Below are positions 1-64,000 of a stretch of 64,000 nucleotides of DNA, one piece after another. The DNA is from Methylophilus sp. 42 (lineage in GTDB: Bacteria; Pseudomonadota; Gammaproteobacteria; Burkholderiales; Methylophilaceae). The position numbers and the translations under genes are program-made. Numbering within the stretch: position 1 is the first letter of the stretch; each line of letters starts with the position of its first letter. The notes under the pieces are model-generated. The model worked only from the letters and a program-made list of their open reading frames with translations. It did not search any database and was not told the DNA's origin. Location of the stretch: the NCBI RefSeq assembly GCF_000384155.1, contig NZ_KB913031.1, positions 310,001-374,000 on the forward strand. Reading direction: 5' to 3'.

Positions 1-1029
1 TATACCTTTGGTAACCCGCTGGTGACTAAAATGCAGGATGGCCGCTGGGTAGTGCTGGTGACTTCGGGCTATAACAATGGCACCAATGCGCGTAAATTGA
101 ATGATGGTACATTGGTCGCTAACACGCCAACCGGGAATGGCGGCGGTTACCTGTATGTGCTCGATGCCAATACCGGCAGCGTGTTGAAAACTCTCTCTAC
201 CGGTGAAGGCAGTGCTGGCGAGCCTAGTGGCCTATCAAGAATCTCGGCCTATGCTGACCAGATGTTCGAAAATAACATGGCCTTGAATGTGTATGGTGGT
301 GATTTAAATGGCAACATCTGGCGCTTTAACATCAACACCAATGCAGTGACTAAAATTGCGACCTTACGTGATGGCGGCGGTAATGTGCAAAAAATCACTA
401 CCCAACCAGAGTTGGGTAAGGTCGACAATAACAAGGTGGTCATGGTGGGGACAGGGAAGTTTCTCGAACCGGCTGATTTGACAAACACCCCACAAAACTC
501 TGCATACACGTTTAAAGATAACGGGCAAACCACGGCGATCGGGCGTGCGCAACTGACGACGCAATCGCTGAGTGGTGATCGTGTCGTGACCTCGAGTGGG
601 ACGGTCAATTTTGATACCGGCTATGGCTGGGTGCTGGATTTCCCGGCGGGTGAGCGCGTTAACCTCGATCCACTGTTGTTAAATGGTGCACTCATGATGC
701 CAACCATGGTGCCCAGCAGCGAGGCCTGTAATGGCGCAGGGTATGGCTGGTTTAACTTCTTTAACTACAAAAAAGGCGGCTCTTTGCTAACCAGTGGCAT
801 CGTTTCCGAGCGCATGACTACCCCGGCGGTGGGCTTCAATATCGTTTATGACGGTAATGGCGTGCCACATGTGGTGGTGACGGGCAGTAATGACCCAACA
901 CCGCAGCAACTGAGTCTGGACGACCAAGTGTTTGGCCTCTCGGCGACGAGCAGGTCGACTGAGATTTTCAAGCAGAAGAACAATGGCAGCTATGGCACCA
1001 AGCAAAGCTGGCATGAGTTGATTCAGTAA
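1..1029 (+). CDS. pilY1: PilY1-type type IV pilus tip/assembly protein, C-terminal part
   Basis: The reading frame is open from base 1 (YTFGNPLVTK), so the gene starts before the window and only its last 343 codons are seen. The segment has the repeating beta-propeller style of the PilY1 C-terminal domain: GGGYLYVLDANTG, GGDLNGNIWRFNI and VVMVGTGKFLEP. In the family, PilY1 is exported, sits at the tip of the type IVa pilus and controls pilus extension, adhesion and surface sensing. A strong terminator follows 13 bp after the stop. The pilMNOPQ operon at about 44-49 kb would supply the assembly machinery. Partial only because of the window edge. Good confidence in family. Confidence 0.85.
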   Translation, partial: YTFGNPLVTKMQDGRWVVLVTSGYNNGTNARKLNDGTLVANTPTGNGGGYLYVLDANTGSVLKTLSTGEGSAGEPSGLSRISAYADQMFENNMALNVYGGDLNGNIWRFNINTNAVTKIATLRDGGGNVQKITTQPELGKVDNNKVVMVGTGKFLEPADLTNTPQNSAYTFKDNGQTTAIGRAQLTTQSLSGDRVVTSSGTVNFDTGYGWVLDFPAGERVNLDPLLLNGALMMPTMVPSSEACNGAGYGWFNFFNYKKGGSLLTSGIVSERMTTPAVGFNIVYDGNGVPHVVVTGSNDPTPQQLSLDDQVFGLSATSRSTEIFKQKNNGSYGTKQSWHELIQ

Positions 1030-1042
1030 GAGTGACACCATT

Positions 1043-1068
1043 AAAAAAGCCCCTAACGGGGCTTTTTT
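1043..1068 (+). terminator. Rho-independent terminator after pilY1
   Basis: A GCCCC stem with a TAAC loop and a GGGGC arm is flanked by six A and six T. It can stop transcription in both directions: the pilY1 message and the small gene at 1081-1173 on the other strand. Confidence 0.9.
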
Positions 1069-1080
1069 GTTACCTGCGGC

Positions 1081-1173
1081 TTATTTCACCCGTTGTGCAA
1101 ACACATACAAAATCAGGCAAATCGCTACAACAACGCCAATCAGGGTATAGATGCCTACCGCGCCTAAAAACAT
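1081..1173 (-). CDS. 30-residue single-span membrane peptide
   Basis: An ATG at 1173 is preceded by a perfect GGAGG five bases upstream, and the frame closes with TAA at 1083-1081. The product begins MFLGAVGIYTLIGVV and ends FAQRVK: one hydrophobic helix of about 22 residues with a positively charged C-terminus, the usual layout of small bitopic membrane proteins. I do not recognise the family. The strong ribosome binding site, clean topology and position just before a bidirectional terminator argue that it is a real gene. It could be a subunit-stabilising peptide of a membrane complex, but no partner is visible nearby. Confidence 0.6.
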   Translation of the reverse strand: MFLGAVGIYTLIGVVVAICLILYVFAQRVK

Positions 1174-1337
1174 GGTTGCCTCCAGTGATGGTGATGGTCG
1201 AAGGTTTATTTTAGGCAAACACCGGGGGTGTGTCTAGGCATGCCTGAAACGCGTGCCCAGAGGGGGATGTTGCAGAGGTCGTGCGTGAATTTGGTACAGA
1301 TTAGCCACGGCTGTGTGCCGGGCAACAATGCTTGGTG

Positions 1338-1493
1338 CTATACCACTTCCAGGGAGAGTTCTGCAGGTTTGTAGATTGCTTGAATATTATTGTCAGCCAC
1401 AATATCTTCAGCCAGGTACATAATATCCTGTGCAGTCATCAGCTCAGGCATGCTGGCGGTGTAGGTCAGTGGCTCATCTTGCCATTCGCTCAT
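1338..1493 (-). CDS. Small hypothetical protein (51 aa)
   Basis: The frame is open further upstream, but ATG 1493 has an AGGAAG site at proper distance (GGAAGAATC then ATG), so I take this start. The product begins MSEWQDEPLTYTASM and is acidic, with no membrane segment or signal peptide. The helix-like stretch MTAQDIMYLAEDIVADNN could be a small folded helix pair. It lies alone between a gene-free stretch and the gene at 1727. Not recognised; real by its ribosome binding site and clean frame, function unknown. Confidence 0.45.
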   Translation of the reverse strand: MSEWQDEPLTYTASMPELMTAQDIMYLAEDIVADNNIQAIYKPAELSLEVV

Positions 1494-1726
1494 GATTCTT
1501 CCTTTATTTGCTGGTATGTATAACTGTATTAACGTCATGCTTGGTCCATTCTTAAGTCGGGCATTCTGGTTTATGGCGGTTTTCCATATCACCATCGATT
1601 AAAACTATGTTAACCAGGCTGTGTGAAGATTTCGTGAAGTGAATGCATTGTTTAGATGACAGTGACCTTGCTATTCATCGGTCATGAAATGGCGCACAAT
1701 AAAAGGATTGAAAGCGAGGGTTGCGA

Positions 1727-2137
1727 ATGAAGACTTCAAGTGTGTTCGCTGTATTGGGGATTTTGTTGCTGGGATATACAGCGTTCTGGTACTGGCAATC
1801 GCTGACGGAGGTTGAGCCCAGTGGCCAGCAGAGTGAGGTTGCGCAAGCGATTAATCAGTGTGACCTGATTGCCAGCAAGGCTGCGGCTGAGTTGCCTGAG
1901 GTGTTGCCGTTTCAAAAGCTGGAGAAAGCGGCCAGGCAATCACGGGTGCTAGATCGCTGCATGCAGGATCGTGGCTATGCGCAGAATCCGGCCTGGGTGA
2001 CTCAAGCCAATCAGCAAGCGCCGCGTATCGCACATGAGCAGGGCATTTCTGAGGCTGAGGCTTATGAAACGCTACGGCGGCAGGCTATGTTAAAGGCGCA
2101 GCCTGGCGTGGCTGGCTATTGGCGTAAACCTGCTTGA
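1727..2137 (+). CDS. Hypothetical membrane-anchored protein (136 aa)
   Basis: Start ATG 1727 follows a GAGGG element; the two codons before it (TTG CGA) are unlikely to be used. Residues 5-25 (VFAVLGILLLGYTAFWYW) form an N-terminal membrane anchor or uncleaved signal. The rest is a predicted periplasmic, mostly helical domain with two cysteines (QCDLIAS and DRCMQDRGY) that may form a disulfide. The CMxxxGY pattern is seen in several small proteobacterial periplasmic proteins, but I cannot name the family. It converges on the DUF1993-like gene with a 4-bp gap. Confidence 0.55.
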   Translation: MKTSSVFAVLGILLLGYTAFWYWQSLTEVEPSGQQSEVAQAINQCDLIASKAAAELPEVLPFQKLEKAARQSRVLDRCMQDRGYAQNPAWVTQANQQAPRIAHEQGISEAEAYETLRRQAMLKAQPGVAGYWRKPA

Positions 2138-2141
2138 GTGA

Positions 2142-2645
2142 TTAGCGTTTTTGGCCGAGATAATCGGTTTTGCCAAGCGGTACACCGAGGTGGCGCAAAA
2201 TGTTATAAGCCGTGGTGGTGTGAAAATAGACGTTGGGAATGACCCATTTTTGCAGGTAGTCCAACCCGGTAAATGTCAGGTCCACTTTGCGGATCGTCAG
2301 CACGATTTCTTTGCTGTCAGCCCCCTCCAGCTGTTCTGGTTGGATTTGTGCCAGAAAATCTATGGTTTTATCGATTCTGGCGTACAGCATGTCAAAGCTG
2401 GTTTCATCATCGGCATATTGCGGAATTTCCAATCCGGCCAGTCTAGCGCCTGCACCTTTACTCATGTCGCTTACCAATTGCACTTGTCTGGTGAGCGGAT
2501 ACATATCGATGGCTAAACGGCTGTTCAGCAGCACTTCAGGCGCTACTTTCTTCTGCTCAGCATACAATTCACCTTGTTGCAGGATGTGTTTCAGGTTTTG
2601 CAATGTGCGCAGCAATGGCGCGATACTGACATCATATAAATGCAT
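2142..2645 (-). CDS. DUF1993 family protein
   Basis: A 167-residue soluble helical protein beginning MHLYDVSIAPLLRTLQNL and carrying FHTTTAYNILRHLGVPLGK near the C-terminus, the signature of DUF1993 (a DinB-like four-helix fold). FHxxTAYxILRHxGVxLGK is the most conserved part of the family. The biochemical role is not established. It lies 12 bp downstream of the 3' part of comM on the same strand, so in the uninterrupted chromosome it was probably co-transcribed with comM. The island now separates it from the comM promoter, leaving its expression dependent on a promoter inside the island end or the comM remnant. Confidence 0.75.
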   Translation of the reverse strand: MHLYDVSIAPLLRTLQNLKHILQQGELYAEQKKVAPEVLLNSRLAIDMYPLTRQVQLVSDMSKGAGARLAGLEIPQYADDETSFDMLYARIDKTIDFLAQIQPEQLEGADSKEIVLTIRKVDLTFTGLDYLQKWVIPNVYFHTTTAYNILRHLGVPLGKTDYLGQKR

Positions 2646-2657
2646 GGCGTAATCCTC

Positions 2658-3242
2658 TTAATAGTCATAACGCCGATATTGTAACGCTTCTGCAATGTGC
2701 GCATCACTCATGTGTTCTGCACCGGCCAGATCAGCGATAGTCCTGCCAACTTTGAGAATGCGGTGATAACTACGGGCGGATAATGAGAACTTGTGCATGG
2801 CAGTTTGTAACAGGTGGCTGGCTTGTTCACCGAGCTGGCAAACATCCGCAATCTCCAGCGGGCCTAGCATCGCGTTGGGCTTTTGCTGGCGTTGCATTTG
2901 CTGTTGTCTTGCCAGCGTCACGCGGGCGCACATACTGGCGCTGCTTTCACTAGACTGGTGCTGGCTCAACTCCTCTGATTTAAGGGCCGGGACATCTATA
3001 TTCATGTCAATGCGGTCAAGCAAGGGGCCGGAAAGCTTGTTTTTGTAACGTAAGATTTGTTCTGGTGTGCAACGGCAGCGCTGGTTGTAATGCCCGAAAT
3101 AGCCGCATGGGCAGGGATTCATCGCGGCAATCAACTGAAATTGTGCCGGAAAAGTGGCTTGCCTGGCGGCGCGTGAAATGGTGATGCTGCCATTTTCGAG
3201 CGGCTCGCGTAATACCTCCAGCACTTTGCGGTCAAACTCCGG
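2658..3242 (-). pseudogene. comM: comM, 3' part (C-terminal 194 codons), separated from its 5' part by the island
   Basis: The frame starts with PEFDRKVLEVLREPLENG and continues through ISRAARQATFPAQFQLIAAMNPCPCGYFG and the C-terminal Mg-chelatase-like domain to the stop at 2658. This is the second half of ComM/YifB, a hexameric AAA+ helicase that drives branch migration during natural transformation. An ATG at 3260 in the island end could start a 200-residue fragment, but that lacks Walker A and Walker B. The missing N-terminal 305 codons lie at 31631-32545. Joining 3242 to 31631 gives an unbroken FLDELPEFDRK. The gene is therefore split, not decayed. Confidence 0.93.
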
Positions 3243-3410
3243 CATTTTGCTTTTTACCATGCTTTACAATAAATGTAGTCCATATCTTGATAAGCCACTA
3301 CTTTTTTGTTGTATGCGAATTAACTGGAAACTCCTGAATGCGGTCGACAGTAATCCGGATCAGCTCGTGATGGAAGATAAAACTTACTGATTTTCTCTGC
3401 CAACGCTCTC

Positions 3411-3779
3411 TTAAAGGTCAATTTTAGCGTGCTTATTTTCTTCGGTAACCATTGATATCAACATGGCGAGATCTGTTTGATCAGTGTTTATTTGTTGATC
3501 TTCTGAAGACTCATTAAACAAACTTGAAATTAATTTGAGCTCCAGATCTTGTGGGGATAATCGGGCTATTGCCGCCAATTGATCGGCAGTTGGCAGGCCG
3601 TGATCAGAAGAGTATGCAATTTTTAACGAATTTCTTAAGCTAATGAGTACTAACTGAATCAACGCTTCAATAGATGTTGTACCAGTGATTGTCATGAGCG
3701 CATTAGCTGTTTCCAAGCTAACTGAGGTCTCAGTGTCGCTTTCAAAATGTATAGTTATTTGCGTAGAGTGCGCTTTCAT
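3411..3779 (-). CDS. Unknown protein (122 aa) coupled to HTH regulator
   Basis: The frame extends to 3791, but ATG 3779 overlaps the TGA of the upstream HTH gene as ATGA, the usual sign of translational coupling, so I choose it. The product begins MKAHSTQITIHFESDTETS, then has a helical middle (NALMTITGTTSIEALIQLVLISLRNSL) and an acidic C-terminal part. No signal peptide or membrane span. I do not recognise it. Strict coupling to a DNA-binding protein suggests a co-regulator or a toxin/antitoxin-type partner, which is inference only. It is the last gene before the island's left end. Confidence 0.55.
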   Translation of the reverse strand: MKAHSTQITIHFESDTETSVSLETANALMTITGTTSIEALIQLVLISLRNSLKIAYSSDHGLPTADQLAAIARLSPQDLELKLISSLFNESSEDQQINTDQTDLAMLISMVTEENKHAKIDL

Positions 3780-4150
3780 GTGAATCTGCATTCAAGGGTC
3801 ACTTGTTCGACAACAGCGCATACCACTTTAATACGCCTGAGACCCGGGTGGACTTTTTCTGTTACGATGATCATGCCTGCAGCTTGCATAGCATCAATAT
3901 CGCGCTTTACAGTGCTTCTATTTCGCTTAAGTCTTTTTGCTAGAGCAGTAATTGACCCAGGTTCTTTCTTGATAGCTCTGAATAAATTTAATCTTGCACC
4001 GGAAATTAGTTTTATAAGGTCACTTGGATCTTCAAACGTTAGAATTAGTTTACTGGGGGCTGGCTTACTTGCATCTAACGCTCTAGAAATGAGAACCCCT
4101 CTTTTGAAAAAGTCTGCATCAGATCCAGTTTTGATTGGGACTTTCTTCAT
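3776..4150 (-). CDS. Winged-helix transcriptional regulator (HVO_A0114/MarR-like)
   Basis: A 124-residue protein with a central winged-helix segment: LFRAIKKEPGSITALAKRL, then KRNRSTVKRDIDAMQAAGMI, a helix-turn-helix with a recognition helix typical of MarR/ArsR-like and HVO_A0114-type regulators. A basic C-terminal strand (HPGLRRIKVV) fits the wing. Start ATG 4150 has an AGGGA site six bases upstream. It lies 47 bp downstream of the unknown gene at 4198-4638 and overlaps the next gene by 4 bp. HVO_A0114-like regulators often pair with small toxin genes, but neither neighbour is a recognisable toxin here. Confidence 0.7.
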   Translation of the reverse strand: MKKVPIKTGSDADFFKRGVLISRALDASKPAPSKLILTFEDPSDLIKLISGARLNLFRAIKKEPGSITALAKRLKRNRSTVKRDIDAMQAAGMIIVTEKVHPGLRRIKVVCAVVEQVTLECRFT

Positions 4151-4197
4151 TTTTGTTCCCTTAAGGCGTGTAGAAGATTGAGCGCACTAATAACCAC

Positions 4198-4638
4198 TTA
4201 GCTGAACTTTAAGATTGTATCGAATTTAAGATTTAGTAAATCTCCACCAAACCCACCAAGATCGTAATCTAAAAACTTACCGATTTCAGTTTCAAATCGG
4301 TAAATAATATTCGCGTAATCTTCAATTTGGTAGATCGCTTTTGAAATCGACCTCAGCCTTTGAATAGACCAGCTTTCAGTCTTATTCAAATTAGCTGGGG
4401 TTACAATGTAAGTCTTCTCAATCTCATTCATGCTTGCAAAATGATGAAGATTAATTACATCACCAATTAGGTGAGTCGATCTGAAAGTCGCCTCCACAGA
4501 GCCCTTTTCAAATTGAGGTACCTCGCACATAAACCAGGGCGAAAACGAAATAAGTTCCACACCAGAGAAGTTAAATGAATCCTCCCAAAATGAAGGAATG
4601 AAGTTGTCTTTGTTGGCAATGAACATGAGGTCAAACAC
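4198..4638 (-). CDS. Unknown protein (142-146 aa), first gene of a small operon
   Basis: Open from GTG 4638; an in-frame ATG at 4626 is an alternative start and neither has a clear ribosome binding site. The product has aromatic-rich N-terminal strands (SGVELISFSPWFMCEVPQF), a middle with LIGDVINLHHFASM and a C-terminal helical part (RLRSISKAIYQIEDYANII). No membrane segment. Not recognised. It is followed by the winged-helix gene and its coupled partner, and is divergent from the XRE regulator at 4826, whose operator dyad lies between them. This arrangement fits a regulated accessory or toxin-antitoxin-like unit, but the sequence alone does not prove it. Confidence 0.5.
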   Translation of the reverse strand: MFDLMFIANKDNFIPSFWEDSFNFSGVELISFSPWFMCEVPQFEKGSVEATFRSTHLIGDVINLHHFASMNEIEKTYIVTPANLNKTESWSIQRLRSISKAIYQIEDYANIIYRFETEIGKFLDYDLGGFGGDLLNLKFDTILKFS

Positions 4639-4752
4639 AATATTATGAACAATATATCGTTCATTATCTCAGTATGTTATTCAAAGATATACTAATTCTT
4701 TAAATATAACAGCTTGCCATTAATAGTATAAATACATGGCCCACTCCTAAAT

Positions 4753-4783
4753 GACCAATATATTGCGTGGTTATATATTGGTC
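4753..4783. promoter_or_regulatory. Operator-like dyad upstream of XRE gene
   Basis: Perfect 11-bp inverted repeat GACCAATATAT (4753-4763) and ATATATTGGTC (4773-4783) with a 9-bp spacer. It lies between divergent genes (4638 leftward, 4826 rightward), the usual place for an autoregulatory XRE operator. It also decides the start of the next gene: the first in-frame ATG (4751) would put the operator inside the coding sequence. Confidence 0.6.
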
Positions 4784-4825
4784 GGTAAGCAAATATTCAA
4801 GCTTCCTTTTGACTGGAAGTTTGCT

Positions 4826-5107
4826 GTGGATATTAAACAAGCATTTGGGAAAACTTTCGCAAAAGCAAGAAAGAGTGCGAAGTTGGTACAAGACGATTTT
4901 GAGCAGGTTAGCTCAAGGTCTTACATTAGCTATATTGAGCGGGGTAAGGTTTCAATTAGTTTGGAAAAGTTAGATGAATTGTCTGAAGTCGTTGGTCTGC
5001 ATCCCGTCTCTTTATTGTTTCAGACTTACTTATCAACTGACAAAGATAATTCTGCGTTAGATTTGATTTCTAGGATTATGGCGGATCTTAAAAGATTTGA
5101 AGAGTAA
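4826..5107 (+). CDS. XRE-family HTH transcriptional regulator (93 aa)
   Basis: The HTH_3 fold is clear: VDIKQAFGKTFAKARKSAKL, then QDDFEQVSSRSYISYIERGK (recognition helix and turn) and SISLEKLDELSEVVGLHPV. The frame is open from ATG 4751, but GTG 4826 has a GGAAG six bases upstream and gives a protein that begins directly at the HTH, as in most small XRE regulators. The earlier ATG lies against the operator dyad with no ribosome binding site. Length and lack of a ligand domain suggest a local repressor for the divergent operon at 3411-4638. It converges on the peptidase gene with a 173-bp gap that holds no clear feature. Confidence 0.75.
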   Translation: MDIKQAFGKTFAKARKSAKLVQDDFEQVSSRSYISYIERGKVSISLEKLDELSEVVGLHPVSLLFQTYLSTDKDNSALDLISRIMADLKRFEE

Positions 5108-5280
5108 CCATTATGAAATGATTTCACTCTCACATCCTAACTGATAGCAGTTGCAAACTTCTATTGCCTGGAGCTTTGATTATGTGGCATAGAGCTTCCA
5201 ATTATTTACGATCTGTCGTTATACATTCGCATGTATCTTGCTGCATATTTTGAAGAAGTCTTTGCTACATTAAATGATCA

Positions 5281-6870
5281 TTAGGGCGTCCGGCCCCTGA
5301 TTGGCTCCAAAGGAGTGTTATCAGTGGTTTGAGTGCCCGACTTCACCAAGCCATCTTGGAACTGAAGGAATGTGCCAACCTCGATGATATCTAAGGGATA
5401 GTTTTTGTTTAGATAGAACATTAATATGGAGTTCGCAACTGTGTCGCCCGTTGGGTCGATTAACGCGAATGCTACTAAACTAGGGACTATGTTTTCTTTA
5501 TCGTGGGCACCGTAAACAGCTTTTAAGTGTAGCTCAAGTATCCATACTCGCTTAGGAAGATGCATCGTCCTAAGTTCGTCTTGCAGCTCTTTTGGCATAG
5601 TTGTTGTTGTTGCCCAGGTTCTGAGTTTCCGTTTTTCAACTAATAGAACTCTAATAGCAATATCTGATGCGGACAGTTCGAGTGCTTCTTTATCTGCAGC
5701 GGTAGCAAAGCCTTCATATATATCTGAAACGACAGTTAAACCAATACTTAACGCCTCCTCACCAGACATGAAAACATCAGCTGGTAACAATGGCAATGCG
5801 TACACCATTTGTTCCATTGAGTAACCTGTGCCACCTCCAGATGAAGAAGGAAACGGCATGTATGGACCAGAATTATCATTATTGATAATGAAGTCTGGAA
5901 TCCAACTCGAAGCATGTACTAACCTTAAATCTAGGCTTGCTGAATTTGAGACCTCTACCGTCTGGAATTCTGTGGTGTTGGCATTCCATGTATGGCCAAC
6001 TGCAACAACTGCATGTCCGCCAATTTTATGGATTAGTAGTAAAACGACTGGTATTTCAGATTCAATGTATGGGTGGATAGTTCGTTTTGCTGTTTGAACA
6101 TCAGCAGGATTCATGGCATCTAGGCTTTGGTTATGCCACTGCCCTAACCAAATAGAATGTGGAGAATAACCTGCTGACCTAATCGCTTCCATCATTTGAA
6201 TCTGAGTTAATCCTTGGCGATTCGGTTTGATACGTCCGTTGGCGTTATAGCGAGTAGCAGCATCTGTAATTTGTGCGGGATCGTGAGCTCGATCACCTTC
6301 CCGTTTACGGAGTGTTCTTAGGGCCATCCAAATGGAGGCTTGAGCACATGCGCCTACAGCATTATCTTGCTGCATAAATGGTGTTCCGAAGACAGACAAT
6401 TCTCTGCCCATAATATGCACAGGAAATTTATCGGCGCTTCGTATAAATCCAGGTACGACTTCTGAGCTTAAGATTGTCGCACCTACTGGACTCGTAATAA
6501 CTGGTCTGAGAGTAATAAAACCTAAATAATGTTCAGGTGGTGTCGAGTCAATATATTCCAGTTGGGTTAACTCGGTGGCTTTAGACTCTTTGAAGAAGTG
6601 CAGTCTTGTACAGTAGCGACTGACTTCATTGAATTGCTTGCTGTAGTACGAGCTATATTCTGCTAGAAAATCTGGATCAAGCACTTTGTGTTGAGCCATT
6701 ATGGTTATTGCGCCAGCCTGAAAAAGCGCTTCACAGCATTTTAGTAATGGATTCTGAGTGTCAACAGATTGTTGAGGTTTACGGCGTGAAATGGACTCAA
6801 GTTCTGAATATACAATACTCAGAAGAGAATTATAGTCCGTGATATTGTGAATTGTTATTCTTGGATCCAT
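5281..6870 (-). CDS. Papain/C39-like cysteine peptidase (529 aa)
   Basis: The central region has the cysteine-peptidase pattern: MQQDNAVGACAQASIWMAL around residue 190 (Q then C at a helix start) and IPVVLLLIHKIGGHAVVAVG around residue 280 (active-site His), followed by a strand with an Asn-rich turn. This spacing fits the papain-like C39 fold. N- and C-terminal regions (about 150 and 200 residues) are unassigned, and no signal peptide or membrane segment is seen, so it is probably cytoplasmic. The only usable start is ATG 6870, which directly follows the U-tract of a terminator hairpin and has no ribosome binding site. Neighbours are a 61-residue ORF and, further up, the Ubl/E1 operon, so a role in processing that Ubl is possible but unproven. 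Confidence 0.6.
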   Translation of the reverse strand: MDPRITIHNITDYNSLLSIVYSELESISRRKPQQSVDTQNPLLKCCEALFQAGAITIMAQHKVLDPDFLAEYSSYYSKQFNEVSRYCTRLHFFKESKATELTQLEYIDSTPPEHYLGFITLRPVITSPVGATILSSEVVPGFIRSADKFPVHIMGRELSVFGTPFMQQDNAVGACAQASIWMALRTLRKREGDRAHDPAQITDAATRYNANGRIKPNRQGLTQIQMMEAIRSAGYSPHSIWLGQWHNQSLDAMNPADVQTAKRTIHPYIESEIPVVLLLIHKIGGHAVVAVGHTWNANTTEFQTVEVSNSASLDLRLVHASSWIPDFIINNDNSGPYMPFPSSSGGGTGYSMEQMVYALPLLPADVFMSGEEALSIGLTVVSDIYEGFATAADKEALELSASDIAIRVLLVEKRKLRTWATTTTMPKELQDELRTMHLPKRVWILELHLKAVYGAHDKENIVPSLVAFALIDPTGDTVANSILMFYLNKNYPLDIIEVGTFLQFQDGLVKSGTQTTDNTPLEPIRGRTP

Positions 6871-6893
6871 AAAAAAGCCGTCCTATGACGGCT
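6871..6893 (-). terminator. Terminator or attenuator abutting the peptidase start codon
   Basis: On the minus strand a 7-bp stem AGCCGTC/GACGGCT with a 4-nt loop is followed by a run of U and then at once by the ATG of the peptidase gene (6870). It begins 17 bases after the stop of the 61-codon gene. It can end that message or attenuate transcription into the peptidase gene. Confidence 0.75.
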
Positions 6894-6910
6894 CTATTAT
6901 CCAATAAAAA

Positions 6911-7096
6911 TCAAAAGACTGTAATATTTAATGACTCTTCTACAGCCCGTCTTTGTTCATTACGAATTTCTTCAATTTTGGTCGAAATCTGATTAGAAAG
7001 ATTGTTTCGAATTTCCTGTGCTTTATCTTCAGGCATCGGAACGGTTTTGCTTTCACTCTTTGCTACTTCAAGAACGAATAAACCTAGATTAGACAT
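6911..7096 (-). CDS. Small charged protein (61 aa) upstream of the peptidase
   Basis: ATG 7096 has GGAG eight bases upstream (TTGGAGTTAACC before ATG) and is preferred over the codon at 7108. The product begins MSNLGLFVLEVAKSESKTV, then a highly charged amphipathic helix (EIRNNLSNQISTKIEEIRNE) and ends ESLNITVF. It has no cysteine and no membrane span. I do not recognise it. It is transcribed ahead of the peptidase gene but separated from it by a terminator hairpin, so it could be a substrate, inhibitor or chaperone of the peptidase, or a regulator. The strong ribosome binding site makes it very likely to be translated. Confidence 0.55.
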   Translation of the reverse strand: MSNLGLFVLEVAKSESKTVPMPEDKAQEIRNNLSNQISTKIEEIRNEQRRAVEESLNITVF

Positions 7097-7606
7097 GGTT
7101 AACTCCAATATTTAAGCATGATAACGACGCTTAATCTGTAAAGTTTAATAACTATGTTTTAATTTGAAACCTTAGATGAGATAAAGGTTTCTTGTTGTTA
7201 TTAAATAATCACGCAAAAAAATAGAGATTGCTATCAATCTCGACTTAAGTATCTATATTGTTTGCAAATTATCTCTTTGACAATTTTGGTTGTCAATAAC
7301 GGGACCTTGTGAATGCGATGACTTCGATGGCTGCGAATGGCGCTTAATCTTTAGGCGTTGCCTTATGGCGCGTGCGGAAGATTATTGGTGTAGTTAAGGT
7401 GGATTTTGGAAGATATCGGCTAAGAAGTGCGTTCATTTGCATTTTAGGCAGATGTTTATTCGATCTTTAAAAGATTCCGCTAATAATCTTTTAGAAAAAT
7501 GTATCTTTTTTGTAACAAGCGCAACAAATTCGATGAGTTTGGATCAGTTCGAAGAATTTTCAGTAAGAACAAGTTATTCGTTTGGAGCGATAACTTGTTC
7601 TTAGGG
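7097..7606. other. 510-bp non-coding stretch rich in hairpins
   Basis: No convincing ORF on either strand. Four dyads are visible: AAACCTT/AAGGTTT (7167-7190) in the probable leader of the 61-aa gene; GAGATTG-CTAT-CAATCTC (7224-7241); TTGACAA-TTTTGG-TTGTCAA (7277-7296); and a 14-bp perfect arm pair TAAGAACAAGTTAT/ATAACTTGTTCTTA (7564-7603) four bases after the stop of the DUF6527-like gene. The middle (7300-7460) is GC-richer and looks unlike its surroundings. A small RNA or a degraded insertion is possible. Confidence 0.5.
7215..7241 (-). terminator. Probable terminator of the Ubl/E1/DUF6527 operon
   Basis: Read on the minus strand, the GAGATTG/CAATCTC stem with a 4-nt loop is followed by TA and seven U (7215-7221). 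It is the best factor-independent stop downstream of the operon and separates it from the 61-aa/peptidase unit. Confidence 0.65.
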
Positions 7607-8068
7607 TTATTGAAAAAAGCGAGATATTTTTCTGAAAAGAGTGATGATTAAATTCTGATCGATCTTCTCGGGCTGAGCGTTAGAGTTCGGACGATGATTC
7701 TCTTGCATATCGGCAACCTTGTAGTGCTGAGATTTTGCGTATTTGTCTCTTTTCCTTACTTCGTCGATTTCTTCTTTGGTAAATTTCCCAGACCATTTGA
7801 TGCTGCCATTTTTGATCCAGTAATGGGATTGACAAGGAAAGCTCCAATTCCCGATTGAAGGATGTAACGAAACATTCTCACCGTCAAACATTAGCTTCCA
7901 GTCAGTGGGGGATAGTGGTGTCACGACTTTTTCTCCGCAGCCACAACAACAGCTATGAATCGCTGTTCCATACGCCATGGAAACGTAAATGACTCCCTCT
8001 TCTAAAGAGGGAGGCATAAACTCTACGAACTCTGGTTTAAGAAATTTAGTTTTCATTTTCACATTCAC
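7607..8068 (-). CDS. DUF6527-like small metal-binding protein
   Basis: A 149-153-residue protein. Its core is GVIYVSMAYGTAIHSCCCGC, then GEKVVTPLSPTDWKLMFDG, SLHPSIGNWSFPCQSHYWI and GSIKWSG. The CxCGCG cluster plus FPCxSHYWI fits a small zinc-binding fold and is what I know as DUF6527, a family found beside Multi_ubiq and E1-like genes. Start is GTG 8068 or ATG 8056; both overlap the end of the E1 gene (stop 8046-8048), so translation is coupled. Its role in the pathway is not established; a metal-dependent partner or peptidase-like step is possible. The C-terminal 50 residues are polar and may be a flexible tail. Confidence 0.7.
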   Translation of the reverse strand: MNVKMKTKFLKPEFVEFMPPSLEEGVIYVSMAYGTAIHSCCCGCGEKVVTPLSPTDWKLMFDGENVSLHPSIGNWSFPCQSHYWIKNGSIKWSGKFTKEEIDEVRKRDKYAKSQHYKVADMQENHRPNSNAQPEKIDQNLIITLFRKISRFFQ

Positions 8069-9215
8069 TTAAGTACAAGTTTGTATCGACTGTGTAAGTC
8101 GAATGATGCTCGTTTTCGTGATCATGGTAAAAACCACTGAGTTTTTTCCATTTAATGACTGCAAGTGATGCGTTTAATGAGTTCAAATCCGCGATCTGAA
8201 TATTCTGTGCATACTCATCATCATCCCTGTCATGGAGCGATACTTTTCTAGCAACGTGGTCACGTTTGGTCTGGGTGCTTGTTGTGACACGTACTGTAGC
8301 AATTAAGGCATCGTTTATTGCTTGCACACCAATTCCAACATCTATAAAAGATGTACCGTCACCTTCAAGTTTTGCGATAAGCAGTTTTTTAATCTCTCCC
8401 TTATCAATGCATATGAAAACGAAATCAAAGTCAGGTAACTCATTGATGTTGGACTCATTGAGATATTCAGAATGCGCAATTATGTTTTTATGCATATTTG
8501 AATAGATGCTTCTGAAGTGATCTACTTTGAAGCTTTGTGCATTTAACTGCTCAAGACTAACTGCACCTGGCGCCCGAAAGGCATTGTGCTGTAGAAATTT
8601 ATCGCCATCATATAAATGAATTTCAGCCACAGGTGTTTTAGCTACTAAATCCAATACATATGATCCAGTGCCGCCAAGCCCAATAATCGCGATCTTTTTA
8701 TGTTTGAATTTATCGTTTATTGTTGAAATACCAGCTCTGCTAGACCATGAGTCTAGATAGTGAAAAACGGATTCAGAATCGACCGATTCAATAGTCTTAA
8801 ACGTACATGCACTCAATCCAGTTGGTGCTGAAATGATGTCGATATAGCGTTTCATTTTTTCGTAGTAATTGGGATAGCCGAAGCCATCACGAGGTTTACT
8901 AGAAAATGAATGGTTTATTTCAACACCTTCTGCCAAGGTTTGATTGTGGGATGCGTGTCTAAAGCCTTCGATAGGTGACCCATCTTTGTGGCAAGGGTAG
9001 TCACCTTTAAACATTCCCACATGGGTGTCAGGCTTGGTTGTGACATTGCCCGCAAGATGAAGGGTCGAAACCAAAGTGCCATACTTCAGTTCTCGGTTCG
9101 AGTTAATATAAGGTACGCCTGAAATCAATAAGTGGCCTGATTTTATTTGAACCTCATATCCTTCATCACGTAACCTTTTTAGGTCGGGACTATGATTTAT
9201 CAGTTGGTGTGACAT
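8046..9215 (-). CDS. E1/ThiF-type adenylyltransferase with DUF6791-like N-terminus
   Basis: ATG 9215 gives MSHQLINHSPDLKRLRDEGY, the typical DUF6791 opening, so I reject the upstream codon at 9257. Residues 1-150 form the DUF6791-like domain (VPYINSNRELKYGTLVSTL). Residues 170-330 form the ATP-binding E1 fold: KIAIIGLGGTGSYVLDLV (nucleotide loop), HLYDGDKFLQHNAFRAPG (acidic and Arg-finger positions) and FVFICIDKGEIKK (metal-binding Asp). No CxxC zinc pair is present, and no cysteine stands where canonical E1 enzymes hold the thioester cysteine. In the family such proteins adenylate a Ubl C-terminus. The gene overlaps the Ubl gene by 26 bp and the DUF6527-like gene by at least 11 bp, so the three act as one unit. 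Confidence 0.85.
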   Translation of the reverse strand: MSHQLINHSPDLKRLRDEGYEVQIKSGHLLISGVPYINSNRELKYGTLVSTLHLAGNVTTKPDTHVGMFKGDYPCHKDGSPIEGFRHASHNQTLAEGVEINHSFSSKPRDGFGYPNYYEKMKRYIDIISAPTGLSACTFKTIESVDSESVFHYLDSWSSRAGISTINDKFKHKKIAIIGLGGTGSYVLDLVAKTPVAEIHLYDGDKFLQHNAFRAPGAVSLEQLNAQSFKVDHFRSIYSNMHKNIIAHSEYLNESNINELPDFDFVFICIDKGEIKKLLIAKLEGDGTSFIDVGIGVQAINDALIATVRVTTSTQTKRDHVARKVSLHDRDDDEYAQNIQIADLNSLNASLAVIKWKKLSGFYHDHENEHHSTYTVDTNLYLSECENEN

Positions 9216-9471
9216 TGAATACCATGCCTTTCTTTGCTTTAACTGTATCGCCAACATCCATAGATCCTTGTTGATTAGAGGAGGGGCCTTTTCTGTATGT
9301 GACGGTGTAGATTACATTGCTACCAACAACCGCACCAGGGAAGCCTAGTTGAACCACCTCTAAATAGGTTAGATCTTTGTCTTCTACTGTATGCTGGGTA
9401 GCATTTACGATGATTGTAATTTCGTGGCCCTTTGCTTTGTCTGCTTGTGATTCTTTTTCAATTTCACTCAT
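9190..9471 (-). CDS. Ubiquitin-like protein, Multi_ubiq type (93 aa)
   Basis: After a charged 15-residue leader, residues 17-93 have the beta-grasp pattern of the Multi_ubiq family: HEITIIVNATQHTVEDKDLT, YLEVVQLGFPG, VIYTVTYRKGP and a C-terminal KKGMVFNVTPTDKS. Only one domain is present, though family members often carry tandem copies. The protein ends in TPTDKS, without a glycine or a di-glycine, so either another chemistry is used or it is not conjugated. Start ATG 9471 has GGAG six bases upstream. First gene of the Ubl-E1-DUF6527 operon, and divergent from the sigma-factor gene. Predicted cytoplasmic. Confidence 0.8.
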   Translation of the reverse strand: MSEIEKESQADKAKGHEITIIVNATQHTVEDKDLTYLEVVQLGFPGAVVGSNVIYTVTYRKGPSSNQQGSMDVGDTVKAKKGMVFNVTPTDKS

Positions 9472-9537
9472 GATGTTCTCCGTTAAAAACTATATTCATA
9501 TACTGCATAATTGAAAGGGCTACGAAAGGATGGCATT

Positions 9538-9570
9538 CAGACATTTAAAAAAAGAATATTTTTTTGTCTG
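9538..9570. promoter_or_regulatory. Dyad in the divergent Ubl / sigma-factor intergenic region
   Basis: CAGACA (9538-9543) and TGTCTG (9565-9570) flank an A-run and a T-run around the centre at about 9555, giving a near-symmetric element in the roughly 130-bp region between the two divergent start codons. Possible shared operator or promoter element. Confidence 0.4.
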
Positions 9571-9599
9571 CGACTGGGGTTTTTAGAGCCATACATTCT

Positions 9600-10187
9600 A
9601 TGGAACATAAATTGGCGCTGAGCGATAAAAATTTAGAAGATTTTTTAACCATATCTGAAATAAAGGTAGGCTTTGACGCTTTTACTGAAGCTCAATGGAT
9701 AAAGCTTGGTAAGACAGCAAATAACCTATGCAGAGGTTTGCCAATTGAGGGTGCTGATCTTTTACATATCGTGATCTGCAGAGCTCTTGAGGGTAGGCGG
9801 AGATGTCGAAGAGAGTTGCCGATGGAGGTCTTTATTTATCATGCAATGGAAAGTGTTGTGGATGCTTTTATTAAGAGGCGTAAATCAGACCCCTTGGAGA
9901 ACACGATACATCCATTAGATAGTGAGGATGCTATAGAACTGATGGATATGCTGGACAGCAGGATTGGCACACCTGAAGAAGAGATGATTGCCAACCAAAC
10001 ACTGCAAGCACTCAAACAGTTATTTGAGGGGGATGAAAGGTCCATGGAAATTTTGACTTATCAAATGGACAATTTGCAGCCCGCAGAAATACAGAAGCTA
10101 ATGGAATTAACACCCGTACAGTATGCAAGTGCCTTAAAGGCAATTAGGCGTAAGTATGACAAGTTAGGGTTACAGGAATCGTTATGA
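9600..10187 (+). CDS. Sigma-70-family (ECF-like) RNA polymerase sigma factor
   Basis: The frame is open from TTG 9564, but ATG 9600 (MEHKLALSDKNLEDF) is the likelier start; its ribosome binding site is weak. Region 2-like sequence is GADLLHIVICRALEGRRRCR followed by LPMEVFIYHAMESVVDAFIK, and the C-terminal part (LTYQMDNLQPAEIQKLMELT, then YASALKAIRRKYDKL) is a region-4 HTH for the -35 element. A short acidic linker lies between. About 195 residues is normal for ECF-type factors. It is divergent from the Ubl operon and overlaps the next gene as ATGA. It probably directs transcription of island genes, perhaps the Ubl operon. No anti-sigma membrane protein is seen. Confidence 0.75.
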   Translation: MEHKLALSDKNLEDFLTISEIKVGFDAFTEAQWIKLGKTANNLCRGLPIEGADLLHIVICRALEGRRRCRRELPMEVFIYHAMESVVDAFIKRRKSDPLENTIHPLDSEDAIELMDMLDSRIGTPEEEMIANQTLQALKQLFEGDERSMEILTYQMDNLQPAEIQKLMELTPVQYASALKAIRRKYDKLGLQESL

Positions 10188-10588
10188 CTAAACAATCAAA
10201 GCAATCTATTGAGCAGTTATTCAATATAGCTAAAGCGGTATCACATCAGGTGATAAAGCTGCCTGATAGAGAGGTACTAGATGAAGACAATGACTCTTTT
10301 ACGAAGAGTGAGGGCTTTATGGCGAAGAGAGCATATCTAAAAGCGCTCCAGACAGTAGGTGCCAAAGATACTAAGCAGGTTGAACCAAAGGTGCCAAGTT
10401 TCAATTTAGCGAATACTCTAATGAAGGGAGTGAGTGTAAAGGTGGCGCGGCAAAAACTCATGGGACTGAATGCGGCAAATGATCCCTCGTTACAATTAAT
10501 TGCGAATTCAGCCAACCTCTTGAATGATGAGGAAATATTAAAAACCTACCAAGCCCTTTTATCTGCAGGGCTATTGGATATCGGGTAA
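10184..10588 (+). CDS. Unknown protein coupled to the sigma factor (134 aa)
   Basis: ATG 10184 overlaps the sigma-factor stop as ATGA. The product begins MTKQSKQSIEQLFNIAKAVS, has a charged middle (LPDREVLDEDNDSFTKSEGF) and a helical C-terminus (NLLNDEEILKTYQALLSAGL). No membrane segment, so it is not a usual membrane-bound anti-sigma factor, although a soluble partner that restrains or supports the sigma factor would fit the coupling. I do not recognise the family. A 13-bp inverted repeat follows immediately after the stop. Confidence 0.55.
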   Translation: MTKQSKQSIEQLFNIAKAVSHQVIKLPDREVLDEDNDSFTKSEGFMAKRAYLKALQTVGAKDTKQVEPKVPSFNLANTLMKGVSVKVARQKLMGLNAANDPSLQLIANSANLLNDEEILKTYQALLSAGLLDIG

Positions 10589-10589
10589 C

Positions 10590-10649
10590 TGGACTTCAGC
10601 CGCTCTGCTAGACACATCATAATTTCTAAAACAGAACGGCTGAAGTCCA
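10590..10649. repeat. 13-bp perfect inverted repeat after the sigma operon
   Basis: TGGACTTCAGCCG (10590-10602) is repeated inverted as CGGCTGAAGTCCA (10637-10649) around a 34-base loop. No T-run follows, so it is not a standard terminator. It could be a structured 3' end, a protein-binding site or the remnant of a small inverted-repeat element. Confidence 0.55.
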
Positions 10650-10796
10650 ATGTGGCCAAATTTTGAGGGTTGAAATATTTGTTGTCGTCAGAAACTTACC
10701 TCAAGATTCAGCGTCACTATAAGTTGGTAAGGTTGCTAAAGTTTTGCAAACCATCTACCTTCGTAGCATGTAACTTCGGGTGTGTCCCACCAAACC

Positions 10797-10993
10797 CTAG
10801 TGCTTATGCTGGTGATGTAAATCAGGGAAATGCTGGTGACTGTGATTTAATGCCATATGTTCATGCGGGTGCATATGAGGCTCCGATCCATCCCAATCAA
10901 AATCATGTGTATGTTGATGGTGTTCGTCATGAGAGTGAATATGTTGATGACGTAATTCCCTGTGATGATGTAGGTGAGCATGATGTTCGGTTA
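10797..10993 (-). pseudogene. Remnant of a DMT transporter gene: histidine-rich tail only
   Basis: On the minus strand this 197-bp piece encodes the same His-rich C-terminal tail as the transporter at 13248-14303, ending in a stop (TAG) at the same place as the intact copy (TAA). About five mismatches separate it from 13252-13444 over 193 bp. Sequence beyond 10993 is unrelated, so the rest of the gene is gone. The plus-strand open frame over it is a by-product of the same repeat and occurs over both copies. Confidence 0.8.
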
Positions 10994-11075
10994 CCCCCTC
11001 TCAAATCGATTGCATGTATATAACTATCTGTTAGAAAATTCGTCTTAAGAAAAACAACCAACCGCATTTATTACC

Positions 11076-11504
11076 ATGGGCCTAGAAAAACTCGCCGAAC
11101 TCAAAAAGCAGCTTGCGGAAGAAATTAAACAAAAGCAGCCAGCAAAGCCAGCTAAACCCAAGAACACTGCTCGAGTAGATCCTGTGGTTTTGATCATAGG
11201 CAAACTTCAGAAGTTTTACCCCAAAGCATTCCCTAAAAACCCGATACCTAAAGTACCTTTGAAGATTGGGGTTCTAGAAGACCTTCAAGCACGATCCGAA
11301 GAGATTGGCATTTCAAAGGAAGACCTACAGCTGGCTATTAAAACTTGGTGTAAAAGTTCACGCTACTGGCAAGCATGCAAAGAAGGAGCAAACCGATTAG
11401 ATTTAGACGGTAATCCGGATGGTGTAGTCGAGGCGGCTGGTGCTGCCCATGCTAGAGGGATGGTTCGAAAACAAGCCAAACCGAAACAAACTTCACCTGA
11501 GTAA
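11076..11504 (+). CDS. ProQ/FinO-family RNA chaperone
   Basis: A 142-residue protein: a lysine-rich N-terminal helix (ELKKQLAEEIKQKQPAKPAK), then a ProQ/FinO domain at about residues 36-120 with LQKFYPKAFPKNPIPKVPLK, IGVLEDLQARSEEIGISKED and KTWCKSSRYWQACKEGANRL followed by DLDGNPDG. These match the conserved RNA-binding core; a basic tail follows. In the family these proteins bind structured small RNAs and mRNA 3' ends. ATG 11076 has no clear ribosome binding site. It lies between a transporter remnant and the ZIP-like gene, inside the segment bounded by direct repeats, and may be an island-borne RNA regulator. Confidence 0.85.
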   Translation: MGLEKLAELKKQLAEEIKQKQPAKPAKPKNTARVDPVVLIIGKLQKFYPKAFPKNPIPKVPLKIGVLEDLQARSEEIGISKEDLQLAIKTWCKSSRYWQACKEGANRLDLDGNPDGVVEAAGAAHARGMVRKQAKPKQTSPE

Positions 11505-11610
11505 TTTAACCTTAGGGTTTGGGTAATAAAGCTTATTGTTTTAAAACTTACAACGAAAACTATGATCATTCTCTGGATGTATTACTAAATTAGATAGGAG
11601 ATAACTTTCT

Positions 11611-12333
11611 ATGCAGGCGGCGTTTAGCATTCTCACATTTGCTTTTTATCCTGCATTGGCCGTAATCTTTGGAGGGTTGATTGCGCTGTGGCGGCCGTTG
11701 AAACCGGGGACTGTTAGTGCTATACAGCACTTTGCTGCTGGCTTGCTTTTTTGCGCCCTAGCAACTGAGCTCCTGCCGGACCTAATGCACCGAAAGCTTC
11801 CCTGGATTACTCTAATTGGATTCACCTTGGGGGTGATGATCATGCTGGCAGTTAAGCACTTTGCCGAGAAATTAGGGCAAAACACAATCAGTATCGCGAC
11901 TACTCCAACTAGCCTGATCGCAATTCTTGGCATTGATGTGGCCTTGGATGGTTTGTTAGTGGGGTTAGGGTTTGCTGCCGGCCAAAAGCAGGGCTTGCTG
12001 CTGACCATAGCACTTACCCTTGAAGTTCTATTTCTTGGATTGTCAGGGGCATTAGCATTAGCTCAAGCCGGAAATAGTCGCAAGAACACCCTCATGGTGT
12101 CTATCGGATTCTCTCTGATATTACTCATCGGAGCACTTGCCGGCAGTGCCTTGCTCGTTTTTGCGAGTGACACCGTAGTGGATGCAATCTTAGCATTTAG
12201 CCTTGCTGCCCTGCTGTATCTGGTCACAGAAGAATTGCTTGTTGAGGCTCATGAAGTACCCGAAACCAGTTTCCAGACAGCGATGTTTTTCTTGGGCTTC
12301 ATCTTGCTGCTCACCATTGAAATGTTAATGTAG
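11611..12333 (+). CDS. ZIP-like metal transporter (240 aa)
   Basis: About seven or eight hydrophobic segments. Signature pieces are IQHFAAGLLFCALATELLPD (residues 38-57), GIDVALDGLLVGLGFAAGQK in the position of the ZIP HNxxDG metal-site helix, and LLYLVTEELLVEAHE near the C-terminus in the position of the second metal helix. The usual His-Asn pair is replaced by Ile-Asp, so the metal site is altered. It is an inner-membrane protein, probably for zinc or another divalent cation. Start ATG 11611 follows an AGGAG box with long (11-nt) spacing. It sits with MgtC/SapB and metal-efflux genes, which supports a role in metal homeostasis. Confidence 0.7.
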   Translation: MQAAFSILTFAFYPALAVIFGGLIALWRPLKPGTVSAIQHFAAGLLFCALATELLPDLMHRKLPWITLIGFTLGVMIMLAVKHFAEKLGQNTISIATTPTSLIAILGIDVALDGLLVGLGFAAGQKQGLLLTIALTLEVLFLGLSGALALAQAGNSRKNTLMVSIGFSLILLIGALAGSALLVFASDTVVDAILAFSLAALLYLVTEELLVEAHEVPETSFQTAMFFLGFILLLTIEMLM

Positions 12334-12448
12334 CTCTGCTTTATCAATTAGACGAAACGAGACTTTTGATGCATTCAGAATACGCGCCAAACAACTCCAA
12401 CAACCAAGGAAAGCGAACTAGCTGGCCGCACAAGTGGAGGGGCAGATA

Positions 12449-12895
12449 ATGGATTGGGATACCGAACTATTGCTGACCTTCCGCATTTTACTGGCTGCCG
12501 TGCTAGGTGGCCTTATCGGCTGGGAACGAGAAAGCCATAATCGAGATGCCGGCGTTCGAACCTACATGGCAGTTGCAGTAGGCTCCTGTGCCTTCAGCAT
12601 CGTATCCAACCACATTCCTGGTGTAGACACCCGAATCGCTGCGCAAGTCGTTTCAGGTATGGGTTTCATCGGAGCGGGAGTTATCCTACAGGTACGAGGC
12701 CGGATTCAAGGATTGACCACAGCTGCGACATTGTGGGCAACGGCTGCTGTTGGAATGGCGAGTGCCTTCGGTATGTATCTGCTCGCTTGCCTAACCGCCT
12801 GCCTGATTTTTGGTACGCTTATTCTGAATCACTTTCCAGGTTGGGCAAACTTCTTCAAAAGACATCACCCCGACTCTGAATCTACTAATGAGTAA
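12449..12895 (+). CDS. MgtC/SapB family membrane protein
   Basis: ATG 12449 is preceded by GGAGGGG six bases upstream; the earlier GTG 12434 is not needed. The 148-residue product has the MgtC/SapB core: FRILLAAVLGGLIGWERESH, DAGVRTYMAVAVG, TRIAAQVVSGMGFIGAG and IQGLTTAATLWATAAVGMA, with four or five membrane spans and a short polar tail. MgtC proteins aid survival in low magnesium and modulate the F-type ATP synthase in some species; others act on metal or acid stress. It lacks the C-terminal ACT-like domain of full-length MgtC, so it is the short SapB-like form. Last gene of the proQ-ZIP-mgtC segment. Confidence 0.85.
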   Translation: MDWDTELLLTFRILLAAVLGGLIGWERESHNRDAGVRTYMAVAVGSCAFSIVSNHIPGVDTRIAAQVVSGMGFIGAGVILQVRGRIQGLTTAATLWATAAVGMASAFGMYLLACLTACLIFGTLILNHFPGWANFFKRHHPDSESTNE

Positions 12896-13247
12896 AGGCA
12901 AAAGGCATAAATATGTAATTTGTAGGAAAACCAAAACACGATTTTTGACTTTTGATAGCGCTAGATCTAGTGAATCAATAAGCGTGCGGATCAAAAATAC
13001 AACTGGATCAGCGAGTAAAATTATGAGAATTATTATATTCTTCAAATTTTTGACGATCTAATGTTTTTTAGGGTTCTCACCATACATCTTACGATAATAT
13101 TTTAGAAAAGGCTCATTCAAACTTAATTGAGATAATTATCACTCGCTTGAGAGAAGCATAAAATTGCCACGAGACGGAAATGAAACCATAAGCTGGCCGA
13201 GTGACATGAGCATAACTTGGTCTTGGGAAGGGTATATCCCACAAAAA
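12896..13247. other. 352-bp non-coding stretch between mgtC/sapB and the second repeat copy
   Basis: No ORF with a ribosome binding site on either strand. It is AT-rich. The palindrome CTAGATCTAG lies at about 12961. No terminator is evident for the convergent transporter gene. Confidence 0.5.
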
Positions 13248-13444
13248 TTAATGCTTATGTTGGTGATGCAAATCAGGGAAATGCTGGTGACTGTGACTTA
13301 ATGCCATATGTTCATGCGGGTGCACATGAGGCTCCGATCCATCCCAATCAAAATCATGTGTATGTTGATGGTGTTCGTCATGAGAGTGAATATGTTGATG
13401 ACGTAATTCCCTGTGATAATGTAGGTGAGCATGATGTTCGGTTA
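13248..13444 (-). repeat. Direct repeat copy B (intact transporter tail)
   Basis: Partner of 10797-10993 in the same orientation, offset 2451 bp, about 97% identical over 193 bp. The two copies bracket proQ, the ZIP-like gene and mgtC/sapB. Recombination between them would delete or circularise that 2.45-kb segment. Confidence 0.85.
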
Positions 13445-14303
13445 AATGAAGCCATACACCGATGATCATCAAGACCATTGCTGCCCAGAACAAGCCATCT
13501 GGCTGCTCATGTAGTAATAGAAAAGAACAGATTACGCCAGCAAAGGGAGCAGCAGAAAAATATGCTCCTGTCCTGGCCGTACCAATGTGGCGCAAAGAAA
13601 TGACAAACAATACCAGGCTGACTCCGTAACCCAAGAAGCCGATAATAGCCGCACTTACTCCCGCAGAAAAATCAGGCAATGCTTTACCAAGGCTTAATGC
13701 GATTGCCAGATTCACAAAACCAGCTACCAAACCTTTGATACAAGCAATTTGTAGAGCATCATTGGCCGATATTTTTCTCGTGAGATTGTTGTCAATTGCC
13801 CAACACGCACAGGCACCTGCGATCGCCACCGCACCCCAAGGAAAAGCAGTATTCAAATGCTTAGGCCATGATAACAATAGGCTGCCACATACAATACTGA
13901 CCATCCCAATCAAGATACGACGATCAAAATGCTCCTTGAATATGAACCAGGCTAGTAGTGCAGTCAGGACGCTTTCAAGATTGAGTAATAGTGACGCCAT
14001 CGAAGCAAGTGTGGATAGCAATCCTTGCATAAGTAAGACTGGTCCAAGCACACCTCCACATACTATTGCACCTAATAACCATGGTAAATCCGGTGCCTGG
14101 ATAGGCAGGCGCTCATGATTATCGCCTAGAAATAATCGAGTGAAGCCATACAGCAGAAAAAGGCCAAGTCCACTACCTGCATACAATAAACCGGCGAGCA
14201 TTTGTGGTGAAACATCACTAATCAAAAGCTTGGCGACGGGGGTTGCCAAGCCAAAAAGAATGGCAGCTAATATCGCATAAATTGCATCAGGATGTATGGT
14301 CAT
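13248..14303 (-). CDS. DMT/EamA-family transporter with histidine-rich C-terminal tail
   Basis: A 351-residue protein: two EamA repeats (about ten membrane helices) such as IYAILAAILFGLATPVAKLL near the start and SVVCGSLLLSWPKHL in the middle, then residues 287-351 form a cytoplasmic tail very rich in His and Asp (HLHYHRELRHQHIHSHDEHH). Such tails bind Zn, Cd, Co or Ni. It is an inner-membrane exporter or importer of the DMT superfamily, probably a metal-resistance determinant given the adjacent cadA and czc genes. It is the last gene of the cadA-flgB-DMT run, 39 bp after flgB. The substrate is unknown. Confidence 0.8.
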   Translation of the reverse strand: MTIHPDAIYAILAAILFGLATPVAKLLISDVSPQMLAGLLYAGSGLGLFLLYGFTRLFLGDNHERLPIQAPDLPWLLGAIVCGGVLGPVLLMQGLLSTLASMASLLLNLESVLTALLAWFIFKEHFDRRILIGMVSIVCGSLLLSWPKHLNTAFPWGAVAIAGACACWAIDNNLTRKISANDALQIACIKGLVAGFVNLAIALSLGKALPDFSAGVSAAIIGFLGYGVSLVLFVISLRHIGTARTGAYFSAAPFAGVICSFLLLHEQPDGLFWAAMVLMIIGVWLHLTEHHAHLHYHRELRHQHIHSHDEHHQHTHDFDWDGSEPHVHPHEHMALSHSHQHFPDLHHQHKH

Positions 14304-14342
14304 AGATTAGTATTTCGACTCAGCATAATGCCATAGTGACTG

Positions 14343-14783
14343 TTATTTATCTTGCCCGTTAATAGCCGCCATCACCTCTTTGATTTTATCAGTCATCATC
14401 GTGAGACTTGCTTCGTAGCGAATTCCATTATCTACATAAGCGTTTCGCTCTACGTCCATATCAACGGTATTGCCATCTACGGATCCTTGTCTCAATGATC
14501 GGAATAATACGTCACCTGATCCGGGGTAACCATTGCCAGCATTACCATTCATATGAGCATTATTGGTTTGCTGCATTTCACTTGCAGGTTGTGTTGCAGG
14601 ACCAACTCCAGCACTTTGTTGAAGCGCTGACTGCATTGCAGATTGAAAGTCAATGTCACGCGCTTTGTATTGGGGCGTGTCAGCGTTGGCGATATTTGAT
14701 GCGAGTAATTCTTGGCGCTGGTTGCGTACGCGCAGTGCTGCTTGGTGAAAGTTAAGTTCAGCATCTAATTTCTTAAGTATCAA
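14343..14783 (-). CDS. flgB: FlgB-like flagellar basal-body rod protein, out of place
   Basis: A 146-residue protein beginning LKKLDAELNFHQAALRVR, with the rod-protein N-motif LLASNIANADTPQYKARDID and a C-terminal DMDVERNAYVDNGIRYEASL; both ends are diagnostic for FlgB, a proximal rod subunit exported by the flagellar machine. It starts at TTG 14783 behind a perfect AGGAGGT five bases upstream. No other flagellar gene is present, and it sits between cadA and the DMT transporter in the same direction (35- and 39-bp gaps). The protein looks intact, so it is a hitch-hiking copy or has been recruited. The middle is rich in Gln, Asn and Gly. Confidence 0.88.
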   Translation of the reverse strand: MILKKLDAELNFHQAALRVRNQRQELLASNIANADTPQYKARDIDFQSAMQSALQQSAGVGPATQPASEMQQTNNAHMNGNAGNGYPGSGDVLFRSLRQGSVDGNTVDMDVERNAYVDNGIRYEASLTMMTDKIKEVMAAINGQDK

Positions 14784-14818
14784 TTTAGACCTCCTAAAAT
14801 AAAAGCTGTTTATTTGTA

Positions 14819-17065
14819 TTAGGTTCTTGATTGCCGATTGAAGTAAATCAATCTCAAACCATTAAATACCACTAGCAAACTTGCACCCATATCAGCAAAG
14901 ACAGCCATCCACATAGATGCATTGTCAAATAAGGCAAGATATAAAAATACAAACTTGATGCCCAAGGCTAGAGCAATGTTCTGCCAAAGAATGGCATGCG
15001 TTTGTTTTGAGAGGCGAATTGTTTCAGGCAACCTACGTAGATCATCATTCATTACCAAAACATCTGCTGCTTCCATCGCAGTGTGTGTCCCAGCTGCTCC
15101 CATCGCAAAACCAATATCAGCTCGTGCTAATGATGGCGCATCATTGATCCCATCGCCGGTCATGGCAGTCACACCGAATTGTTTCTGAAGAAATTCAATT
15201 TCCTTTAATTTATCTTCTGGTAATAGATTACCTTTGACTTCATTGATGCCAGCTTGGATACCTACCGTTTTAGCGGTGGCCAGATTATCCCCTGTTAGCA
15301 TGACAGGTGTGACTCCAAGTCGTATGAGATCTGAAACAGCTTCTTTTGAAGAGGACTTGATCGTATCCGCTACCGAGCAAACTGCCAGCACTTTTTCGAA
15401 TGTGGCCAGTAAGCTAACCGTGCGACCGGCATTTTCTAGTTTGGCTAATTGCATTTCCAATTCGGAGGAGCAAAGGTTCATCTCCTCAATCCAGCGATGG
15501 TTTCCCAAGAAAAAGGTACTGTTTCCAATTTTGGCCTGTACTCCACGTCCAGCAACAGCTTTGAAATTCTTCACATCCTTAGTTTGCCCAGATAAGCCCT
15601 CAGCAATTGCTTTTGACACGGGGTGATCTGACCGAGATGCCAAACTATAGGCAATACTTTTTAACTCAGTGGGATTAGACTGCACATCAAATACATCAAA
15701 GCTAGATAGCTTGGGTTTTCCTTCAGTAATCGTTCCTGTCTTGTCTAGCGCAACCGCTTTTATCTTACGGGCCTCTTCAAGATAAACTCCACCTTTGATG
15801 AGTATGCCTCTTCTCGCTGCTGCTGCAAGGCCACTTACTACGGTAACAGGCGTCGATATCACCAACGCACACGGGCAAGCAATCACCAGTAATACAAGTG
15901 CTTTATAAATAGACTTCATCCAGGTCCATTCCAGTAAGAATGGCATCCAGAGAGCCACGATTAGCGCAAGAACAAAAACCGCGGGTGTATAGATCGCCGC
16001 AAAGGAATCTACAAATCTCTGTGTCGGCGCCCGGGAACCTTGGGCTTGCTCAACCGCATTGATGATTCTGGATATTGTGCTGTTCGAAGAAAGGGCAGTG
16101 ATTCGAATCTCTAATTCAGCCGCTTGGTTGATAGTTCCGGCAAACACTTGATCATTTGGAGACTTATCCACTGGTAGGCTTTCGCCGGTAACAGGAGATT
16201 GGTCTATAGCACTCTGCCCGGAAATCACAATGCCATCTAGCGGGATACGTTCACCTGGTCGAATACGCACTTTTGCATCAATTGGAATATCTTTGACCAA
16301 TTCACGCTTCCATGCCCCATCCGATTGCAAAACCTCAGCATCTTCTGGGGTTAATTCCATCAAGCTCTTAATTGCGTTCCGTGCTCTATCTACAGCCTTA
16401 GCTTCGATAGCTTCTGCGATTGCATAGAGCGCCATCACCATTGCAGCCTCAGGCCATTGACCAATGAAAAATGCACCGGTGACAGCAATGGTCATTAATG
16501 CATTGATGTTTAAACGTCCATCATTAAATGCTTTGAGTCCTTTTATATAAACATCTAACCCTGTCAAAGCGATTGAGAGACCAGCCAAAGCCATTCCAAG
16601 ATATCGAATTTCTTGGGTACCTGTAAATGCAAACTCCAGGACTTCGGCTGCTACTGCCAAAACCAAGCCGGCAATTGGTTTGCCCCAACTGCTCCAAAAT
16701 CCTTTTGGAGACGCTGTAATGACTTCAGAGTTTTTCTCATCAAGGATTAATTCAGTTTCAAAACCTGATTTCTTGATTGCCTCCATAGCTAATGGGATGC
16801 TATTCGCATCTGCATCTATGATCAGTTCACGTGCGCCCAAATTAAATCTTAAGCTTTTGATTGCATCAATCTTTGCAAGCGCACGTCTAATCTCAGCTTC
16901 CTCAGAAGCACAATCCATGGATGGAATACGAAATCTTGCTTGATCTACAGTAGATAAAGAGGTTGTCAATGTACCCTCTGAAAGTGCAGTAGTAATTACT
17001 GGTTCTTTATCAATGCAATCACTGCATTGCTTAGCTTCATTTTTATGATTCTTAGATCTATTCAC
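14819..17065 (-). CDS. cadA: Cd/Zn/Pb-translocating P-type ATPase
   Basis: P1B-type ATPase of about 748 residues. GTG 17065 is chosen because GAGGAG lies six bases upstream; ATG 17095 is an alternative. N-terminal cysteines (KQCSDCIDKEP) precede a heavy-metal domain with PSMDCASEEAEIRRAL. The core has the CPC helix (LVIACPCALVISTP), the phosphorylation loop ALDKTGTITEGKP, the TGES actuator motif (PVTGESLPVDK) and TGDGINDAPSLA. CPC with a DCxxEE metal-binding loop is typical of CadA/ZntA exporters of Cd, Zn and Pb. Inner membrane. It follows czcCBA, with about 100 bp from the czcA stop, and heads cadA-flgB-DMT. Confidence 0.92.
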   Translation of the reverse strand: MNRSKNHKNEAKQCSDCIDKEPVITTALSEGTLTTSLSTVDQARFRIPSMDCASEEAEIRRALAKIDAIKSLRFNLGARELIIDADANSIPLAMEAIKKSGFETELILDEKNSEVITASPKGFWSSWGKPIAGLVLAVAAEVLEFAFTGTQEIRYLGMALAGLSIALTGLDVYIKGLKAFNDGRLNINALMTIAVTGAFFIGQWPEAAMVMALYAIAEAIEAKAVDRARNAIKSLMELTPEDAEVLQSDGAWKRELVKDIPIDAKVRIRPGERIPLDGIVISGQSAIDQSPVTGESLPVDKSPNDQVFAGTINQAAELEIRITALSSNSTISRIINAVEQAQGSRAPTQRFVDSFAAIYTPAVFVLALIVALWMPFLLEWTWMKSIYKALVLLVIACPCALVISTPVTVVSGLAAAARRGILIKGGVYLEEARKIKAVALDKTGTITEGKPKLSSFDVFDVQSNPTELKSIAYSLASRSDHPVSKAIAEGLSGQTKDVKNFKAVAGRGVQAKIGNSTFFLGNHRWIEEMNLCSSELEMQLAKLENAGRTVSLLATFEKVLAVCSVADTIKSSSKEAVSDLIRLGVTPVMLTGDNLATAKTVGIQAGINEVKGNLLPEDKLKEIEFLQKQFGVTAMTGDGINDAPSLARADIGFAMGAAGTHTAMEAADVLVMNDDLRRLPETIRLSKQTHAILWQNIALALGIKFVFLYLALFDNASMWMAVFADMGASLLVVFNGLRLIYFNRQSRT

Positions 17066-17162
17066 GATATTCTCCTCAATGGAATCATGAAACATTTATG
17101 CTAATGATCAGGCTGCTACAAATACAACCTGATCCGATCACTTAATTAACCAAAACTCCAAA

Positions 17163-20100
17163 TCAATTTGGGTTTTTAGCTTCGTTGAGCTCCCTCCTTG
17201 TTTCCATCCAGTCGTACGCAACCGGCAGGAAAACCAAGGTAAGTGCCGTAGCCGTGAGAAGGCCTCCAATAACCACGACAGCAAGTGGTCTAAGGATTTC
17301 TGAACCGACACCGGTTGCAAGTAAGAACGGGATCAAACCAAAGATCTCTACCATGGCCGTCATCATCACAGGCCTTAATCGGAGAGTGGTACCTTCCAGT
17401 ACAGCCTCATCTACGGACTTGCCTTCTTCGCGTAAGCCATTGATAAACTCCACTAAGACAATACCGTTCAACATGGCCACCCCGAACACTGCGATAAAGC
17501 CAATCGCCGCAGGCACCGAGAGGTACTGGCCGGCAATTGCCAGAGAGAAAATGCCGCCGATTGCTGCGAAAGGCACATTGGCAATAATCAGTCCGGCATA
17601 ACGTAGTGAATGGAAGGCTGTGTAGAGAAGAACGAATATCAGACCAATGGTAAGCGGTACAATGATTGCCAGCTTAGTCATGGCTCGTTGCTGGTTCTCA
17701 AATGCGCCACCCCATTGAATCCAATAACCACTTGGAAGTTTTACTTGCTGCTCAATCGCGGCTTGGGCCTCTTTAACAAAGCCATCAATGTCCCGGCCTT
17801 GCACGTCCATTTGAATCACTGCGTAACGTTGCAATTGCTCACGTCTGACAAATGAATAACCCTCTTCAATATCAACGCTAGCAACTTGAGACAACGGAAT
17901 CAACGCACCCTGAGATGTTGAAATGGGGATATCGTTAATTGCTCGAATATCACTGCGGTACTCCGGTTGTAACCAAACTTGGATGGCAAATCGCTTCACA
18001 CCGTCAATCAGCGTAGAGACGGGCTTGCCACCAATGCCTGATTGCACAACTTGTAAGACATCATCAGCATTAATGCCATAACGGGCGATCGCTTCACGAT
18101 CCACATTGATAATGAGTTGCGGTTTTCCTATGTTGGCTTCCAACGCCAGATCTGTAACTCCATTAACTTTGGAGACCACAGCTCTTACCTGATTAGCGAT
18201 ACGATCAATGGTTGCAAGATCTTCACCATAGACTTTTGCAGACAAAGTTGCCCTGACGCCCGAGATCAATTCTTCAACCCGAGACTGGATAGGTTGAGAA
18301 GCCGAAATAACAGCCTCAGGGACATCTTTTTCAACTTGCTCCTGGAGCTGCTGCGCGAGGTCGCCATAGGTAATTTCTTGAGGCCATGAGTCTGCTGGTT
18401 TTAAATGCACTAGTACTTCCATGTAGTTCACGTCAGCGGTTTCACCCTTTTCTGCACGACCAATCATTGCCAGGCTGCTTTGCACTTGGGGCATTTTTTT
18501 GAGGCTCTTCGCCACACGATCAGAGACTGAAATAGATTGCTCAAGTGAGGTAGAAGGGATGCCTGTCACCCTAAAGAGAATGTCCTGTTCCTGCAGGTTG
18601 GGCATAAACTCTTTGCCCAGGAATGGAAACATCGCTAAGGCGGCAATGAAGGCAATACCCGTAGAGCCTACGACTAGCTTCTTATGTGCCAAGCACCACT
18701 TCAGCAGAGATACATACTTAGGCTTGATTAAGCGAATCAGCCATGGATCTCTCTCTTCCTTTGGCTTCAACGCCAAAGAACACAACACCGGAATAAGTGT
18801 CAGCGTCAGGATCATTGAGCCAATCATGGCAAAAGTCATGTTGATGGCCAAGGGCTTAAATAGCTTCCCTTCCAGCCCCGTCAGGGAGAAGATAGGCAGG
18901 AAAACCACTGTGATGATCAACACACCAAAAGTGATTGGATTGATCACCTCTCGTGAAGCATCGAGTACGATTTTGGATCTATCTACCTTTTGACCAGCGA
19001 AGTGAGCCAAACGACGGAAGCAGTTCTCAACAAGAACCAGTGGGCCATCAATGGTCATACCTAGGCCAATAATCAAACCACCCAATGACATCAGATTAGC
19101 TGAGATGCCATATTTCTCCATGAAGATAAAAGCGATCAGACGGCCCATTGGGATTGCTACAACGACGACTAAAGCCGAACGCACTTCGCCAAGCAACATG
19201 AACAGCACCGCAATGACTAGCAATGCGCCCTCAATCATGGCGCGGTCTGCCATACGTATAGCCTTGTCAATGATCGCGGTTCGATCATAAACAGTTTCCA
19301 GTGTCACACCCTTAGGTAAGGTGGCTTTCACCAGCTCCAACTTCTCTTTGGCAGCATCAACCACTTGCTGGGCATTTTCACCAATCCTGGCAAGTACCAT
19401 ACCCATCACAACTTCCTTGCCATCTTGCGTAACAGCACCAAAACGGGGGCCTGCGCCTTCAACTACTTTGGCAATGTTTTCTACATAGACTGGCGTACCC
19501 TGGTTCTCAGAGACGACGATACGTTGAATATCGCGGCTATTTTTAACCAGCCCTAAGCCACGCACCAAGAACTGTTCTTGGCCAATATTGACGTATTGCC
19601 CACCAACCTGATGGTTATTTGCCACCAATCTGTCGATGACTTCAGAGAAGGTCAGGCCATATTTGAATAGCTTTTGAGGGTCGATTTGAACCTGAAATTG
19701 TTTCTCGTTGCCTCCCCAGGATGTGATGTCATCGACTCCGGGTACGGTACGCATCACCATACGCACATTCCAGTCATGCAATGTGCGAAGATCCATAGTG
19801 CTTTGCTTATCGGACTTCAAGGTATACCAAAGTACCTGACCTAAACCTGATGTGTTAGGGCCAAGTGTTGGTTCGCCATAGCCTGCCGGCATTCTGGAGC
19901 GAGCATCAGCTAGCTTTTCACCCACCAAAAAGCGAGCCTGTTGTATGTCAGTAGTATCAGAAAAATAAACACTGATATAAGACAAACCAAACAATGAAAC
20001 TGACCGAATCTCCTCAATACCTTTCAGGCCAGCCAAAGAACTCTCGACTGGAAAAGTAATTAGCTTTTCAACATCTTCAGAAGCAAGTCCAGGAGACTCC

Positions 20101-20252
20101 GTGTACACGTTTACCTGCACAGGAGTCACGTCTGGGAAAGCATCTAGAGGGACTTCCTGCCATGCTTTGACACCGAAAAAAACCACGACAACAAAGGCAA
20201 GAATGACAAGAAGCTTGTATTTGAGGGCAGCATCTAATATCCAATTCAACAT
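17163..20252 (-). CDS. czcA: CzcA/CusA-family heavy-metal RND pump
   Basis: A 1029-residue inner-membrane RND transporter. It begins MLNWILDAALKYKLLVIL, has the paired large periplasmic loops and twelve membrane helices, and has PLDAFPDVTPVQVNVYTESP at the start of the porter domain, characteristic of HME-RND pumps. The central proton-relay helix reads GLGMTIDGPLVLVENC: the Asp-Gly and VEN parts are kept, but the first Asp of the Zn-type DFGxxxDGA signature is absent, so metal specificity cannot be read safely. It works with the membrane-fusion and outer-membrane genes just upstream, ten bases apart, to expel cations from periplasm or cytoplasm to the outside. Confidence 0.92.
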   Translation of the reverse strand: MLNWILDAALKYKLLVILAFVVVVFFGVKAWQEVPLDAFPDVTPVQVNVYTESPGLASEDVEKLITFPVESSLAGLKGIEEIRSVSLFGLSYISVYFSDTTDIQQARFLVGEKLADARSRMPAGYGEPTLGPNTSGLGQVLWYTLKSDKQSTMDLRTLHDWNVRMVMRTVPGVDDITSWGGNEKQFQVQIDPQKLFKYGLTFSEVIDRLVANNHQVGGQYVNIGQEQFLVRGLGLVKNSRDIQRIVVSENQGTPVYVENIAKVVEGAGPRFGAVTQDGKEVVMGMVLARIGENAQQVVDAAKEKLELVKATLPKGVTLETVYDRTAIIDKAIRMADRAMIEGALLVIAVLFMLLGEVRSALVVVVAIPMGRLIAFIFMEKYGISANLMSLGGLIIGLGMTIDGPLVLVENCFRRLAHFAGQKVDRSKIVLDASREVINPITFGVLIITVVFLPIFSLTGLEGKLFKPLAINMTFAMIGSMILTLTLIPVLCSLALKPKEERDPWLIRLIKPKYVSLLKWCLAHKKLVVGSTGIAFIAALAMFPFLGKEFMPNLQEQDILFRVTGIPSTSLEQSISVSDRVAKSLKKMPQVQSSLAMIGRAEKGETADVNYMEVLVHLKPADSWPQEITYGDLAQQLQEQVEKDVPEAVISASQPIQSRVEELISGVRATLSAKVYGEDLATIDRIANQVRAVVSKVNGVTDLALEANIGKPQLIINVDREAIARYGINADDVLQVVQSGIGGKPVSTLIDGVKRFAIQVWLQPEYRSDIRAINDIPISTSQGALIPLSQVASVDIEEGYSFVRREQLQRYAVIQMDVQGRDIDGFVKEAQAAIEQQVKLPSGYWIQWGGAFENQQRAMTKLAIIVPLTIGLIFVLLYTAFHSLRYAGLIIANVPFAAIGGIFSLAIAGQYLSVPAAIGFIAVFGVAMLNGIVLVEFINGLREEGKSVDEAVLEGTTLRLRPVMMTAMVEIFGLIPFLLATGVGSEILRPLAVVVIGGLLTATALTLVFLPVAYDWMETRRELNEAKNPN

Positions 20253-20261
20253 GCTGTTCTC

Positions 20262-21443
20262 CTAGTGCTCATCACTGATTTGTGATTTGAGTTGTCGAGC
20301 TTTTAGAGCATATACGCCTGTCTGAACGATGCTTTCATCTTCAGTTAATCCAGTTTTGATTTCGACATACTCGTTATATCGGGCACCTAGTTCTACAGCT
20401 CTTGCTTTAAATCCGCCATCTTCGCTCACGTAGACATTAGGGATACCTTGTACCATCACGACAGATGTATTAGGTACAACTAGAACATCCTTCGTACCAG
20501 AATGATTCAGAACGACCTTGGCAAACATGTCGATGCGAAGCTTTTGCTCTGTATTAGGCAGTTCGATACGCGCCTTGACCGTACGGGTGGTTTTATCCAC
20601 CACACTAGATAGGTAGCTCACTTTCCCGGTAAATACCTCATCGGGATAAGCGGTCACAGTCACACTGGCTGTTTTACCGACTTCCAGATATTGCAAATCC
20701 CTTTCTGGAACATCGGCATCAATCCACACCGTTGACATGTCCGCGATGGTGAAAATGGTATCTGCTGGATTGGCTAATTCACCAATCACTGCATTTTTCT
20801 CTATCACGATGCCGTTGAATGGTGCTTTCAATAGGTAGGTAGATCCACTCTGCTGATCCAGACCGCCATACATTCTTAATCTTTCAGAGTCTGCGTAGAG
20901 CGCTGATTTAGCGCGCTCCAGTGCAGACTGAGATTCAATGAATTGCTTTTGTGGCACAACCTTGTCTTCATACAGCTTGGATATACGATCAAAGTTCGCC
21001 TGAGCTAGCGTTAGATCGGTCTTAGAGCTTCTGAATTGTGCACGAGCCTCCCCCATCGGAACACTGTCAATCTCAGCTAGGGTTTGGCTTGTTTTTACAT
21101 GGTCTCCAAGATTGGCGATCACTTTGGACAGCTTCCCTTCAATACGAGGCGTGACATGAGCCAGTTTATTTTGATTGGCCAAAATGTTCGCTGTAAAACT
21201 GAGCTGATCCTGTATGGGTTGCTTGGTCACTTTGGCGATAGTGACACCACTTTTCTGTATCTCGGCAGGACTTAATTTAATTAAATCCTCATCAGCTTTT
21301 GTCTCCGCTGGGATACTTGAGGTTTCTGTTTTCGGCTCTTGAGGCTGGTTGTTCTCAGAACTGCACCCGCTTAAAATCATGAGAAAAATGATGACTGAAA
21401 ATGCCAGTGCAATCACGTATAAATTTCTGAAGAACTTTAGCAT
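20262..21443 (-). CDS. czcB: CzcB-family membrane-fusion (periplasmic adaptor) lipoprotein
   Basis: A 393-residue adaptor. Residues 1-27 form a lipoprotein signal with lipobox MILSGCSS; a Pro/Glu-rich linker follows. The barrel-sandwich halves are VTPRIEGKLSKVIANLGDHV and LLKAPFNGIVIEKNAVIGEL, with a helical hairpin between them (YEDKVVPQKQFIESQSAL). The beta-barrel and membrane-proximal parts follow (VWIDADVPERDLQYLEVGK). It links the RND pump to the outer-membrane channel. There is no N-terminal His-rich extension of the kind seen in some CzcB. It is 10 bp from czcA and 9 bp from czcC in one operon. Confidence 0.9.
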   Translation of the reverse strand: MLKFFRNLYVIALAFSVIIFLMILSGCSSENNQPQEPKTETSSIPAETKADEDLIKLSPAEIQKSGVTIAKVTKQPIQDQLSFTANILANQNKLAHVTPRIEGKLSKVIANLGDHVKTSQTLAEIDSVPMGEARAQFRSSKTDLTLAQANFDRISKLYEDKVVPQKQFIESQSALERAKSALYADSERLRMYGGLDQQSGSTYLLKAPFNGIVIEKNAVIGELANPADTIFTIADMSTVWIDADVPERDLQYLEVGKTASVTVTAYPDEVFTGKVSYLSSVVDKTTRTVKARIELPNTEQKLRIDMFAKVVLNHSGTKDVLVVPNTSVVMVQGIPNVYVSEDGGFKARAVELGARYNEYVEIKTGLTEDESIVQTGVYALKARQLKSQISDEH

Positions 21444-21452
21444 TTTAGTTTC

Positions 21453-22730
21453 CTAGTTTTGATCAGTTGCAGCTATAGGGGATAGCCAGCCAGAGATATA
21501 TTCCAATTCGATCTGCACGAGGCGCAGTTCTTTCTGAGCATCAATGATGTCTCGCTGCGCATCCACAACCTGCCTTTGCACAATCAATAACTGAGGTAAG
21601 CCGATTTCTCCGTTTTCAAAGGCTTTCTTGGAAAGTATCAGGTTTTCTTCCAACCTCGGATATACCTCGCTATCTAACCGTCTTACACGGTCTTTGATAT
21701 TTTCACGACGTAACCATGCGGCCTCTATAGTCGCTTTTGCATTGCGAGTACCAGAGGTGCGGTTGATTTCTGATTGGGTAAGCTCAGCGGCCGCACGACC
21801 TACACCCGCAGCATTTCGGCGGAAGATAGGCAATGGCAAAGAAACGCCGATGGATGAGATATTGTCGCTACCTGCCAAACTGGCTTCGGTGGTATTGATC
21901 AGACTCACCGTTAAATCTGGATAGCGCATGCTTTTTTGCAGCTCCAAGCGTGAGCGTGCAGAAGCTTCTTTACTGGTTAGTGCCTGAATGCCTGGGCGGG
22001 AGTCTAATTTGTTGAAAAGATCCTGCAATGTATATTGCGTCTGATTTGGAGTTAATTGCCCCGTGACCTCTGGAAAGTCGTTGGCATTGAGTTGTAGTGT
22101 GGCAGCTAGTTGGGTTCTGGCACGCAGTAGTTGTTCATTTAAAGAGATCAGCTGATTTCTTGCGCGTTCAGCATCAACGATGGCTAGATTACCATCAAGC
22201 AAACTATCTTCGCCGGCACTTACCCGCTTGCGAGACAGGGAGGTGTTTTGCTCTATGAGCTTGAGAATGCGCTTTTCAACTTCGATACGCTTTTGTACTG
22301 CGAGCACAGTAATAAACTGCTCTTCCAACTGTGCATGCAGGACACGGTACTCTTCAGCAATGTCCTGGCTAATTGCCGTTTTGCTTTCCTCAGCTGCTTG
22401 CCTACGGAAGCCTTGCTGTCCGGCAATCTCAAAGGTTTGAGAAACGCCTATGCCATATTCACCTCGATATGGGTCTGATGCGCCAGTTTGAGCAATACGA
22501 CGTGTTCTCGCCTCAAGGTTGACTGTTGGGTTGTAATAAAGTGGACCTGATGCATCCTGGAATTCGCCAGCCGGAATACTCTGGTTGGCGATCAAGCGTT
22601 TCAGATCAGGGTTATTCTGGGCAGCAATATTCCAAGCTGCATCCAATGTTAATGGTTCAGCTTGTATAGCTGGAGCTATGAAGAAAGCTATTGAAAGTAA
22701 TAGCCATCTTCTAATAGATGATTCAAACAC
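21453..22730 (-). CDS. czcC: CzcC-family outer-membrane efflux protein
   Basis: A 425-residue TolC-superfamily protein with a cleavable signal (SIAFFIAPAIQAEP). It holds two outer-membrane efflux repeats: AAQNNPDLKRLIANQ and a second copy around TSKEASARSRLELQ, with GVSLPLPIFRRNAAGVGRAA, the strand-helix junction typical of CzcC. It forms the outer-membrane channel of the tripartite metal efflux system with czcB and czcA. A stable hairpin (22761-22785) lies in the 66-bp gap to the upstream CzcI-like gene and may set relative expression. Confidence 0.88.
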   Translation of the reverse strand: MFESSIRRWLLLSIAFFIAPAIQAEPLTLDAAWNIAAQNNPDLKRLIANQSIPAGEFQDASGPLYYNPTVNLEARTRRIAQTGASDPYRGEYGIGVSQTFEIAGQQGFRRQAAEESKTAISQDIAEEYRVLHAQLEEQFITVLAVQKRIEVEKRILKLIEQNTSLSRKRVSAGEDSLLDGNLAIVDAERARNQLISLNEQLLRARTQLAATLQLNANDFPEVTGQLTPNQTQYTLQDLFNKLDSRPGIQALTSKEASARSRLELQKSMRYPDLTVSLINTTEASLAGSDNISSIGVSLPLPIFRRNAAGVGRAAAELTQSEINRTSGTRNAKATIEAAWLRRENIKDRVRRLDSEVYPRLEENLILSKKAFENGEIGLPQLLIVQRQVVDAQRDIIDAQKELRLVQIELEYISGWLSPIAATDQN

Positions 22731-22760
22731 GGCAAGACCTCTCTCGTTAGATCAATGATC

Positions 22761-22785
22761 AAGATGCTGAACGAGTCAGCATCTT
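22761..22785 (-). promoter_or_regulatory. 10-bp stem hairpin between the CzcI-like gene and czcC
   Basis: AAGATGCTGA and TCAGCATCTT with a 5-nt loop. No U-tract follows, so it is more likely an mRNA-stability or processing element than a terminator. Confidence 0.55.
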
Positions 22786-22796
22786 AGACAAATTGA

Positions 22797-23162
22797 CTAA
22801 ATGAGTGCAGGAGGTCTGTAGAGACTTTTTAGGACAGGGTTGGTGAACTGATCTTTAGGCTCAGTTTTGAAAATCGTCGAGCCCAATTGGGAAAGTGTAC
22901 TAACTACTTCATTGGTCTCAATAGCCGTGATATGTGCAGAGATATGGCAAGCATGATCACAAAACTGCTCCGGCATCGGGACAGTTTGATTATCTGAGAC
23001 CGAAGTGATTTGTGACTTATTAATCAAATGGACATCTTGCATAACCGCTTGAGACGCTACAGCATCATCAAATAAAACTTCAGGCGAAAAGGCCCACGCC
23101 GATGAACTCATCACTGAGATCAGCGCAAGAAATACCATGAATTTTTTAAAAATTTGATACAT
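22797..23162 (-). CDS. czcI: CzcI-like small periplasmic protein
   Basis: A 121-residue protein with a clear signal peptide (FMVFLALISVMSSSAWAFSP), then a small periplasmic domain with FCDHACHISAHITAI (Cys and His metal ligands) and a C-terminus that ends YRPPALI. Its position as the first gene before czcC, the Cys/His cluster and the Pro-Pro tail match the CzcI family, regulatory periplasmic proteins of czc operons that modulate cobalt-zinc-cadmium resistance. The gene symbol is given on context and is less certain than the czcCBA calls. Confidence 0.6.
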   Translation of the reverse strand: MYQIFKKFMVFLALISVMSSSAWAFSPEVLFDDAVASQAVMQDVHLINKSQITSVSDNQTVPMPEQFCDHACHISAHITAIETNEVVSTLSQLGSTIFKTEPKDQFTNPVLKSLYRPPALI

Positions 23163-23305
23163 GCCTTTTTAAATCTAACAATAACTTATTGATGAGTCAA
23201 TGAGTTTAGTGTAACTAAATGTACAAAAGTCTGAATCCCCGAAGCATACTTTTGAATCTGCCTCTTAATTTCTGTGGACTATCAATAAAACCAATCATTC
23301 ATGGG

Positions 23306-23351
23306 TGCATTTTTTGCAGGAAATTTAAGATATCACTCTGCAAAAAATGCA
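23306..23351. promoter_or_regulatory. 14-bp perfect inverted repeat between the czc and eptA genes
   Basis: TGCATTTTTTGCAG (23306-23319) and CTGCAAAAAATGCA (23338-23351) with an 18-bp spacer. It lies in the divergent 285-bp region between czcI (start 23162) and the phosphoethanolamine transferase. Possible binding site for a metal-responsive regulator; no czcRS pair is in the window. Confidence 0.5.
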
Positions 23352-23424
23352 TGGCTATCAGGATGAGTTTTAATTAAATATATAAAATTCAATCGGTTAC
23401 GAACTGGCATCCGAATTGCTTATC

Positions 23425-23443
23425 AAGAATGATAATCATTAGA
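23425..23443 (+). promoter_or_regulatory. Fur-box-like site directly upstream of eptA
   Basis: AAGAATGATAATCATTAGA agrees with the classical 19-bp Fur box (GATAATGATAATCATTATC) at 15 of 19 positions and has a perfect AATGAT-A-ATCATT core. It ends four bases before ATG 23448, overlapping the ribosome-binding region, so a bound regulator would block expression. Confidence 0.6.
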
Positions 23444-23447
23444 AGAT

Positions 23448-25145
23448 ATGACGATGCTTTCAAGTACTTTCAAAACAGGGATTGCAAAATACTTTTCTGT
23501 ACCGGAAACACAAACCAAGTGGATATTGGCAATTTCGTTATTCATTATGGTGACGGGCAACCTTTCCCTTTGCCAAAACTTGCTGAAAACATATCCAGTA
23601 AGTTTCCATAACCTACCTTTCCTGGCCTCTCTAATAACTTTCTTTTTTGCGACGATCGCTATCGTCTTTCAGATTCTTTGCATTGGCAGAACAACAGCAA
23701 AATGGATATTAGCCATATTGCTGATTGTTGCCTCTATCAACGCGTATTTTATGGATAGTTTTGGTGTGGTCATCGATCACACTATGATGGATAACGTAGC
23801 GCAAACTGACTTTAAGGAAATGCAAGGATTAATAAGCATTGAACTCTTGCTTAGGCTAGTTCTATTAGGCTGCATACCAGCCTACTTGGTCATCAAATTC
23901 TTTCCCAAAGGGTTGGCCTTCAAACAAGAAGTCAAAGGTCGACTCAAAGCGATTTCTGTTCTTGTGTTAACTGCCATCGTAGTCGTGGCACCATTCACTG
24001 CAGGTTATGCTTCGTTCATTAGAGAGCATAAGATTGTAAGGTTTTACGCAAACCCCACTTACTCCATTTACTCCGCTTACAATTACCTGAATCAAGAGGC
24101 AAAAGTTTACGAAGCACGTAATACAGTGCTCAAAACGATTGCTGGGGATGCAGTAAAAACCTCAACTACGGGCAATAAACGTAAGTTGATGATTATGGTG
24201 GTTGGTGAAACAGCTCGCTTTGACAGATTCTCACTCAACGGTTATCAGCGAATTACCAATCCCAACCTTGCAAACGCCAATGTGATTAGTTTCGATAACG
24301 TGTCCTCTTGCGGTACGTCCACAAGTGTTTCTGTGCCATGTATGTTTTCTTCTCTGGGTAAGAAAAATTACGATAAACAGGCAGCATTAAAGCAGGAGAA
24401 TGCCATTGATGTGCTTGCCAGGAATGGCGTCGATGTATTGTGGAGGGATAATAACTCCGACTCCAAAGGCGTTGCCTTAAGAGTTAAATATCAAAACTTC
24501 CAGTCCACAACATTGAACCCAGTCTGCGATCCAGAGTGCAGGGACATCGGCATGCTGGATGGCCTTGATAAACATATTCAATCTAAGAATGATAAAGACA
24601 TTTTGATCGTGCTGCATCAAATGGGAAACCATGGCCCTGAGTACTTCAGAAGATACCCCGCTGCCTTTGAGAAATTTAGCCCGGTTTGTAAATCCAAAGA
24701 GCTAAAAGATTGCACCAAACAGGAAATAGACAATTCTTACGACAATGCAATTCTCTATACAGATTACTTTTTGTCAGAGGTCATCAAGTTTTTAAAACCC
24801 TATGAAGAAAATTATGATGTTGGGATGATGTATATCGCGGACCATGGTGAGTCGCTCGGAGAATACGGGATGTATCTGCATGCAGCACCGGTGATGATTG
24901 CACCCAAAGAGCAAACTAAAATTCCACTGATAGTTTGGACTGGCAACTCATCTGCCTTTCCAGAAAACCACTTAAGGCAACATAAAAGTGCCGTGCTTAG
25001 CCATGATGATGTCTTCTGCTCATTGTTAGTAGCGTATGATTTCCGCTCCAGTATGTGCACGCCATACATGGAGGCTGCCAGACATCTACATAACTCATTA
25101 GACCATGATGCAGTTGCGACTGATAATAAGGGAGTCTCAAGCTAA
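23448..25145 (+). CDS. eptA: Phosphoethanolamine transferase, EptA/MCR family
   Basis: A 565-residue inner-membrane enzyme: five N-terminal membrane helices (residues 20-190), then a periplasmic alkaline-phosphatase-fold domain. Seen are the metal-binding VVGETARFDRFSLNGY, the nucleophile Thr in SCGTSTSVSVPCMF, YIADHGESLGEYGMYLHAAP with Asp/His/His metal ligands, and several Cys pairs (NPVCDPECRD). Family members transfer phosphoethanolamine from phosphatidylethanolamine to lipid A, making the surface less negative. I cannot tell an EptA from a sister lipid target. Start ATG 23448 (or 23454) follows a Fur-box-like site. It converges on the recombinase genes with an 11-bp gap, near the island's right end. 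Confidence 0.88.
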   Translation: MTMLSSTFKTGIAKYFSVPETQTKWILAISLFIMVTGNLSLCQNLLKTYPVSFHNLPFLASLITFFFATIAIVFQILCIGRTTAKWILAILLIVASINAYFMDSFGVVIDHTMMDNVAQTDFKEMQGLISIELLLRLVLLGCIPAYLVIKFFPKGLAFKQEVKGRLKAISVLVLTAIVVVAPFTAGYASFIREHKIVRFYANPTYSIYSAYNYLNQEAKVYEARNTVLKTIAGDAVKTSTTGNKRKLMIMVVGETARFDRFSLNGYQRITNPNLANANVISFDNVSSCGTSTSVSVPCMFSSLGKKNYDKQAALKQENAIDVLARNGVDVLWRDNNSDSKGVALRVKYQNFQSTTLNPVCDPECRDIGMLDGLDKHIQSKNDKDILIVLHQMGNHGPEYFRRYPAAFEKFSPVCKSKELKDCTKQEIDNSYDNAILYTDYFLSEVIKFLKPYEENYDVGMMYIADHGESLGEYGMYLHAAPVMIAPKEQTKIPLIVWTGNSSAFPENHLRQHKSAVLSHDDVFCSLLVAYDFRSSMCTPYMEAARHLHNSLDHDAVATDNKGVSS

Positions 25146-25156
25146 GTGATTTTTGA

Positions 25157-26578
25157 TTATGTAGCTTCAGTGATGTGGCAAGTATTTAGGTCATCTTCAA
25201 AAGCATCCAAATATTTTTGTATCTGTACCAATATTTCAGTTGGTGATGCTCCAGAATTAAGCTCTCCTGAGAGTTGTTTTAAAGTGTTCTGAAATGACTT
25301 AACAATTCTTTTGGTATTGACTACATTCAATGTATTTTTGAAGTTTGTAACTTCTTCAAATGCGAGATTTATGTAAACATCGAGTGAAGCAAGATTTGAA
25401 TGGCCGGTAAATTGTTGAACAATTTGTTTAATAGATTCAACTTCAAGTAGAGCGCGTCTAAAGCTATTAGGGTTATCAAACTCATGTTGTTCAATTAACG
25501 CCACAAATAATTTGGTAATAAATCTATGGCGAAACATATGAGGGCAACATTTTTCTACTATACCAGCTGCTTTTGAAAGTATTGAGATTTCCTGAGTTAT
25601 GGTGTTTGAACGGAGTTGCTTTCCCGTTCTTTCACTGATTAACACATATCCATCATCTTCTTTGAATCCACAAGTTGCACGTATAACACTGCGCCTATTT
25701 TTTTCTATGAACTCAAGTAAAAATTTCGCATCATGACTAGCAATTGGAATCATTCTATGCGCTACAGTGCCGCTTCCTTTTTTTATAGTAATTAGATTCA
25801 GTAGTGGTTTAGGCATGCTTGCAGCGATACGAACACTTTCACAAGTTAAGTCAGCAACCTCTGAACGGCGACCGCCAGTGATTTCTAAAAGCTTCAACAT
25901 GAGGTAGCGTCTCTTCCGTAAGAATATGGATGAGCTTGTTGGAAGTATCACCTTTCTAATTTTATCAATAGCTTCTGTTCCAATAGGTAGCCGCTTTTTT
26001 TGAGGGTCTGGAGTAGGAAATGCGCGATGAGTCCAATATTTCCTTGTTGGCTTTCCTTTTCCGGTGAAATGATTAGAGCTGACTTGTTTAATATAAAACT
26101 CTTTTTCCTCGGCTTTAATTTGACCATTGCGACCGATGAAGTTCTCAAGTTGATAAAGCCTTCCTACACATGCTAAAAACTCGAGACAATTACGGCCGAT
26201 AGCGATTACCGAATTTGAGTCTCGTGCAAATAATTCTGGCTGACGCTTTCTTTTTTCAGCTTGTAGCATTTTGATAAATTGGCAGAAGTGATTATCTGTC
26301 AGGTTTATCAATGAAATTCTGTTGTAAAAAGCATATCTTAAAAGATGACTTATATTGGTAGCGTAAGTGAGCAGGGTCCCGCCGCGATTTCTTCTAGAGA
26401 GCCCTTTATTGTAAAGTTCTAATATATAAACGTTAGCCTCAAGACACCACGTCCCGTTAGGCCAAGATATCATTGGAATATTTGTTGCATCTTGGGGGAT
26501 AACTCGATGTTGCTGATCAACATATAAGGGAAGCTGAAATTTATTGTCTGTGCTGTTATAAAGCTTAGATTTAATCAT
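25157..26578 (-). CDS. Tyrosine recombinase (473 aa), last gene of the mobility module
   Basis: The C-terminal half has all catalytic elements of the tyrosine-recombinase family: Arg in LEITGGRRSEVADL, Lys in TIKKGSGTVAHRMIP, His-x-x-Arg in CPHMFRHRF, His in FTGHSNLASL and Tyr in DVYINLA. The N-terminal 170 residues contain the SAM-like DNA-binding part. It probably catalyses excision and integration of the island. It lies 12 bp after the helper-like gene and ends 11 bp from eptA on the opposite strand. The order of large, large, small and medium genes recalls multi-recombinase modules such as Tn554 TnpABC, RIT elements and, by architecture, Gamma-Mobile-Trio islands; which one is not decided. 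Confidence 0.88.
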   Translation of the reverse strand: MIKSKLYNSTDNKFQLPLYVDQQHRVIPQDATNIPMISWPNGTWCLEANVYILELYNKGLSRRNRGGTLLTYATNISHLLRYAFYNRISLINLTDNHFCQFIKMLQAEKRKRQPELFARDSNSVIAIGRNCLEFLACVGRLYQLENFIGRNGQIKAEEKEFYIKQVSSNHFTGKGKPTRKYWTHRAFPTPDPQKKRLPIGTEAIDKIRKVILPTSSSIFLRKRRYLMLKLLEITGGRRSEVADLTCESVRIAASMPKPLLNLITIKKGSGTVAHRMIPIASHDAKFLLEFIEKNRRSVIRATCGFKEDDGYVLISERTGKQLRSNTITQEISILSKAAGIVEKCCPHMFRHRFITKLFVALIEQHEFDNPNSFRRALLEVESIKQIVQQFTGHSNLASLDVYINLAFEEVTNFKNTLNVVNTKRIVKSFQNTLKQLSGELNSGASPTEILVQIQKYLDAFEDDLNTCHITEAT

Positions 26579-26590
26579 TTTTCATCTTCA

Positions 26591-27118
26591 TCACATTTTT
26601 AAGTGCGGAATGTTTCTGAGCGTTAACATGTCTAAAAGCTCTCTTTGCTCTTTTTTGCACAGGGCTTGAGTAGGTGAGTCAGATCGGCTGGCATAAACAG
26701 CCCCTTGCCGTAATGATTTTTCAAATGCTAAAGTTAAAAGTAAGAGATCATGTCTAATGGATTGCATTTCTTTTTCTAATTGTTGATTGACAAGTAGAAG
26801 TCCGGCTTTGGTTTCCTTATTAGGTTTTTTATTTGTATGTAAGCTTGATTCGAGAGCTAACAGTGCATTGATTCTTGACTTGTTTAGTCCCTCGTAGCCG
26901 CCATTTATAATTGAGTCTGCAATTCTTTTTTGAGTATTAATTGATAGGCTAAAGATTCCTTTAGATGTATTTGAGAATTTTGCTAAGGCTCCTTGAGATT
27001 TTAAGGCTGTGTTTAGTTGCTGATCATGAATATACGTTTCTGGATGATTGATAACCTCCCGTAACAGGCTTGATAGTGCCAACAAGGATTGATTACTTTT
27101 TTCAATACGTTTATCCAT
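26591..27118 (-). CDS. Helper-like protein of the recombinase module (175 aa)
   Basis: A charged all-helical protein: QSLLALSSLLREVINHPETY, then NSLHTNKK-type turns and a C-terminal coiled-coil stretch (QLEKEMQSIRHDLLLLTLAF). No catalytic motif or membrane span. It overlaps the upstream recombinase by 8 bp and is 12 bp from the downstream one, so it is made with them. Size, helical content and position match accessory proteins such as TnpC of Tn554, which adjusts orientation and efficiency of transposition, but I see no direct sequence proof of homology. Confidence 0.6.
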   Translation of the reverse strand: MDKRIEKSNQSLLALSSLLREVINHPETYIHDQQLNTALKSQGALAKFSNTSKGIFSLSINTQKRIADSIINGGYEGLNKSRINALLALESSLHTNKKPNKETKAGLLLVNQQLEKEMQSIRHDLLLLTLAFEKSLRQGAVYASRSDSPTQALCKKEQRELLDMLTLRNIPHLKM

Positions 27119-29243
27119 TGAATTTCTCCAGGGGGCTTTCTTTAACTTTTATTGCAATGCGGAAAGATTGTCCATCTGGTGTCATGAAGAATATTGGTTC
27201 AATTTCAATACGACCTGCTAGTAAAAGTTCTTCTATGTATTCTTGCAATTCATCACTATCGAGAACAGAAAACTCTCTGGTGCCAAAATGTTTTTCTATA
27301 ATGTCTGCTAATGCTTTACTTTCCATTGGATCTGTCCTGATGATTTCACTGCCGAATTGGGCTTTTGATGCACGAAGAACATATCCAGGTGTAGATTCAG
27401 TTATGTAATGATAAAGATGCTCAATGTCTGTATGGCCCAGAAACCAGCGTAGTGTCTCCATCCCACCAAAAGAATTTCCCCAGAAAAATAACATTGCAAA
27501 GAAGCGACGTAATTGATGCTGTCGCATGTAATAACGTTCACCTTTATCGTTCAATCCAGTTTCAAAGTAATCACAAAACAAATCTAAATTTGAGTTGTAT
27601 TTCTTAGTGTCAGCTGGTCCCGGAGCGCCTGTATGCATATTTGGATATGAAAAAAGCTCTACCTGGCGATTGCTGGCTCCTATATCCTTAAGGCGCTTGT
27701 GGAAGTATTCTAGTAAATCAATCATCTTCACTGCTACAGGAGGGATTGGTCTAGCTTCCTTTTCTCTAATTTCACCTATACCAGACTTTCCATTATCAAA
27801 AATTAGATTTCTTTTTTCTAAATCAACTGACCTTCCAGCAATTAATCCAAGTAATTCAGCTTGTCGACGAGCAACTAAAGTCCCTATACTGAATTGAATT
27901 GCCCCAAATAGAACTCTGAGAACTTCAAATAGTCCTTCATTATTTCGTAATCGTTGAAAATACTCAGCCGAAGTCAGTCGCGCGCTATGCCCATGCCTTG
28001 ATTCAAATGGACTAATTAGCGTTCTGAGGTTCCAAGTGCTGACACCCATTGCCTGAATTTTGGGATCTAATAGGGGGCGTATATCATTGTTAATTGAGTA
28101 TGTGAAGCAACTTACACCCTCTTTTCTTGCAGCTTCAATTACAGCAATTGCACTGTCAAATATTTGCTTACCATTGGACAGGGTAAATTCAATGGCTTGT
28201 CTTAAAGACTTAAGAACAATTTCATTTGGCACAGTTTTGAAACGACCTGCTTCTTTCAAGCTGAATTTATCATGACTGAAGGCTGGGTCGGTTGCATTGA
28301 GTGCAAGAATTGGAGCTGGTAAGCCAATTTCTTTGAGTTGACCAAGTGATCTAATAGCTGAGCGATATGCTGACCACTCCTTGACGCTCATGGTCTCTTC
28401 CAAAGTTGTAGTGACTGATGCTCTGGGGTATTCCTTCACATAACTATTAATTTGATCGAAAAGTAATTCAGGTGCTTGAGGCTTAGATGTAAATGCACGA
28501 ATTGAGTTTGGATAGATTATTTCAAATAATTTTTCATAATCAGGTGAGAATCGATAACTCTCAAGGCGCTTTTTGGTTCGATAATCAGACTTGTAATAAC
28601 CTTTACTCCATAGTATTGCTCTTGCATAAATAATCTCTTGCTTATCGAGTTGAAGCATACAGTCTTGCTCATCAGGTATATCAAGTGCTAGCTCAGAATT
28701 GTTTTCAATGAGTGCATTCAATTCAATAATGTTCGCTTCTGAAATTTCTCGTTTCAAAAACTCGGTGAGTTTGATTGGTAACTGATAAATGCTCGTTGAT
28801 GTTTCATTTGAAGATGCTAGTTGCGCGAGTAAATTGAAGATATCATTTTCAGTTACATTCATTAGCCCGTATTGGGACAATTTGAATTGACCAGCATTTA
28901 ATAAAAAATAATCGATTAACGAAAATACCCTTCTACATGAGTTATAAGCAGAGCTAATTGATATTAATTTCCCACCGGTTATGTCCGAATGACTCTGAAT
29001 GCAAATCCAACATTTAAATAAATCTAGTAGCAGTCTATTCGTCTCATCTGTCAACAAACTACCGTTTTCAAGTTTTAATCTAAAATCAAGCGTACAGAAT
29101 TCTGACTTACCAAAATCAAGAATCCAAACTTCAGCATCAAATGAGACAGTAAGAAATGGACAATGACGATACTCCTGAAAGCGGTCGCCATTGATAGACT
29201 CCAGAAAACTAAGCTCTTCTGGCCACAATTTATTACTTTGCAT
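27111..29243 (-). CDS. Large tyrosine recombinase (710 aa)
   Basis: Catalytic residues lie in the last 300: Arg in GTLVARRQAELLGL, Lys in FDNGKSGIGEIREK, His-x-x-Arg in RQHQLRRFFAMLFF, His in WFLGHTDIEHLY and the Tyr in HLYHYITES. The first 400 residues are an extended helical region unlike simple phage integrases and probably bind DNA or partner recombinases. ATG 29243 overlaps the upstream gene's stop by 11 bp. It is probably an active recombinase of the island. The size is typical for the second member of trio-type systems (Tn554 TnpB is about 630 residues). Confidence 0.85.
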   Translation of the reverse strand: MQSNKLWPEELSFLESINGDRFQEYRHCPFLTVSFDAEVWILDFGKSEFCTLDFRLKLENGSLLTDETNRLLLDLFKCWICIQSHSDITGGKLISISSAYNSCRRVFSLIDYFLLNAGQFKLSQYGLMNVTENDIFNLLAQLASSNETSTSIYQLPIKLTEFLKREISEANIIELNALIENNSELALDIPDEQDCMLQLDKQEIIYARAILWSKGYYKSDYRTKKRLESYRFSPDYEKLFEIIYPNSIRAFTSKPQAPELLFDQINSYVKEYPRASVTTTLEETMSVKEWSAYRSAIRSLGQLKEIGLPAPILALNATDPAFSHDKFSLKEAGRFKTVPNEIVLKSLRQAIEFTLSNGKQIFDSAIAVIEAARKEGVSCFTYSINNDIRPLLDPKIQAMGVSTWNLRTLISPFESRHGHSARLTSAEYFQRLRNNEGLFEVLRVLFGAIQFSIGTLVARRQAELLGLIAGRSVDLEKRNLIFDNGKSGIGEIREKEARPIPPVAVKMIDLLEYFHKRLKDIGASNRQVELFSYPNMHTGAPGPADTKKYNSNLDLFCDYFETGLNDKGERYYMRQHQLRRFFAMLFFWGNSFGGMETLRWFLGHTDIEHLYHYITESTPGYVLRASKAQFGSEIIRTDPMESKALADIIEKHFGTREFSVLDSDELQEYIEELLLAGRIEIEPIFFMTPDGQSFRIAIKVKESPLEKFNG

Positions 29244-31536
29244 AGATTATCTTTTCCATCCAGCCTGGATTAGAGTTTTGCTTTGCATAATCAAGATATA
29301 GCTTCAAGTCTGGTCTTTGCGTGATTAAAGTTTCGATATGATTAATTAGGTAATAAGCTATTTCCGACCAATATTTAGCTTTTGCATTGACAGTACTTTT
29401 GGCTTGGTCAACTGCTTGCATTAAGCTAAATAACACTGTCAAAATTTCTGAATTGACTCCAAATACTATTTCTTTAAAGATGCTCTGCTCAGTAAAGTTG
29501 TTGCTGTTCTGGATAGCTGGGTTTGTAGGTTGTTTCAAAGCATGTGTTTTCAAGAATTCATCGACTTCATCAATTGTTTCGAAACCACTTGCTTCAAGCA
29601 TAAGGTCACTATCTTTCATTGCATGAATTACTATTGCTGCCTGAAATATACGAATCCATCGTTCTTGGAAAAAATCTAGAATTGGCCTTGGAAGATACCG
29701 GCTGATGAGCCTTATGTCTAACTGGGTGTGTCCCAGAGCTTTAGACATTTCACTGAGACTTCTAGTCTCAAGATATACCAGAACACCACAACTGGCTCTT
29801 AAAGCCGGGAGGCTGAACCTAAGAGCATATTTAAGGCGCTTCTCATAGTCTAGAGAGGATGTATTTGCTAAAGATTCCGCAAATGATTCAAATCTCAGTG
29901 AAGTATCGCTTGCTAACCTTTTAATTCTTGCTGGGTAACTAAAGCCACGTTTACATGTTAATAATAGGTATCGCCAATTATCATCATTATTCTTTTTTAG
30001 GTGGTTCCGTAAGCTGGTAGTTAAGTCAATCATTTGCTGAACAATAAATGTTGTTTTTAGATTTAAATGAATGATTTGTTCAGCAAGTAAAGGCCCTTTG
30101 CGACTTTTGTAGCTAATCAAGTTATAGCCGTTATCAGACTTCACAAATCCAACCAATTTTCCATTTTTGTCAAAGAGTTGCAGCTTCTCTAAGAAGGACG
30201 GTGTTATTTGTGGGTGATTAGCAATCAAGATAATGCAAAAAGGTAAAAGTGCCCCTGTGATAGGTAAGCCTAATTCGTATGCAGTTTGAGGTAACGGGTT
30301 CGGAAGAAAAAGATGCGCGTTATTTTTTTTATCTACAATATGTCCATGATGGAAATATGTAGATGCTGCATTTTTTAAATGATCAGGATTAAAACGATCA
30401 ATTAACCATGAGTTTTTATTTGTTTTATCACTCTGACCAATCTTAACTACTTTTCCTAAGGTGCTATTTTCTAATCTTAATGTGTATCTTACCCATATTT
30501 CATTTATAGCCCATTCGGCCCATGTTATGGCAATATCTAAATCAGCTTTTATATTATGAAAGAGAAGGTGCATAGCTTCTTCATCAGTTGCATGCAAAGG
30601 AATGTCAGTTAATAGCTTTTGACTGACAAGATACCCTTCATCAGCAATTTTTATATTTTTGCTCGATTTTGGACCTTTTTTAAAAGGGATTGAAGGGATC
30701 GCTCCATAAGGTTCCGCAAATAAATCTGAGCGCAATAAATATGTATTTAGGAACGGAAGAATTGAACCGTTCCAGCGAGTAATCAATGTGTTGACCTTGA
30801 CTCCGCTTGCATACCCCTCCTCAAAATAAAATGTTAGAAATCTTCTTAGAAAAGGACCCATAAAATGGGGGTCTTGGAAGTTCCTCTCATTTAGAGGTTC
30901 CTTAGTCTGACGTATAAAATTAACAAAAGACTTGAGGCCATGAATTCTATCGGCTCCACTGGCGCTGTAATATAGCGTGCAAATGTCGTACAGTTTCTGT
31001 GTGAAATCTCGCCCAAATTTTTCGTAAATGCCGTACAAGGGTGCCCAGTACTCTGCACTTTCTTTATTTGAACATTTCCAAGCATTCCATAGCCAAACTT
31101 TTTCTTCATTTAATTCAAGCTTTTCAAATTTTTCAACACAACTGATTGCATCTAAGGAAGGTTTGGTCAGGTGAAATTTCAAACTAGGAAAGGGGTATGA
31201 ATCGAATAGTTTTTGGGATTGCTCACAAAGCCTGGATAGAATACATAGATATGTATAAGTTGTTTGATTAGTTATTTCGAATATTTTTTTCGAGTATAAA
31301 GCCCCAGCATATAGGCAGATTATTTCCCCAAAGGCCGGGCTTTGCAGAATCGAATCATTTAATTTTCGATTAGTTATTTGCAAAAAGCATTCAAGCGTAC
31401 GTAAAACTGGCTTAGCTTTTGCCTTGTAAGCAACGCCCAATTCCACATTGTGGTGGGCCTCCTCTAATTTATGCAGGACATGTAGATTGATTGCCAAAAA
31501 GGGAAAATCTATGTTTGCTCTTGCGATATTGATCAT
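29233..31536 (-). CDS. Recombinase-like protein (767 aa) with degenerate catalytic site
   Basis: First gene of the module; ATG 31536 is preferred over TTG 31542. The C-terminal part keeps the fold and some motifs (RFSLPALRASCGVLVYLETR, KALGHTQLDIRLISRYLP with Tyr), but the Box I Arg is replaced (ILIANHPQITPSFLEK) and the His of HxxR is Pro. It should therefore be inactive in strand cleavage and act as an architectural or targeting subunit, or use another arrangement. The long N-terminal 500 residues are AT-rich, helical and unassigned. Overlap with the next gene implies a complex with the two active recombinases. Confidence 0.75.
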   Translation of the reverse strand: MINIARANIDFPFLAINLHVLHKLEEAHHNVELGVAYKAKAKPVLRTLECFLQITNRKLNDSILQSPAFGEIICLYAGALYSKKIFEITNQTTYTYLCILSRLCEQSQKLFDSYPFPSLKFHLTKPSLDAISCVEKFEKLELNEEKVWLWNAWKCSNKESAEYWAPLYGIYEKFGRDFTQKLYDICTLYYSASGADRIHGLKSFVNFIRQTKEPLNERNFQDPHFMGPFLRRFLTFYFEEGYASGVKVNTLITRWNGSILPFLNTYLLRSDLFAEPYGAIPSIPFKKGPKSSKNIKIADEGYLVSQKLLTDIPLHATDEEAMHLLFHNIKADLDIAITWAEWAINEIWVRYTLRLENSTLGKVVKIGQSDKTNKNSWLIDRFNPDHLKNAASTYFHHGHIVDKKNNAHLFLPNPLPQTAYELGLPITGALLPFCIILIANHPQITPSFLEKLQLFDKNGKLVGFVKSDNGYNLISYKSRKGPLLAEQIIHLNLKTTFIVQQMIDLTTSLRNHLKKNNDDNWRYLLLTCKRGFSYPARIKRLASDTSLRFESFAESLANTSSLDYEKRLKYALRFSLPALRASCGVLVYLETRSLSEMSKALGHTQLDIRLISRYLPRPILDFFQERWIRIFQAAIVIHAMKDSDLMLEASGFETIDEVDEFLKTHALKQPTNPAIQNSNNFTEQSIFKEIVFGVNSEILTVLFSLMQAVDQAKSTVNAKAKYWSEIAYYLINHIETLITQRPDLKLYLDYAKQNSNPGWMEKIIYAK

Positions 31537-31566
31537 TGTCAATTACTTTCACGTTGGAGGTGTCCA

Positions 31567-31610
31567 TATATACTATTGATGTATATAAATAAAAGTCATA
31601 TTGACAATAT
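31567..31610. promoter_or_regulatory. Two dyads at the right island end, upstream of the recombinase operon
   Basis: TATATAC (31567-31573) and GTATATA (31581-31587) around a 7-bp spacer, then ATATTG-A-CAATAT (31598-31610), 20-60 bp from the island/comM junction. They may be recombinase binding sites, an operator of the recombinase promoter, or both. Confidence 0.45.
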
Positions 31611-31630
31611 TATAAGAAAAGCTAAACGTT

Positions 31631-32545
<915 letters not shown>

Positions 32546-32590
32546 TTCGCACTCCTGAATATTGGAATGCCAACAATTGTAAATTAATTT

Positions 32591-32839
32591 TTACTTCTTG
32601 GCTGGTTGAGCCTGTTCCAGCTGGCTGATTTTTTCTTCCAGTGTTTTCAATTGTTGCTGGGTACGTGCCAATAATGCTGACTGAATATCGAATTCTTCGC
32701 GTGAAACAAGTTCCATTTTGGTGAGCGCGCCCTGAAATAGTGCATGCAAATTGGTTTCTAGCTCTGAAATGGGGCTTGAATCAACTAGTTGTTTGATTTT
32801 AAAAGATAATTCTTTAATTTTTTCATTGGTAAATAGCAT
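32591..32839 (-). CDS. ubiK: UbiK (ubiquinone biosynthesis accessory factor)
   Basis: ATG 32839 follows GGAG at good distance (AAGGAGTGCTTACT). The 82-residue product begins MLFTNEKIKELSFKIKQLVD, has a helical core (LETNLHALFQGALTKMELVS, REEFDIQSALLARTQ) and a C-terminal coiled coil ending EQAQPAKK. This is the UbiK/YqiC/BMFP family, a trimeric membrane-associated factor that assists the UbiJ-containing ubiquinone-synthesis complex under aerobic conditions. It lies 45 bp upstream of the comM 5' part and on the same strand, the usual neighbour in betaproteobacteria. Confidence 0.88.
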   Translation of the reverse strand: MLFTNEKIKELSFKIKQLVDSSPISELETNLHALFQGALTKMELVSREEFDIQSALLARTQQQLKTLEEKISQLEQAQPAKK

Positions 32840-33008
32840 AGTAAGCACTCCTTTGCACAATATTTTAGCATGTATAGCAGGGTTGAAAATATAATTACCC
32901 CAATACAATAAGTTCATAATTAATAAAAAACAATTTGTTATTATGTTTTTTTAATAATTAGCTTTATATTTTAATGTTAATTATTTGATTTTATTAGTTT
33001 ATATAGGT

Positions 33009-33024
33009 TGGCACGTGCCTTGCT
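33009..33024 (+). promoter_or_regulatory. Sigma-54 (RpoN) promoter of the ammonium module
   Basis: TGGCACGTGCCTTGCT has the consensus TGGCAC-N5-TTGC with the exact spacing of the -24 GG and -12 GC. It lies 73 bp before the torF-like start codon, giving a leader of about 60 nt. Implies nitrogen-limited activation by an NtrC-type activator. Confidence 0.85.
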
Positions 33025-33096
33025 TTGTGGTCAATGTTGTTTCATTCTCGTTTACAACAATTCGATCAAAGATTTTCACAGAGAGAGGACTCATAA

Positions 33097-34044
33097 ATGC
33101 GTCAATCTATTTTGCTCACAGCAGTTTTGGGTGCATTATCTTTTGCACAAGCTTCATACGCAGCTGAAGAGGCTAAAGAAGAAGCTAAATCTGACTGGTC
33201 TGCGACCGGTAACGTTTCTTTTGTATCAGATTACTACTCACGTGGTATTTCACAAACATGGCACAAACCAACCGCACAAGGCGGTATGGATATCACCCAT
33301 TCTAGCGGCTTCTATGCTGGTGTTTGGGGTTCAGGCGTGTCACCTAACACTTATCCTGATTCGACCACTGAAATTGATATTTATGCTGGTTACAACGGTA
33401 GCGTACCTGCTGTTGAGGGTTTGGGCTGGAGTGCTGGTCTGTATGGCTACCTGTATCCAGGTGGTTCATGGAAAAAATACCGTGCATCAAATGCGGCTAA
33501 CCCAAATGATGTATTGACACCTAAAGGTGGTAGTTGGGACACTTATGAAGCTAACGTTGGTTTATCCTATGGTTGGTTAAGCGGTAAGTTGTCTTACACA
33601 TTGACTGACTGGTGGGGCGCGGATAAGTCTACAGGTTGGGATGGCAGCACTAAGGGCTCTACCTATTTTGAATTGAACGCGGCTTATCCATTGCCATGGT
33701 GGGATTTGACATTGATTGCTCACGTTGGTCGTTTGAATGTGGCGGGTAAACTGGACAAATCTTTTAGCCCAGATGGCGGCGTAAACTTGCCAAGTACTTC
33801 CATTTCTGGTGCTACTAACCCAGACTACACAGACTGGAAAATTGGTCTGAGTAAAGCATTCAAAATTGGTGCTACCGAAGGCTGGAACGCCGGCGTATAC
33901 TGGGTTGAGTCAGACAACTCCCGCTACTGGGGTGAAAATGGCTATGGTGGTACAAGCTTTAACGGTAAAGGTACCAGCACCAAAGCGCAAAGTAAAAATC
34001 TGAATGATGGTCGTCTGGTATTAACGGTCGGTCGTACATTCTAA
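33097..34044 (+). CDS. TorF-family putative outer-membrane porin
   Basis: A 315-residue protein with a signal peptide (LLTAVLGALSFAQASYAAEE), then the signature of the TorF/Gcw_chp family: DWSATGNVSFVSDYYSRGIS and GGMDITHSSGFYAGVWGSGV, followed by amphipathic beta strands that end in an aromatic C-terminus (LVLTVGRTF) recognised by the barrel-assembly machinery. Predicted outer-membrane beta-barrel, possibly a channel for nitrogen compounds. It has a good site (AGAGAGGACTCATAA) and is first in the sigma-54 operon with glnK and amtB, which suggests uptake under nitrogen limitation. The precise substrate is unknown. Confidence 0.75.
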   Translation: MRQSILLTAVLGALSFAQASYAAEEAKEEAKSDWSATGNVSFVSDYYSRGISQTWHKPTAQGGMDITHSSGFYAGVWGSGVSPNTYPDSTTEIDIYAGYNGSVPAVEGLGWSAGLYGYLYPGGSWKKYRASNAANPNDVLTPKGGSWDTYEANVGLSYGWLSGKLSYTLTDWWGADKSTGWDGSTKGSTYFELNAAYPLPWWDLTLIAHVGRLNVAGKLDKSFSPDGGVNLPSTSISGATNPDYTDWKIGLSKAFKIGATEGWNAGVYWVESDNSRYWGENGYGGTSFNGKGTSTKAQSKNLNDGRLVLTVGRTF

Positions 34045-34060
34045 ATAAGCAAGTTTAGAT

Positions 34061-34083
34061 CTGGCGGGCATTGTGCCCGCCAG
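34061..34083 (+). promoter_or_regulatory. Intergenic hairpin between torF-like gene and glnK
   Basis: CTGGCGGGC and GCCCGCCAG with a 5-nt loop, 16 bp after the porin stop, with no T-run. It probably protects the 3' end of the porin message or sets different levels for porin and glnK-amtB. Confidence 0.65.
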
Positions 34084-34089
34084 AGTTAA

Positions 34090-34443
<354 letters not shown>

Positions 34444-34458
34444 GAAAGGGCTTCAGCT

Positions 34459-35856
34459 ATGAAGAAAATTCTTTCCATGTTATCACTGGTCGCCTTGATT
34501 GGCCTGGCGGCAACCCCAGTGAGTTATGCTGAAGAGACTGTGACTGAAACGATCACAGTACAAGAAACAGTCACCCCTGATGCAGCACCAGCGGCCGAAG
34601 CGCCTGCTGCAGAAGCTGCGCCAGCGGCTGCAGAAGCTGCACCAACATTGGATGTAGGTAATACCGCATTCATGATTGTGGCTACTGTGTTGGTAATTTT
34701 AATGACAATCCCAGGTTTGGCCCTGTTCTATGGTGGCTTGGTGCGTCAGAAAAACATGCTTTCGGTGTTGATGCAAATTTTCGTGGTGTTCTCATTGATC
34801 TCCGTGTTGTGGGCGGCTTACGGCTACAGTATGGCGTTTAGTGAAGGTAATGCCATCGTTGGGGGCTTGAGCAAGGCATTCCTGTCAGGCATTACAACGG
34901 ACAGCTTGTCTGGCACTATCCCTGAATATGTTTTCCTGACTTTCCAGATGATTTTTGCTGCGTTGACACCAGCATTGATCGTGGGTGGTTTTGCTGAGCG
35001 TATGAAGTTCTCTGCCGTATTGCTGTTCACAGCGTTGTGGGTGACCTTTGCTTATATCCCAATCGCACACATGGTGTGGGGTGGTGGTTATCTGGCTGAA
35101 TTAGGTGCCAAAGACTTTGCTGGCGGTACTGTTGTACACATCAACGCTGGTGTGGCTGCGCTGATTGGCGCCATGATGTTGGGCAAACGTATCGGTTACG
35201 GTAAAGAAGCCATGCCTCCGCACAACCTGGTCATGACCATGATTGGTGCGTCATTACTGTGGGTGGGTTGGTTCGGTTTCAACGTAGGTAGCGAACTGGC
35301 TGCTGATGCCACTGCTGGTATGGTGCTGGTAAACACACAACTGGCAACTGCGGCTGCGGTATTGGGCTGGATCCTGGCTGAGTGGTTGTTCAGAGGCAAA
35401 CCAAGCATGTTGGGTGCTGCATCCGGTGCGGTAGCGGGTTTGGTAGCGATTACACCAGCATGTGGTTTCATCGGCCCGATGGGTTCTATCATTCTGGGCT
35501 TCACTGCCAGCTTCGTCAGCCTGTGGGGCGTGACCAAGTTGAAAGGTGCGCTGGGTTATGATGACTCACTGGATGTATTCGGTGTGCACGGCCTGGCAGG
35601 TATCTGGGGCGCGGTAGGTACTGGCGTGCTGATGTCTCCTGGTTTGGGTGGTGTGGGTTATGCCGAAGGCGTGACCATGGGTGGTCAGGTTTCTACCCAA
35701 ATCATCGCCGTCGTGGTGACCTTGATCTGGACGGGTATCGTGAGTGTGATTCTTTACAAAGTTGTAGACGCTGTTGTAGGCTTGCGCGTAAGTGAAGAAT
35801 ACGAGCGCGAAGGTCTGGATACGACTGAGCATGGTGAGCGTGCTTACAGCCTGTAA
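34459..35856 (+). CDS. amtB: Ammonium transporter AmtB
   Basis: A 465-residue protein with a signal peptide (LSLVALIGLAATPVSYAEET), an Ala/Pro/Glu-rich periplasmic stretch of about 45 residues and then eleven membrane helices. Conserved AmtB elements: PGLALFYGGLVRQKNMLSVL, the pore His pair in GGTVVHINAGVAAL and DVFGVHGLAGIWGAVGTG, and CGFIGPMGSIILG. It conducts ammonium/ammonia and is closed by GlnK. The long Ala/Pro linker after the signal is not part of the channel. Operon mate of glnK. Followed by a terminator at 35874. Confidence 0.95.
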   Translation: MKKILSMLSLVALIGLAATPVSYAEETVTETITVQETVTPDAAPAAEAPAAEAAPAAAEAAPTLDVGNTAFMIVATVLVILMTIPGLALFYGGLVRQKNMLSVLMQIFVVFSLISVLWAAYGYSMAFSEGNAIVGGLSKAFLSGITTDSLSGTIPEYVFLTFQMIFAALTPALIVGGFAERMKFSAVLLFTALWVTFAYIPIAHMVWGGGYLAELGAKDFAGGTVVHINAGVAALIGAMMLGKRIGYGKEAMPPHNLVMTMIGASLLWVGWFGFNVGSELAADATAGMVLVNTQLATAAAVLGWILAEWLFRGKPSMLGAASGAVAGLVAITPACGFIGPMGSIILGFTASFVSLWGVTKLKGALGYDDSLDVFGVHGLAGIWGAVGTGVLMSPGLGGVGYAEGVTMGGQVSTQIIAVVVTLIWTGIVSVILYKVVDAVVGLRVSEEYEREGLDTTEHGERAYSL

Positions 35857-35873
35857 TCCGTGATGTGAAAAAG

Positions 35874-35901
35874 AAAACGGCTCATTGAGCCGTTTTTTTT
35901 T
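35874..35901 (+). terminator. Terminator after amtB
   Basis: AAACGGCTC/GAGCCGTTT stem with a 3-nt loop and a run of T to 35900. Confidence 0.88.
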
Positions 35902-35961
35902 GAACTTAATAAAATACATTTGTATCCATGTAGTGGGCCTGAACTAAAATAACTCTTAATT

Positions 35962-37638
35962 ATGGCAAATCTAACTCCCTCCCTGTTGAGCCCGGTACAA
36001 CGGGTATTAAAACTCGCCGCCTTTGAAAAGCAGGATATCCTGCTTCTGGTTTACCTGACACTAGTCTATGGCGTGTTGGGCATTGCGACGCCTGTGGCGG
36101 TGCAGACCATGGTCAATATCGTCACCATGGGCGGCGTGTTGCAGCCCTTGTATGTGGTCGGCTTTATCCTGTTTTGCCTGCTGGCCTTGTCGGGGGGGAT
36201 TTACGCGATTGAGAGTTTCCTGGTTGAGCTGATTCAACGCCGGGTATTTGTGCGGCATAGTTTGCTCATTGCGCAAAACACACAACAGATTCATGTCTCT
36301 GTCTATGACCAGCACAATCCAGTCGAGCTGGTAAACCGCTACTTTGATATTCAGACGGTGCAAAAATCGGTGGCAACCCTGCTCACGGTTGGCCTGACCG
36401 CCTTGCTGCAAGGTTTGATTGGTAGCGTGGTCTTACTGTTTTACAGCTTGTACTTCGGCATTCTGGTGATCCTGATGCTGATCGTATTGTGGGCTGTCGT
36501 ATTTTTGCTGGGCAAGCAGGCGGAAACCACCGCGCTCAAGGAGTCCAAGGCCAAGTACGATATGGCGGCCTGGCTGGAAAACATTGCACGTAATAAATGG
36601 TTATCCAAGTTTTATGGTGCCAAACAACGTACTACAGAAAATACTGAGGTGCTGGCCCAAAACTATCTCGGTGCCAGAGTACAACATTTCCGCGTATTAA
36701 TGATGCAGTTGATTGGCGCGGTTGGCATGTATGCGGTGATCGGCACTGGCATGCTGATTCTCGGCGGCACCTTAGTGATCAAGGGACAGATTAACCTGGG
36801 CCAGTTTGTGGCGGCAGAATTGATTATTTTTGGCGTGCTGTCTGCCTTTGTGCGCTTTGTGACCAAGCTGGAGTATTTTTACGATTTGCTGGCTGCGGTC
36901 GATAAATTAGGCGTGCTGGAGACCTTGCCGGTGGAGACGGTGGGTGAGCATCAGTCCAGCCTGGACGGCTATCATCCTTTAAAAGTGGTTGGCCTGGGTT
37001 TTAGCCATCATGGTCAGCCAGCATTGATGAGCCAGGTGAGTTTTGAATTGCAGCATGGCCAGAGTATGGCGATTCTGGGCGCATTGGGCAGCGGTAAAAG
37101 CACCTTGCTCGAGCTGTTAACCGGACTCAGGCAACCTGCCCAAGGCTATATCAGTTATGGCGGCATAGACTTGCGCCAACTGAACCTGGACCACTTGCGT
37201 GACCGTATTGGGGTTGCCAACAAGGTCGAGTGGCAGCATGGCTCTATTCTGGATAATCTGCGCCTGACCCGTACTAACATCACGCTGGATGCCATGGTCG
37301 ATATCTTGCAAATGCTGGGCTTGTGGGAAGATATCAGCCAATTGCCCAAGGGCATGGATACGGTACTGACCGATTATGGTGCGCCCATGACGTATACCCA
37401 GTTGCAACGCCTGATGCTGGCCAGGGCGATGATAGGACGTCCGGACTTGCTGATCATTGATGGCTTGCTGGATGGACTCGGCCAGCAGGAGCTGGATCAG
37501 GTACTGACTTTGCTTAAGCGCCACCAGTCAAATTGGATGCTGATCGTGACGACACGCTTCCCCCATATTGCACAGCAATTCCAGCAGGTGATGACCCTGG
37601 ATAGCCCGCGCAACCAGGCGGGAGACCATCATGCATAA
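35962..37638 (+). CDS. Type I secretion-like ABC exporter with degenerate ATPase
   Basis: A 558-residue half-transporter: six membrane helices (residues 25-310) and a C-terminal nucleotide-binding domain. Walker A is intact (ILGALGSGKSTLLELL). The Q/A-loop region is plausible, but the signature LSGGQ is replaced by APMTYTQLQR, the Walker B Glu is missing (LLIIDGLLDGLGQQ) and the switch His is Thr (MLIVTTRFPHIAQ). ATP hydrolysis should be weak or absent, so a partner ATPase or a non-cycling role is possible. No C39 peptidase domain. It overlaps the HlyD-like gene by 8 bp. Confidence 0.8.
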   Translation: MANLTPSLLSPVQRVLKLAAFEKQDILLLVYLTLVYGVLGIATPVAVQTMVNIVTMGGVLQPLYVVGFILFCLLALSGGIYAIESFLVELIQRRVFVRHSLLIAQNTQQIHVSVYDQHNPVELVNRYFDIQTVQKSVATLLTVGLTALLQGLIGSVVLLFYSLYFGILVILMLIVLWAVVFLLGKQAETTALKESKAKYDMAAWLENIARNKWLSKFYGAKQRTTENTEVLAQNYLGARVQHFRVLMMQLIGAVGMYAVIGTGMLILGGTLVIKGQINLGQFVAAELIIFGVLSAFVRFVTKLEYFYDLLAAVDKLGVLETLPVETVGEHQSSLDGYHPLKVVGLGFSHHGQPALMSQVSFELQHGQSMAILGALGSGKSTLLELLTGLRQPAQGYISYGGIDLRQLNLDHLRDRIGVANKVEWQHGSILDNLRLTRTNITLDAMVDILQMLGLWEDISQLPKGMDTVLTDYGAPMTYTQLQRLMLARAMIGRPDLLIIDGLLDGLGQQELDQVLTLLKRHQSNWMLIVTTRFPHIAQQFQQVMTLDSPRNQAGDHHA

Positions 37639-38938
37639 TCAATTGCAACAAGCGCTGATGCACAGCGTGCAAACGCCGCAGCATTTGCGTGTCTGGATCA
37701 AACGGTTAGCCTGGTTGTTAGTGGGTTTGCCGACCTTGTTTTTATTTTTACCCTGGCAGCAAAACGTGACGGCCTTGGGTAAGGTGACTGCCTATTCACC
37801 TTCCGAGCGCGTACAAACCATCGATGCGCCGGTGAATGGCCTGATCAATCGCTGGCATGTGCAAGAGGGCTCGCAAGTGAAAGAGGGCGATTTGCTGCTG
37901 GAGATTGCCGATACTGATCCTAATTTTAAGCAGCGTCTTGAAGCACAGCGGGATAATTTGCAAAGCAAGCTGGGTGCGAAACAGGATGAATTGCGTAATT
38001 ACGAGTTACAGAAACAGAACCTGACCGCCGCACGCGATGCCAAGATTTCTGCGGCCCAATACAAGCTGGATGTGGCCAACCAGAAAATTCGCAGTAGCCA
38101 GGAGGCGGTGAATTCGGCGCAGGCGACATTGGATGCGGCCAGCCTGCAAGTCAATCGTTTGCAACGTTTGTTTGCCGATGGCCTGGTGTCTAAGCGTGAT
38201 TTGGAGGTGGCTGAACGTGACCATATTATTGCCAGCCGCAACCTTAATAGTGCGCAGGCGCAATGGCAATCAGCCAAAGCAGAAGCCAGTTCGGCGGCGG
38301 CGGATATCCAGCAAACCCGTTCTGATACCCAGGCCTATTTAGACTCAACTTCTGCGGTGATCAACAAGATTCGCGGCGAAACCGCAGACAGTGAAAATAG
38401 CCTGCACAATTCAGAAATCTCATTGGCGCGGCAAAATATGCAGCGTATTGTCGCGCCCAGGGATGGCACGATTTTCAGGTTACCGGTCAATTCGCAATCG
38501 CAGATCATCAAGCAGGGCGATCCCTTGCTGGTGATTGTGCCCCATACCTCGCAGCGCGCGGTCGAGCTATGGGTTGATGGCCGTGATGCACCACTGATTA
38601 CGTCGCGCAGCAGTGTGCGCCTGGAGTTTGAAGGCTGGCCTGCGATACAGGTGCCCGGTTGGGCACAGGTTGGCGTCGGCACGTTTGAAGGTGAAATTTC
38701 TTTTGTCGACCCGACAGATAACGGCTCTGGTCATTTCCGTATCATGGTCGTACATAAAGCCGGTACGCCAGAATGGCCATCGGCCAGGTTTTTGCGCCAG
38801 GGCATCAGCGCCAAAGGCTGGGTATTGCTTGAGCGTGTGACCATAGGCTACGAATTGTGGCGTTTGCTCAATGGCTTTCCGCCACGTATCCCGCCAGAAC
38901 CCGTGCCCTTGCAACAGGCCGGAGGCAAAGCAACATGA
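37631..38938 (+). CDS. HlyD-family membrane-fusion protein
   Basis: A 435-residue adaptor with one membrane anchor (residues 27-46, LAWLLVGLPTLFLFLPW), a lipoyl-like half (RVQTIDAPVNGLINRWHVQE, GSQVKEGDLLLEIADTDP), a long alpha hairpin rich in Gln, Ala and Ser (about residues 95-240) and the second barrel half (RIVAPRDGTIFRLPVNSQSQ), ending with a Pro-rich tail. It links the ABC protein to the TolC-like protein. It has no N-terminal HlyD-like cytosolic extension. It overlaps the upstream ATPase gene and shares ATGA with the downstream TolC-like gene, so all three are coupled. Confidence 0.88.
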   Translation: MHNQLQQALMHSVQTPQHLRVWIKRLAWLLVGLPTLFLFLPWQQNVTALGKVTAYSPSERVQTIDAPVNGLINRWHVQEGSQVKEGDLLLEIADTDPNFKQRLEAQRDNLQSKLGAKQDELRNYELQKQNLTAARDAKISAAQYKLDVANQKIRSSQEAVNSAQATLDAASLQVNRLQRLFADGLVSKRDLEVAERDHIIASRNLNSAQAQWQSAKAEASSAAADIQQTRSDTQAYLDSTSAVINKIRGETADSENSLHNSEISLARQNMQRIVAPRDGTIFRLPVNSQSQIIKQGDPLLVIVPHTSQRAVELWVDGRDAPLITSRSSVRLEFEGWPAIQVPGWAQVGVGTFEGEISFVDPTDNGSGHFRIMVVHKAGTPEWPSARFLRQGISAKGWVLLERVTIGYELWRLLNGFPPRIPPEPVPLQQAGGKAT

Positions 38939-40656
38939 CGCGCTGGCTGTTAACACTATTGGTGATTGCTTCGCCCTGGGGCGCATTGTTGGCCGATGAG
39001 GTGACAGACACGCGTGCGCGGCAACGCCTGGAAAAGACCGAAGGGCGTGCGTTAGAAACCTATAGCCCACAACCTGGCGTACCACTACACGATGCGGTCA
39101 AGCAACAGCAGCAACGCAAATCGTCGGTGACGGTCGATTTAAAAACTGCGTTAAAGCCGTTTGATAGCCCGGAAAGTGAAAGTATTGTGCCAATGGCACA
39201 AGGCTCTCAAGTCACTATTGCCGATATTCGGCAGCGGGCATTGCAAAACAATTTGCAAATCAAAGTGGCAAAAATGGATCCTGAGCTGGCGAGACAATCG
39301 CTACGAGAAGAGCAGGCCAAGTTTGACCAGGTGATTTTTGCTTATGCCAAATATGCCGAAAAAGACACACCTGCCATGGCAGGCGACAAAGTCATCCTCA
39401 AGTCAGACAATGCACTGTTGAATGGCGAGCTGGCAAAACTCAACCTGGATGCGCAAAAAAAGGAATTCTGGGATGTCGAAGCGGGTGTCAAAGTGCCTTT
39501 GCGTACGGGTGGTACCGTGACCTTGAGTGCGCCACTGGAAAACCGGCAGAGCCTGGGCAAGTTTGCCAGCGACCAGTACCGCAGTGCCTTGCGCTTCTCG
39601 TTTAGCCAGCCTTTGCTACGTAATGCAGGCCAGCAGGTGAATGAGGCCAGTATCCGTGTTGCCGAACTGGACCGCGACAGCGTGCAGTTGAAAACCCGCT
39701 TGCAGACCATACGCATTGTCGCTACTGTGGACAAAGCCTATTGGGAGCTTTACGAGGCGTGGGCGGCGCTGGATGTGCGCAAAAACCAGTTTGAATATGC
39801 CAGCCAGAACCTGGCCATGGTCAAGCGTCGTGTGCAGGAAGGCTTAACGGCCGCTGTAGAAATCAATCGTGCCGATATAGGTGTGGCTGACCGCATGGAA
39901 GCGCTGATTGTGGCAGAAACTAACCTTAAACTGGCACAACGGCAATTACAGTTTTTACTCAATGATTTGCCGGATGATCAAACAGGCCAGTCGCCATGGG
40001 TACCAATGACGGCGCCTAGCCTGGTCAAGTTTGAGTTTGACCGTGCGCATTTGATCCGCGATGCGCTGGATAGCCGTATTGAGTTGCTGGATCAGGAGTT
40101 GAAGCTAAGTGCTGAGCTGGTGCAGATTGATTATCTGCAAAACCAGACCTTGCCGTTATTCACGCTGGATTACCAGTATGGGGCATTGTCCGGCTCCGGC
40201 GAGCGCTTCGGTGATATCGGCCAGGACTTGTTTGGTGGCCGTTATCGCGACTGGTCGGTCGGCCTGAAGTTTGAAATGCCGGTGAGTAACGAAGCGCGCA
40301 AGGCCAAGCTGGATCGGGCCGTGGCACAGCGCATGCAGCGCCTGACCACCAAAACGTTACAAACCCTGACCGTCAAACGCGAGATACATGACTCGCTGGA
40401 TAAAGTGGACCAGAATTGGCAGCGCATTATTGCAGCGCGTCAGCAAGTGCTGGTGGCTGGCATTAACTATGAAGCCGAGCTCAAGCAGTTTAATGAAGGT
40501 TTGCGTACCATGACCGAGGTGCTTGAAACGCTAACGCGTCTGGGCGAGGCGCAGTTAAAAGAAATTCGCGCCATTAGTGATTACCAGGTGGCGCTGGTGG
40601 ATATGGCTTATGCCACTGGTACCGTACTTGGGCATGGCCAGATCAGTTTGCAATAA
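38935..40656 (+). CDS. TolC-family outer-membrane exit protein
   Basis: ATG 38935 overlaps the TGA of the HlyD-like gene. The 573-residue product begins MTRWLLTLLVIASPWGALLA (signal), then a roughly 80-residue N-terminal extension rich in charged residues, and two TolC repeats: ADIRQRALQNNLQIKVAKMD and RIRSAIRFS-type strands (RSALRFSFSQPLLRNAGQQV). The helical bundle part includes NLAMVKRRVQEGLTAAVEIN. The C-terminal part is VALVDMAYATGTVLGHGQIS. It should act as the outer-membrane channel for the ABC/HlyD system. No secreted substrate gene (RTX or bacteriocin-like) is seen nearby. Confidence 0.88.
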   Translation: MTRWLLTLLVIASPWGALLADEVTDTRARQRLEKTEGRALETYSPQPGVPLHDAVKQQQQRKSSVTVDLKTALKPFDSPESESIVPMAQGSQVTIADIRQRALQNNLQIKVAKMDPELARQSLREEQAKFDQVIFAYAKYAEKDTPAMAGDKVILKSDNALLNGELAKLNLDAQKKEFWDVEAGVKVPLRTGGTVTLSAPLENRQSLGKFASDQYRSALRFSFSQPLLRNAGQQVNEASIRVAELDRDSVQLKTRLQTIRIVATVDKAYWELYEAWAALDVRKNQFEYASQNLAMVKRRVQEGLTAAVEINRADIGVADRMEALIVAETNLKLAQRQLQFLLNDLPDDQTGQSPWVPMTAPSLVKFEFDRAHLIRDALDSRIELLDQELKLSAELVQIDYLQNQTLPLFTLDYQYGALSGSGERFGDIGQDLFGGRYRDWSVGLKFEMPVSNEARKAKLDRAVAQRMQRLTTKTLQTLTVKREIHDSLDKVDQNWQRIIAARQQVLVAGINYEAELKQFNEGLRTMTEVLETLTRLGEAQLKEIRAISDYQVALVDMAYATGTVLGHGQISLQ

Positions 40657-40658
40657 GC

Positions 40659-41300
40659 TTATTCGCTGATGGTTCTGCCCGGGTAAAGGGCTTCAGTCAG
40701 TTGCAGCAGGTTCATGCGGTGTATGCCCGACTTTTCACCATTTTTACGTGGTGCGGTGCGGATATCATCGGTTTCAAATACGCTGATGCGTTGTGTGCCA
40801 AAACGCGTTTCTACCAGCAACACCGGCACCCGTTTGCGTACCACGTCGTGCTTTTGCTTACTCGGCCGGTCTGACATGCGAAATTGCTGCTCATCCAGCC
40901 GGTAAGGCACATTCTGGTTGAGTAAATAAATCTCCAGCTCTTTGCCGCTTTCCGCAAACACATGAATGTCGGTGTCAGCATAAGGGCCTGCCGTGCCTTC
41001 CATCACCGAGCCAATCAGATGCGGATTAAACTTTTTGAGTAGCTGCATGGTGTGCAAGGCCGCTTGCCGCAACTCCAGCAAGTGCGCCGCATCATTTTCA
41101 TCGGCATACAGGGCATGGTACTCACGCAAGGCGGTATCAATTTCAGCGTTGGTTGGCAGAGGGGCATTCTGTTGTATGCCCATCAGTTTCACTGCTTTGC
41201 GCTTGGCGCGGCCATAGTCACTGATGCCTTCCTCGAACATCAGGCGCGCGGCAGACTGTGCTATTTCTTGCCGCAGATCACTTGAAAAGTCGTCAAACAT
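40659..41300 (-). CDS. Nucleotidyltransferase-like protein (213 aa)
   Basis: The frame is open from 41396, but that start would overlap the mrcA end by 68 bp; ATG 41300 (MFDDFSSDLRQEIAQSAARL) is more likely, though no strong ribosome site is visible. The core has the NTase motif GSVMEGTAGPYADTDIHVFA (Gly-Ser then Asp-x-Asp), followed by a family stretch that includes QNVPYRLDEQQFRMSDRPSK. In the family such proteins transfer nucleotides to proteins or small molecules. Its third acidic residue (ETRFGTQRISVFETDD) appears present. The substrate is unknown. It is next to, and on the same strand as, the cell-wall gene mrcA. Confidence 0.7.
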   Translation of the reverse strand: MFDDFSSDLRQEIAQSAARLMFEEGISDYGRAKRKAVKLMGIQQNAPLPTNAEIDTALREYHALYADENDAAHLLELRQAALHTMQLLKKFNPHLIGSVMEGTAGPYADTDIHVFAESGKELEIYLLNQNVPYRLDEQQFRMSDRPSKQKHDVVRKRVPVLLVETRFGTQRISVFETDDIRTAPRKNGEKSGIHRMNLLQLTEALYPGRTISE

Positions 41301-41328
41301 CGCATCAGGCTTTAAGTTGGATTCGTCT

Positions 41329-43770
41329 CTAATTGGGGCTGAGTAACTTTGCCGCCGGGTTTGTCGGCAGTTTTTTGTCTTCACTGCCACCGCCACTATG
41401 CTCGCCGATCAGGCGCTCGAGGAAGGATGGTTCATTGTCTTCTGGCGCATGTTCTGCTTCCGGGTCAAACAGGCCGGGCAGGTTTTCAGGTTGTGACTGT
41501 GGCAAGTGCTCTTCGTAGAAATATTCATAAATGCCAGGGTCATCTTCACCCACTTGCGCGCCAGTGTAAGCATCCACTTTCAGTTGCAATACGCCATCCG
41601 GCACTTTGTACTGGTAGATCGGCAAGCCGGTCAGGGTTTGTTGCATGTAATTGATCCAGATCGGCAATGCTGCGCGACCACCGGTTTCGCCGCGCCCCAG
41701 ATTGTGTGGATTGTCATAACCCATCCAGGCCACCGCGACTTCTTTTGGATGGTAACCGGCAAACCAGGCATCAAACTGGTCATTGGTAGTGCCGGTTTTA
41801 CCGGCAATATCCGGGCGACGTAGTGACAGGGCTGCCCTGGCCGTACCGTCGCGCACCACGTCTTGCAGCATGGTGGTGATGATAAAGGCATTGCGCTGGT
41901 CGATGACCCGTTCTGGCGACACATGCTTGCCTGCTTGTACCGCTTGAATGACTTTGCCGCGGCTGTCGATAATTTTTTCGATCAGGTAAGGATGCACCTG
42001 GTAGCCACTATTGGCAAAGGTGGCGTAGGCGGCCGCCATTTGCCACACCGAAGAAGAGCCAGCGCCCAGCGCGGTAGACAGGTAAGCCGGGTGATCCTTG
42101 GGATCAAAGCCGAATCTGCGCAGGTAGTTTTGCGCATAGCGGGCGCCAATCGCATTCATCAGGCGGATAGAGATTGTATTTTTTGACTGAGCCAGCGCTT
42201 CACGCAAACGCATGGGGCCTGCATATTTTTCATCGTAGTTACGTGGCTCCCAGCTGCTATTGCTACCGGTTTCGGTAGAGGTGAAGCTGATGGGGGCATC
42301 TTCAAATACGCTGGCCGGGCTGTAGCCTTTTTCGAGGGCGGCCGAGTAGATAAATGGCTTGAAGCTGGAGCCTGGCTGACGTCTGCCTTGTGTCACATGG
42401 TTGTATTTGTTGCGCTGGAAGCTAAAACCGCCGATCAGGGCCTGTACCTGCCCGGTTTCCGGGTTGAGCGCCATAAATCCGCTTTCGACTTCTGGCAGTT
42501 GCACCACTGACCAGCCGTCGTTTTGCTGGTAGACACGGATCACCGCGCCAGGCACCAGCGACAATGGCGTGCGTTTGGCCGGGGGCATATGGTTTTTCAC
42601 CAGCAAAATGGCTTTGTCCTGCAACTTGAGCACGGCGCCACGGTTGGTGACCAAAGTGAGCAGGTTAGGCTCGACCTTGGTGACCAAGGCGGGCACAAAC
42701 TGGTTGTAAGTGACAAAATCCCGCAATAGTTCGCTGGCACCGCTGGCGGTCAGTTTGCCCGCTGGCAGCGAAATAATCTGCTCGGCCCCGCGGAATCCAT
42801 GGCGCAATTCAAAATTGATAATGCCTTGAATCACGGCCGTGTTCGCGGCGGCCTGATGCTTGTTGTTGATGGTGGTGTAGACGCGCAGGCCGCTGGTATA
42901 CGCTTTCTCGCCATAGCGTTTATACAAGGTCGCCCGCACAATCTCAGCAACGTATTCCCCTCCCAGGGCTTGTACTTGTCGTTTCGACGACTGGAACTTG
43001 AGCGGCGTGTTCATGGCCTGCTCAAACTCGCGGTCGCTGATCATGCCATAGCGGTGCATGTCGCGTAGCACTTCATGCTGGCGCCTGATCGCGTAATCTG
43101 GGTGAATGTAGGGGTCGTATTTGCTAGGGGCCTTGGGCAAGCCTGCCAGCAGGGCGGCCTCAGCCAGGTTAATTTGTTTCAGGTCTTTGTCGTAATAGGT
43201 TTTGGACGCAGTGGCAAAGCCATACGCGCGCTCGCCCAGGTAAATCTGGTTCAGGTACAGCTCAAGAATCTTGTCTTTACTGATGGCGTTTTCGATCTTG
43301 ATCGCCAGCATGGCCTCTTTGATCTTGGTCCAGATATTCCGCGGCGTATCCGGGCTGCTAAAGAAGTTCTTGGCGACCTGCATGGTGATGGTGCTGGCGC
43401 CTTCATGGCCACGGCCGGTCAGGTTGTTGCGGATGGCGCGCAAAATGCCGGTGGTATCAATGCCGTTGTGCTGGTAAAAGCGACGGTCTTCAATCGCCAG
43501 AATGGCGTCTTTCATGACTTTGGGCGTTTGCTCAATCGGTACGAAGGCACGCCGTTCCTGGCCAAATTCGGCAATCAGGCCACCTTCGGCATCGTAAATG
43601 CGCAACGGCAATTTCGGATGGTAATCCGTCAGCGCGTCTAGCGAAGGCAGTGAAGGATAGAGAATGCTGATCATCAACACCAGCAGGGCAGCGACGATCA
43701 AGCTGCCGATAATGGAAAGAAAAAGAAGGGACTGCAACCAGTTTCTTGAGTTCATGCGTCTTGCTGCCAT
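41329..43770 (-). CDS. mrcA: Penicillin-binding protein 1A
   Basis: A bifunctional peptidoglycan synthase of about 813 residues from ATG 43770 (MAARRMNSRNWLQSL; ATG 43755 is also possible). N-terminal anchor LLFLSIIGSLIVAALLVLMI; glycosyltransferase domain with AILAIEDRRFYQHNGID and GASTITMQVAKNFF; transpeptidase domain with SxxK in PGSSFKPFIYSAALEKG, SxN in QSKNTISIRL and KTGT in GKTGTTNDQFDAWFAGYHP. It inserts new glycan strands and crosslinks them. An OB-like domain lies between. A Pro/Glu/Asp-rich C-terminal tail is present. It is divergent from pilM, a common arrangement in betaproteobacteria. Confidence 0.93.
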   Translation of the reverse strand: MAARRMNSRNWLQSLLFLSIIGSLIVAALLVLMISILYPSLPSLDALTDYHPKLPLRIYDAEGGLIAEFGQERRAFVPIEQTPKVMKDAILAIEDRRFYQHNGIDTTGILRAIRNNLTGRGHEGASTITMQVAKNFFSSPDTPRNIWTKIKEAMLAIKIENAISKDKILELYLNQIYLGERAYGFATASKTYYDKDLKQINLAEAALLAGLPKAPSKYDPYIHPDYAIRRQHEVLRDMHRYGMISDREFEQAMNTPLKFQSSKRQVQALGGEYVAEIVRATLYKRYGEKAYTSGLRVYTTINNKHQAAANTAVIQGIINFELRHGFRGAEQIISLPAGKLTASGASELLRDFVTYNQFVPALVTKVEPNLLTLVTNRGAVLKLQDKAILLVKNHMPPAKRTPLSLVPGAVIRVYQQNDGWSVVQLPEVESGFMALNPETGQVQALIGGFSFQRNKYNHVTQGRRQPGSSFKPFIYSAALEKGYSPASVFEDAPISFTSTETGSNSSWEPRNYDEKYAGPMRLREALAQSKNTISIRLMNAIGARYAQNYLRRFGFDPKDHPAYLSTALGAGSSSVWQMAAAYATFANSGYQVHPYLIEKIIDSRGKVIQAVQAGKHVSPERVIDQRNAFIITTMLQDVVRDGTARAALSLRRPDIAGKTGTTNDQFDAWFAGYHPKEVAVAWMGYDNPHNLGRGETGGRAALPIWINYMQQTLTGLPIYQYKVPDGVLQLKVDAYTGAQVGEDDPGIYEYFYEEHLPQSQPENLPGLFDPEAEHAPEDNEPSFLERLIGEHSGGGSEDKKLPTNPAAKLLSPN

Positions 43771-43964
43771 CGTGAGAATTACCCATGAATTGTAATCTTT
43801 TTTTGCCAATTCAATGGCAGTTAATTATGGAATCATGCAAATAATCAGCATTCTTCTGGCGACCATGAAGGCCAGTCATTTGCTTGTCGCCATGAAATAG
43901 TGTGAGTTGGCATGGTTGATGCATAACCCAACGAACATTCAAATACTTAAAAAGGGCAATACAG

Positions 43965-45038
43965 TTGAGTCTGGGCTTTTTACAACGCAAAAAAACCAGT
44001 TTTATTGGTGTTGATATCAGTGCAACCGCTATCAAAATGGTGGAGCTGAGTGCCATAGGCAAACAACAATTCCGACTGGATGGCTACGCCAATGTGACCC
44101 TGCCTAAAGGGGTCATCAGCGATGGCAATATTAATGACCTGGTGCAGGTGGCCGATACCATGCGATCGGCCTGGCGTTTGCTCGGGTCGCGTGCGCGCCA
44201 GGTAGTGTTGGCACTGCCGACGGCGGCGGTGATTTCAAAGCGCGTCATCATGCCTGCCGGTTTGCGCGAAGAAGACCTGGAGTTGCAGGTAGAGTCTGAG
44301 GCCAACCAGTATATTCCTTTCCCGCTTGAGGAAATGAACCTCGATTTTCAGGTGCTGGGGCCGATGGGCAAAAGCACGGATGAAGTCGAAGTGCTGATCG
44401 TAGCGGCCAGAAAAGAAAAAATTGATGACCGTGTCGCCGTGGCTGAAGAGGCTGGCTTGAAGGTGAGCATCGTTGATGTAGAAGCTTACGCCACCGAAAC
44501 GGCCTATCGCCAAATTATTAAGCAGTTGCCACAACATAGCAAAAAAACCGTCACCATGATGCTAGATATAGGCGCCCATGTGACGCATATCAATGTCATG
44601 GTCGGCGCACATTCCGTCTATGCCAGGGAGCAGGCGTTTGGCGGCGCCATGTTATCGCAGGAAATTCAGCGCCGGTTTGGCCTGTCGCCTGAAGAGAGCG
44701 AAATTGCCAAACGTCAGGGCGGGTTGCCAGACTCTTATGAACAGGAAGTATTGCAGCCGTTTTTGCAAAACCTGGCAGGCGAAGCCGCGCGTGCCGTGTC
44801 CTTTTTTACCAACTCTACCCAGTACAACTCGGTTGATCATGTGTTGCTGGCCGGTGGCGTGGCTGCCACTGAAGGCTTGGCGGCACTGATAGAACAAAAA
44901 ACCGGTGTGCATACTTTGGTCGCGAATGCCTTTCAGGGCATGACGCTGGCTAATAAGATTAAACCTTCCCAGCTTGAAGCAGATGCGCCTGCGCTGATGA
45001 TCGCCTGTGGCCTGGCTCTGCGTGGGGTGGACGCATGA
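43965..45038 (+). CDS. pilM: PilM, actin-like inner-membrane assembly protein
   Basis: A TTG start at 43965 fits the conserved N-terminus MSLGFLQRKKTSFIGVDISA and follows an AAAGGGC element; there is no ATG. The 357-residue product has the actin/FtsA-like fold: GVDISATAIKMVELS (phosphate 1), VTMMLDIGAHVTHINVMVG (phosphate 2) and LLAGGVAATEGLAALIEQKT (adenosine). In type IVa pili, PilM binds ATP and the cytoplasmic tail of PilN and links the inner-membrane complex to the motor. First gene of pilMNOPQ and 4 bp overlapped with pilN. It is divergent from mrcA. Confidence 0.95.
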   Translation: MSLGFLQRKKTSFIGVDISATAIKMVELSAIGKQQFRLDGYANVTLPKGVISDGNINDLVQVADTMRSAWRLLGSRARQVVLALPTAAVISKRVIMPAGLREEDLELQVESEANQYIPFPLEEMNLDFQVLGPMGKSTDEVEVLIVAARKEKIDDRVAVAEEAGLKVSIVDVEAYATETAYRQIIKQLPQHSKKTVTMMLDIGAHVTHINVMVGAHSVYAREQAFGGAMLSQEIQRRFGLSPEESEIAKRQGGLPDSYEQEVLQPFLQNLAGEAARAVSFFTNSTQYNSVDHVLLAGGVAATEGLAALIEQKTGVHTLVANAFQGMTLANKIKPSQLEADAPALMIACGLALRGVDA

Positions 45039-45628
45039 TTAAAGTTAACCTGTTACCGCATCGTCAGATCAAGCGTGCGGAGCGCCAACGTGAGTTTGGC
45101 TTGATGGCATCATTAGTGGCGATTGCCGCTGCGGCTATTTTGTTTGTGAGCTGGAGTTATATCCACAGCAAAATCCAGACACAACAGTCGCGTAACCAGC
45201 GTTTGCTAGATGAGACGGCGCGGCTGGACAAAGAAATTGCCGTGATCGGCAGTTTGAAAGAGCAAATCAAGCATGTGCTGGAGCGCAAGCAGATCGTCGA
45301 AGGCTTGCAAAGCGATCGTAATCAGGCAGTGTTGATTCTGGATGAACTTGCTAGGCAGCTGCCAGAAGGTGTATTCCTCAAAAGCGTCAAGCAATTGCAG
45401 GATGAGATTGAGCTCAAAGGGGTCGCGGATACCAATGCCAGGGTTGCCACGCTGGTACACAACCTGAGTGAGTCACCCATTATGCATAGTCCTAACCTGG
45501 TTGAAATCAAGGCCAATACCAATGCGCTAGGCATTAAAGAGTATGAGTTTGTGTTGCGGGTATCGTTGAAGCGCGACACGCCTAAAGACGACCCTGCCAA
45601 GCAGAAGCCTGCGCCTGCCAAAGGATAA
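45035..45628 (+). CDS. pilN: PilN, type IV pilus inner-membrane assembly protein
   Basis: The 197-residue protein begins with the diagnostic MIKVNLLPHRQIKRAERQRE cytoplasmic tail, which binds PilM, then one membrane helix (LVAIAAAAILFVSWSYI), a coiled coil (LDETARLDKEIAVIGSLKEQ) and a ferredoxin-like periplasmic domain (LARQLPEGVFLKSVKQLQDE). It dimerises with PilO to form the alignment subcomplex. A Lys/Pro-rich tail (PAKQKPAPAKG) is typical of the family in this group. It overlaps pilM by 4 bp and is 7 bp from pilO. Confidence 0.95.
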   Translation: MIKVNLLPHRQIKRAERQREFGLMASLVAIAAAAILFVSWSYIHSKIQTQQSRNQRLLDETARLDKEIAVIGSLKEQIKHVLERKQIVEGLQSDRNQAVLILDELARQLPEGVFLKSVKQLQDEIELKGVADTNARVATLVHNLSESPIMHSPNLVEIKANTNALGIKEYEFVLRVSLKRDTPKDDPAKQKPAPAKG

Positions 45629-45635
45629 CCCAGAG

Positions 45636-46280
45636 ATGCAACTTTCTGACTTTAATAATATAGATATCAAAACGGCCGGCAATTTGCCGATGCCGATGAA
45701 AGCGGTTTTGCTGACGATACTGGCGGCAGCGCTGCTGGTAGTGGGCTATGTGTTTCTGCTCAGCCCTAACCTTAAAGAATTAAAAGCTGAAAAAGAAAAA
45801 GAACAAGGCTTACGTGACGAATACCTGGGCAAAAAAATGCAGGCCATGAAGATCAAGGCCTATGAGCAGCAAGTGGTTGAGATTCAACGCACGTTTGGCA
45901 CTTTGCTTAAGCAGTTACCGGATAAGTCCGAGATGGACGGGTTACTGACCGATATTAACCAGGCGGGTGTCAGCCAGGGCCTATCTTTTGAAGGCTTTGT
46001 GCCGATGCCAGAGATTTTTGCCGAGTTTTATGCTGAAAAGCCGATCAATATCAAAGTGTTAGGGCGTTACCATAATTTGGGCGCATTTGTCACTGAGGTG
46101 GCCAAGTTGTCACGTATCGTGACCTTGCATAACCTGCAAATCCAGCCAGCCGGCAAGGACGACAAGCAGCCGCATAAAGATATGCTGGTGATGGAAGCTG
46201 TCGCCAAAACCTACCGCTATCTGGACGCGGAAGAAGTTGCTGCGCGTAAAGCCCAAGAAAGCAAGGCAGGGAAGAAATGA
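45636..46280 (+). CDS. pilO: PilO, type IV pilus inner-membrane assembly protein
   Basis: The 214-residue protein begins MQLSDFNNIDIKTAGNLPMP, has one membrane span (VLLTILAAALLVVGYVFLLS) followed by a coiled coil rich in Lys and Glu (LKELKAEKEKEQGLRDEYLG), and a periplasmic ferredoxin-like fold (LLTDINQAGVSQGLSFEGFV). It pairs with PilN and holds PilP. An AACCCAGAG stretch precedes the ATG. The gene overlaps pilP by 4 bp. Confidence 0.95.
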   Translation: MQLSDFNNIDIKTAGNLPMPMKAVLLTILAAALLVVGYVFLLSPNLKELKAEKEKEQGLRDEYLGKKMQAMKIKAYEQQVVEIQRTFGTLLKQLPDKSEMDGLLTDINQAGVSQGLSFEGFVPMPEIFAEFYAEKPINIKVLGRYHNLGAFVTEVAKLSRIVTLHNLQIQPAGKDDKQPHKDMLVMEAVAKTYRYLDAEEVAARKAQESKAGKK

Positions 46281-46807
46281 TGCGCAACAATTACTTGTTT
46301 TGCCTGATTCCGGCCGTGTTACTCACGGCCTGTGGTACGTCACAGGATGACGATTTGACACAGTTTATGAATGAGGCCGACCAGACTATGGTGGCCCCGG
46401 TGGAGCCATTGCCAGAGGTGCAGGGGTTTTCTCCCAAGCAATATAACGTTGATGGCGTGCTGCATGATCCGTTTGTGCCGCGCAAGGCCTCGGTGCAAAA
46501 CACCAATCAGCCTGATTTGAAACGCCCCAAGGAACCGCTGGAAGCGTATCCATTGGAAAGTCTCAAATTTGTCGGCGTACTGAGCAAAAAGAACAGCATG
46601 TTTGCCACCATACAAACGCCTGACAATATGGTGTATCAGGTAAAGCCTGGATCACACCTGGGAGAAAAGTTTGGTGTGATTACGGCCTTGGCAGAAAACC
46701 GCCAGACACTGAAATACGAGTTAAAAATAAAAGAGACGATTCAAGACCCGGTGAGCGGGGAATGGGCCGAGCAAATGACAACATTGGAACTGCAGGAACA
46801 TCAATGA
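46277..46807 (+). CDS. pilP: PilP lipoprotein of the type IV pilus
   Basis: A 176-residue protein with a lipoprotein signal (LIPAVLLTACGTSQDD, lipobox LTAC). The N-terminal half is a disordered linker that binds PilN/PilO. The C-terminal HR domain includes YPLESLKFVGVLSKKNSMFA and QVKPGSHLGEKFGVITALAE and binds the N-domains of PilQ. It is attached to the inner membrane by its lipid. It overlaps pilO, and pilQ begins within its stop codon (ATGATG), so the operon is tightly coupled. Confidence 0.95.
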   Translation: MMRNNYLFCLIPAVLLTACGTSQDDDLTQFMNEADQTMVAPVEPLPEVQGFSPKQYNVDGVLHDPFVPRKASVQNTNQPDLKRPKEPLEAYPLESLKFVGVLSKKNSMFATIQTPDNMVYQVKPGSHLGEKFGVITALAENRQTLKYELKIKETIQDPVSGEWAEQMTTLELQEHQ

Positions 46808-49053
46808 TGAAAAAATTAAGCTTTCTTGTTGCCCGGGTGGCATTCTTGTCTGTGGCACTCGCCACGTCGGGATGGAGCGTTGCGGCTGATTTGCCGACGG
46901 CGACTAACCAACTGCAAGCCGTGGATGTCACTGCACTGCCGGGAGGGCGTTTGAACGTGCAATTGCAGATGGCGCAACCACTTGCCACTGCGCCACTCAG
47001 TTTCACTTTAAGTAATCCGCCCAGGATCGTTTTTGATATCCCCAATGCCAGCAATGCCACCGGCAAGAATGTGCTGCCAGTGAATCAGGGTGTATTGAAA
47101 TCTGTACAAGTGGCGCAAGCCAGTGACCGCAGCCGCGTGGTGCTCAATTTATCCAAACCAGTGCAGCACCAGTTACAGGTACAGGATCAGACCTTGCTGG
47201 TCGGGCTCACACAAGAGGGCGTAGAAGCCCCGGCTGCCACCGTGGCTGCCAAGCGTTTTTCTGAGCAGGAAGTTGCTGCCGGACACAAAATTCAGAAGAT
47301 TGATTTTGTGCGTGGCAAAAATGGCGAAGGCCGTATTTTGGTGGATCTTTCGGATAACCGTGTGGGTGTCAACGTGCGTAATGCAGGTAAAACGGTGGTG
47401 GTTGATTTTGCCGATACCGAGTTGCCGGAAGCATTGCAACGCCGCCTGAATGTGATCAACTTTAATACGCCTGTATTGTATGTTGATGCTTTACGACATC
47501 ACAACCAGGCACAAATCGTGATTGAGCCGCAGGGGGATTGGGAGCAGTCTGCTTACCAGACCGATCGCCGCTTGGTGGTAGATATCCGTCCATTAGCAAA
47601 AGATCCTAACAAGCTCATTCAAGGCTCCAAGCAAGGCTATGCCGGTGAGAAACTTTCCTTGAACTTCCAGCGTGTAGATGTCAGGGATGTATTGAAAGTG
47701 ATTGCTGACTTCACAGGCAAAAACATTGTAGTTAGTGACTCCGTCTCCGGCAGTGTAACTATCGGCCTGAAGGATGTGCCATGGGATCAGGCGCTGGATG
47801 TGATCATGAAAAGCAAAGGCCTGGATATGCGCGTCAACGGCAGTGTGATTTCGATTGCACCGGCAGAGGAGTTTGCCGCCAAGGAAAAGGCGCAACTCAC
47901 GGCTGAGGCTGAGCGCGAGACCCTGGAAACCCTGCGTACCGAAGTATTCTCGTTGAAATACCAGAAAGCCATAGATTTTAGAAATATGTTACTCGGTGGC
48001 AGCACCAGTGGTTCAGGTGGCAGTTCAGGCGGTACTTCTGCCGGGGCTTCTGGAGGCTCGTCGGCGGGCCGTATGAACCGTATTCTGTCGCAGCGCGGTA
48101 GCGTGACTTTTGATGCGCGCACCAATACGATTTTTGTGCAGGATACGCCAAGAAAACTGGAGGAAATCCAGACCATCATTAACAAGGTGGATGTACCTGT
48201 GAAGCAGGTCATGATCGAATCACGCATGGTGATTGCTTCCAATACCTTCTCTAAGGCATTGGGCGCGCGGTTTGGTATTTCGCAAACCGGTACACCGGGC
48301 AGTAATACCAGCTTGTCGATAGGTGGGACGTTAGGAAATAAGGCCACGGCTTATACCGCGCCTACTACAGCGGGCGGCACGGGCACGTATACGCTGGGTA
48401 CGCAGGGCGGCACAGTACAGAGTGCGACGCTGGGCAACTACACTATCAGCTCCAATGGTCAGCCTGATTTGATGTCCAACCTGCCCGTGACCAACGCTTA
48501 TGGTGGCATTGCGCTGAGCTTGCTCAAGTTGTCGGCCAATTTATTACTGAACCTTGAATTGTCGGCTTTGGAAGCAGATTCACGTGGTAAAGTGATTTCC
48601 AGTCCTCGCGTGACGACGGCCAACCAGCAGAAAGCGCGTATTGCGCAGGGGGTGGAGATTCCTTATCAAAGTGCCACCAGTAGCGGTGCAACTGCGGTCA
48701 GCTTTAAAAAGGCTGAGCTCAGTTTGGAGGTGACCCCGCAAATCACGCCAGACCAGAAAATTATTATGGATTTGGATGTACGCAAAGACAGCCGTGGTGA
48801 AACCTTGCCCGGTGGCGTGGCGATTAATACGCAAAACGTACAAACGCAGGTCCTGGTGGGCAACGGCGAGACAGTGGTCTTGGGCGGGATTTACGAGCAG
48901 GTTTCCCGCAAAGGGACTGACAAAGTGCCTTTCTTTGGCGACTTGCCAGTGGTCGGTTATGCGTTCAAACGCAATACCAAACAAGAGGATAAAACTGAGC
49001 TGTTGATTTTTATCACGCCGAAAGTCATGGATGAAACGCTGGCTTTGAACTAA
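46804..49053 (+). CDS. pilQ: PilQ secretin
   Basis: A 749-residue outer-membrane secretin; start ATG 46804 (AGGAACATCA upstream). A signal peptide (LVARVAFLSVALATSGW) is followed by two AMIN domains (LSFTLSNPPRIVFDIPN and RILVDLSDNRVGVNV), an N0/N1 part (LSLNFQRVDVRDVLKVIADF), a Ser/Gly-rich loop (residues about 400-425) and the C-terminal secretin barrel (GGIYEQVSRKGTDKVPFFGD, TELLIFITPKV). It forms the gated pore for the pilus fibre. A terminator follows at 49110. The Ser/Gly stretch is a flexible loop between domains. Confidence 0.95.
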   Translation: MMKKLSFLVARVAFLSVALATSGWSVAADLPTATNQLQAVDVTALPGGRLNVQLQMAQPLATAPLSFTLSNPPRIVFDIPNASNATGKNVLPVNQGVLKSVQVAQASDRSRVVLNLSKPVQHQLQVQDQTLLVGLTQEGVEAPAATVAAKRFSEQEVAAGHKIQKIDFVRGKNGEGRILVDLSDNRVGVNVRNAGKTVVVDFADTELPEALQRRLNVINFNTPVLYVDALRHHNQAQIVIEPQGDWEQSAYQTDRRLVVDIRPLAKDPNKLIQGSKQGYAGEKLSLNFQRVDVRDVLKVIADFTGKNIVVSDSVSGSVTIGLKDVPWDQALDVIMKSKGLDMRVNGSVISIAPAEEFAAKEKAQLTAEAERETLETLRTEVFSLKYQKAIDFRNMLLGGSTSGSGGSSGGTSAGASGGSSAGRMNRILSQRGSVTFDARTNTIFVQDTPRKLEEIQTIINKVDVPVKQVMIESRMVIASNTFSKALGARFGISQTGTPGSNTSLSIGGTLGNKATAYTAPTTAGGTGTYTLGTQGGTVQSATLGNYTISSNGQPDLMSNLPVTNAYGGIALSLLKLSANLLLNLELSALEADSRGKVISSPRVTTANQQKARIAQGVEIPYQSATSSGATAVSFKKAELSLEVTPQITPDQKIIMDLDVRKDSRGETLPGGVAINTQNVQTQVLVGNGETVVLGGIYEQVSRKGTDKVPFFGDLPVVGYAFKRNTKQEDKTELLIFITPKVMDETLALN

Positions 49054-49109
49054 TTAGCGCAAGCAAACGCGCACGATTACTGACAGCCGACAGGCTTTGC
49101 CTTAAAATG

Positions 49110-49135
49110 CCCAACTGAAACAGTTGGGTTTTTTT
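49110..49135 (+). terminator. Terminator after pilQ that abuts the aroK start
   Basis: CCCAACTG-AAA-CAGTTGGG followed by seven T, ending one base before the ATG of aroK (49136). It leaves no room for a ribosome binding site between U-tract and start. Confidence 0.85.
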
Positions 49136-49678
49136 ATGGGTGCGCAAATACCAAACAACATATTTTTGATCGGTTTGATGGGGGCAGGTAAGACCACCGT
49201 TGGCAAATTGATTGCCAAAAGTCTGGGCAAAACCTTCTACGACACCGATCATGTGATTGAGCAACGTACCGGCGTCAAGATTCCGACTATTTTTGAACTG
49301 GAAGGCGAAGCGGGTTTCCGTAAGCGCGAAACCTCTACGCTGGAGGAATTTGCACAGCAGGATAATATTGTGCTCGCCACGGGTGGTGGTGCCATTATTG
49401 CGCCGGAAAACCGCGATATCCTCAAGCAGTATGGCTATGTGATTTATCTGCGTGCCAATGTCAATGAGCTGTATTTACGTACCCGTAATGATAAAAATCG
49501 CCCTTTACTACAAAATGTGGACGTGAAAGCCAAGCTGGAACAATTGTTTCACGCCCGCAATCCACTCTATACCGAAACTGCAAATCTGATCGTCGATACC
49601 GGCCATCAGCCAGTGGCGGTGATTATCCAAAAAATTGAAAACGCCCTCAATGCGTTGGAGCCATCATGCAAACCTTAA
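49136..49678 (+). CDS. aroK: Shikimate kinase
   Basis: The 180-residue enzyme phosphorylates shikimate at position 3 in aromatic amino-acid synthesis. Seen are the P-loop ([13 protein letters not shown]), shikimate-binding [13 protein letters not shown] with Asp and Arg, [27 protein letters not shown], the lid Arg (DKNRPLLQ) and [12 protein letters not shown] 49136 sits directly after the pilQ terminator and has no Shine-Dalgarno; the TTG at 49124, inside the stem, is the only other start and is less likely. It overlaps aroB by 13 bp, so the pair is coupled. Part of the conserved pilQ-aroK-aroB order. Confidence 0.94.
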
Positions 49679-50745
49679 CCGTCAGCTTGGCTGACCGTAG
49701 TTATCCTATTCATATCGGCAATGGCCTGCTAGGCCAGGTTGATCTGATCTTGCCGCATTTGAAACGCAAGCAGGTGGCGATTGTCAGCAATACGACGGTG
49801 GCACCTTTATATATGCAGGCCATTGCCCAGCCCTTACGCGATGCTGGCGTGAGTGTGATTGAGATCATTTTGCCGGATGGCGAAGCGTATAAAAACAACC
49901 AGACGCTGCAAATCATCTACGATCATTTGCTGCAAAACCGCTGCGAGCGTAACACTACTCTTATTGCCCTCGGTGGCGGTGTGGTTGGTGACTTGACCGG
50001 CTATGCGGCGGCAACTTATTTGCGTGGTGTACCCTTTATTCAGGTGCCGACCACTTTGTTGTCGCAAGTGGATTCCAGTGTCGGCGGTAAAACCGGCATT
50101 AACCATCCTCTGGGTAAGAACATGATAGGGGCGTTCTACCAGCCTAAATTGGTACTGGCCGATATCGACACGCTGAAGACCTTACCGCAGCGCGAATTAT
50201 CGGCAGGGGTCGCTGAAGTCATTAAATACGGCCTGATTCGCGATGCCGACTTTTTTGATTGGCTGGAAACCAATATGTCCGCCCTGATGGCCTTGGACAC
50301 CGCCGTTGCCAGCTATGCTATTTACCGTTCGTGCCAGAATAAAGCTGAGGTGGTGGTGGCCGATGAGCATGAGCAGGGCGAGCGCGCCTTGCTCAATCTG
50401 GGCCATACCTTTGGTCACGCCATTGAAAATGCCATGGGTTATGGTGTCTGGCTGCACGGCGAAGCCGTGGCCACCGGCACCGTGATGGCGGCGGATCTGT
50501 CGCAACGTATGGGCTGGCTCGATGCGGCGCAATTGGCACGTATTAAAACCATTATGCAGGCCGCAAAACTACCGATTACAGCGCCAGATTTAGGGGCGGA
50601 TGAGTATCTGCGTTTAATGCAGCTGGATAAGAAAGTGTCAGATGGCCGTATCCGCCTGATTTTGCAGCAGGATATTGGCAAGGCGGTGATCACCGCCGAT
50701 TACGATGCCGAAAAGTTGAAGCAAACGCTGTCATCGGCGGCGTAA
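49666..50745 (+). CDS. aroB: 3-dehydroquinate synthase
   Basis: A 359-residue NAD- and Zn/Co-dependent enzyme converting DAHP to 3-dehydroquinate. It shows the nucleotide-binding [20 protein letters not shown], the substrate region [19 protein letters not shown] and the metal ligands in [13 protein letters not shown] and [12 protein letters not shown]. Start ATG 49666 overlaps the aroK end by 13 bp. dgt follows after 14 bp. Length is normal for the family. Confidence 0.95.
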
Positions 50746-50759
50746 CACAGAAAGCCGTC

Positions 50760-51884
50760 ATGACCTTAGCTCACTTTGCCGCACAGCCTGAAAAAACACG
50801 TGGTCGCAAGGTCAGCGAGCAAGAGTCGCCATTGCGTAATGTGTTCCAGCGCGATCGCGATCGTATTATTCATTCTACGGCTTTCAGGCGTCTCGAATAC
50901 AAAACACAGGTATTTGTTAATCACGAGGGCGACCTGTTCCGCACACGCCTCACACATAGCATTGAAGTGGCGCAACTCACACGCGGTATCGCGCGCACGC
51001 TGGGTTTACATGAAGACCTGGCAGAGGCCATTGCACTGGCGCATGACCTCGGCCATACGCCTTTTGGCCATGCGGGTCAGGATGCGCTCAATCATTGCAT
51101 GCGCGATTACGGCGGCTTTGAACATAATTTGCAGTCATTGCGCGTGGTCGATGTGTTGGAAAACCGTTATGCCAGTTTTGATGGCTTGAACCTCACTTTT
51201 GAAGTACGTGAAGGTATCCTCAAGCACTGTTCGCGCAAAAATGCGCAGTTGCTGGGAGATGTTGGTGAGCGTTTCTTGCGCGGTGAATCGCCCAGCCTGG
51301 AGGCGCAAGTCACCAATTTTGCCGATGAGATTGCTTATAACAATCACGACGTAGATGATGGTCTGCGCTCCGGCTTGATCACCATCCAGCAATTGGCTGG
51401 CATTCAGCTCTTCGCTGAAAATATGGCCGAAGTTAAAAAGCTGTATGGCGAGATAGAAGAAAAACGACTGGTACATGAAACCATACGTCGCATGATTAAT
51501 GTGCTGGTGGTCGATTTATGCGAGCAAAGCCAGCAGGCCATTGCTGCATTAAATCCAGCCAGCATTGACGATGTGCGCAAGGCGCCTGCCTACCTGGTTG
51601 GGTTTAGCCAGGCGCTGGAAGAAAAGAACCTGGAGCTCAAACAATTTTTGCGCAAGCATCTTTACCAGCACTACCGCGTCAATCGCATGAGCGCCAAAGC
51701 GCGCCGCATTATTGCAGAGCTGTTCACGGCATTTATGGACAATCCTGCCCTGATGCCGGATGAATATCAATTGGTCGCCAAGCAAAATCAAGCGCGTGCG
51801 GTGGCAGATTATATTGCCGGGATGACAGATCGCTACGCCATACGCGAGCACCGGCGTTTATTCGCGGTGGAGGAGAGCTGGTAA
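50760..51884 (+). CDS. dgt: Deoxyguanosinetriphosphate triphosphohydrolase-like protein
   Basis: The 374-residue HD-domain protein has the metal-binding His and His-Asp pair ([31 protein letters not shown]) and the third Asp further on ([13 protein letters not shown]). It belongs to the Dgt family (shorter, type-2 form), which hydrolyses dGTP or other dNTPs to nucleoside and triphosphate. Last gene of the pil-aro-dgt block; a bidirectional terminator at 51905 separates it from dksA. The N-terminal RTRFQRDRDR-like lead ([20 protein letters not shown]) is diagnostic of the family. Confidence 0.92.
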
Positions 51885-51904
51885 CAGTCCATCATTCGCA
51901 AGAA

Positions 51905-51940
51905 TAAAAAAAGGCTGCCATGATAAGCAGCCTTTTTTTA
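51905..51940. terminator. Bidirectional terminator between dgt and dksA
   Basis: AAGGCTGC (51911-51918) and GCAGCCTT (51927-51934) with an 8-nt loop, flanked by A-run and T-run. Confidence 0.9.
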
Positions 51941-51978
51941 TTGCCGAGGGCTGAATGGATTCAGCCTGGTGGCGAGGA

Positions 51979-52401
51979 TTATTTAGCGACTTGTTTCTCG
52001 CGCATTTCGTCCAGTGTTTTGCAGTCAATGCACAATGTGGCAGTCGGGCGCGCTTCTAGGCGCTTCAGGCCGATTTCAATGCCGCAACCTTCACAGTAAC
52101 CATAATCGCCACTGTCAATATTGCGCAATGTCTCGTCGATTTTTTTAATCAGCTTGCGCTCGCGGTCACGGTTGCGCAACTCCAGCGCCATGTCAGACTC
52201 CTGGCTGGCGCGGTCATTTGGGTCAGCAAAGCTGGTGACTTCGTCCTGCATCGTATGCACGGTACGGTCAATGTCGTGACTCAGTTCTGACTTCCAGTCA
52301 TTCAGGATTTTGCGGAAGTGATCCTGCTGCTTTTTGTTCATGTATTCCTCACCGGCGGCTGGCTGGTAAGGGGTGAAGGATTTGTTAACGGTATCTGCCA
52401 T
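51979..52401 (-). CDS. dksA: DksA, RNA polymerase-binding transcription factor
   Basis: A 140-residue protein: a coiled-coil helical part ([38 protein letters not shown]) whose tip carries the DxxDxA residues (ADPNDRA), and a zinc finger with CEGCG and CIDC (four Cys). It binds the secondary channel of RNA polymerase and works with ppGpp in the stringent response. Start ATG 52401 has GGAA five bases upstream. It is convergent with dgt across the terminator. Confidence 0.95.
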
Positions 52402-52530
52402 GATGGTTCCAAAGAACGAAACTACTGAATAGTTATTGCCAAAAAAGGCGCTTGTACTGCATTAGGTCTATCAACAATCGCGCGAGTTTACACCAGTTTC
52501 TAAGGGCATGCAAAGGCTCTTTGCTGTGTT

Positions 52531-53403
52531 TTAAACGCGCGCGGATGAAGCTTGCTCGCGTAGCTCCAGTGCTTTTAATGTATTTTCCATCAGTGTTGCC
52601 ACTGTCATCGGCCCCACACCGCCGGGTACGGGGGTGATGTGGCTCGCACGCTGGCTGGCCACTGCGAAATCCACATCGCCGGTGATTTTGCCATCCGGCA
52701 GGCGATTGATGCCGATATCTACAACAATCGCGCCTGGTTTGATCCACTCACCTTTAATCAGCCCCGCTTTGCCAGCCGCAGCAACAATTAAATCAGCGCG
52801 GCCAATATGGGTCGCCAGGTCTTTAGTATGGCGATGGCAGCTCGTGACGGTGCAACCTGCCAGCAGCAGCTCCAGGCCCATCGGGCGCCCCACGTGGTTG
52901 GATACACCCACCACCACGGCATCCAGCCCCTTGAGTGCGATACCACTGGCTTGCAGCATTTTAATGACACCGTAAGGTGTGCAAGAGCGCAGCAGTGGCT
53001 GGCGTACGGCCAGGCGGCCAATGTTATAAGGGTGAAAGCCGTCTACATCCTTGGCCGGATCAATCAGGGCCAAAATTTCTGTTTCATCAATATGATGTGG
53101 CAACGGCGACTGTACCAAAATGCCGTCAGTTGCATCATCGGCATTCAATTGCCTGATCAGCGCAAATAATTCTTCTTGTGAGGTGCTGGCAGGTAAATTA
53201 TGGGCGATTGAAACGATGCCTGTTTTTTCACAAGCCAGGCGTTTGTTACGCACATAAATGGCAGAGGCCGGGTCATCCCCTAATAAAATCACCGCGAGGC
53301 ACGGGGCACGTTTTCCGGCCTGCACACGTTGGTCGATGTTGGCTTTAATATCCTCTAGCAGTTGACTGGCAATTTGCTTGCCATCAATAATATGAGCGCT
53401 CAT
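52531..53403 (-). CDS. folD: Bifunctional methylene-THF dehydrogenase/cyclohydrolase FolD
   Basis: ATG 53403 ([20 protein letters not shown]) is the standard FolD N-terminus, so the upstream codon at 53457 is rejected. The 290-residue enzyme keeps the catalytic Lys ([14 protein letters not shown]), [21 protein letters not shown], the NADP loop ([18 protein letters not shown]) and [18 protein letters not shown]. It interconverts methylene- and formyl-tetrahydrofolate and supplies C1 units, which matter in a methylotroph. In VGVSN the common Arg of GRSN is Val, a small deviation. It is divergent from the tRNA cluster. Confidence 0.95.
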
Positions 53404-53448
53404 GAACAAAATATTTGTCGTAAAAAATAGAATTTTATCACATCGACA

Positions 53449-53477
53449 TTGACACAAATTCAGAAAATCGGTTATAT
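53449..53477 (+). promoter_or_regulatory. Sigma-70 promoter of the tRNA cluster
   Basis: TTGACA (53449-53454), 17-bp spacer, TTATAT (53472-53477); the first tRNA begins ten bases after the -10 hexamer. Confidence 0.8.
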
Positions 53478-53486
53478 TTCCGTCTT

Positions 53487-53563
53487 CGGCGTGTAGCGTA
53501 GTCTGGTAGCGCGCCTGCTTTGGGAGCAGGATGTCGGGAGTTCGAATCTCTCCACGCCGACCA
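53487..53563 (+). tRNA. tRNA-Pro(UGG)
   Basis: Acceptor CGGCGTG pairs with CACGCCG, discriminator A and encoded CCA. The anticodon stem CCTGC/GCAGG closes a loop with TGG. The T-arm holds GTTCGAAT. 77 nt. Confidence 0.95.
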
Positions 53564-53599
53564 GTTTCTCTGGATTGCCCGTCGGCATGTAACTCCTAT

Positions 53600-53676
53600 C
53601 TGCTCGTAGCTCAACTGGATAGAGCACCAGCCTTCTAAGCTGGGGGTTACAGGTTCGATTCCTGTCGGGCAGGCCA
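53600..53676 (+). tRNA. tRNA-Arg(UCU)
   Basis: Acceptor CTGCTCG pairs with CGGGCAG, with discriminator G and encoded CCA. The anticodon stem CCAGC/GCTGG closes loop CTTCTAA with anticodon TCT. The T-arm holds GTTCGATT. Confidence 0.95.
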
Positions 53677-53689
53677 AAATTTCCCCAGT

Positions 53690-53766
53690 GGTGGCTATAG
53701 CTCAGTTGGTAGAGCCCCGGATTGTGATTCCGGTTGTCGTGGGTTCGAGTCCCATTAGCCACCCCA
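53690..53766 (+). tRNA. tRNA-His(GUG)
   Basis: Acceptor GTGGCTA pairs with TAGCCAC; the extra 5' G (53690) faces C73 as required for histidine tRNA. The anticodon GTG stands in ATTGTGATT. CCA is encoded. Confidence 0.95.
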
Positions 53767-53879
53767 TTCTTGCTTTCTCAAGTCTTAAATTCAAAAATAG
53801 TCACTAAAATTGGCTCTGTTTACCAATAGACCAACAGCATGCTTTTGATAAAGTGTTCGAAACAACCATTGTCGCGAAC

Positions 53880-54887
53880 ATGACTACACCTCTGAATTTG
53901 AAAAAATTTATGCAAAGCCTGATCGACCTCACCAAGGTCAGAGACAGCCTTGCACTTGATCCGGCGCTGCTATCATTAATGCAGCACTGGATGTCTGTGT
54001 TTGCAACCCAGGCGCAGCCGATCAGAATGCAAGTATTGTCCAAACGGCAGCTTGTTTCGGTGATGGATACTCAGGAATCAAGTACTGATCCGACCTTTGA
54101 GGCCTGGCCGCCAGAGGTTTATACGATGCTGTTGGGTTATTTGAATCAAGAATATCGTCAGCATGCGTGTTTTGATACCGCTAGCGGCAAATTGCATGTG
54201 TTCCCGCTCAAGCAAAGTATCTCCCACAAAAGTGCCATCCTGCTGATCCAGCACGAAACGCTTTCGGCGGAAGAGATTGAGCTGGTAGAGCAATGCTTGC
54301 AGATGTTCCAGCATTACGCCGGGTTGATTATAGAAAACGAGCGCGATGCCTTGACTGGCCTGCTCAATCGCAAAACATTCGATCAATGCGTCGGCAAAAT
54401 CCTGCTCAATGACTATAAGCCGGAATACAGATTCCCCTTGCACCACTACCTGGTGATTTTCGATATTGATTTCTTCAAAAGAATTAACGATACCTACGGC
54501 CATTTGATTGGTGACGAAGTGCTGCTGCTGTTATCACGGTTGATGCAGGAGGCTTTTCGGGATGGTGACTTGTTGTTCCGCTTTGGCGGGGAAGAGTTTG
54601 TCGGTGTGTTCTCCTGTGCCGAAGAAAATGACATCATCATGTTGCTCGACCGGTTTAAAGAGGCGCTGGCAGCGTATTCGTTCCCGCAAGTGGGGCAGGT
54701 CACGATCAGTATTGGCTGCTCAAAAATGGCGTTGAATGTGTTGCCCAATACGGTGCTTGAGCATGCAGATGAGGCTTTGTATTACGCCAAAGAGCACGGT
54801 CGAAATCAAATTTGCTACTATGAGACGTTGATCGCACAAGGTTTGCTCACAGATACCGTGATTAGCGGCGAAATCGAGTTGTTCTAG
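53880..54887 (+). CDS. Diguanylate cyclase (GGDEF domain)
   Basis: A soluble protein of 335 residues from ATG 53880, or 344 from GTG 53853; neither start has a ribosome box. The N-terminal 150 residues are an unassigned sensor part (LTKVRDSLALDPALLSLMQH). The C-terminal GGDEF domain has DALTGLLNRKTFDQCV, HYLVIFDIDFFKRINDTYGH and the active site FRFGGEEFVGVFS (GGEEF, active type). The RxxD product-inhibition site is not obvious. It makes c-di-GMP and is placed next to pilus genes, a sensible neighbour for control of surface attachment. No membrane span. Confidence 0.88.
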   Translation: MTTPLNLKKFMQSLIDLTKVRDSLALDPALLSLMQHWMSVFATQAQPIRMQVLSKRQLVSVMDTQESSTDPTFEAWPPEVYTMLLGYLNQEYRQHACFDTASGKLHVFPLKQSISHKSAILLIQHETLSAEEIELVEQCLQMFQHYAGLIIENERDALTGLLNRKTFDQCVGKILLNDYKPEYRFPLHHYLVIFDIDFFKRINDTYGHLIGDEVLLLLSRLMQEAFRDGDLLFRFGGEEFVGVFSCAEENDIIMLLDRFKEALAAYSFPQVGQVTISIGCSKMALNVLPNTVLEHADEALYYAKEHGRNQICYYETLIAQGLLTDTVISGEIELF

Positions 54888-54989
54888 TCTTTACTTCCAT
54901 ATTGCTAAGCGCGGGCATTGAACGTGTGCCTGCCGACTGACCATTCGCCGACAATCTCGTCGGTGACCTGCATTTTCTCTCGAGATGAT

Positions 54990-55019
54990 TTGACATTGCA
55001 TATTGATTGTATTTAATAT
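54990..55019 (+). promoter_or_regulatory. Promoter of the second pilus/secretion operon
   Basis: TTGACA (54990-54995), 18-bp spacer and TAATAT (55014-55019), with the secretin start codon 37 bp further on. Confidence 0.6.
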
Positions 55020-55056
55020 GTGTTAAAAAATGTCAATATCGTAACGGGGGAAGTCG

Positions 55057-56973
55057 ATGCGCTCCGCTCTCATCCTGCTGTGTTGTGTTTGGCTCACCGC
55101 ATGCCTACGGCAGCCGCTTGATGCGTCTACACACTCTGCATTGCATTTGCCAGACACGCCTCCGACAGAAACCTCTCCTATCGCGGTTTATCCTGAAGTC
55201 GATATTGCCGAGATTGAATCTACCCGTACTATTAAGCCGCCATTAAAGTCAGCTACCCCCACCCTGCTGATTAACCTGGTGGTGCACGATGCGCCCGTTC
55301 AGGAGGTATTGCTGGCGATTGCGCGTGAAAGCAGTTTGAATATTGATGTGCACCCAGGCTTGCGAGGCAAGGTAAGTTTGAATGCGATCCAGCAGTCAGT
55401 GCCGTCCATTCTGGCACGTATATCTAAGCAGTTGGATATGTATTACGAGTGGTCGAATGGCGTGTGGTTAATTACGCCAGACATGCCTGTCATCCGTAGT
55501 TATAAATTGAATTACGTTAATATGAGTCGCGACACCACTGGCTATATCGGGGTCGCCAGTGAAATCAATAGTGCTGGCAGAGCCGCCGCAGGGGCTGCTG
55601 GCAATGGTGGCACCGGGCAAGCAGCGGTGGTGCAAGGCGGTAACAGTAACAGCTCAAGAACGGCGGTCACTTCGCAATCGCGTTATCACTTGTGGGAAAG
55701 CGTCGTCGAGAATATACAGGCGCTGTTAGACGAAACTGATAAGGCCAGCATCGCACGTGCTGAGGTACTGGAGAGTACGGCATCAAGCCTGGATTTGCCT
55801 GTGCAGACGACGGAGCCGGTCGACAGTATGCAGGCCGCTCGCCATTCGCGTGAGGCGCCAGATCAATCAGCAGCCAGCGCCACTATTGTTTCGGAAAGAG
55901 TCAAACAGGCGCATGTCCGCTGGCATGCTTCACGGCTGATTGCCAATCCTGAAACGGGTATTTTGACGATCCGGGCGTCGCAAAGCCAGCAGGCACAAGT
56001 CAGGTCGTATCTGGAGTCGGTGATGCAAGTGGCCGCCAGGCAGGTGCTCATTGAAGCCACGATTGTGGAAGTAGAGTTAAGTAAAAGCTTTCAGATGGGC
56101 ATCGATTGGAGCCGGTTGTCCGCTTCGGCACAGCAGCGCGGATGGCAGTTAGCGCAATCGCTTGGCAATGATGCGGCACAGTTCAATCGTGCGGCTGGCA
56201 CCTGGGAAAGTAACAACAGTAAAAATGCACTTGGCCAGAATAATGGCAGTGTGGCATTCATGCTAGGGTACTTTAATCCGTTTAGTCGCTTGGGCAACCT
56301 CAGTGCCAGCGTGACTTTGCTGGAACAGTTTGGCAAAACGCGCGTGTTATCCAGCCCTAAATTAATGGTGCTCAATAACCAGACTGCGATTCTCAAGGTG
56401 GTCGACAATCTGGTGTATTTCACGATTCAGTCGCAAATTTCCCAAAGCAGCAGCAATAGCGGCAGTAATTTACAGGCCGTCACCACCACCGCCAATACCG
56501 TCCCAGTCGGGTTGGTCATGGCCGTCACGGCACAAATTAACAGCCATCAGCGGGTGAATTTGAATGTGCGCCCCACCGTGTCCAAGGTGTTGCGCTATAT
56601 CGAAGACCCTAATCCGCAATTGGGCAGCGGTAGTACGCGGATAGTCAGCAGCATCCCTGAAATACAAGTGCGTGAAATGGAGTCGGTGCTGAATATTGCC
56701 AGCGGCAATATCGCGGTGCTGGGTGGGTTGATGCAGGAGGATCAGCGCGAATTCACCGACCGTGTGCCCGGCGTATCCAGGTTGCCAGTGCTTGGGCAAG
56801 TGTTTACCGGTAAAAATCAGGCGGCAAAAAAGACCGAGTTGATTGTTTTTCTCAGGCCGACCGTCATCGGGCGCGCCGATGTGCGGTCGGGTGACTTGCA
56901 ATCGTTTCAGCCTTTATTGCCTGATGAATTACCTGCTGATGCATTTGAGATCAATGTGGGGGAGCCGTCATGA
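55057..56973 (+). CDS. mshL: MshL/GspD-like secretin lipoprotein
   Basis: A 638-residue protein. The signal ends in a lipobox (LCCVWLTACLRQ), as in MshL. An STN/N0-like domain follows (LVVHDAPVQEVLLAIARESS, LNIDVHPGLRGKVSLN), then N1-like parts (SQQAQVRSYLESVMQVAARQ, VLIEATIVEVELSKSFQMGI) and the C-terminal secretin barrel with VLSSPKLMVLNNQTAILKV and LGGLMQEDQREFTDRVPGVS. It is expected to form the outer-membrane pore of an MSHA-type pilus or related type II-like system. First gene of the operon behind a good promoter. The Ser/Asn stretch SQISQSSSNSGSN is a surface loop. Confidence 0.85.
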   Translation: MRSALILLCCVWLTACLRQPLDASTHSALHLPDTPPTETSPIAVYPEVDIAEIESTRTIKPPLKSATPTLLINLVVHDAPVQEVLLAIARESSLNIDVHPGLRGKVSLNAIQQSVPSILARISKQLDMYYEWSNGVWLITPDMPVIRSYKLNYVNMSRDTTGYIGVASEINSAGRAAAGAAGNGGTGQAAVVQGGNSNSSRTAVTSQSRYHLWESVVENIQALLDETDKASIARAEVLESTASSLDLPVQTTEPVDSMQAARHSREAPDQSAASATIVSERVKQAHVRWHASRLIANPETGILTIRASQSQQAQVRSYLESVMQVAARQVLIEATIVEVELSKSFQMGIDWSRLSASAQQRGWQLAQSLGNDAAQFNRAAGTWESNNSKNALGQNNGSVAFMLGYFNPFSRLGNLSASVTLLEQFGKTRVLSSPKLMVLNNQTAILKVVDNLVYFTIQSQISQSSSNSGSNLQAVTTTANTVPVGLVMAVTAQINSHQRVNLNVRPTVSKVLRYIEDPNPQLGSGSTRIVSSIPEIQVREMESVLNIASGNIAVLGGLMQEDQREFTDRVPGVSRLPVLGQVFTGKNQAAKKTELIVFLRPTVIGRADVRSGDLQSFQPLLPDELPADAFEINVGEPS

Positions 56974-57677
56974 ATCGACGTCTAAGATTGTTGGCATCGT
57001 GGCCAGGGTATGGCCGCTCTGCGCAACGCGCCTATTGCCGCGCATTGATCATCACAGATCTTAAGCGCGTTGAGATCGGCTTAAGTTATTTGTTGTGGGG
57101 CTGCGTTGTTTTGATCAGTGGCTTGGTCTGGCAAGAGGGCTATCATATATTGTCTGGTGGTGAAAATGGCATTATCAGACAGTTGCCTGCTGGCTTGAGT
57201 CAGCCGGTGGATGCGTTTTATCCTATCCATGCACCTGCACTGGGCAATCTGGCGACATCAAACAAATTGCCGAGCCTGTTTACTTTCAAGCCTACGAAGT
57301 CATCTCCGGTAACGGCCTTAAGCTATCCAGCAGCTGAGGCGCCGGTGGAGGGGTATGCCACAGCAAAACCAGCCCCCAAACCGTTACGTCTGACGTTGCA
57401 AATTCAAGCCATGCCGAAATTGCAAGCGAGCCTGAAGTCACAATTAAGCACCGCTGTACAACAACTACTTTCTGGTCAGCTGGTGCTAGCAGGAGCATCT
57501 TTTGAAGAGGTGTTACAGCAAGACCCCCATCAGGTGATTGCCTTGGCGGGCATGCTGGTCGTCACCAGCCAACGCGGCGAGATTCAGCAGCGTGAAGATT
57601 ACTTAAGCAGAATCCGTCAGGAGGTTCCAGACTATACGCCTGAGGATGACCTGTTTTTGATGCAACTGGAGCATTGA
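56970..57677 (+). CDS. MshN-like protein with TPR-like C-terminus (235 aa)
   Basis: ATG 56970 overlaps the secretin stop. One N-terminal membrane helix (IGLSYLLWGCVVLISGLVW) is followed by a Pro/Ser/Thr-rich periplasmic linker (about residues 65-150) and a C-terminal helical TPR-like part (LSGQLVLAGASFEEVLQQDP, HQVIALAGMLVVTSQRGEIQ). This layout is that of MshN in MSHA operons, which is thought to contact the secretin or cell wall; similarity to GspC-type linker proteins is also possible. The overall sequence is not conserved enough for a firm name. It ends 2 bases before the next gene's ATG. Confidence 0.6.
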   Translation: MNRRLRLLASWPGYGRSAQRAYCRALIITDLKRVEIGLSYLLWGCVVLISGLVWQEGYHILSGGENGIIRQLPAGLSQPVDAFYPIHAPALGNLATSNKLPSLFTFKPTKSSPVTALSYPAAEAPVEGYATAKPAPKPLRLTLQIQAMPKLQASLKSQLSTAVQQLLSGQLVLAGASFEEVLQQDPHQVIALAGMLVVTSQRGEIQQREDYLSRIRQEVPDYTPEDDLFLMQLEH

Positions 57678-57679
57678 GC

Positions 57680-59395
57680 ATGCTGGCCGCCACAGACAAC
57701 ACTCGTATTGGGGAATGGATGTTGGCAAAAGGCATGATTACCGCTGACCAGTTAGAAATTGCGTTAATTGAACAACAAAAACATCGGTTGCTACTTGGGC
57801 AGCAATTAGTCAGGCTACATTTTGTAACTGATGCCATGATACGCGATGTGCTGGCGCATTATCATGCACAGGAAAGCATTGATTTACAGCAGGTGATTGT
57901 TGACCCGGAAGCGCTGGCGATGGTGCCGGAGGCCTTTGCCCGACAACATAAATTGTTGCCGCTGGATTTGTCGCCAGACAAACAAATCATGCGTGTGGCC
58001 TTGTCTGGCCACAATAATATGCTGGTGCTAGATGCACTGCGGCATATGCTGGGCGGCACCATACAGCTCAAATCGGTATTGGCGACTGAAGCACATTTAG
58101 AGCAGGCACTGGACAAGTGTTACGGGCATAGCCTGTCACTCGATAGTCTGTTGCGTGAAATTGAGCAGGAGGGCAGCGCGCCATCCTCACTCTCTGTGCA
58201 GCAAGCCTCGCGGCCGGTTATCAGGCTGGTGAATGCCGTGTTGATAGATGCAGTCAAGCAAGGCGCTTCGGATATCCATTTCGAGCCTGAGCATGCCTTT
58301 CTCAGGATACGTTACCGGATTGATGGGGTGTTGTGGCAGATCCGCTGCTTGCATGATCGCTACTGGCCGGCCATGTGTGTACGGCTAAAAATACTGGCGG
58401 GAATGGACATTGCCGAGCAGCGTACACCGCAGGATGGCCGGGTCAATATGTTTTTATGCGGTCGGCAAATTGATTTCAGGGTGTCCAGTCATCCGACTTT
58501 GCATGGTGAAAATCTTGTATTGCGGGTACTCGACCGCGACAAGGCAATTATCCCCCTGGAGGCCATGGGATTGCGTGCACCACAGTTGCAACGCGTCAAA
58601 ACCATGCTGGAAAAGCCAGAAGGTTTGCTGATTTTAACGGGCCCCACAGGCAGTGGCAAAACCACCACTTTGTATTCAATGCTCGGTCACCTCAATCACG
58701 AGCATGTCAATATCATGACACTGGAAGACCCGGTGGAATATCCGCATGCGCTCATGCGTCAGACCTCGGTCAATGCAGCAAATAAGGTGGATTTTATCAA
58801 TGGTATCCGGGCGATTTTACGGCAGGATCCTGACATCATCCTGATTGGCGAAATACGCGATGAATCTACCGCTGCCATGGCAGTGAGGGCGGCCATGACT
58901 GGCCATCTGGTGATGACCACCTTGCATACCAATAGTGCAACAGCTGCTTTTTCACGGCTGCAAGATCTGGGCGTCAGTCCACATATGATGGCGGGATGCC
59001 TGGTGGGTGTGATTGCACAAAGGCTGCTACGACGTTTGTGTAAACACTGCAAGCGGCAAACCGAGGCTGATCGCGCGCTGGAGCAACTGTTGCGCCAGGT
59101 ATGTGCACCGGCACAAACCTGGGCGAGGCCTGTATTTGAGGCCGAAGGTTGCGTGCACTGCCGCATGAGTGGATACCATGGCAGATTGGTCATTATGGAA
59201 GTGCTGACCATGCATGCCGATATGAATGCGATGCTGACGCAACCTCTGGCCATGCAGCAACTGGCGCGGGTGCACGGCTATACCACGCTGGCGGAAGAGG
59301 GCTTGCAGTGGGTAAATGCAGGGGAGACCAGCGTGCAGGAGTTGCGTCGGGTGGTCGACTTAAGTGCACTTGAGGCAGTGGTAGCAACACCATGA
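57680..59395 (+). CDS. mshE: GspE/MshE-type assembly ATPase
   Basis: ATG 57680 (MLAATDNTRIGEWMLAKG) is chosen; the TTG 57674 is not needed. The 571-residue ATPase has the N-terminal MshEN-like domain (TADQLEIALIEQQKHRLLLG), Walker A (GLLILTGPTGSGKTTTLYSM), the Asp box and Walker B (QDPDIILIGEIRDESTAAMA), a His box (TGHLVMTTLHTNSA), and a tetracysteine zinc loop (LCKHCKRQ, GCVHCRMS). It powers pilus or pseudopilus assembly. The MshEN part binds c-di-GMP in Vibrio MshE, which fits the adjacent GGDEF gene (inference). It overlaps the platform gene by 4 bp. Confidence 0.9.
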   Translation: MLAATDNTRIGEWMLAKGMITADQLEIALIEQQKHRLLLGQQLVRLHFVTDAMIRDVLAHYHAQESIDLQQVIVDPEALAMVPEAFARQHKLLPLDLSPDKQIMRVALSGHNNMLVLDALRHMLGGTIQLKSVLATEAHLEQALDKCYGHSLSLDSLLREIEQEGSAPSSLSVQQASRPVIRLVNAVLIDAVKQGASDIHFEPEHAFLRIRYRIDGVLWQIRCLHDRYWPAMCVRLKILAGMDIAEQRTPQDGRVNMFLCGRQIDFRVSSHPTLHGENLVLRVLDRDKAIIPLEAMGLRAPQLQRVKTMLEKPEGLLILTGPTGSGKTTTLYSMLGHLNHEHVNIMTLEDPVEYPHALMRQTSVNAANKVDFINGIRAILRQDPDIILIGEIRDESTAAMAVRAAMTGHLVMTTLHTNSATAAFSRLQDLGVSPHMMAGCLVGVIAQRLLRRLCKHCKRQTEADRALEQLLRQVCAPAQTWARPVFEAEGCVHCRMSGYHGRLVIMEVLTMHADMNAMLTQPLAMQQLARVHGYTTLAEEGLQWVNAGETSVQELRRVVDLSALEAVVATP

Positions 59396-60591
59396 CCAGC
59401 TATCGCTATATCGCCATCGACCAATATGGCCAACGGCAACGTGGCGTATTGGAGCTGCCCGATGAGCAGGCACTCATGGCGAGTTTACAGCAGCAGAGCC
59501 TGGAGTTACTGACGTTCAAATTGGGTCAGCCATGGGTGTGGCGACAGCCCAGAGTGGGTACGCAGGCATTGATTTTATTTTGCGTGCAAATGGAGCAATT
59601 GCTGCAAGCGGGTGTGCCCTTGCTGCAGGCAGTGGCCGAGCTGGCTGACCAAAATGAACATGCTGGCATGATGGCGGCATTGCGCACCGTGCAACGTGAT
59701 CTAGAGGCTGGCAGGCTATTGTCACAAGCCTTGCAGGCGCAGCCTAAAGTCTTTCCACCCTTGCTGGGTCAGCTTGTTGATGCGGGTGAGCGTACCGGTC
59801 AGTTGCCGGAGATTTTCGGGCATTTGACGCGTACATTGTCGTGGCAGGCCGAACTGTTGTCACAAATTCGCCGGGGCCTGACTTACCCGGCGGTGTTGTG
59901 TGTCATGGTGGCGCTTGCTGCCTATGTCATGCTGACTTTTCTTGTGCCGCAAATGGCCAGCTTCTTGCAAAGCCTGGGCCAGGAGTTGCCGTGGTCTACC
60001 CGCCTGTTGCTGGCGCTGTCGGACGGGATGATGGCTTATGGCGGATGGCTATTACTTGGCGTGATTGCCCTGGTGGGTGCCTTTATGCTGGCGATGCGTC
60101 GATCACCGGTCTTCGCTTTTTTTCTTGACCAACGGCTCTTGAGGTTGCCAGTGATTGGGCGTTTGTTGCATCAACTGGTATTGGCCAGGCTTTGTCGTTT
60201 TCTCGGGTTGATGTATCAGACAGGGATTCCCTTGTTGCAGGCATTGGCATGGTGCCAGCCCTTGTTGCAACAGCGCGTGATGGAACAGGCGCTGTCAGAA
60301 GTGCATCAGCGTGTTCAGGCCGGGGAAAGCCTCACGGCTGGTTTTGCGGCCACGCAACAGTTTCCACCGCTGATGTTACGCATGTTAAGTGTGGGTGAAA
60401 CCACTGGTGCGCTCGACCGCATGTTATTCCAGCTGGCCGTCTTTTACGACCGGGAGGTGCAATCGCAACTGCAGCTGGTATTACGATTACTTGAGCCCGC
60501 GCTCACCATCGCGCTGGGCATGATGTTGTTATTTTTAATGGCAGCGGTGATGTTGCCGGTTTATGACAGCTTTTCAAGTCTGCGTTATTGA
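59392..60591 (+). CDS. mshG: GspF/MshG inner-membrane platform protein
   Basis: ATG 59392 overlaps the ATPase stop. The 399-residue protein begins MTSYRYIAIDQYGQRQRGVL, has two T2SSF repeats with FCVQMEQLLQAGVPLLQAVA and FLGLMYQTGIPLLQALAWCQ, and three membrane helices (residues about 160-180, 215-235, 370-390). It is the platform that receives pilins and turns under the assembly ATPase. The C-terminal helix LTIALGMMLLFLMAAVMLPV is typical. Coupled to the next gene by TTGA or ATG. Confidence 0.9.
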   Translation: MTSYRYIAIDQYGQRQRGVLELPDEQALMASLQQQSLELLTFKLGQPWVWRQPRVGTQALILFCVQMEQLLQAGVPLLQAVAELADQNEHAGMMAALRTVQRDLEAGRLLSQALQAQPKVFPPLLGQLVDAGERTGQLPEIFGHLTRTLSWQAELLSQIRRGLTYPAVLCVMVALAAYVMLTFLVPQMASFLQSLGQELPWSTRLLLALSDGMMAYGGWLLLGVIALVGAFMLAMRRSPVFAFFLDQRLLRLPVIGRLLHQLVLARLCRFLGLMYQTGIPLLQALAWCQPLLQQRVMEQALSEVHQRVQAGESLTAGFAATQQFPPLMLRMLSVGETTGALDRMLFQLAVFYDREVQSQLQLVLRLLEPALTIALGMMLLFLMAAVMLPVYDSFSSLRY

Positions 60592-60593
60592 AC

Positions 60594-62105
60594 ATGGCGA
60601 GCCAACATTTCATTGTCTTGCTTGATCAAACGCGCTGGCGCGTGGTGCATGTGAGTGGTCAGCATGTGTTAGCCCTGCGAGTGTTTAGTAGCGACGAAGA
60701 CAGCCGCATTGCGCTATTAGACTGGTGGCAGCAGTTTCCGCAGGCAATAATCTCGTTCCTGACTAATCATGCGGATGAGCAGTATCACGTTGAAACTTTG
60801 CCGCAAGTGCGAGGGTCTGCCGGGCATCAGTTGTTGATGCGCAAGCTGGCGACATGGCCTTTTGCACAAGGCATGCATACCGTTTGTCGCCTGGATAATG
60901 TGCAGGGCTTGCGCCGGGAAAGTCGCTTTTTGTTCGTGGCGCTGACTTCTCCTCTTTTGGCTGACTGGCTGAGCGTGTTGCACAAGCACTCGATTCGAAT
61001 TCAAGGGTTATACACGCAAGCCGTTTGTCTTGCTTGTTGCCTGCCCGCCACCCTGCAAGGTTTAATGCATGCACTCTGTGTTCAATACACGCCACAACAA
61101 GTCCGTATTAGCTATCTCCGGCAGCAGCGGCTGTTTTTTAGTCGACTGTTCCTATTGCCGCCAGATACTGCTACACCTGAAGATGGTGTGGGTCGTATTG
61201 CGCATGAGGTGACTCAAATGCGCATGACTTTGATTCACCAGCATTGGCTTGAAGAAGCAGATGTATTATCACTCATCTGGCTGGGCCAGATGCCGATGGA
61301 TATCCCGTTGTTAAAAGCACAGTTACCTGTTGGTTGCCAATGGGTGGATATCTCTGAAGCAGACAGGGCGCGTCATTTAAAGGGGCACGCATTGCCAGAG
61401 GGGCTGCATGCCATGGAGTGGGCGGCGATTCAGCACATATTAAAAGGTCGGCCATTACCTAATCTGGCCCCTGAATCTGTGTTGATGCTCGATAGCAGCA
61501 TGCGCATGAAGCGTCGCCTGCATTGGGCAGGGGCGGTGATGGCCGGTCTGATGGTCTTGGCAGGTTGGGTGGGCATACAAGCCACACAGCAGGCGCAGGG
61601 GCAAATGCTGCAGATTAAGCGCCAGCTAACTGTTGGGCAGCTGAAACCATCTGAACCTATCAATCAGGCACAGTTGCCGGGGGTGCGCGCCTTGACGCAG
61701 GCGGTGCAAGGCTTGCAGTCGTCCGTGCGATCGCCGGATCGTGCATTGGTCATCATGCAGCATGTCTTGCTGGGCGTCTCTCACTGGCAGGTGGCGGCAC
61801 TGGAATGGGGCTTGGCAGGGAGTGCCGCGCAGGATGATGTACCCACGCAGCAGGCTTCTGTTTGGAAGGAAACGCTGATCGTGACATGGTCGCAGCGTGA
61901 TCAAAATGACCAGGCTGTTATCGAATGGCAGCAACTGCTCAGTCGATTGCGTGGTTTGCCCGAGGTTGAAAAAATAGAGGTGCTTATGCCGTCTGCGTCC
62001 GCAAGCAACGCTCAGCGGCAGGGTAATACTGGTCAAGCACCGGGCCTTGATCAGCCGCCTGTGCTTAAGCTGTACCTGCGAGATGCTCAGGCGGCCGCTC
62101 TATGA
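60594..62105 (+). CDS. PilM/PilN-like or GspL-like fused protein (503 aa)
   Basis: The N-terminal 300 residues resemble a divergent actin-like (PilM/GspL/MshI-type) domain (FIVLLDQTRWRVVHVSGQHV, LFVALTSPLLADWLSVLHKH). A membrane span follows at about 312-332 (HWAGAVMAGLMVLAGWVGIQ), then a PilN-like periplasmic part with a coiled coil and a C-terminal ferredoxin-like region (VIEWQQLLSRLRGLPEVEKI). It fuses the two roles that pilM and pilN perform separately. ATG 60594 follows the stop of the platform gene; TTG 60588 would overlap it. Not assignable to one family with certainty. Confidence 0.6.
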   Translation: MASQHFIVLLDQTRWRVVHVSGQHVLALRVFSSDEDSRIALLDWWQQFPQAIISFLTNHADEQYHVETLPQVRGSAGHQLLMRKLATWPFAQGMHTVCRLDNVQGLRRESRFLFVALTSPLLADWLSVLHKHSIRIQGLYTQAVCLACCLPATLQGLMHALCVQYTPQQVRISYLRQQRLFFSRLFLLPPDTATPEDGVGRIAHEVTQMRMTLIHQHWLEEADVLSLIWLGQMPMDIPLLKAQLPVGCQWVDISEADRARHLKGHALPEGLHAMEWAAIQHILKGRPLPNLAPESVLMLDSSMRMKRRLHWAGAVMAGLMVLAGWVGIQATQQAQGQMLQIKRQLTVGQLKPSEPINQAQLPGVRALTQAVQGLQSSVRSPDRALVIMQHVLLGVSHWQVAALEWGLAGSAAQDDVPTQQASVWKETLIVTWSQRDQNDQAVIEWQQLLSRLRGLPEVEKIEVLMPSASASNAQRQGNTGQAPGLDQPPVLKLYLRDAQAAAL

Positions 62106-62737
62106 AAGCAAAAGGCTATTGGTCTGCTTTACGTCCAATTTTGCTCGGTTGGTTGATCGCGTTATGCCTGATCACTGTCGCGCTGGCAGTCGTGTTGCAT
62201 GAGCAATGGAAGGCTGAAGATGCGTTGAGCCAGGCCAGAAATCAATTGCAGCAACAACAGCAACAGAGTGCGCTTCTGGCTAGTTACCAGCCTGATGTGC
62301 ATTATTTCCTTGCGCATCGTGCAGGCTGGCAGAAATTTGGTTTAATGCGGTCGCCTGATTTCGATCATTGGGATCGCACTTTGATCGCCATGCAGCAGCA
62401 ATTTACGTTGCCGCATGTTGCGTATGAGATACAGCCTACCGTGTCTTGCACGGCGGTCACCTGTCGTTCGCAATGGCCGACCAGCCAGCCACCAGCGTCG
62501 AACTTCACGGCGACGGCTATACAGCTCAATTGGTCCGTATCTCATGAGTCTACCGTCATCGACTGGTTGCAACAGCTTGAGCATGCTTATGCAGGTTTGT
62601 TGCTGGTGCGTCACTGCGGCTGGGCATTGGCTGAAGGCGCCGAGGTGATTACTGCGCAGTGCGATCTGGTGTTATTTAACTTCCCCAATGTGTTACCCAA
62701 TGAGCTGATTGACGTGCAAGGGGAGGCGCAATCATGA
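62102..62737 (+). CDS. PilO/MshJ-like inner-membrane assembly protein (211 aa)
   Basis: ATG 62102 overlaps the previous stop. One membrane helix (LRPILLGWLIALCLITVALA), then a Gln-rich coiled coil (NQLQQQQQQSALLASYQ) and a ferredoxin-like domain with VTCRSQWPTSQPPASNFTAT and SHESTVIDWLQQLEHAYAG. This is the PilO/GspM/MshJ architecture. It probably pairs with the preceding PilN-like part and overlaps the next gene as ATGATG. Cys pair CTAVTC may be a disulfide. Confidence 0.6.
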   Translation: MKAKGYWSALRPILLGWLIALCLITVALAVVLHEQWKAEDALSQARNQLQQQQQQSALLASYQPDVHYFLAHRAGWQKFGLMRSPDFDHWDRTLIAMQQQFTLPHVAYEIQPTVSCTAVTCRSQWPTSQPPASNFTATAIQLNWSVSHESTVIDWLQQLEHAYAGLLLVRHCGWALAEGAEVITAQCDLVLFNFPNVLPNELIDVQGEAQS

Positions 62738-63930
62738 TGCCTCATCATGTTGAGCGAGGTGTGCAAACAGGCGTTGCGATCTGGGTCGTGTTGCTATTGT
62801 TATCTGGCATGGGCGGAGGGATGCTATATATGGCTCCAGGCACATATCCTGCCCGCCAGCGCGTAATGCAAAAAACCATGGCGTCACTCGCACTGGCGCA
62901 GCAAGCCTTGCTGGCTTATGCGCAGCAGCCATTAGGCCTGACGCTGTGTGAGCTGAACTGCCCGCGGCCGGGCGATTTGCCCTGTCCAGACCGCAATAAT
63001 GATGGCATTGCTGAAACATCCTGCAGTAATACGTCACGTTTGGGACGGCTACCCTGGAAAACCTTAGGTGTGGGCGATATACGCGATGGCAGTGGCGAGC
63101 GTTTATGGTATGCCGTTTCCGAGCGCTATAAAAATAATCCGCGTCTGCGGCCATTGAATCTGGATACGACTGGCACTTGGAGTGTGGCTTCGTCAGAAGG
63201 GTTGATGTGGGATGCAACGCAAGGCAATGGTGTCGTGGCGGTGTTGATCGCGCCCATGCAGCCCCTGGTGCGTGAGGGTGGCTGGGTGCAGCAGCGTCAG
63301 GAGGCAACCACGGAGATTGCCAAGCACTATCTGGATATTAATAGCGCGGCTGATAACGCCAGTCCACAGGAGGGCACTTCGCGTGGTTTTGCCAGGGCAC
63401 CAGCCTCCATGCATTTTAACGATGTGGTTTGGCCAGTCACCTCGGGTCAAATGCATCAAGTGATGCAAAAGCAGGTGTTGGCAGAGGTGAAGCGAAGCCT
63501 GCGCTGTGTTGGCGTGCCATGTTTGAGCTACCCGATGGCTGCTGCAGTCAACGATAGCGGTTGCCTAGGCAGTCAGTCATTGAGCGCCGGGCAATGCCTC
63601 TCTACGGCGACCAGCATCGGTCGCTTGCCTTTGGATGTCAATGCTCACTGGCCATGGACAGTACAGCATGTGCTGGATGGCAATCAGCAACATCATTGGT
63701 TTCAGCAGAATGCATGGCGGGAGCAAGTGTTTTACCTACCAGGTCAGACACAAGCCAGCATCATTCTGGGCGGAGAGCGCTTACCAGGGCAGGTTCGTGA
63801 CAGCATCACGGATAAAGGACATCTGAACGTGTATCTGGAAGCGTCTACCTTGCTCGCGTTGCATATACAAGATGCCTCTACGCTCAACTTGCGGAGCAAT
63901 GACCTGCAAGATAAGGTGAGTCGGCCATGA
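62734..63930 (+). CDS. Membrane-anchored protein of the pilus operon (398 aa)
   Basis: One N-terminal membrane helix (GVAIWVVLLLLSGMGGGML) precedes a periplasmic domain. The stretches ELNCPRPGDLPCPDRNNDGI and SNTSRLGRLPWKTLGVGDIR are typical of a betaproteobacterial family found in type II/pilus operons, where a prepilin-like N-terminus carries Cys-rich and GRLPWKTLG motifs. No cleavable prepilin G-F-x-x-x-E site is evident. The C-terminal part is rich in Gln and His. It may be a minor subunit or an exported substrate. It overlaps the next gene by 4 bp; the real function is unknown. Confidence 0.55.
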   Translation: MMPHHVERGVQTGVAIWVVLLLLSGMGGGMLYMAPGTYPARQRVMQKTMASLALAQQALLAYAQQPLGLTLCELNCPRPGDLPCPDRNNDGIAETSCSNTSRLGRLPWKTLGVGDIRDGSGERLWYAVSERYKNNPRLRPLNLDTTGTWSVASSEGLMWDATQGNGVVAVLIAPMQPLVREGGWVQQRQEATTEIAKHYLDINSAADNASPQEGTSRGFARAPASMHFNDVVWPVTSGQMHQVMQKQVLAEVKRSLRCVGVPCLSYPMAAAVNDSGCLGSQSLSAGQCLSTATSIGRLPLDVNAHWPWTVQHVLDGNQQHHWFQQNAWREQVFYLPGQTQASIILGGERLPGQVRDSITDKGHLNVYLEASTLLALHIQDASTLNLRSNDLQDKVSRP

Positions 63931-64000
63931 GCCGGGCGCCGCATAACCGCCAAATCGACATCAGGGCCGCGATGTCAGGGTTTAGCTTACTGGAGATGGC
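63927..64000 (+). CDS. Prepilin-like protein, N-terminus (cut by window end)
   Basis: ATG 63927 overlaps the stop of the preceding gene. The 24 visible residues include a short basic leader followed by SGFSLLEM, the type IV prepilin cleavage pattern Gly-Phe-Ser-Leu-Leu-Glu. It is the likely major or minor pilin of the operon. The rest lies outside the window. Confidence 0.8.
   Translation, partial: MSRAPHNRQIDIRAAMSGFSLLEM

Follow-up and report, generated by a model that had tools for sequence, protein, structure and literature searches.

A sigma factor and partner gene pair as candidate controller of a type-6e ubiquitin-like operon in Methylophilus

Genes at the locus

The window, a stretch of 64,000 nucleotides of the Methylophilus sp. 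42 genome, carries an operon for a ubiquitin-like protein (Ubl) and, divergent from it, a gene pair that includes a sigma-like gene. The relevant features are as follows.

7607..8056 (a GTG start at 8068 is possible), minus strand: DUF6527 putative metal-binding protein (PF20137, E 1.3e-26)
8046..9215, minus strand: E1-like adenylating enzyme of 389 aa with an N-terminal DUF6791 domain (PF20590, E 1.1e-51; PF00899, ThiF, E 2e-10)
9190..9471, minus strand: Ubl of 93 aa with one Multi_ubiq beta-grasp domain (Pfam PF14452, E 6.7e-17)
9538..9570, no strand: wide inverted repeat CAGACA-N21-TGTCTG between the Ubl and sigma genes, a putative promoter or operator
9600..10187 (a TTG start at 9564 is also open), plus strand: ECF-type sigma factor (TIGR02937, E 9.5e-4, below cut-off; profile A8 matches SigH 5zx2)
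10184..10588, plus strand: 134-aa partner, a putative anti-sigma factor or tether, with relatives at loci L028, L037, L044, L057, L038, G014 and G048
10778..10993, no strand: 216-bp copy of the 3′ end of an EamA-type transporter gene, 94% identical to 13230-13444

A check of the open reading frames showed that the Ubl, E1 and DUF6527 genes form a single overlapping operon. The Ubl and E1 frames overlap by 26 nt, and the E1 and DUF6527 frames by 23 nt from the GTG or 11 nt from the in-frame ATG at 8056, which agrees better with the relatives. The first-pass annotation had proposed that these three genes are coupled and lie head-to-head with a sigma gene overlapping a 134-aa gene; both the overlaps (4 nt in the latter case, 10184-10187) and the orientations were as it described.

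The protein families it had named were likewise recovered, by the Pfam matches listed above and by further comparisons. A profile of seven Ubls, the window's included, matched the solved multi-ubiquitin protein PDB 9cd2 (E 1.1e-50), and these profiles predict a beta-grasp fold for the window Ubl. The Ubl ends in TDKS, without Gly-Gly, as does 9cd2; serine is C-terminal in 86 of 87 Ubls, 65 of which end in TDKS. The absence of a C-terminal glycine counts against the conjugation model proposed below. The E1 scored 560 bits against a cut-off of 352 for NCBIfam NF004805, and its AlphaFold (AF2) model (pLDDT 92.5) has an E1 fold. The top structural match was BubCD, a JAB-E1 fusion (Z 24.4, rmsd 2.5, 221 residues), and the fold matches listed all begin at residue 141 or later, outside the DUF6791 domain. 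Residues H65, C75, D205, N211, R214, K230, D271 and Y335 are each invariant (76/76). C75 is the sole invariant cysteine of the E1 family and H65 lies ten residues upstream of it; a similar His-Cys spacing is found in E2 enzymes. In the DUF6527 protein H38, C40, C42, C44, C79 and H82 are invariant among 69 aligned sequences. Its model (pLDDT 91.7) gave no PDB match below E 0.001 and a best second-look Z of 2.2, so no fold was assigned.

E1 and Ubl genes were present in all 87 loci compared, two of them copies of the window's own island, and the DUF6527 gene in 86. A 529-aa gene downstream, at 5281-6870, was considered as the missing protease and rejected: it resembled C39 only at E 0.0094, below the cut-off, and the open reading frames of 86 loci yielded just two identical island copies and a distant relative at L076 (E 3.8e-12). 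This near-absence indicates that it is not a core part.

By itself the window sigma is a weak TIGR02937 match (18.8 bits against a cut-off of 42.9). A profile built from it and 11 relatives matched solved ECF sigma factors, among them SigH 5zx2 (E 1.6e-5). ATG 9600 is more likely than TTG 9564 to be its start. Pfam and NCBIfam scans gave no helix-turn-helix (HTH) family for the sigma or the partner, and no family of any kind for the partner.

Regulator genes beside related operons

We searched with the sigma and the partner, using queries that contained no Ubl sequence. The window sigma gave one match at E 1e-3 or better among 72,556 plasmid records, head-to-head with a Ubl/ThiF operon. The partner profile gave one new strong match in 349 genomes, locus G048, adjoining a Ubl/E1/DUF6527 operon. 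Each search thus led to a Ubl operon. One reverse search reached another 6e subtype, in which the Ubl is fused to Prok-E2_E and the E1 is only 23% identical; the sigma therefore accompanies Ubl operons of more than one subtype. The operon in Mesorhizobium belongs to a distant subtype. Plasmid searches with the 134-aa partner, or with the sigma and partner of L028, gave no match, and a viral scan with the sigma found nothing. Among 369 genomes of the class just one, that of the window, had the partner; 398 genomes of the phylum gave this one and two weak matches. The stretches examined around weak partner matches in G332, G758 (10 kb) and G986 (3.2 kb) held no sigma, M78 or Ubl gene.

One genome of the same genus, G014, carries sigma, partner and M78 genes without a Ubl operon, divergent from a DUF3892 gene. 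This would suit a pair that merely happens to adjoin the Ubl operon and controls other genes, a reading that the reverse searches and the recurrence beside Ubl operons make hardly credible. Control of the Ubl system by the sigma factor, as first proposed, is still the best reading given those searches and the inverted repeat held in common; the G014 module shows that the association is not exclusive.

Regulators were tallied over 76 loci, left from 80 after removal of L017 and L018 (the window's island), L053 (which matches L052) and L029 (which has the layout of L026). A gene for an M78 peptidase (ImmA/IrrE, CapP-like; the family formerly called DUF955) was found near 46 of the 76 operons, accompanied in 22 of those 46 by a recognisable HTH gene. 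Within about 3.3 kb, M78 lay upstream and divergent in 39 loci, upstream on the same strand in 6 and downstream in 2. Sigma genes were found near 17 operons, 14 of which also have M78; this count includes the sigmas of L045 and L021, which are weak NCBIfam matches and were tallied through profiles derived either from their own sequences or from the c16 group. No M78 gene lies near the sigma genes of L048, L074, L092 (cut by a contig end), L002 and L105, and at L071 both genes lie downstream of the operon. Profiles detected neither M78, HTH, sigma nor WYL in 23 of the 76 loci.

At L028, L044, L057 and G048, overlaps of 4 nt join sigma, partner and M78 genes into a triad, and this tightly overlapping arrangement is the closest form of the switch. 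The M78 protein of L028 has CapP as its nearest solved structure (7t5t, E 1.6e-8). M78, a component of the module in relatives, had been overlooked in the earlier annotation. The sigma label changes 16 times across the E1 tree, against a mean of 16.5 for shuffled labels; the regulators have therefore been swapped, and exchange has occurred even between near-identical operons.

A 2016 paper reports DUF955 genes in the neighbourhood of PF14452 genes, states that 70% of PF14452 cassettes adjoin potential toxin-antitoxin loci with DUF955 toxins, and proposes that such pairs stabilise the cassette (PMC4963859). The M78 neighbourhood seen here and the many loci on mobile DNA (115 plasmid records and the shared island) agree with that proposal. 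A sigma factor would however be an odd antitoxin, and the divergent position and common repeat suit regulation, so that we regard a stabilising role for the upstream genes as very unlikely.

The inverted repeat and the proposed switch

Taken alone, the repeat in the window is within chance expectation, with arms that long in 71 of 200 shuffles. All eight loci with a profile-recognised partner have such a repeat before the divergent target; two of these loci, L028 and L037, are almost copies of each other (identity at 161 of 170 upstream bases). The pattern RGACR-N14-30-YGTCY was taken from these sequences before it was counted in them. Base shuffling predicts it in 0.26 of the 12 sigma-family loci; it occurred in 7 of them, in none of 7 other-sigma loci and in 3 of the 65 remaining loci, with L073 excluded for too little upstream sequence. 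The five sigma-family loci without it are L059, L074, L092, L095 and L105. Sigma-like genes are present at L071, L002, L006 and L007, counted among the remaining loci, and the repeat was found in none of these four. G048, discovered after the pattern had been fixed, has the repeat, as do 76 of 2000 shuffles; its distance to the start codon there is 31 or 55 nt, against 67-89 nt in the others. At G014 the repeat stands before the DUF3892 gene, and it therefore goes with the module. The exact form CAGACA-N18-26-TGTCTG occurs at six sites in the genome, the five besides the window's having GC-richer cores. The usual spacing of ECF promoters differs from that of this repeat, which, judged by its spacing, may therefore be an operator.

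A wide inverted repeat also suits a repressor site. The sigma-like protein might itself be a repressor that replaces a CapH-type HTH protein, binds the repeat with or without the partner, and is inactivated by M78 in the relatives: it occupies the divergent position held elsewhere by HTH genes, and the two kinds of gene co-occur in only one locus, L071. The sigma profile nevertheless matches ECF factors from region 2 towards region 4, and the L065 sigma is above cut-off for both Sigma70_r2 and r4, although in its relative L035 r4 alone is matched, and that below cut-off. On balance we find a repressor distinctly unlikely.

We instead give somewhat better than even credence to control of the type-6e Ubl operon by the divergent sigma-partner module. 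The partner would keep the sigma factor inactive. In the relatives the CapP-like M78 peptidase encoded in the same operon would cleave the partner on sensing a sign of damage, which is probably single-stranded DNA. The released sigma would recruit RNA polymerase to the region of the inverted repeat and switch on the Ubl, E1 and DUF6527 genes, after which the E1 would adenylate the C-terminus of the Ubl so that it can be joined to targets. The window's lineage would have either a different trigger or a stuck switch.

A search that did find M78 in control genomes gave no match in the window's own genome, and within the window the best tblastn match to four M78 proteins used as queries had E 0.038. 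The trigger here is therefore something else, or the switch is broken or stuck. The 216-bp fragment, whose source gene encodes an EamA protein (E 4.5e-32) with a His-rich tail, lies directly after the partner, in the place where M78 follows it in relatives. M78 may have been lost, perhaps as the fragment landed, leaving a broken remnant in which sigma and partner are locked or unregulated. Such a remnant is somewhat unlikely: sigma and partner are intact and 100% identical in four genomes, and L074 and L105 likewise carry a sigma gene without M78 nearby.

Relation to known systems

The three-gene core had been put forward as possibly undescribed, a claim that is not supported: its composition agrees with operon type 6e as described by Iyer et al. 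2006, which is defined by one to three Ub-like domains and an E1 with JAB or, in a subset, domain X (PMC1779556). The window Ubl has such a domain, and its DUF6791-ThiF E1 has a non-JAB N-terminal domain, DUF6791 probably being Iyer's domain X. The metal-binding protein of type 6e has the signature C-x3-C-x35-38-H-x2-C (PMC1779556), of which the window DUF6527 has C40-x3-C44, followed by C79-x2-H82 in place of H-x2-C. The term 'sigma factor' is absent from that text. Thus the core is already known, and the control module is the new part.

The Bub system (BubA/BubB/BubCD; PDB 9ea4, 9eav) provides the best fold match of the E1 domain and shares a multi-ubiquitin-type Ubl. Only the E1 part resembles BubCD, however, as the window protein has DUF6791 before its E1 domain and the operon includes DUF6527. 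Bub operons adjoin CapW or CapH+CapP in 219 of 544 cases, whereas the window operon would be controlled by a sigma factor and not by HTH, WYL or CapK+CapS. Bil differs in having E2 and JAB genes, for which the ten window proteins around the operon gave no Pfam match. The relatives resemble CapH+CapP and PprI/DdrO in that an M78 gene adjoins a divergently oriented transcription factor gene, and the peptidase of the L028 triad is nearest to CapP. They differ in having sigma and partner instead of an HTH repressor; in the window the divergent gene is likewise sigma-like rather than HTH, and no M78 was found in its genome. CapK+CapS is also a two-gene controller next to Ubl operons, and CapK resembles anti-sigma kinases; it consists of a GHKL kinase and a STAS-wHTH repressor, and no sigma factor is named as part of it (PMC13373217). 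The literature searched contained no description of a module of sigma, partner and M78 next to Ubl operons.

In bacteria, operons of this kind are candidates for a role in immunity. The CapW, CapH+CapP and CapK+CapS switches all act through release of a repressor. We tentatively suggest, a little short of even confidence, a further class of controller, in which a damage-sensing M78 protease, fused in some lineages to a UvrD helicase and a PD-(D/E)XK nuclease, would release a small partner's hold on a cytoplasmic sigma factor. Ubl operons, not all of one subtype, would then be under positive control rather than responding to repressor loss, and the window's lineage would have the same switch without M78. 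If this is correct, gating of a sigma factor by a protease would provide a positive switch with a defined DNA element, able in principle to coordinate several promoters. As regulators are swapped between near-identical operons, searches with the module could also lead to new defence genes; in G014 its divergent neighbour is a DUF3892 gene.

Operon core and its relatives

The gene layout proposed in the first-pass annotation was borne out, with the families matched as follows.

Genes of the operon core and the divergent pair
7607-8056/8068, minus strand: putative metal-binding protein (DUF6527, E 1.3e-26)
8046-9215, minus strand: E1 (DUF6791, E 1.1e-51; ThiF, E 2e-10)
9190-9471, minus strand: Ubl (Multi_ubiq, E 6.7e-17)
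9600 (ATG; or TTG at 9564) to 10187, plus strand: sigma gene (weak TIGR02937 match, below cut-off)
10184-10588, plus strand: 134-aa partner gene (family searches without any match)

The three minus-strand genes overlap and form one operon, and the sigma gene, whose 3′ end overlaps the partner gene, lies head-to-head with it. Structure prediction for 8046-9215 (pLDDT 92.5) gave the expected E1 fold; residues about 141-389 match E1 enzymes, and the top fold match was BubCD (Z 24.4, rmsd 2.5, 221 residues). D205, N211, R214, K230 and D271, which we take to be adenylation residues, are invariant in 76/76 E1 proteins among the best matches listed, and C75, within DUF6791, is the sole invariant cysteine of the same 76. 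The Ubl of the window ends in TDKS, without glycine. Serine is the last residue in 86 of the 87 Ubls among the matches listed. In 65 of these the ending is TDKS, which they share with 9cd2, a multi-ubiquitin protein of solved structure.

The composition had been put forward as possibly undescribed, a claim that does not hold for the core. Extracts from Iyer et al. (2006; PMC1779556) describe type 6e operons as one to three Ub-like domains with an E1 and a metal-binding protein, the E1 being a fusion with JAB or, for some of them, with a different N-terminal domain. The window core resembles this type in its Ubl and in its E1 with a non-JAB N-terminal domain; its third member is a putative metal-binding protein.

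Relatives were collected by an E1-alignment scan of one genome per species. The best 80 loci, of 472 stretches encoding a relative, span many phyla; together with seven plasmid loci they make a set in which E1 and Ubl are present in 87/87 and DUF6527 in 86/87 among the matches listed. E1 relatives occur on 115 of 72,556 plasmid records, and DUF6791 in 8 of 398 sampled genomes of the phylum, the window's own included. At four loci (L031, L042, L054 and L067) a 652-686-aa gene separates E1 from DUF6527, and the one at L054 has a match to cytidine deaminase (E 3.2e-15). One genome of the same genus (G008; L126 and L127) carries two diverged E1 operons (E1 44% and 39% identical), and an M78-like protein of 416 aa is encoded upstream of one of them. 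An 801-aa protein near a plasmid-borne Ubl operon (L005 2097-4502) weakly resembles Piwi, with a match below cut-off (E 4.5e-4).

M78 peptidases and sigma factors beside the operon

Neighbours were tallied at 76 loci after removal of 4 redundant ones, with at least 3 kb of upstream sequence in 64 and at least 3 kb downstream in 60. Among the matches listed, a gene for an M78 (ImmA/IrrE-type, CapP-like) peptidase was present no more than about 3.3 kb away: upstream and divergent at 39/76 loci, upstream on the same strand at 6/76 and downstream at 2/76. M78 was thus near the operon at 46 loci; an HTH gene, called by three simple profiles, accompanied it at 22 of them, a sigma gene at 14 and neither at 11, again among the matches listed. 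L071 has both HTH and sigma, and the 11 include HTH-M78 fusions (L043 by Pfam). Sigma factors were near the operon at 17/76 loci among the matches listed, 14 of them with M78. The association of M78 with Ubl operons is already known: in extracts from two papers, 70% of PF14452 proteins adjoin potential toxin-antitoxin loci with DUF955 toxins (2016, PMC4963859), and CapW or CapH plus CapP adjoins 219 of 544 Bub operons (2026, PMC13373217). Of the seven other DUF6791 genomes in the phylum sample, four had M78 near (at L117 with a match short of Pfam's cut-off), two had a sigma-like gene and three had neither. M78 was not found at L056, L058, L063, L078, L080, L081 and L093, where the Ubl operon is preceded by a pair of genes (c6, c4) that, going by the L081 copies, encode an AAA ATPase and a subtilase.

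How well the sigma genes match known sigma factors differs between groups. The sigma group of the window gives a match when searched as a profile. In another group (c16), Sigma70_r2 and r4 both exceed the cut-off at L065, and L035 has an r4 match only, below cut-off; the matches of L045 and L021 are weak. In the triads of L028, L044 and L057 the sigma, partner and M78 genes overlap by 4 nt each, and the M78 of L028 has CapP as its closest solved structure (E 1.6e-8). At L006, L007, L118 and L119, the last two from two sampled genomes, the M78 score belongs to a large protein encoded upstream, which is accompanied by a sigma-like gene of a distinct kind.

Large M78-scoring upstream proteins
L006 1920-5312: M78, UvrD and PD-(D/E)XK in a single chain (Pfam)
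L007 2792-6199

A search of the 72,556 plasmid records with the window sigma gave one match, in Mesorhizobium (L105 3285-8363 for the locus; 32% identical, E 2e-5). This gene, annotated hypothetical, overlaps a 131-aa gene and lies head-to-head with multiubiquitin and ThiF genes. The operon is of a different 6e subtype, in which Ubl and Prok-E2_E form one fusion protein; the ThiF protein shares 23% identity with the E1 of the window and lacks a DUF6791 match, and a DUF6527 gene is next. The partner profile did not match the 131-aa gene, and the M78 profile matched nothing at the locus, where a 478-aa protein without M78 match occupies the place expected for M78. Searched against 349 genomes of the order, the partner profile recovered the window, one new strong match (G048, E 2.1e-25) and one weak match. 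In G048, sigma, partner and M78 genes with 4-nt overlaps are divergent from Ubl, DUF6791-E1 and DUF6527. Sigma beside a Ubl operon, as annotated for the window, recurs in both searches. The tie is not exclusive, however: in G014, of the same genus, the module stands without a Ubl operon, and full-length E1 was not found in that genome.

Module of G014
L013 9727-11941: sigma, partner and M78; a DUF3892 gene takes the divergent place where the Ubl operon would be

The DUF3892 gene is possibly a stress or defence gene. When the 76 E1 proteins are placed on a tree, the label for sigma, which pools several sigma groups, requires 16 changes (shuffled mean 16.5; 218/500 shuffles as low), a scatter that points to swapping of regulators between operons. 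The E1 proteins of L058 and L065 are nearly identical and their neighbours differ, with sigma and M78 at L065 and, in the same place at L058, genes clustering with AAA ATPase and subtilase.

Inverted repeat and proposed switch

A wide inverted repeat, RGACR-N14-30-YGTCY, a putative promoter element, lies upstream of the divergent target in 7/12 loci with window-type sigma (near-copies L028 and L037 included), 0/7 other sigma loci and 3/65 remaining loci, against 0.26 of the 12 expected from base shuffling, a count that is post hoc because the pattern was read off the same sequences. The seven are those then known with a profile-recognised partner. The arms alone exceed chance at L028 (0/200 shuffles) and L038 (5/200), and do not in the window (71/200) or G014 (75/200), where the repeat precedes the DUF3892 gene. 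G048, found later, has the repeat 31 nt before the start of the ORF, or 55 nt before the more probable ATG; 76/2000 shuffles of its region also give it.

According to extracts from PMC10904395, single-stranded DNA activates the M78 protein PprI, and CapP, to cut repressors. By analogy we infer that M78 may cut the partner, and that this cleavage would free sigma. The main rival to this model is that sigma could act as a repressor instead.

The window's own copy

The island at 3300-29000 recurs in G005 of the same genus with 97-100% identity, compared in 1-kb steps over 4-29 kb, and with flanks near 74-89%; G007 and G020 have parts of it at 100% identity, and records L017 and L018 carry the same island. 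Its cargo includes RND-type/metal-efflux-type genes, a gene for a P-type ATPase and, at 25157-26578, one for a tyrosine integrase. An EptA/EptB-type phosphoethanolamine transferase gene (23448-25145) also lies within it. Downstream of the Ubl operon are a 529-aa protein with weak C39-peptidase similarity (5281-6870) and an HTH gene of 118 aa in divergent orientation (4751-5107).

M78 was not found in the window's genome by the Pfam model, which gave matches in control genomes, nor by a profile built on eight of the M78 proteins at the loci and run without control genomes. Just past the partner, 10778-10993 is a 216-bp, 94% identical copy of 13230-13444, where a transporter gene (EamA type, with a His-rich tail) has its 3′ end. 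In the window, therefore, either another signal drives the switch or the switch is broken; the same two observations speak for the main rival for this locus, that the copy may be a remnant. The operon core is already known as a type, and what is new is a variant of its control.
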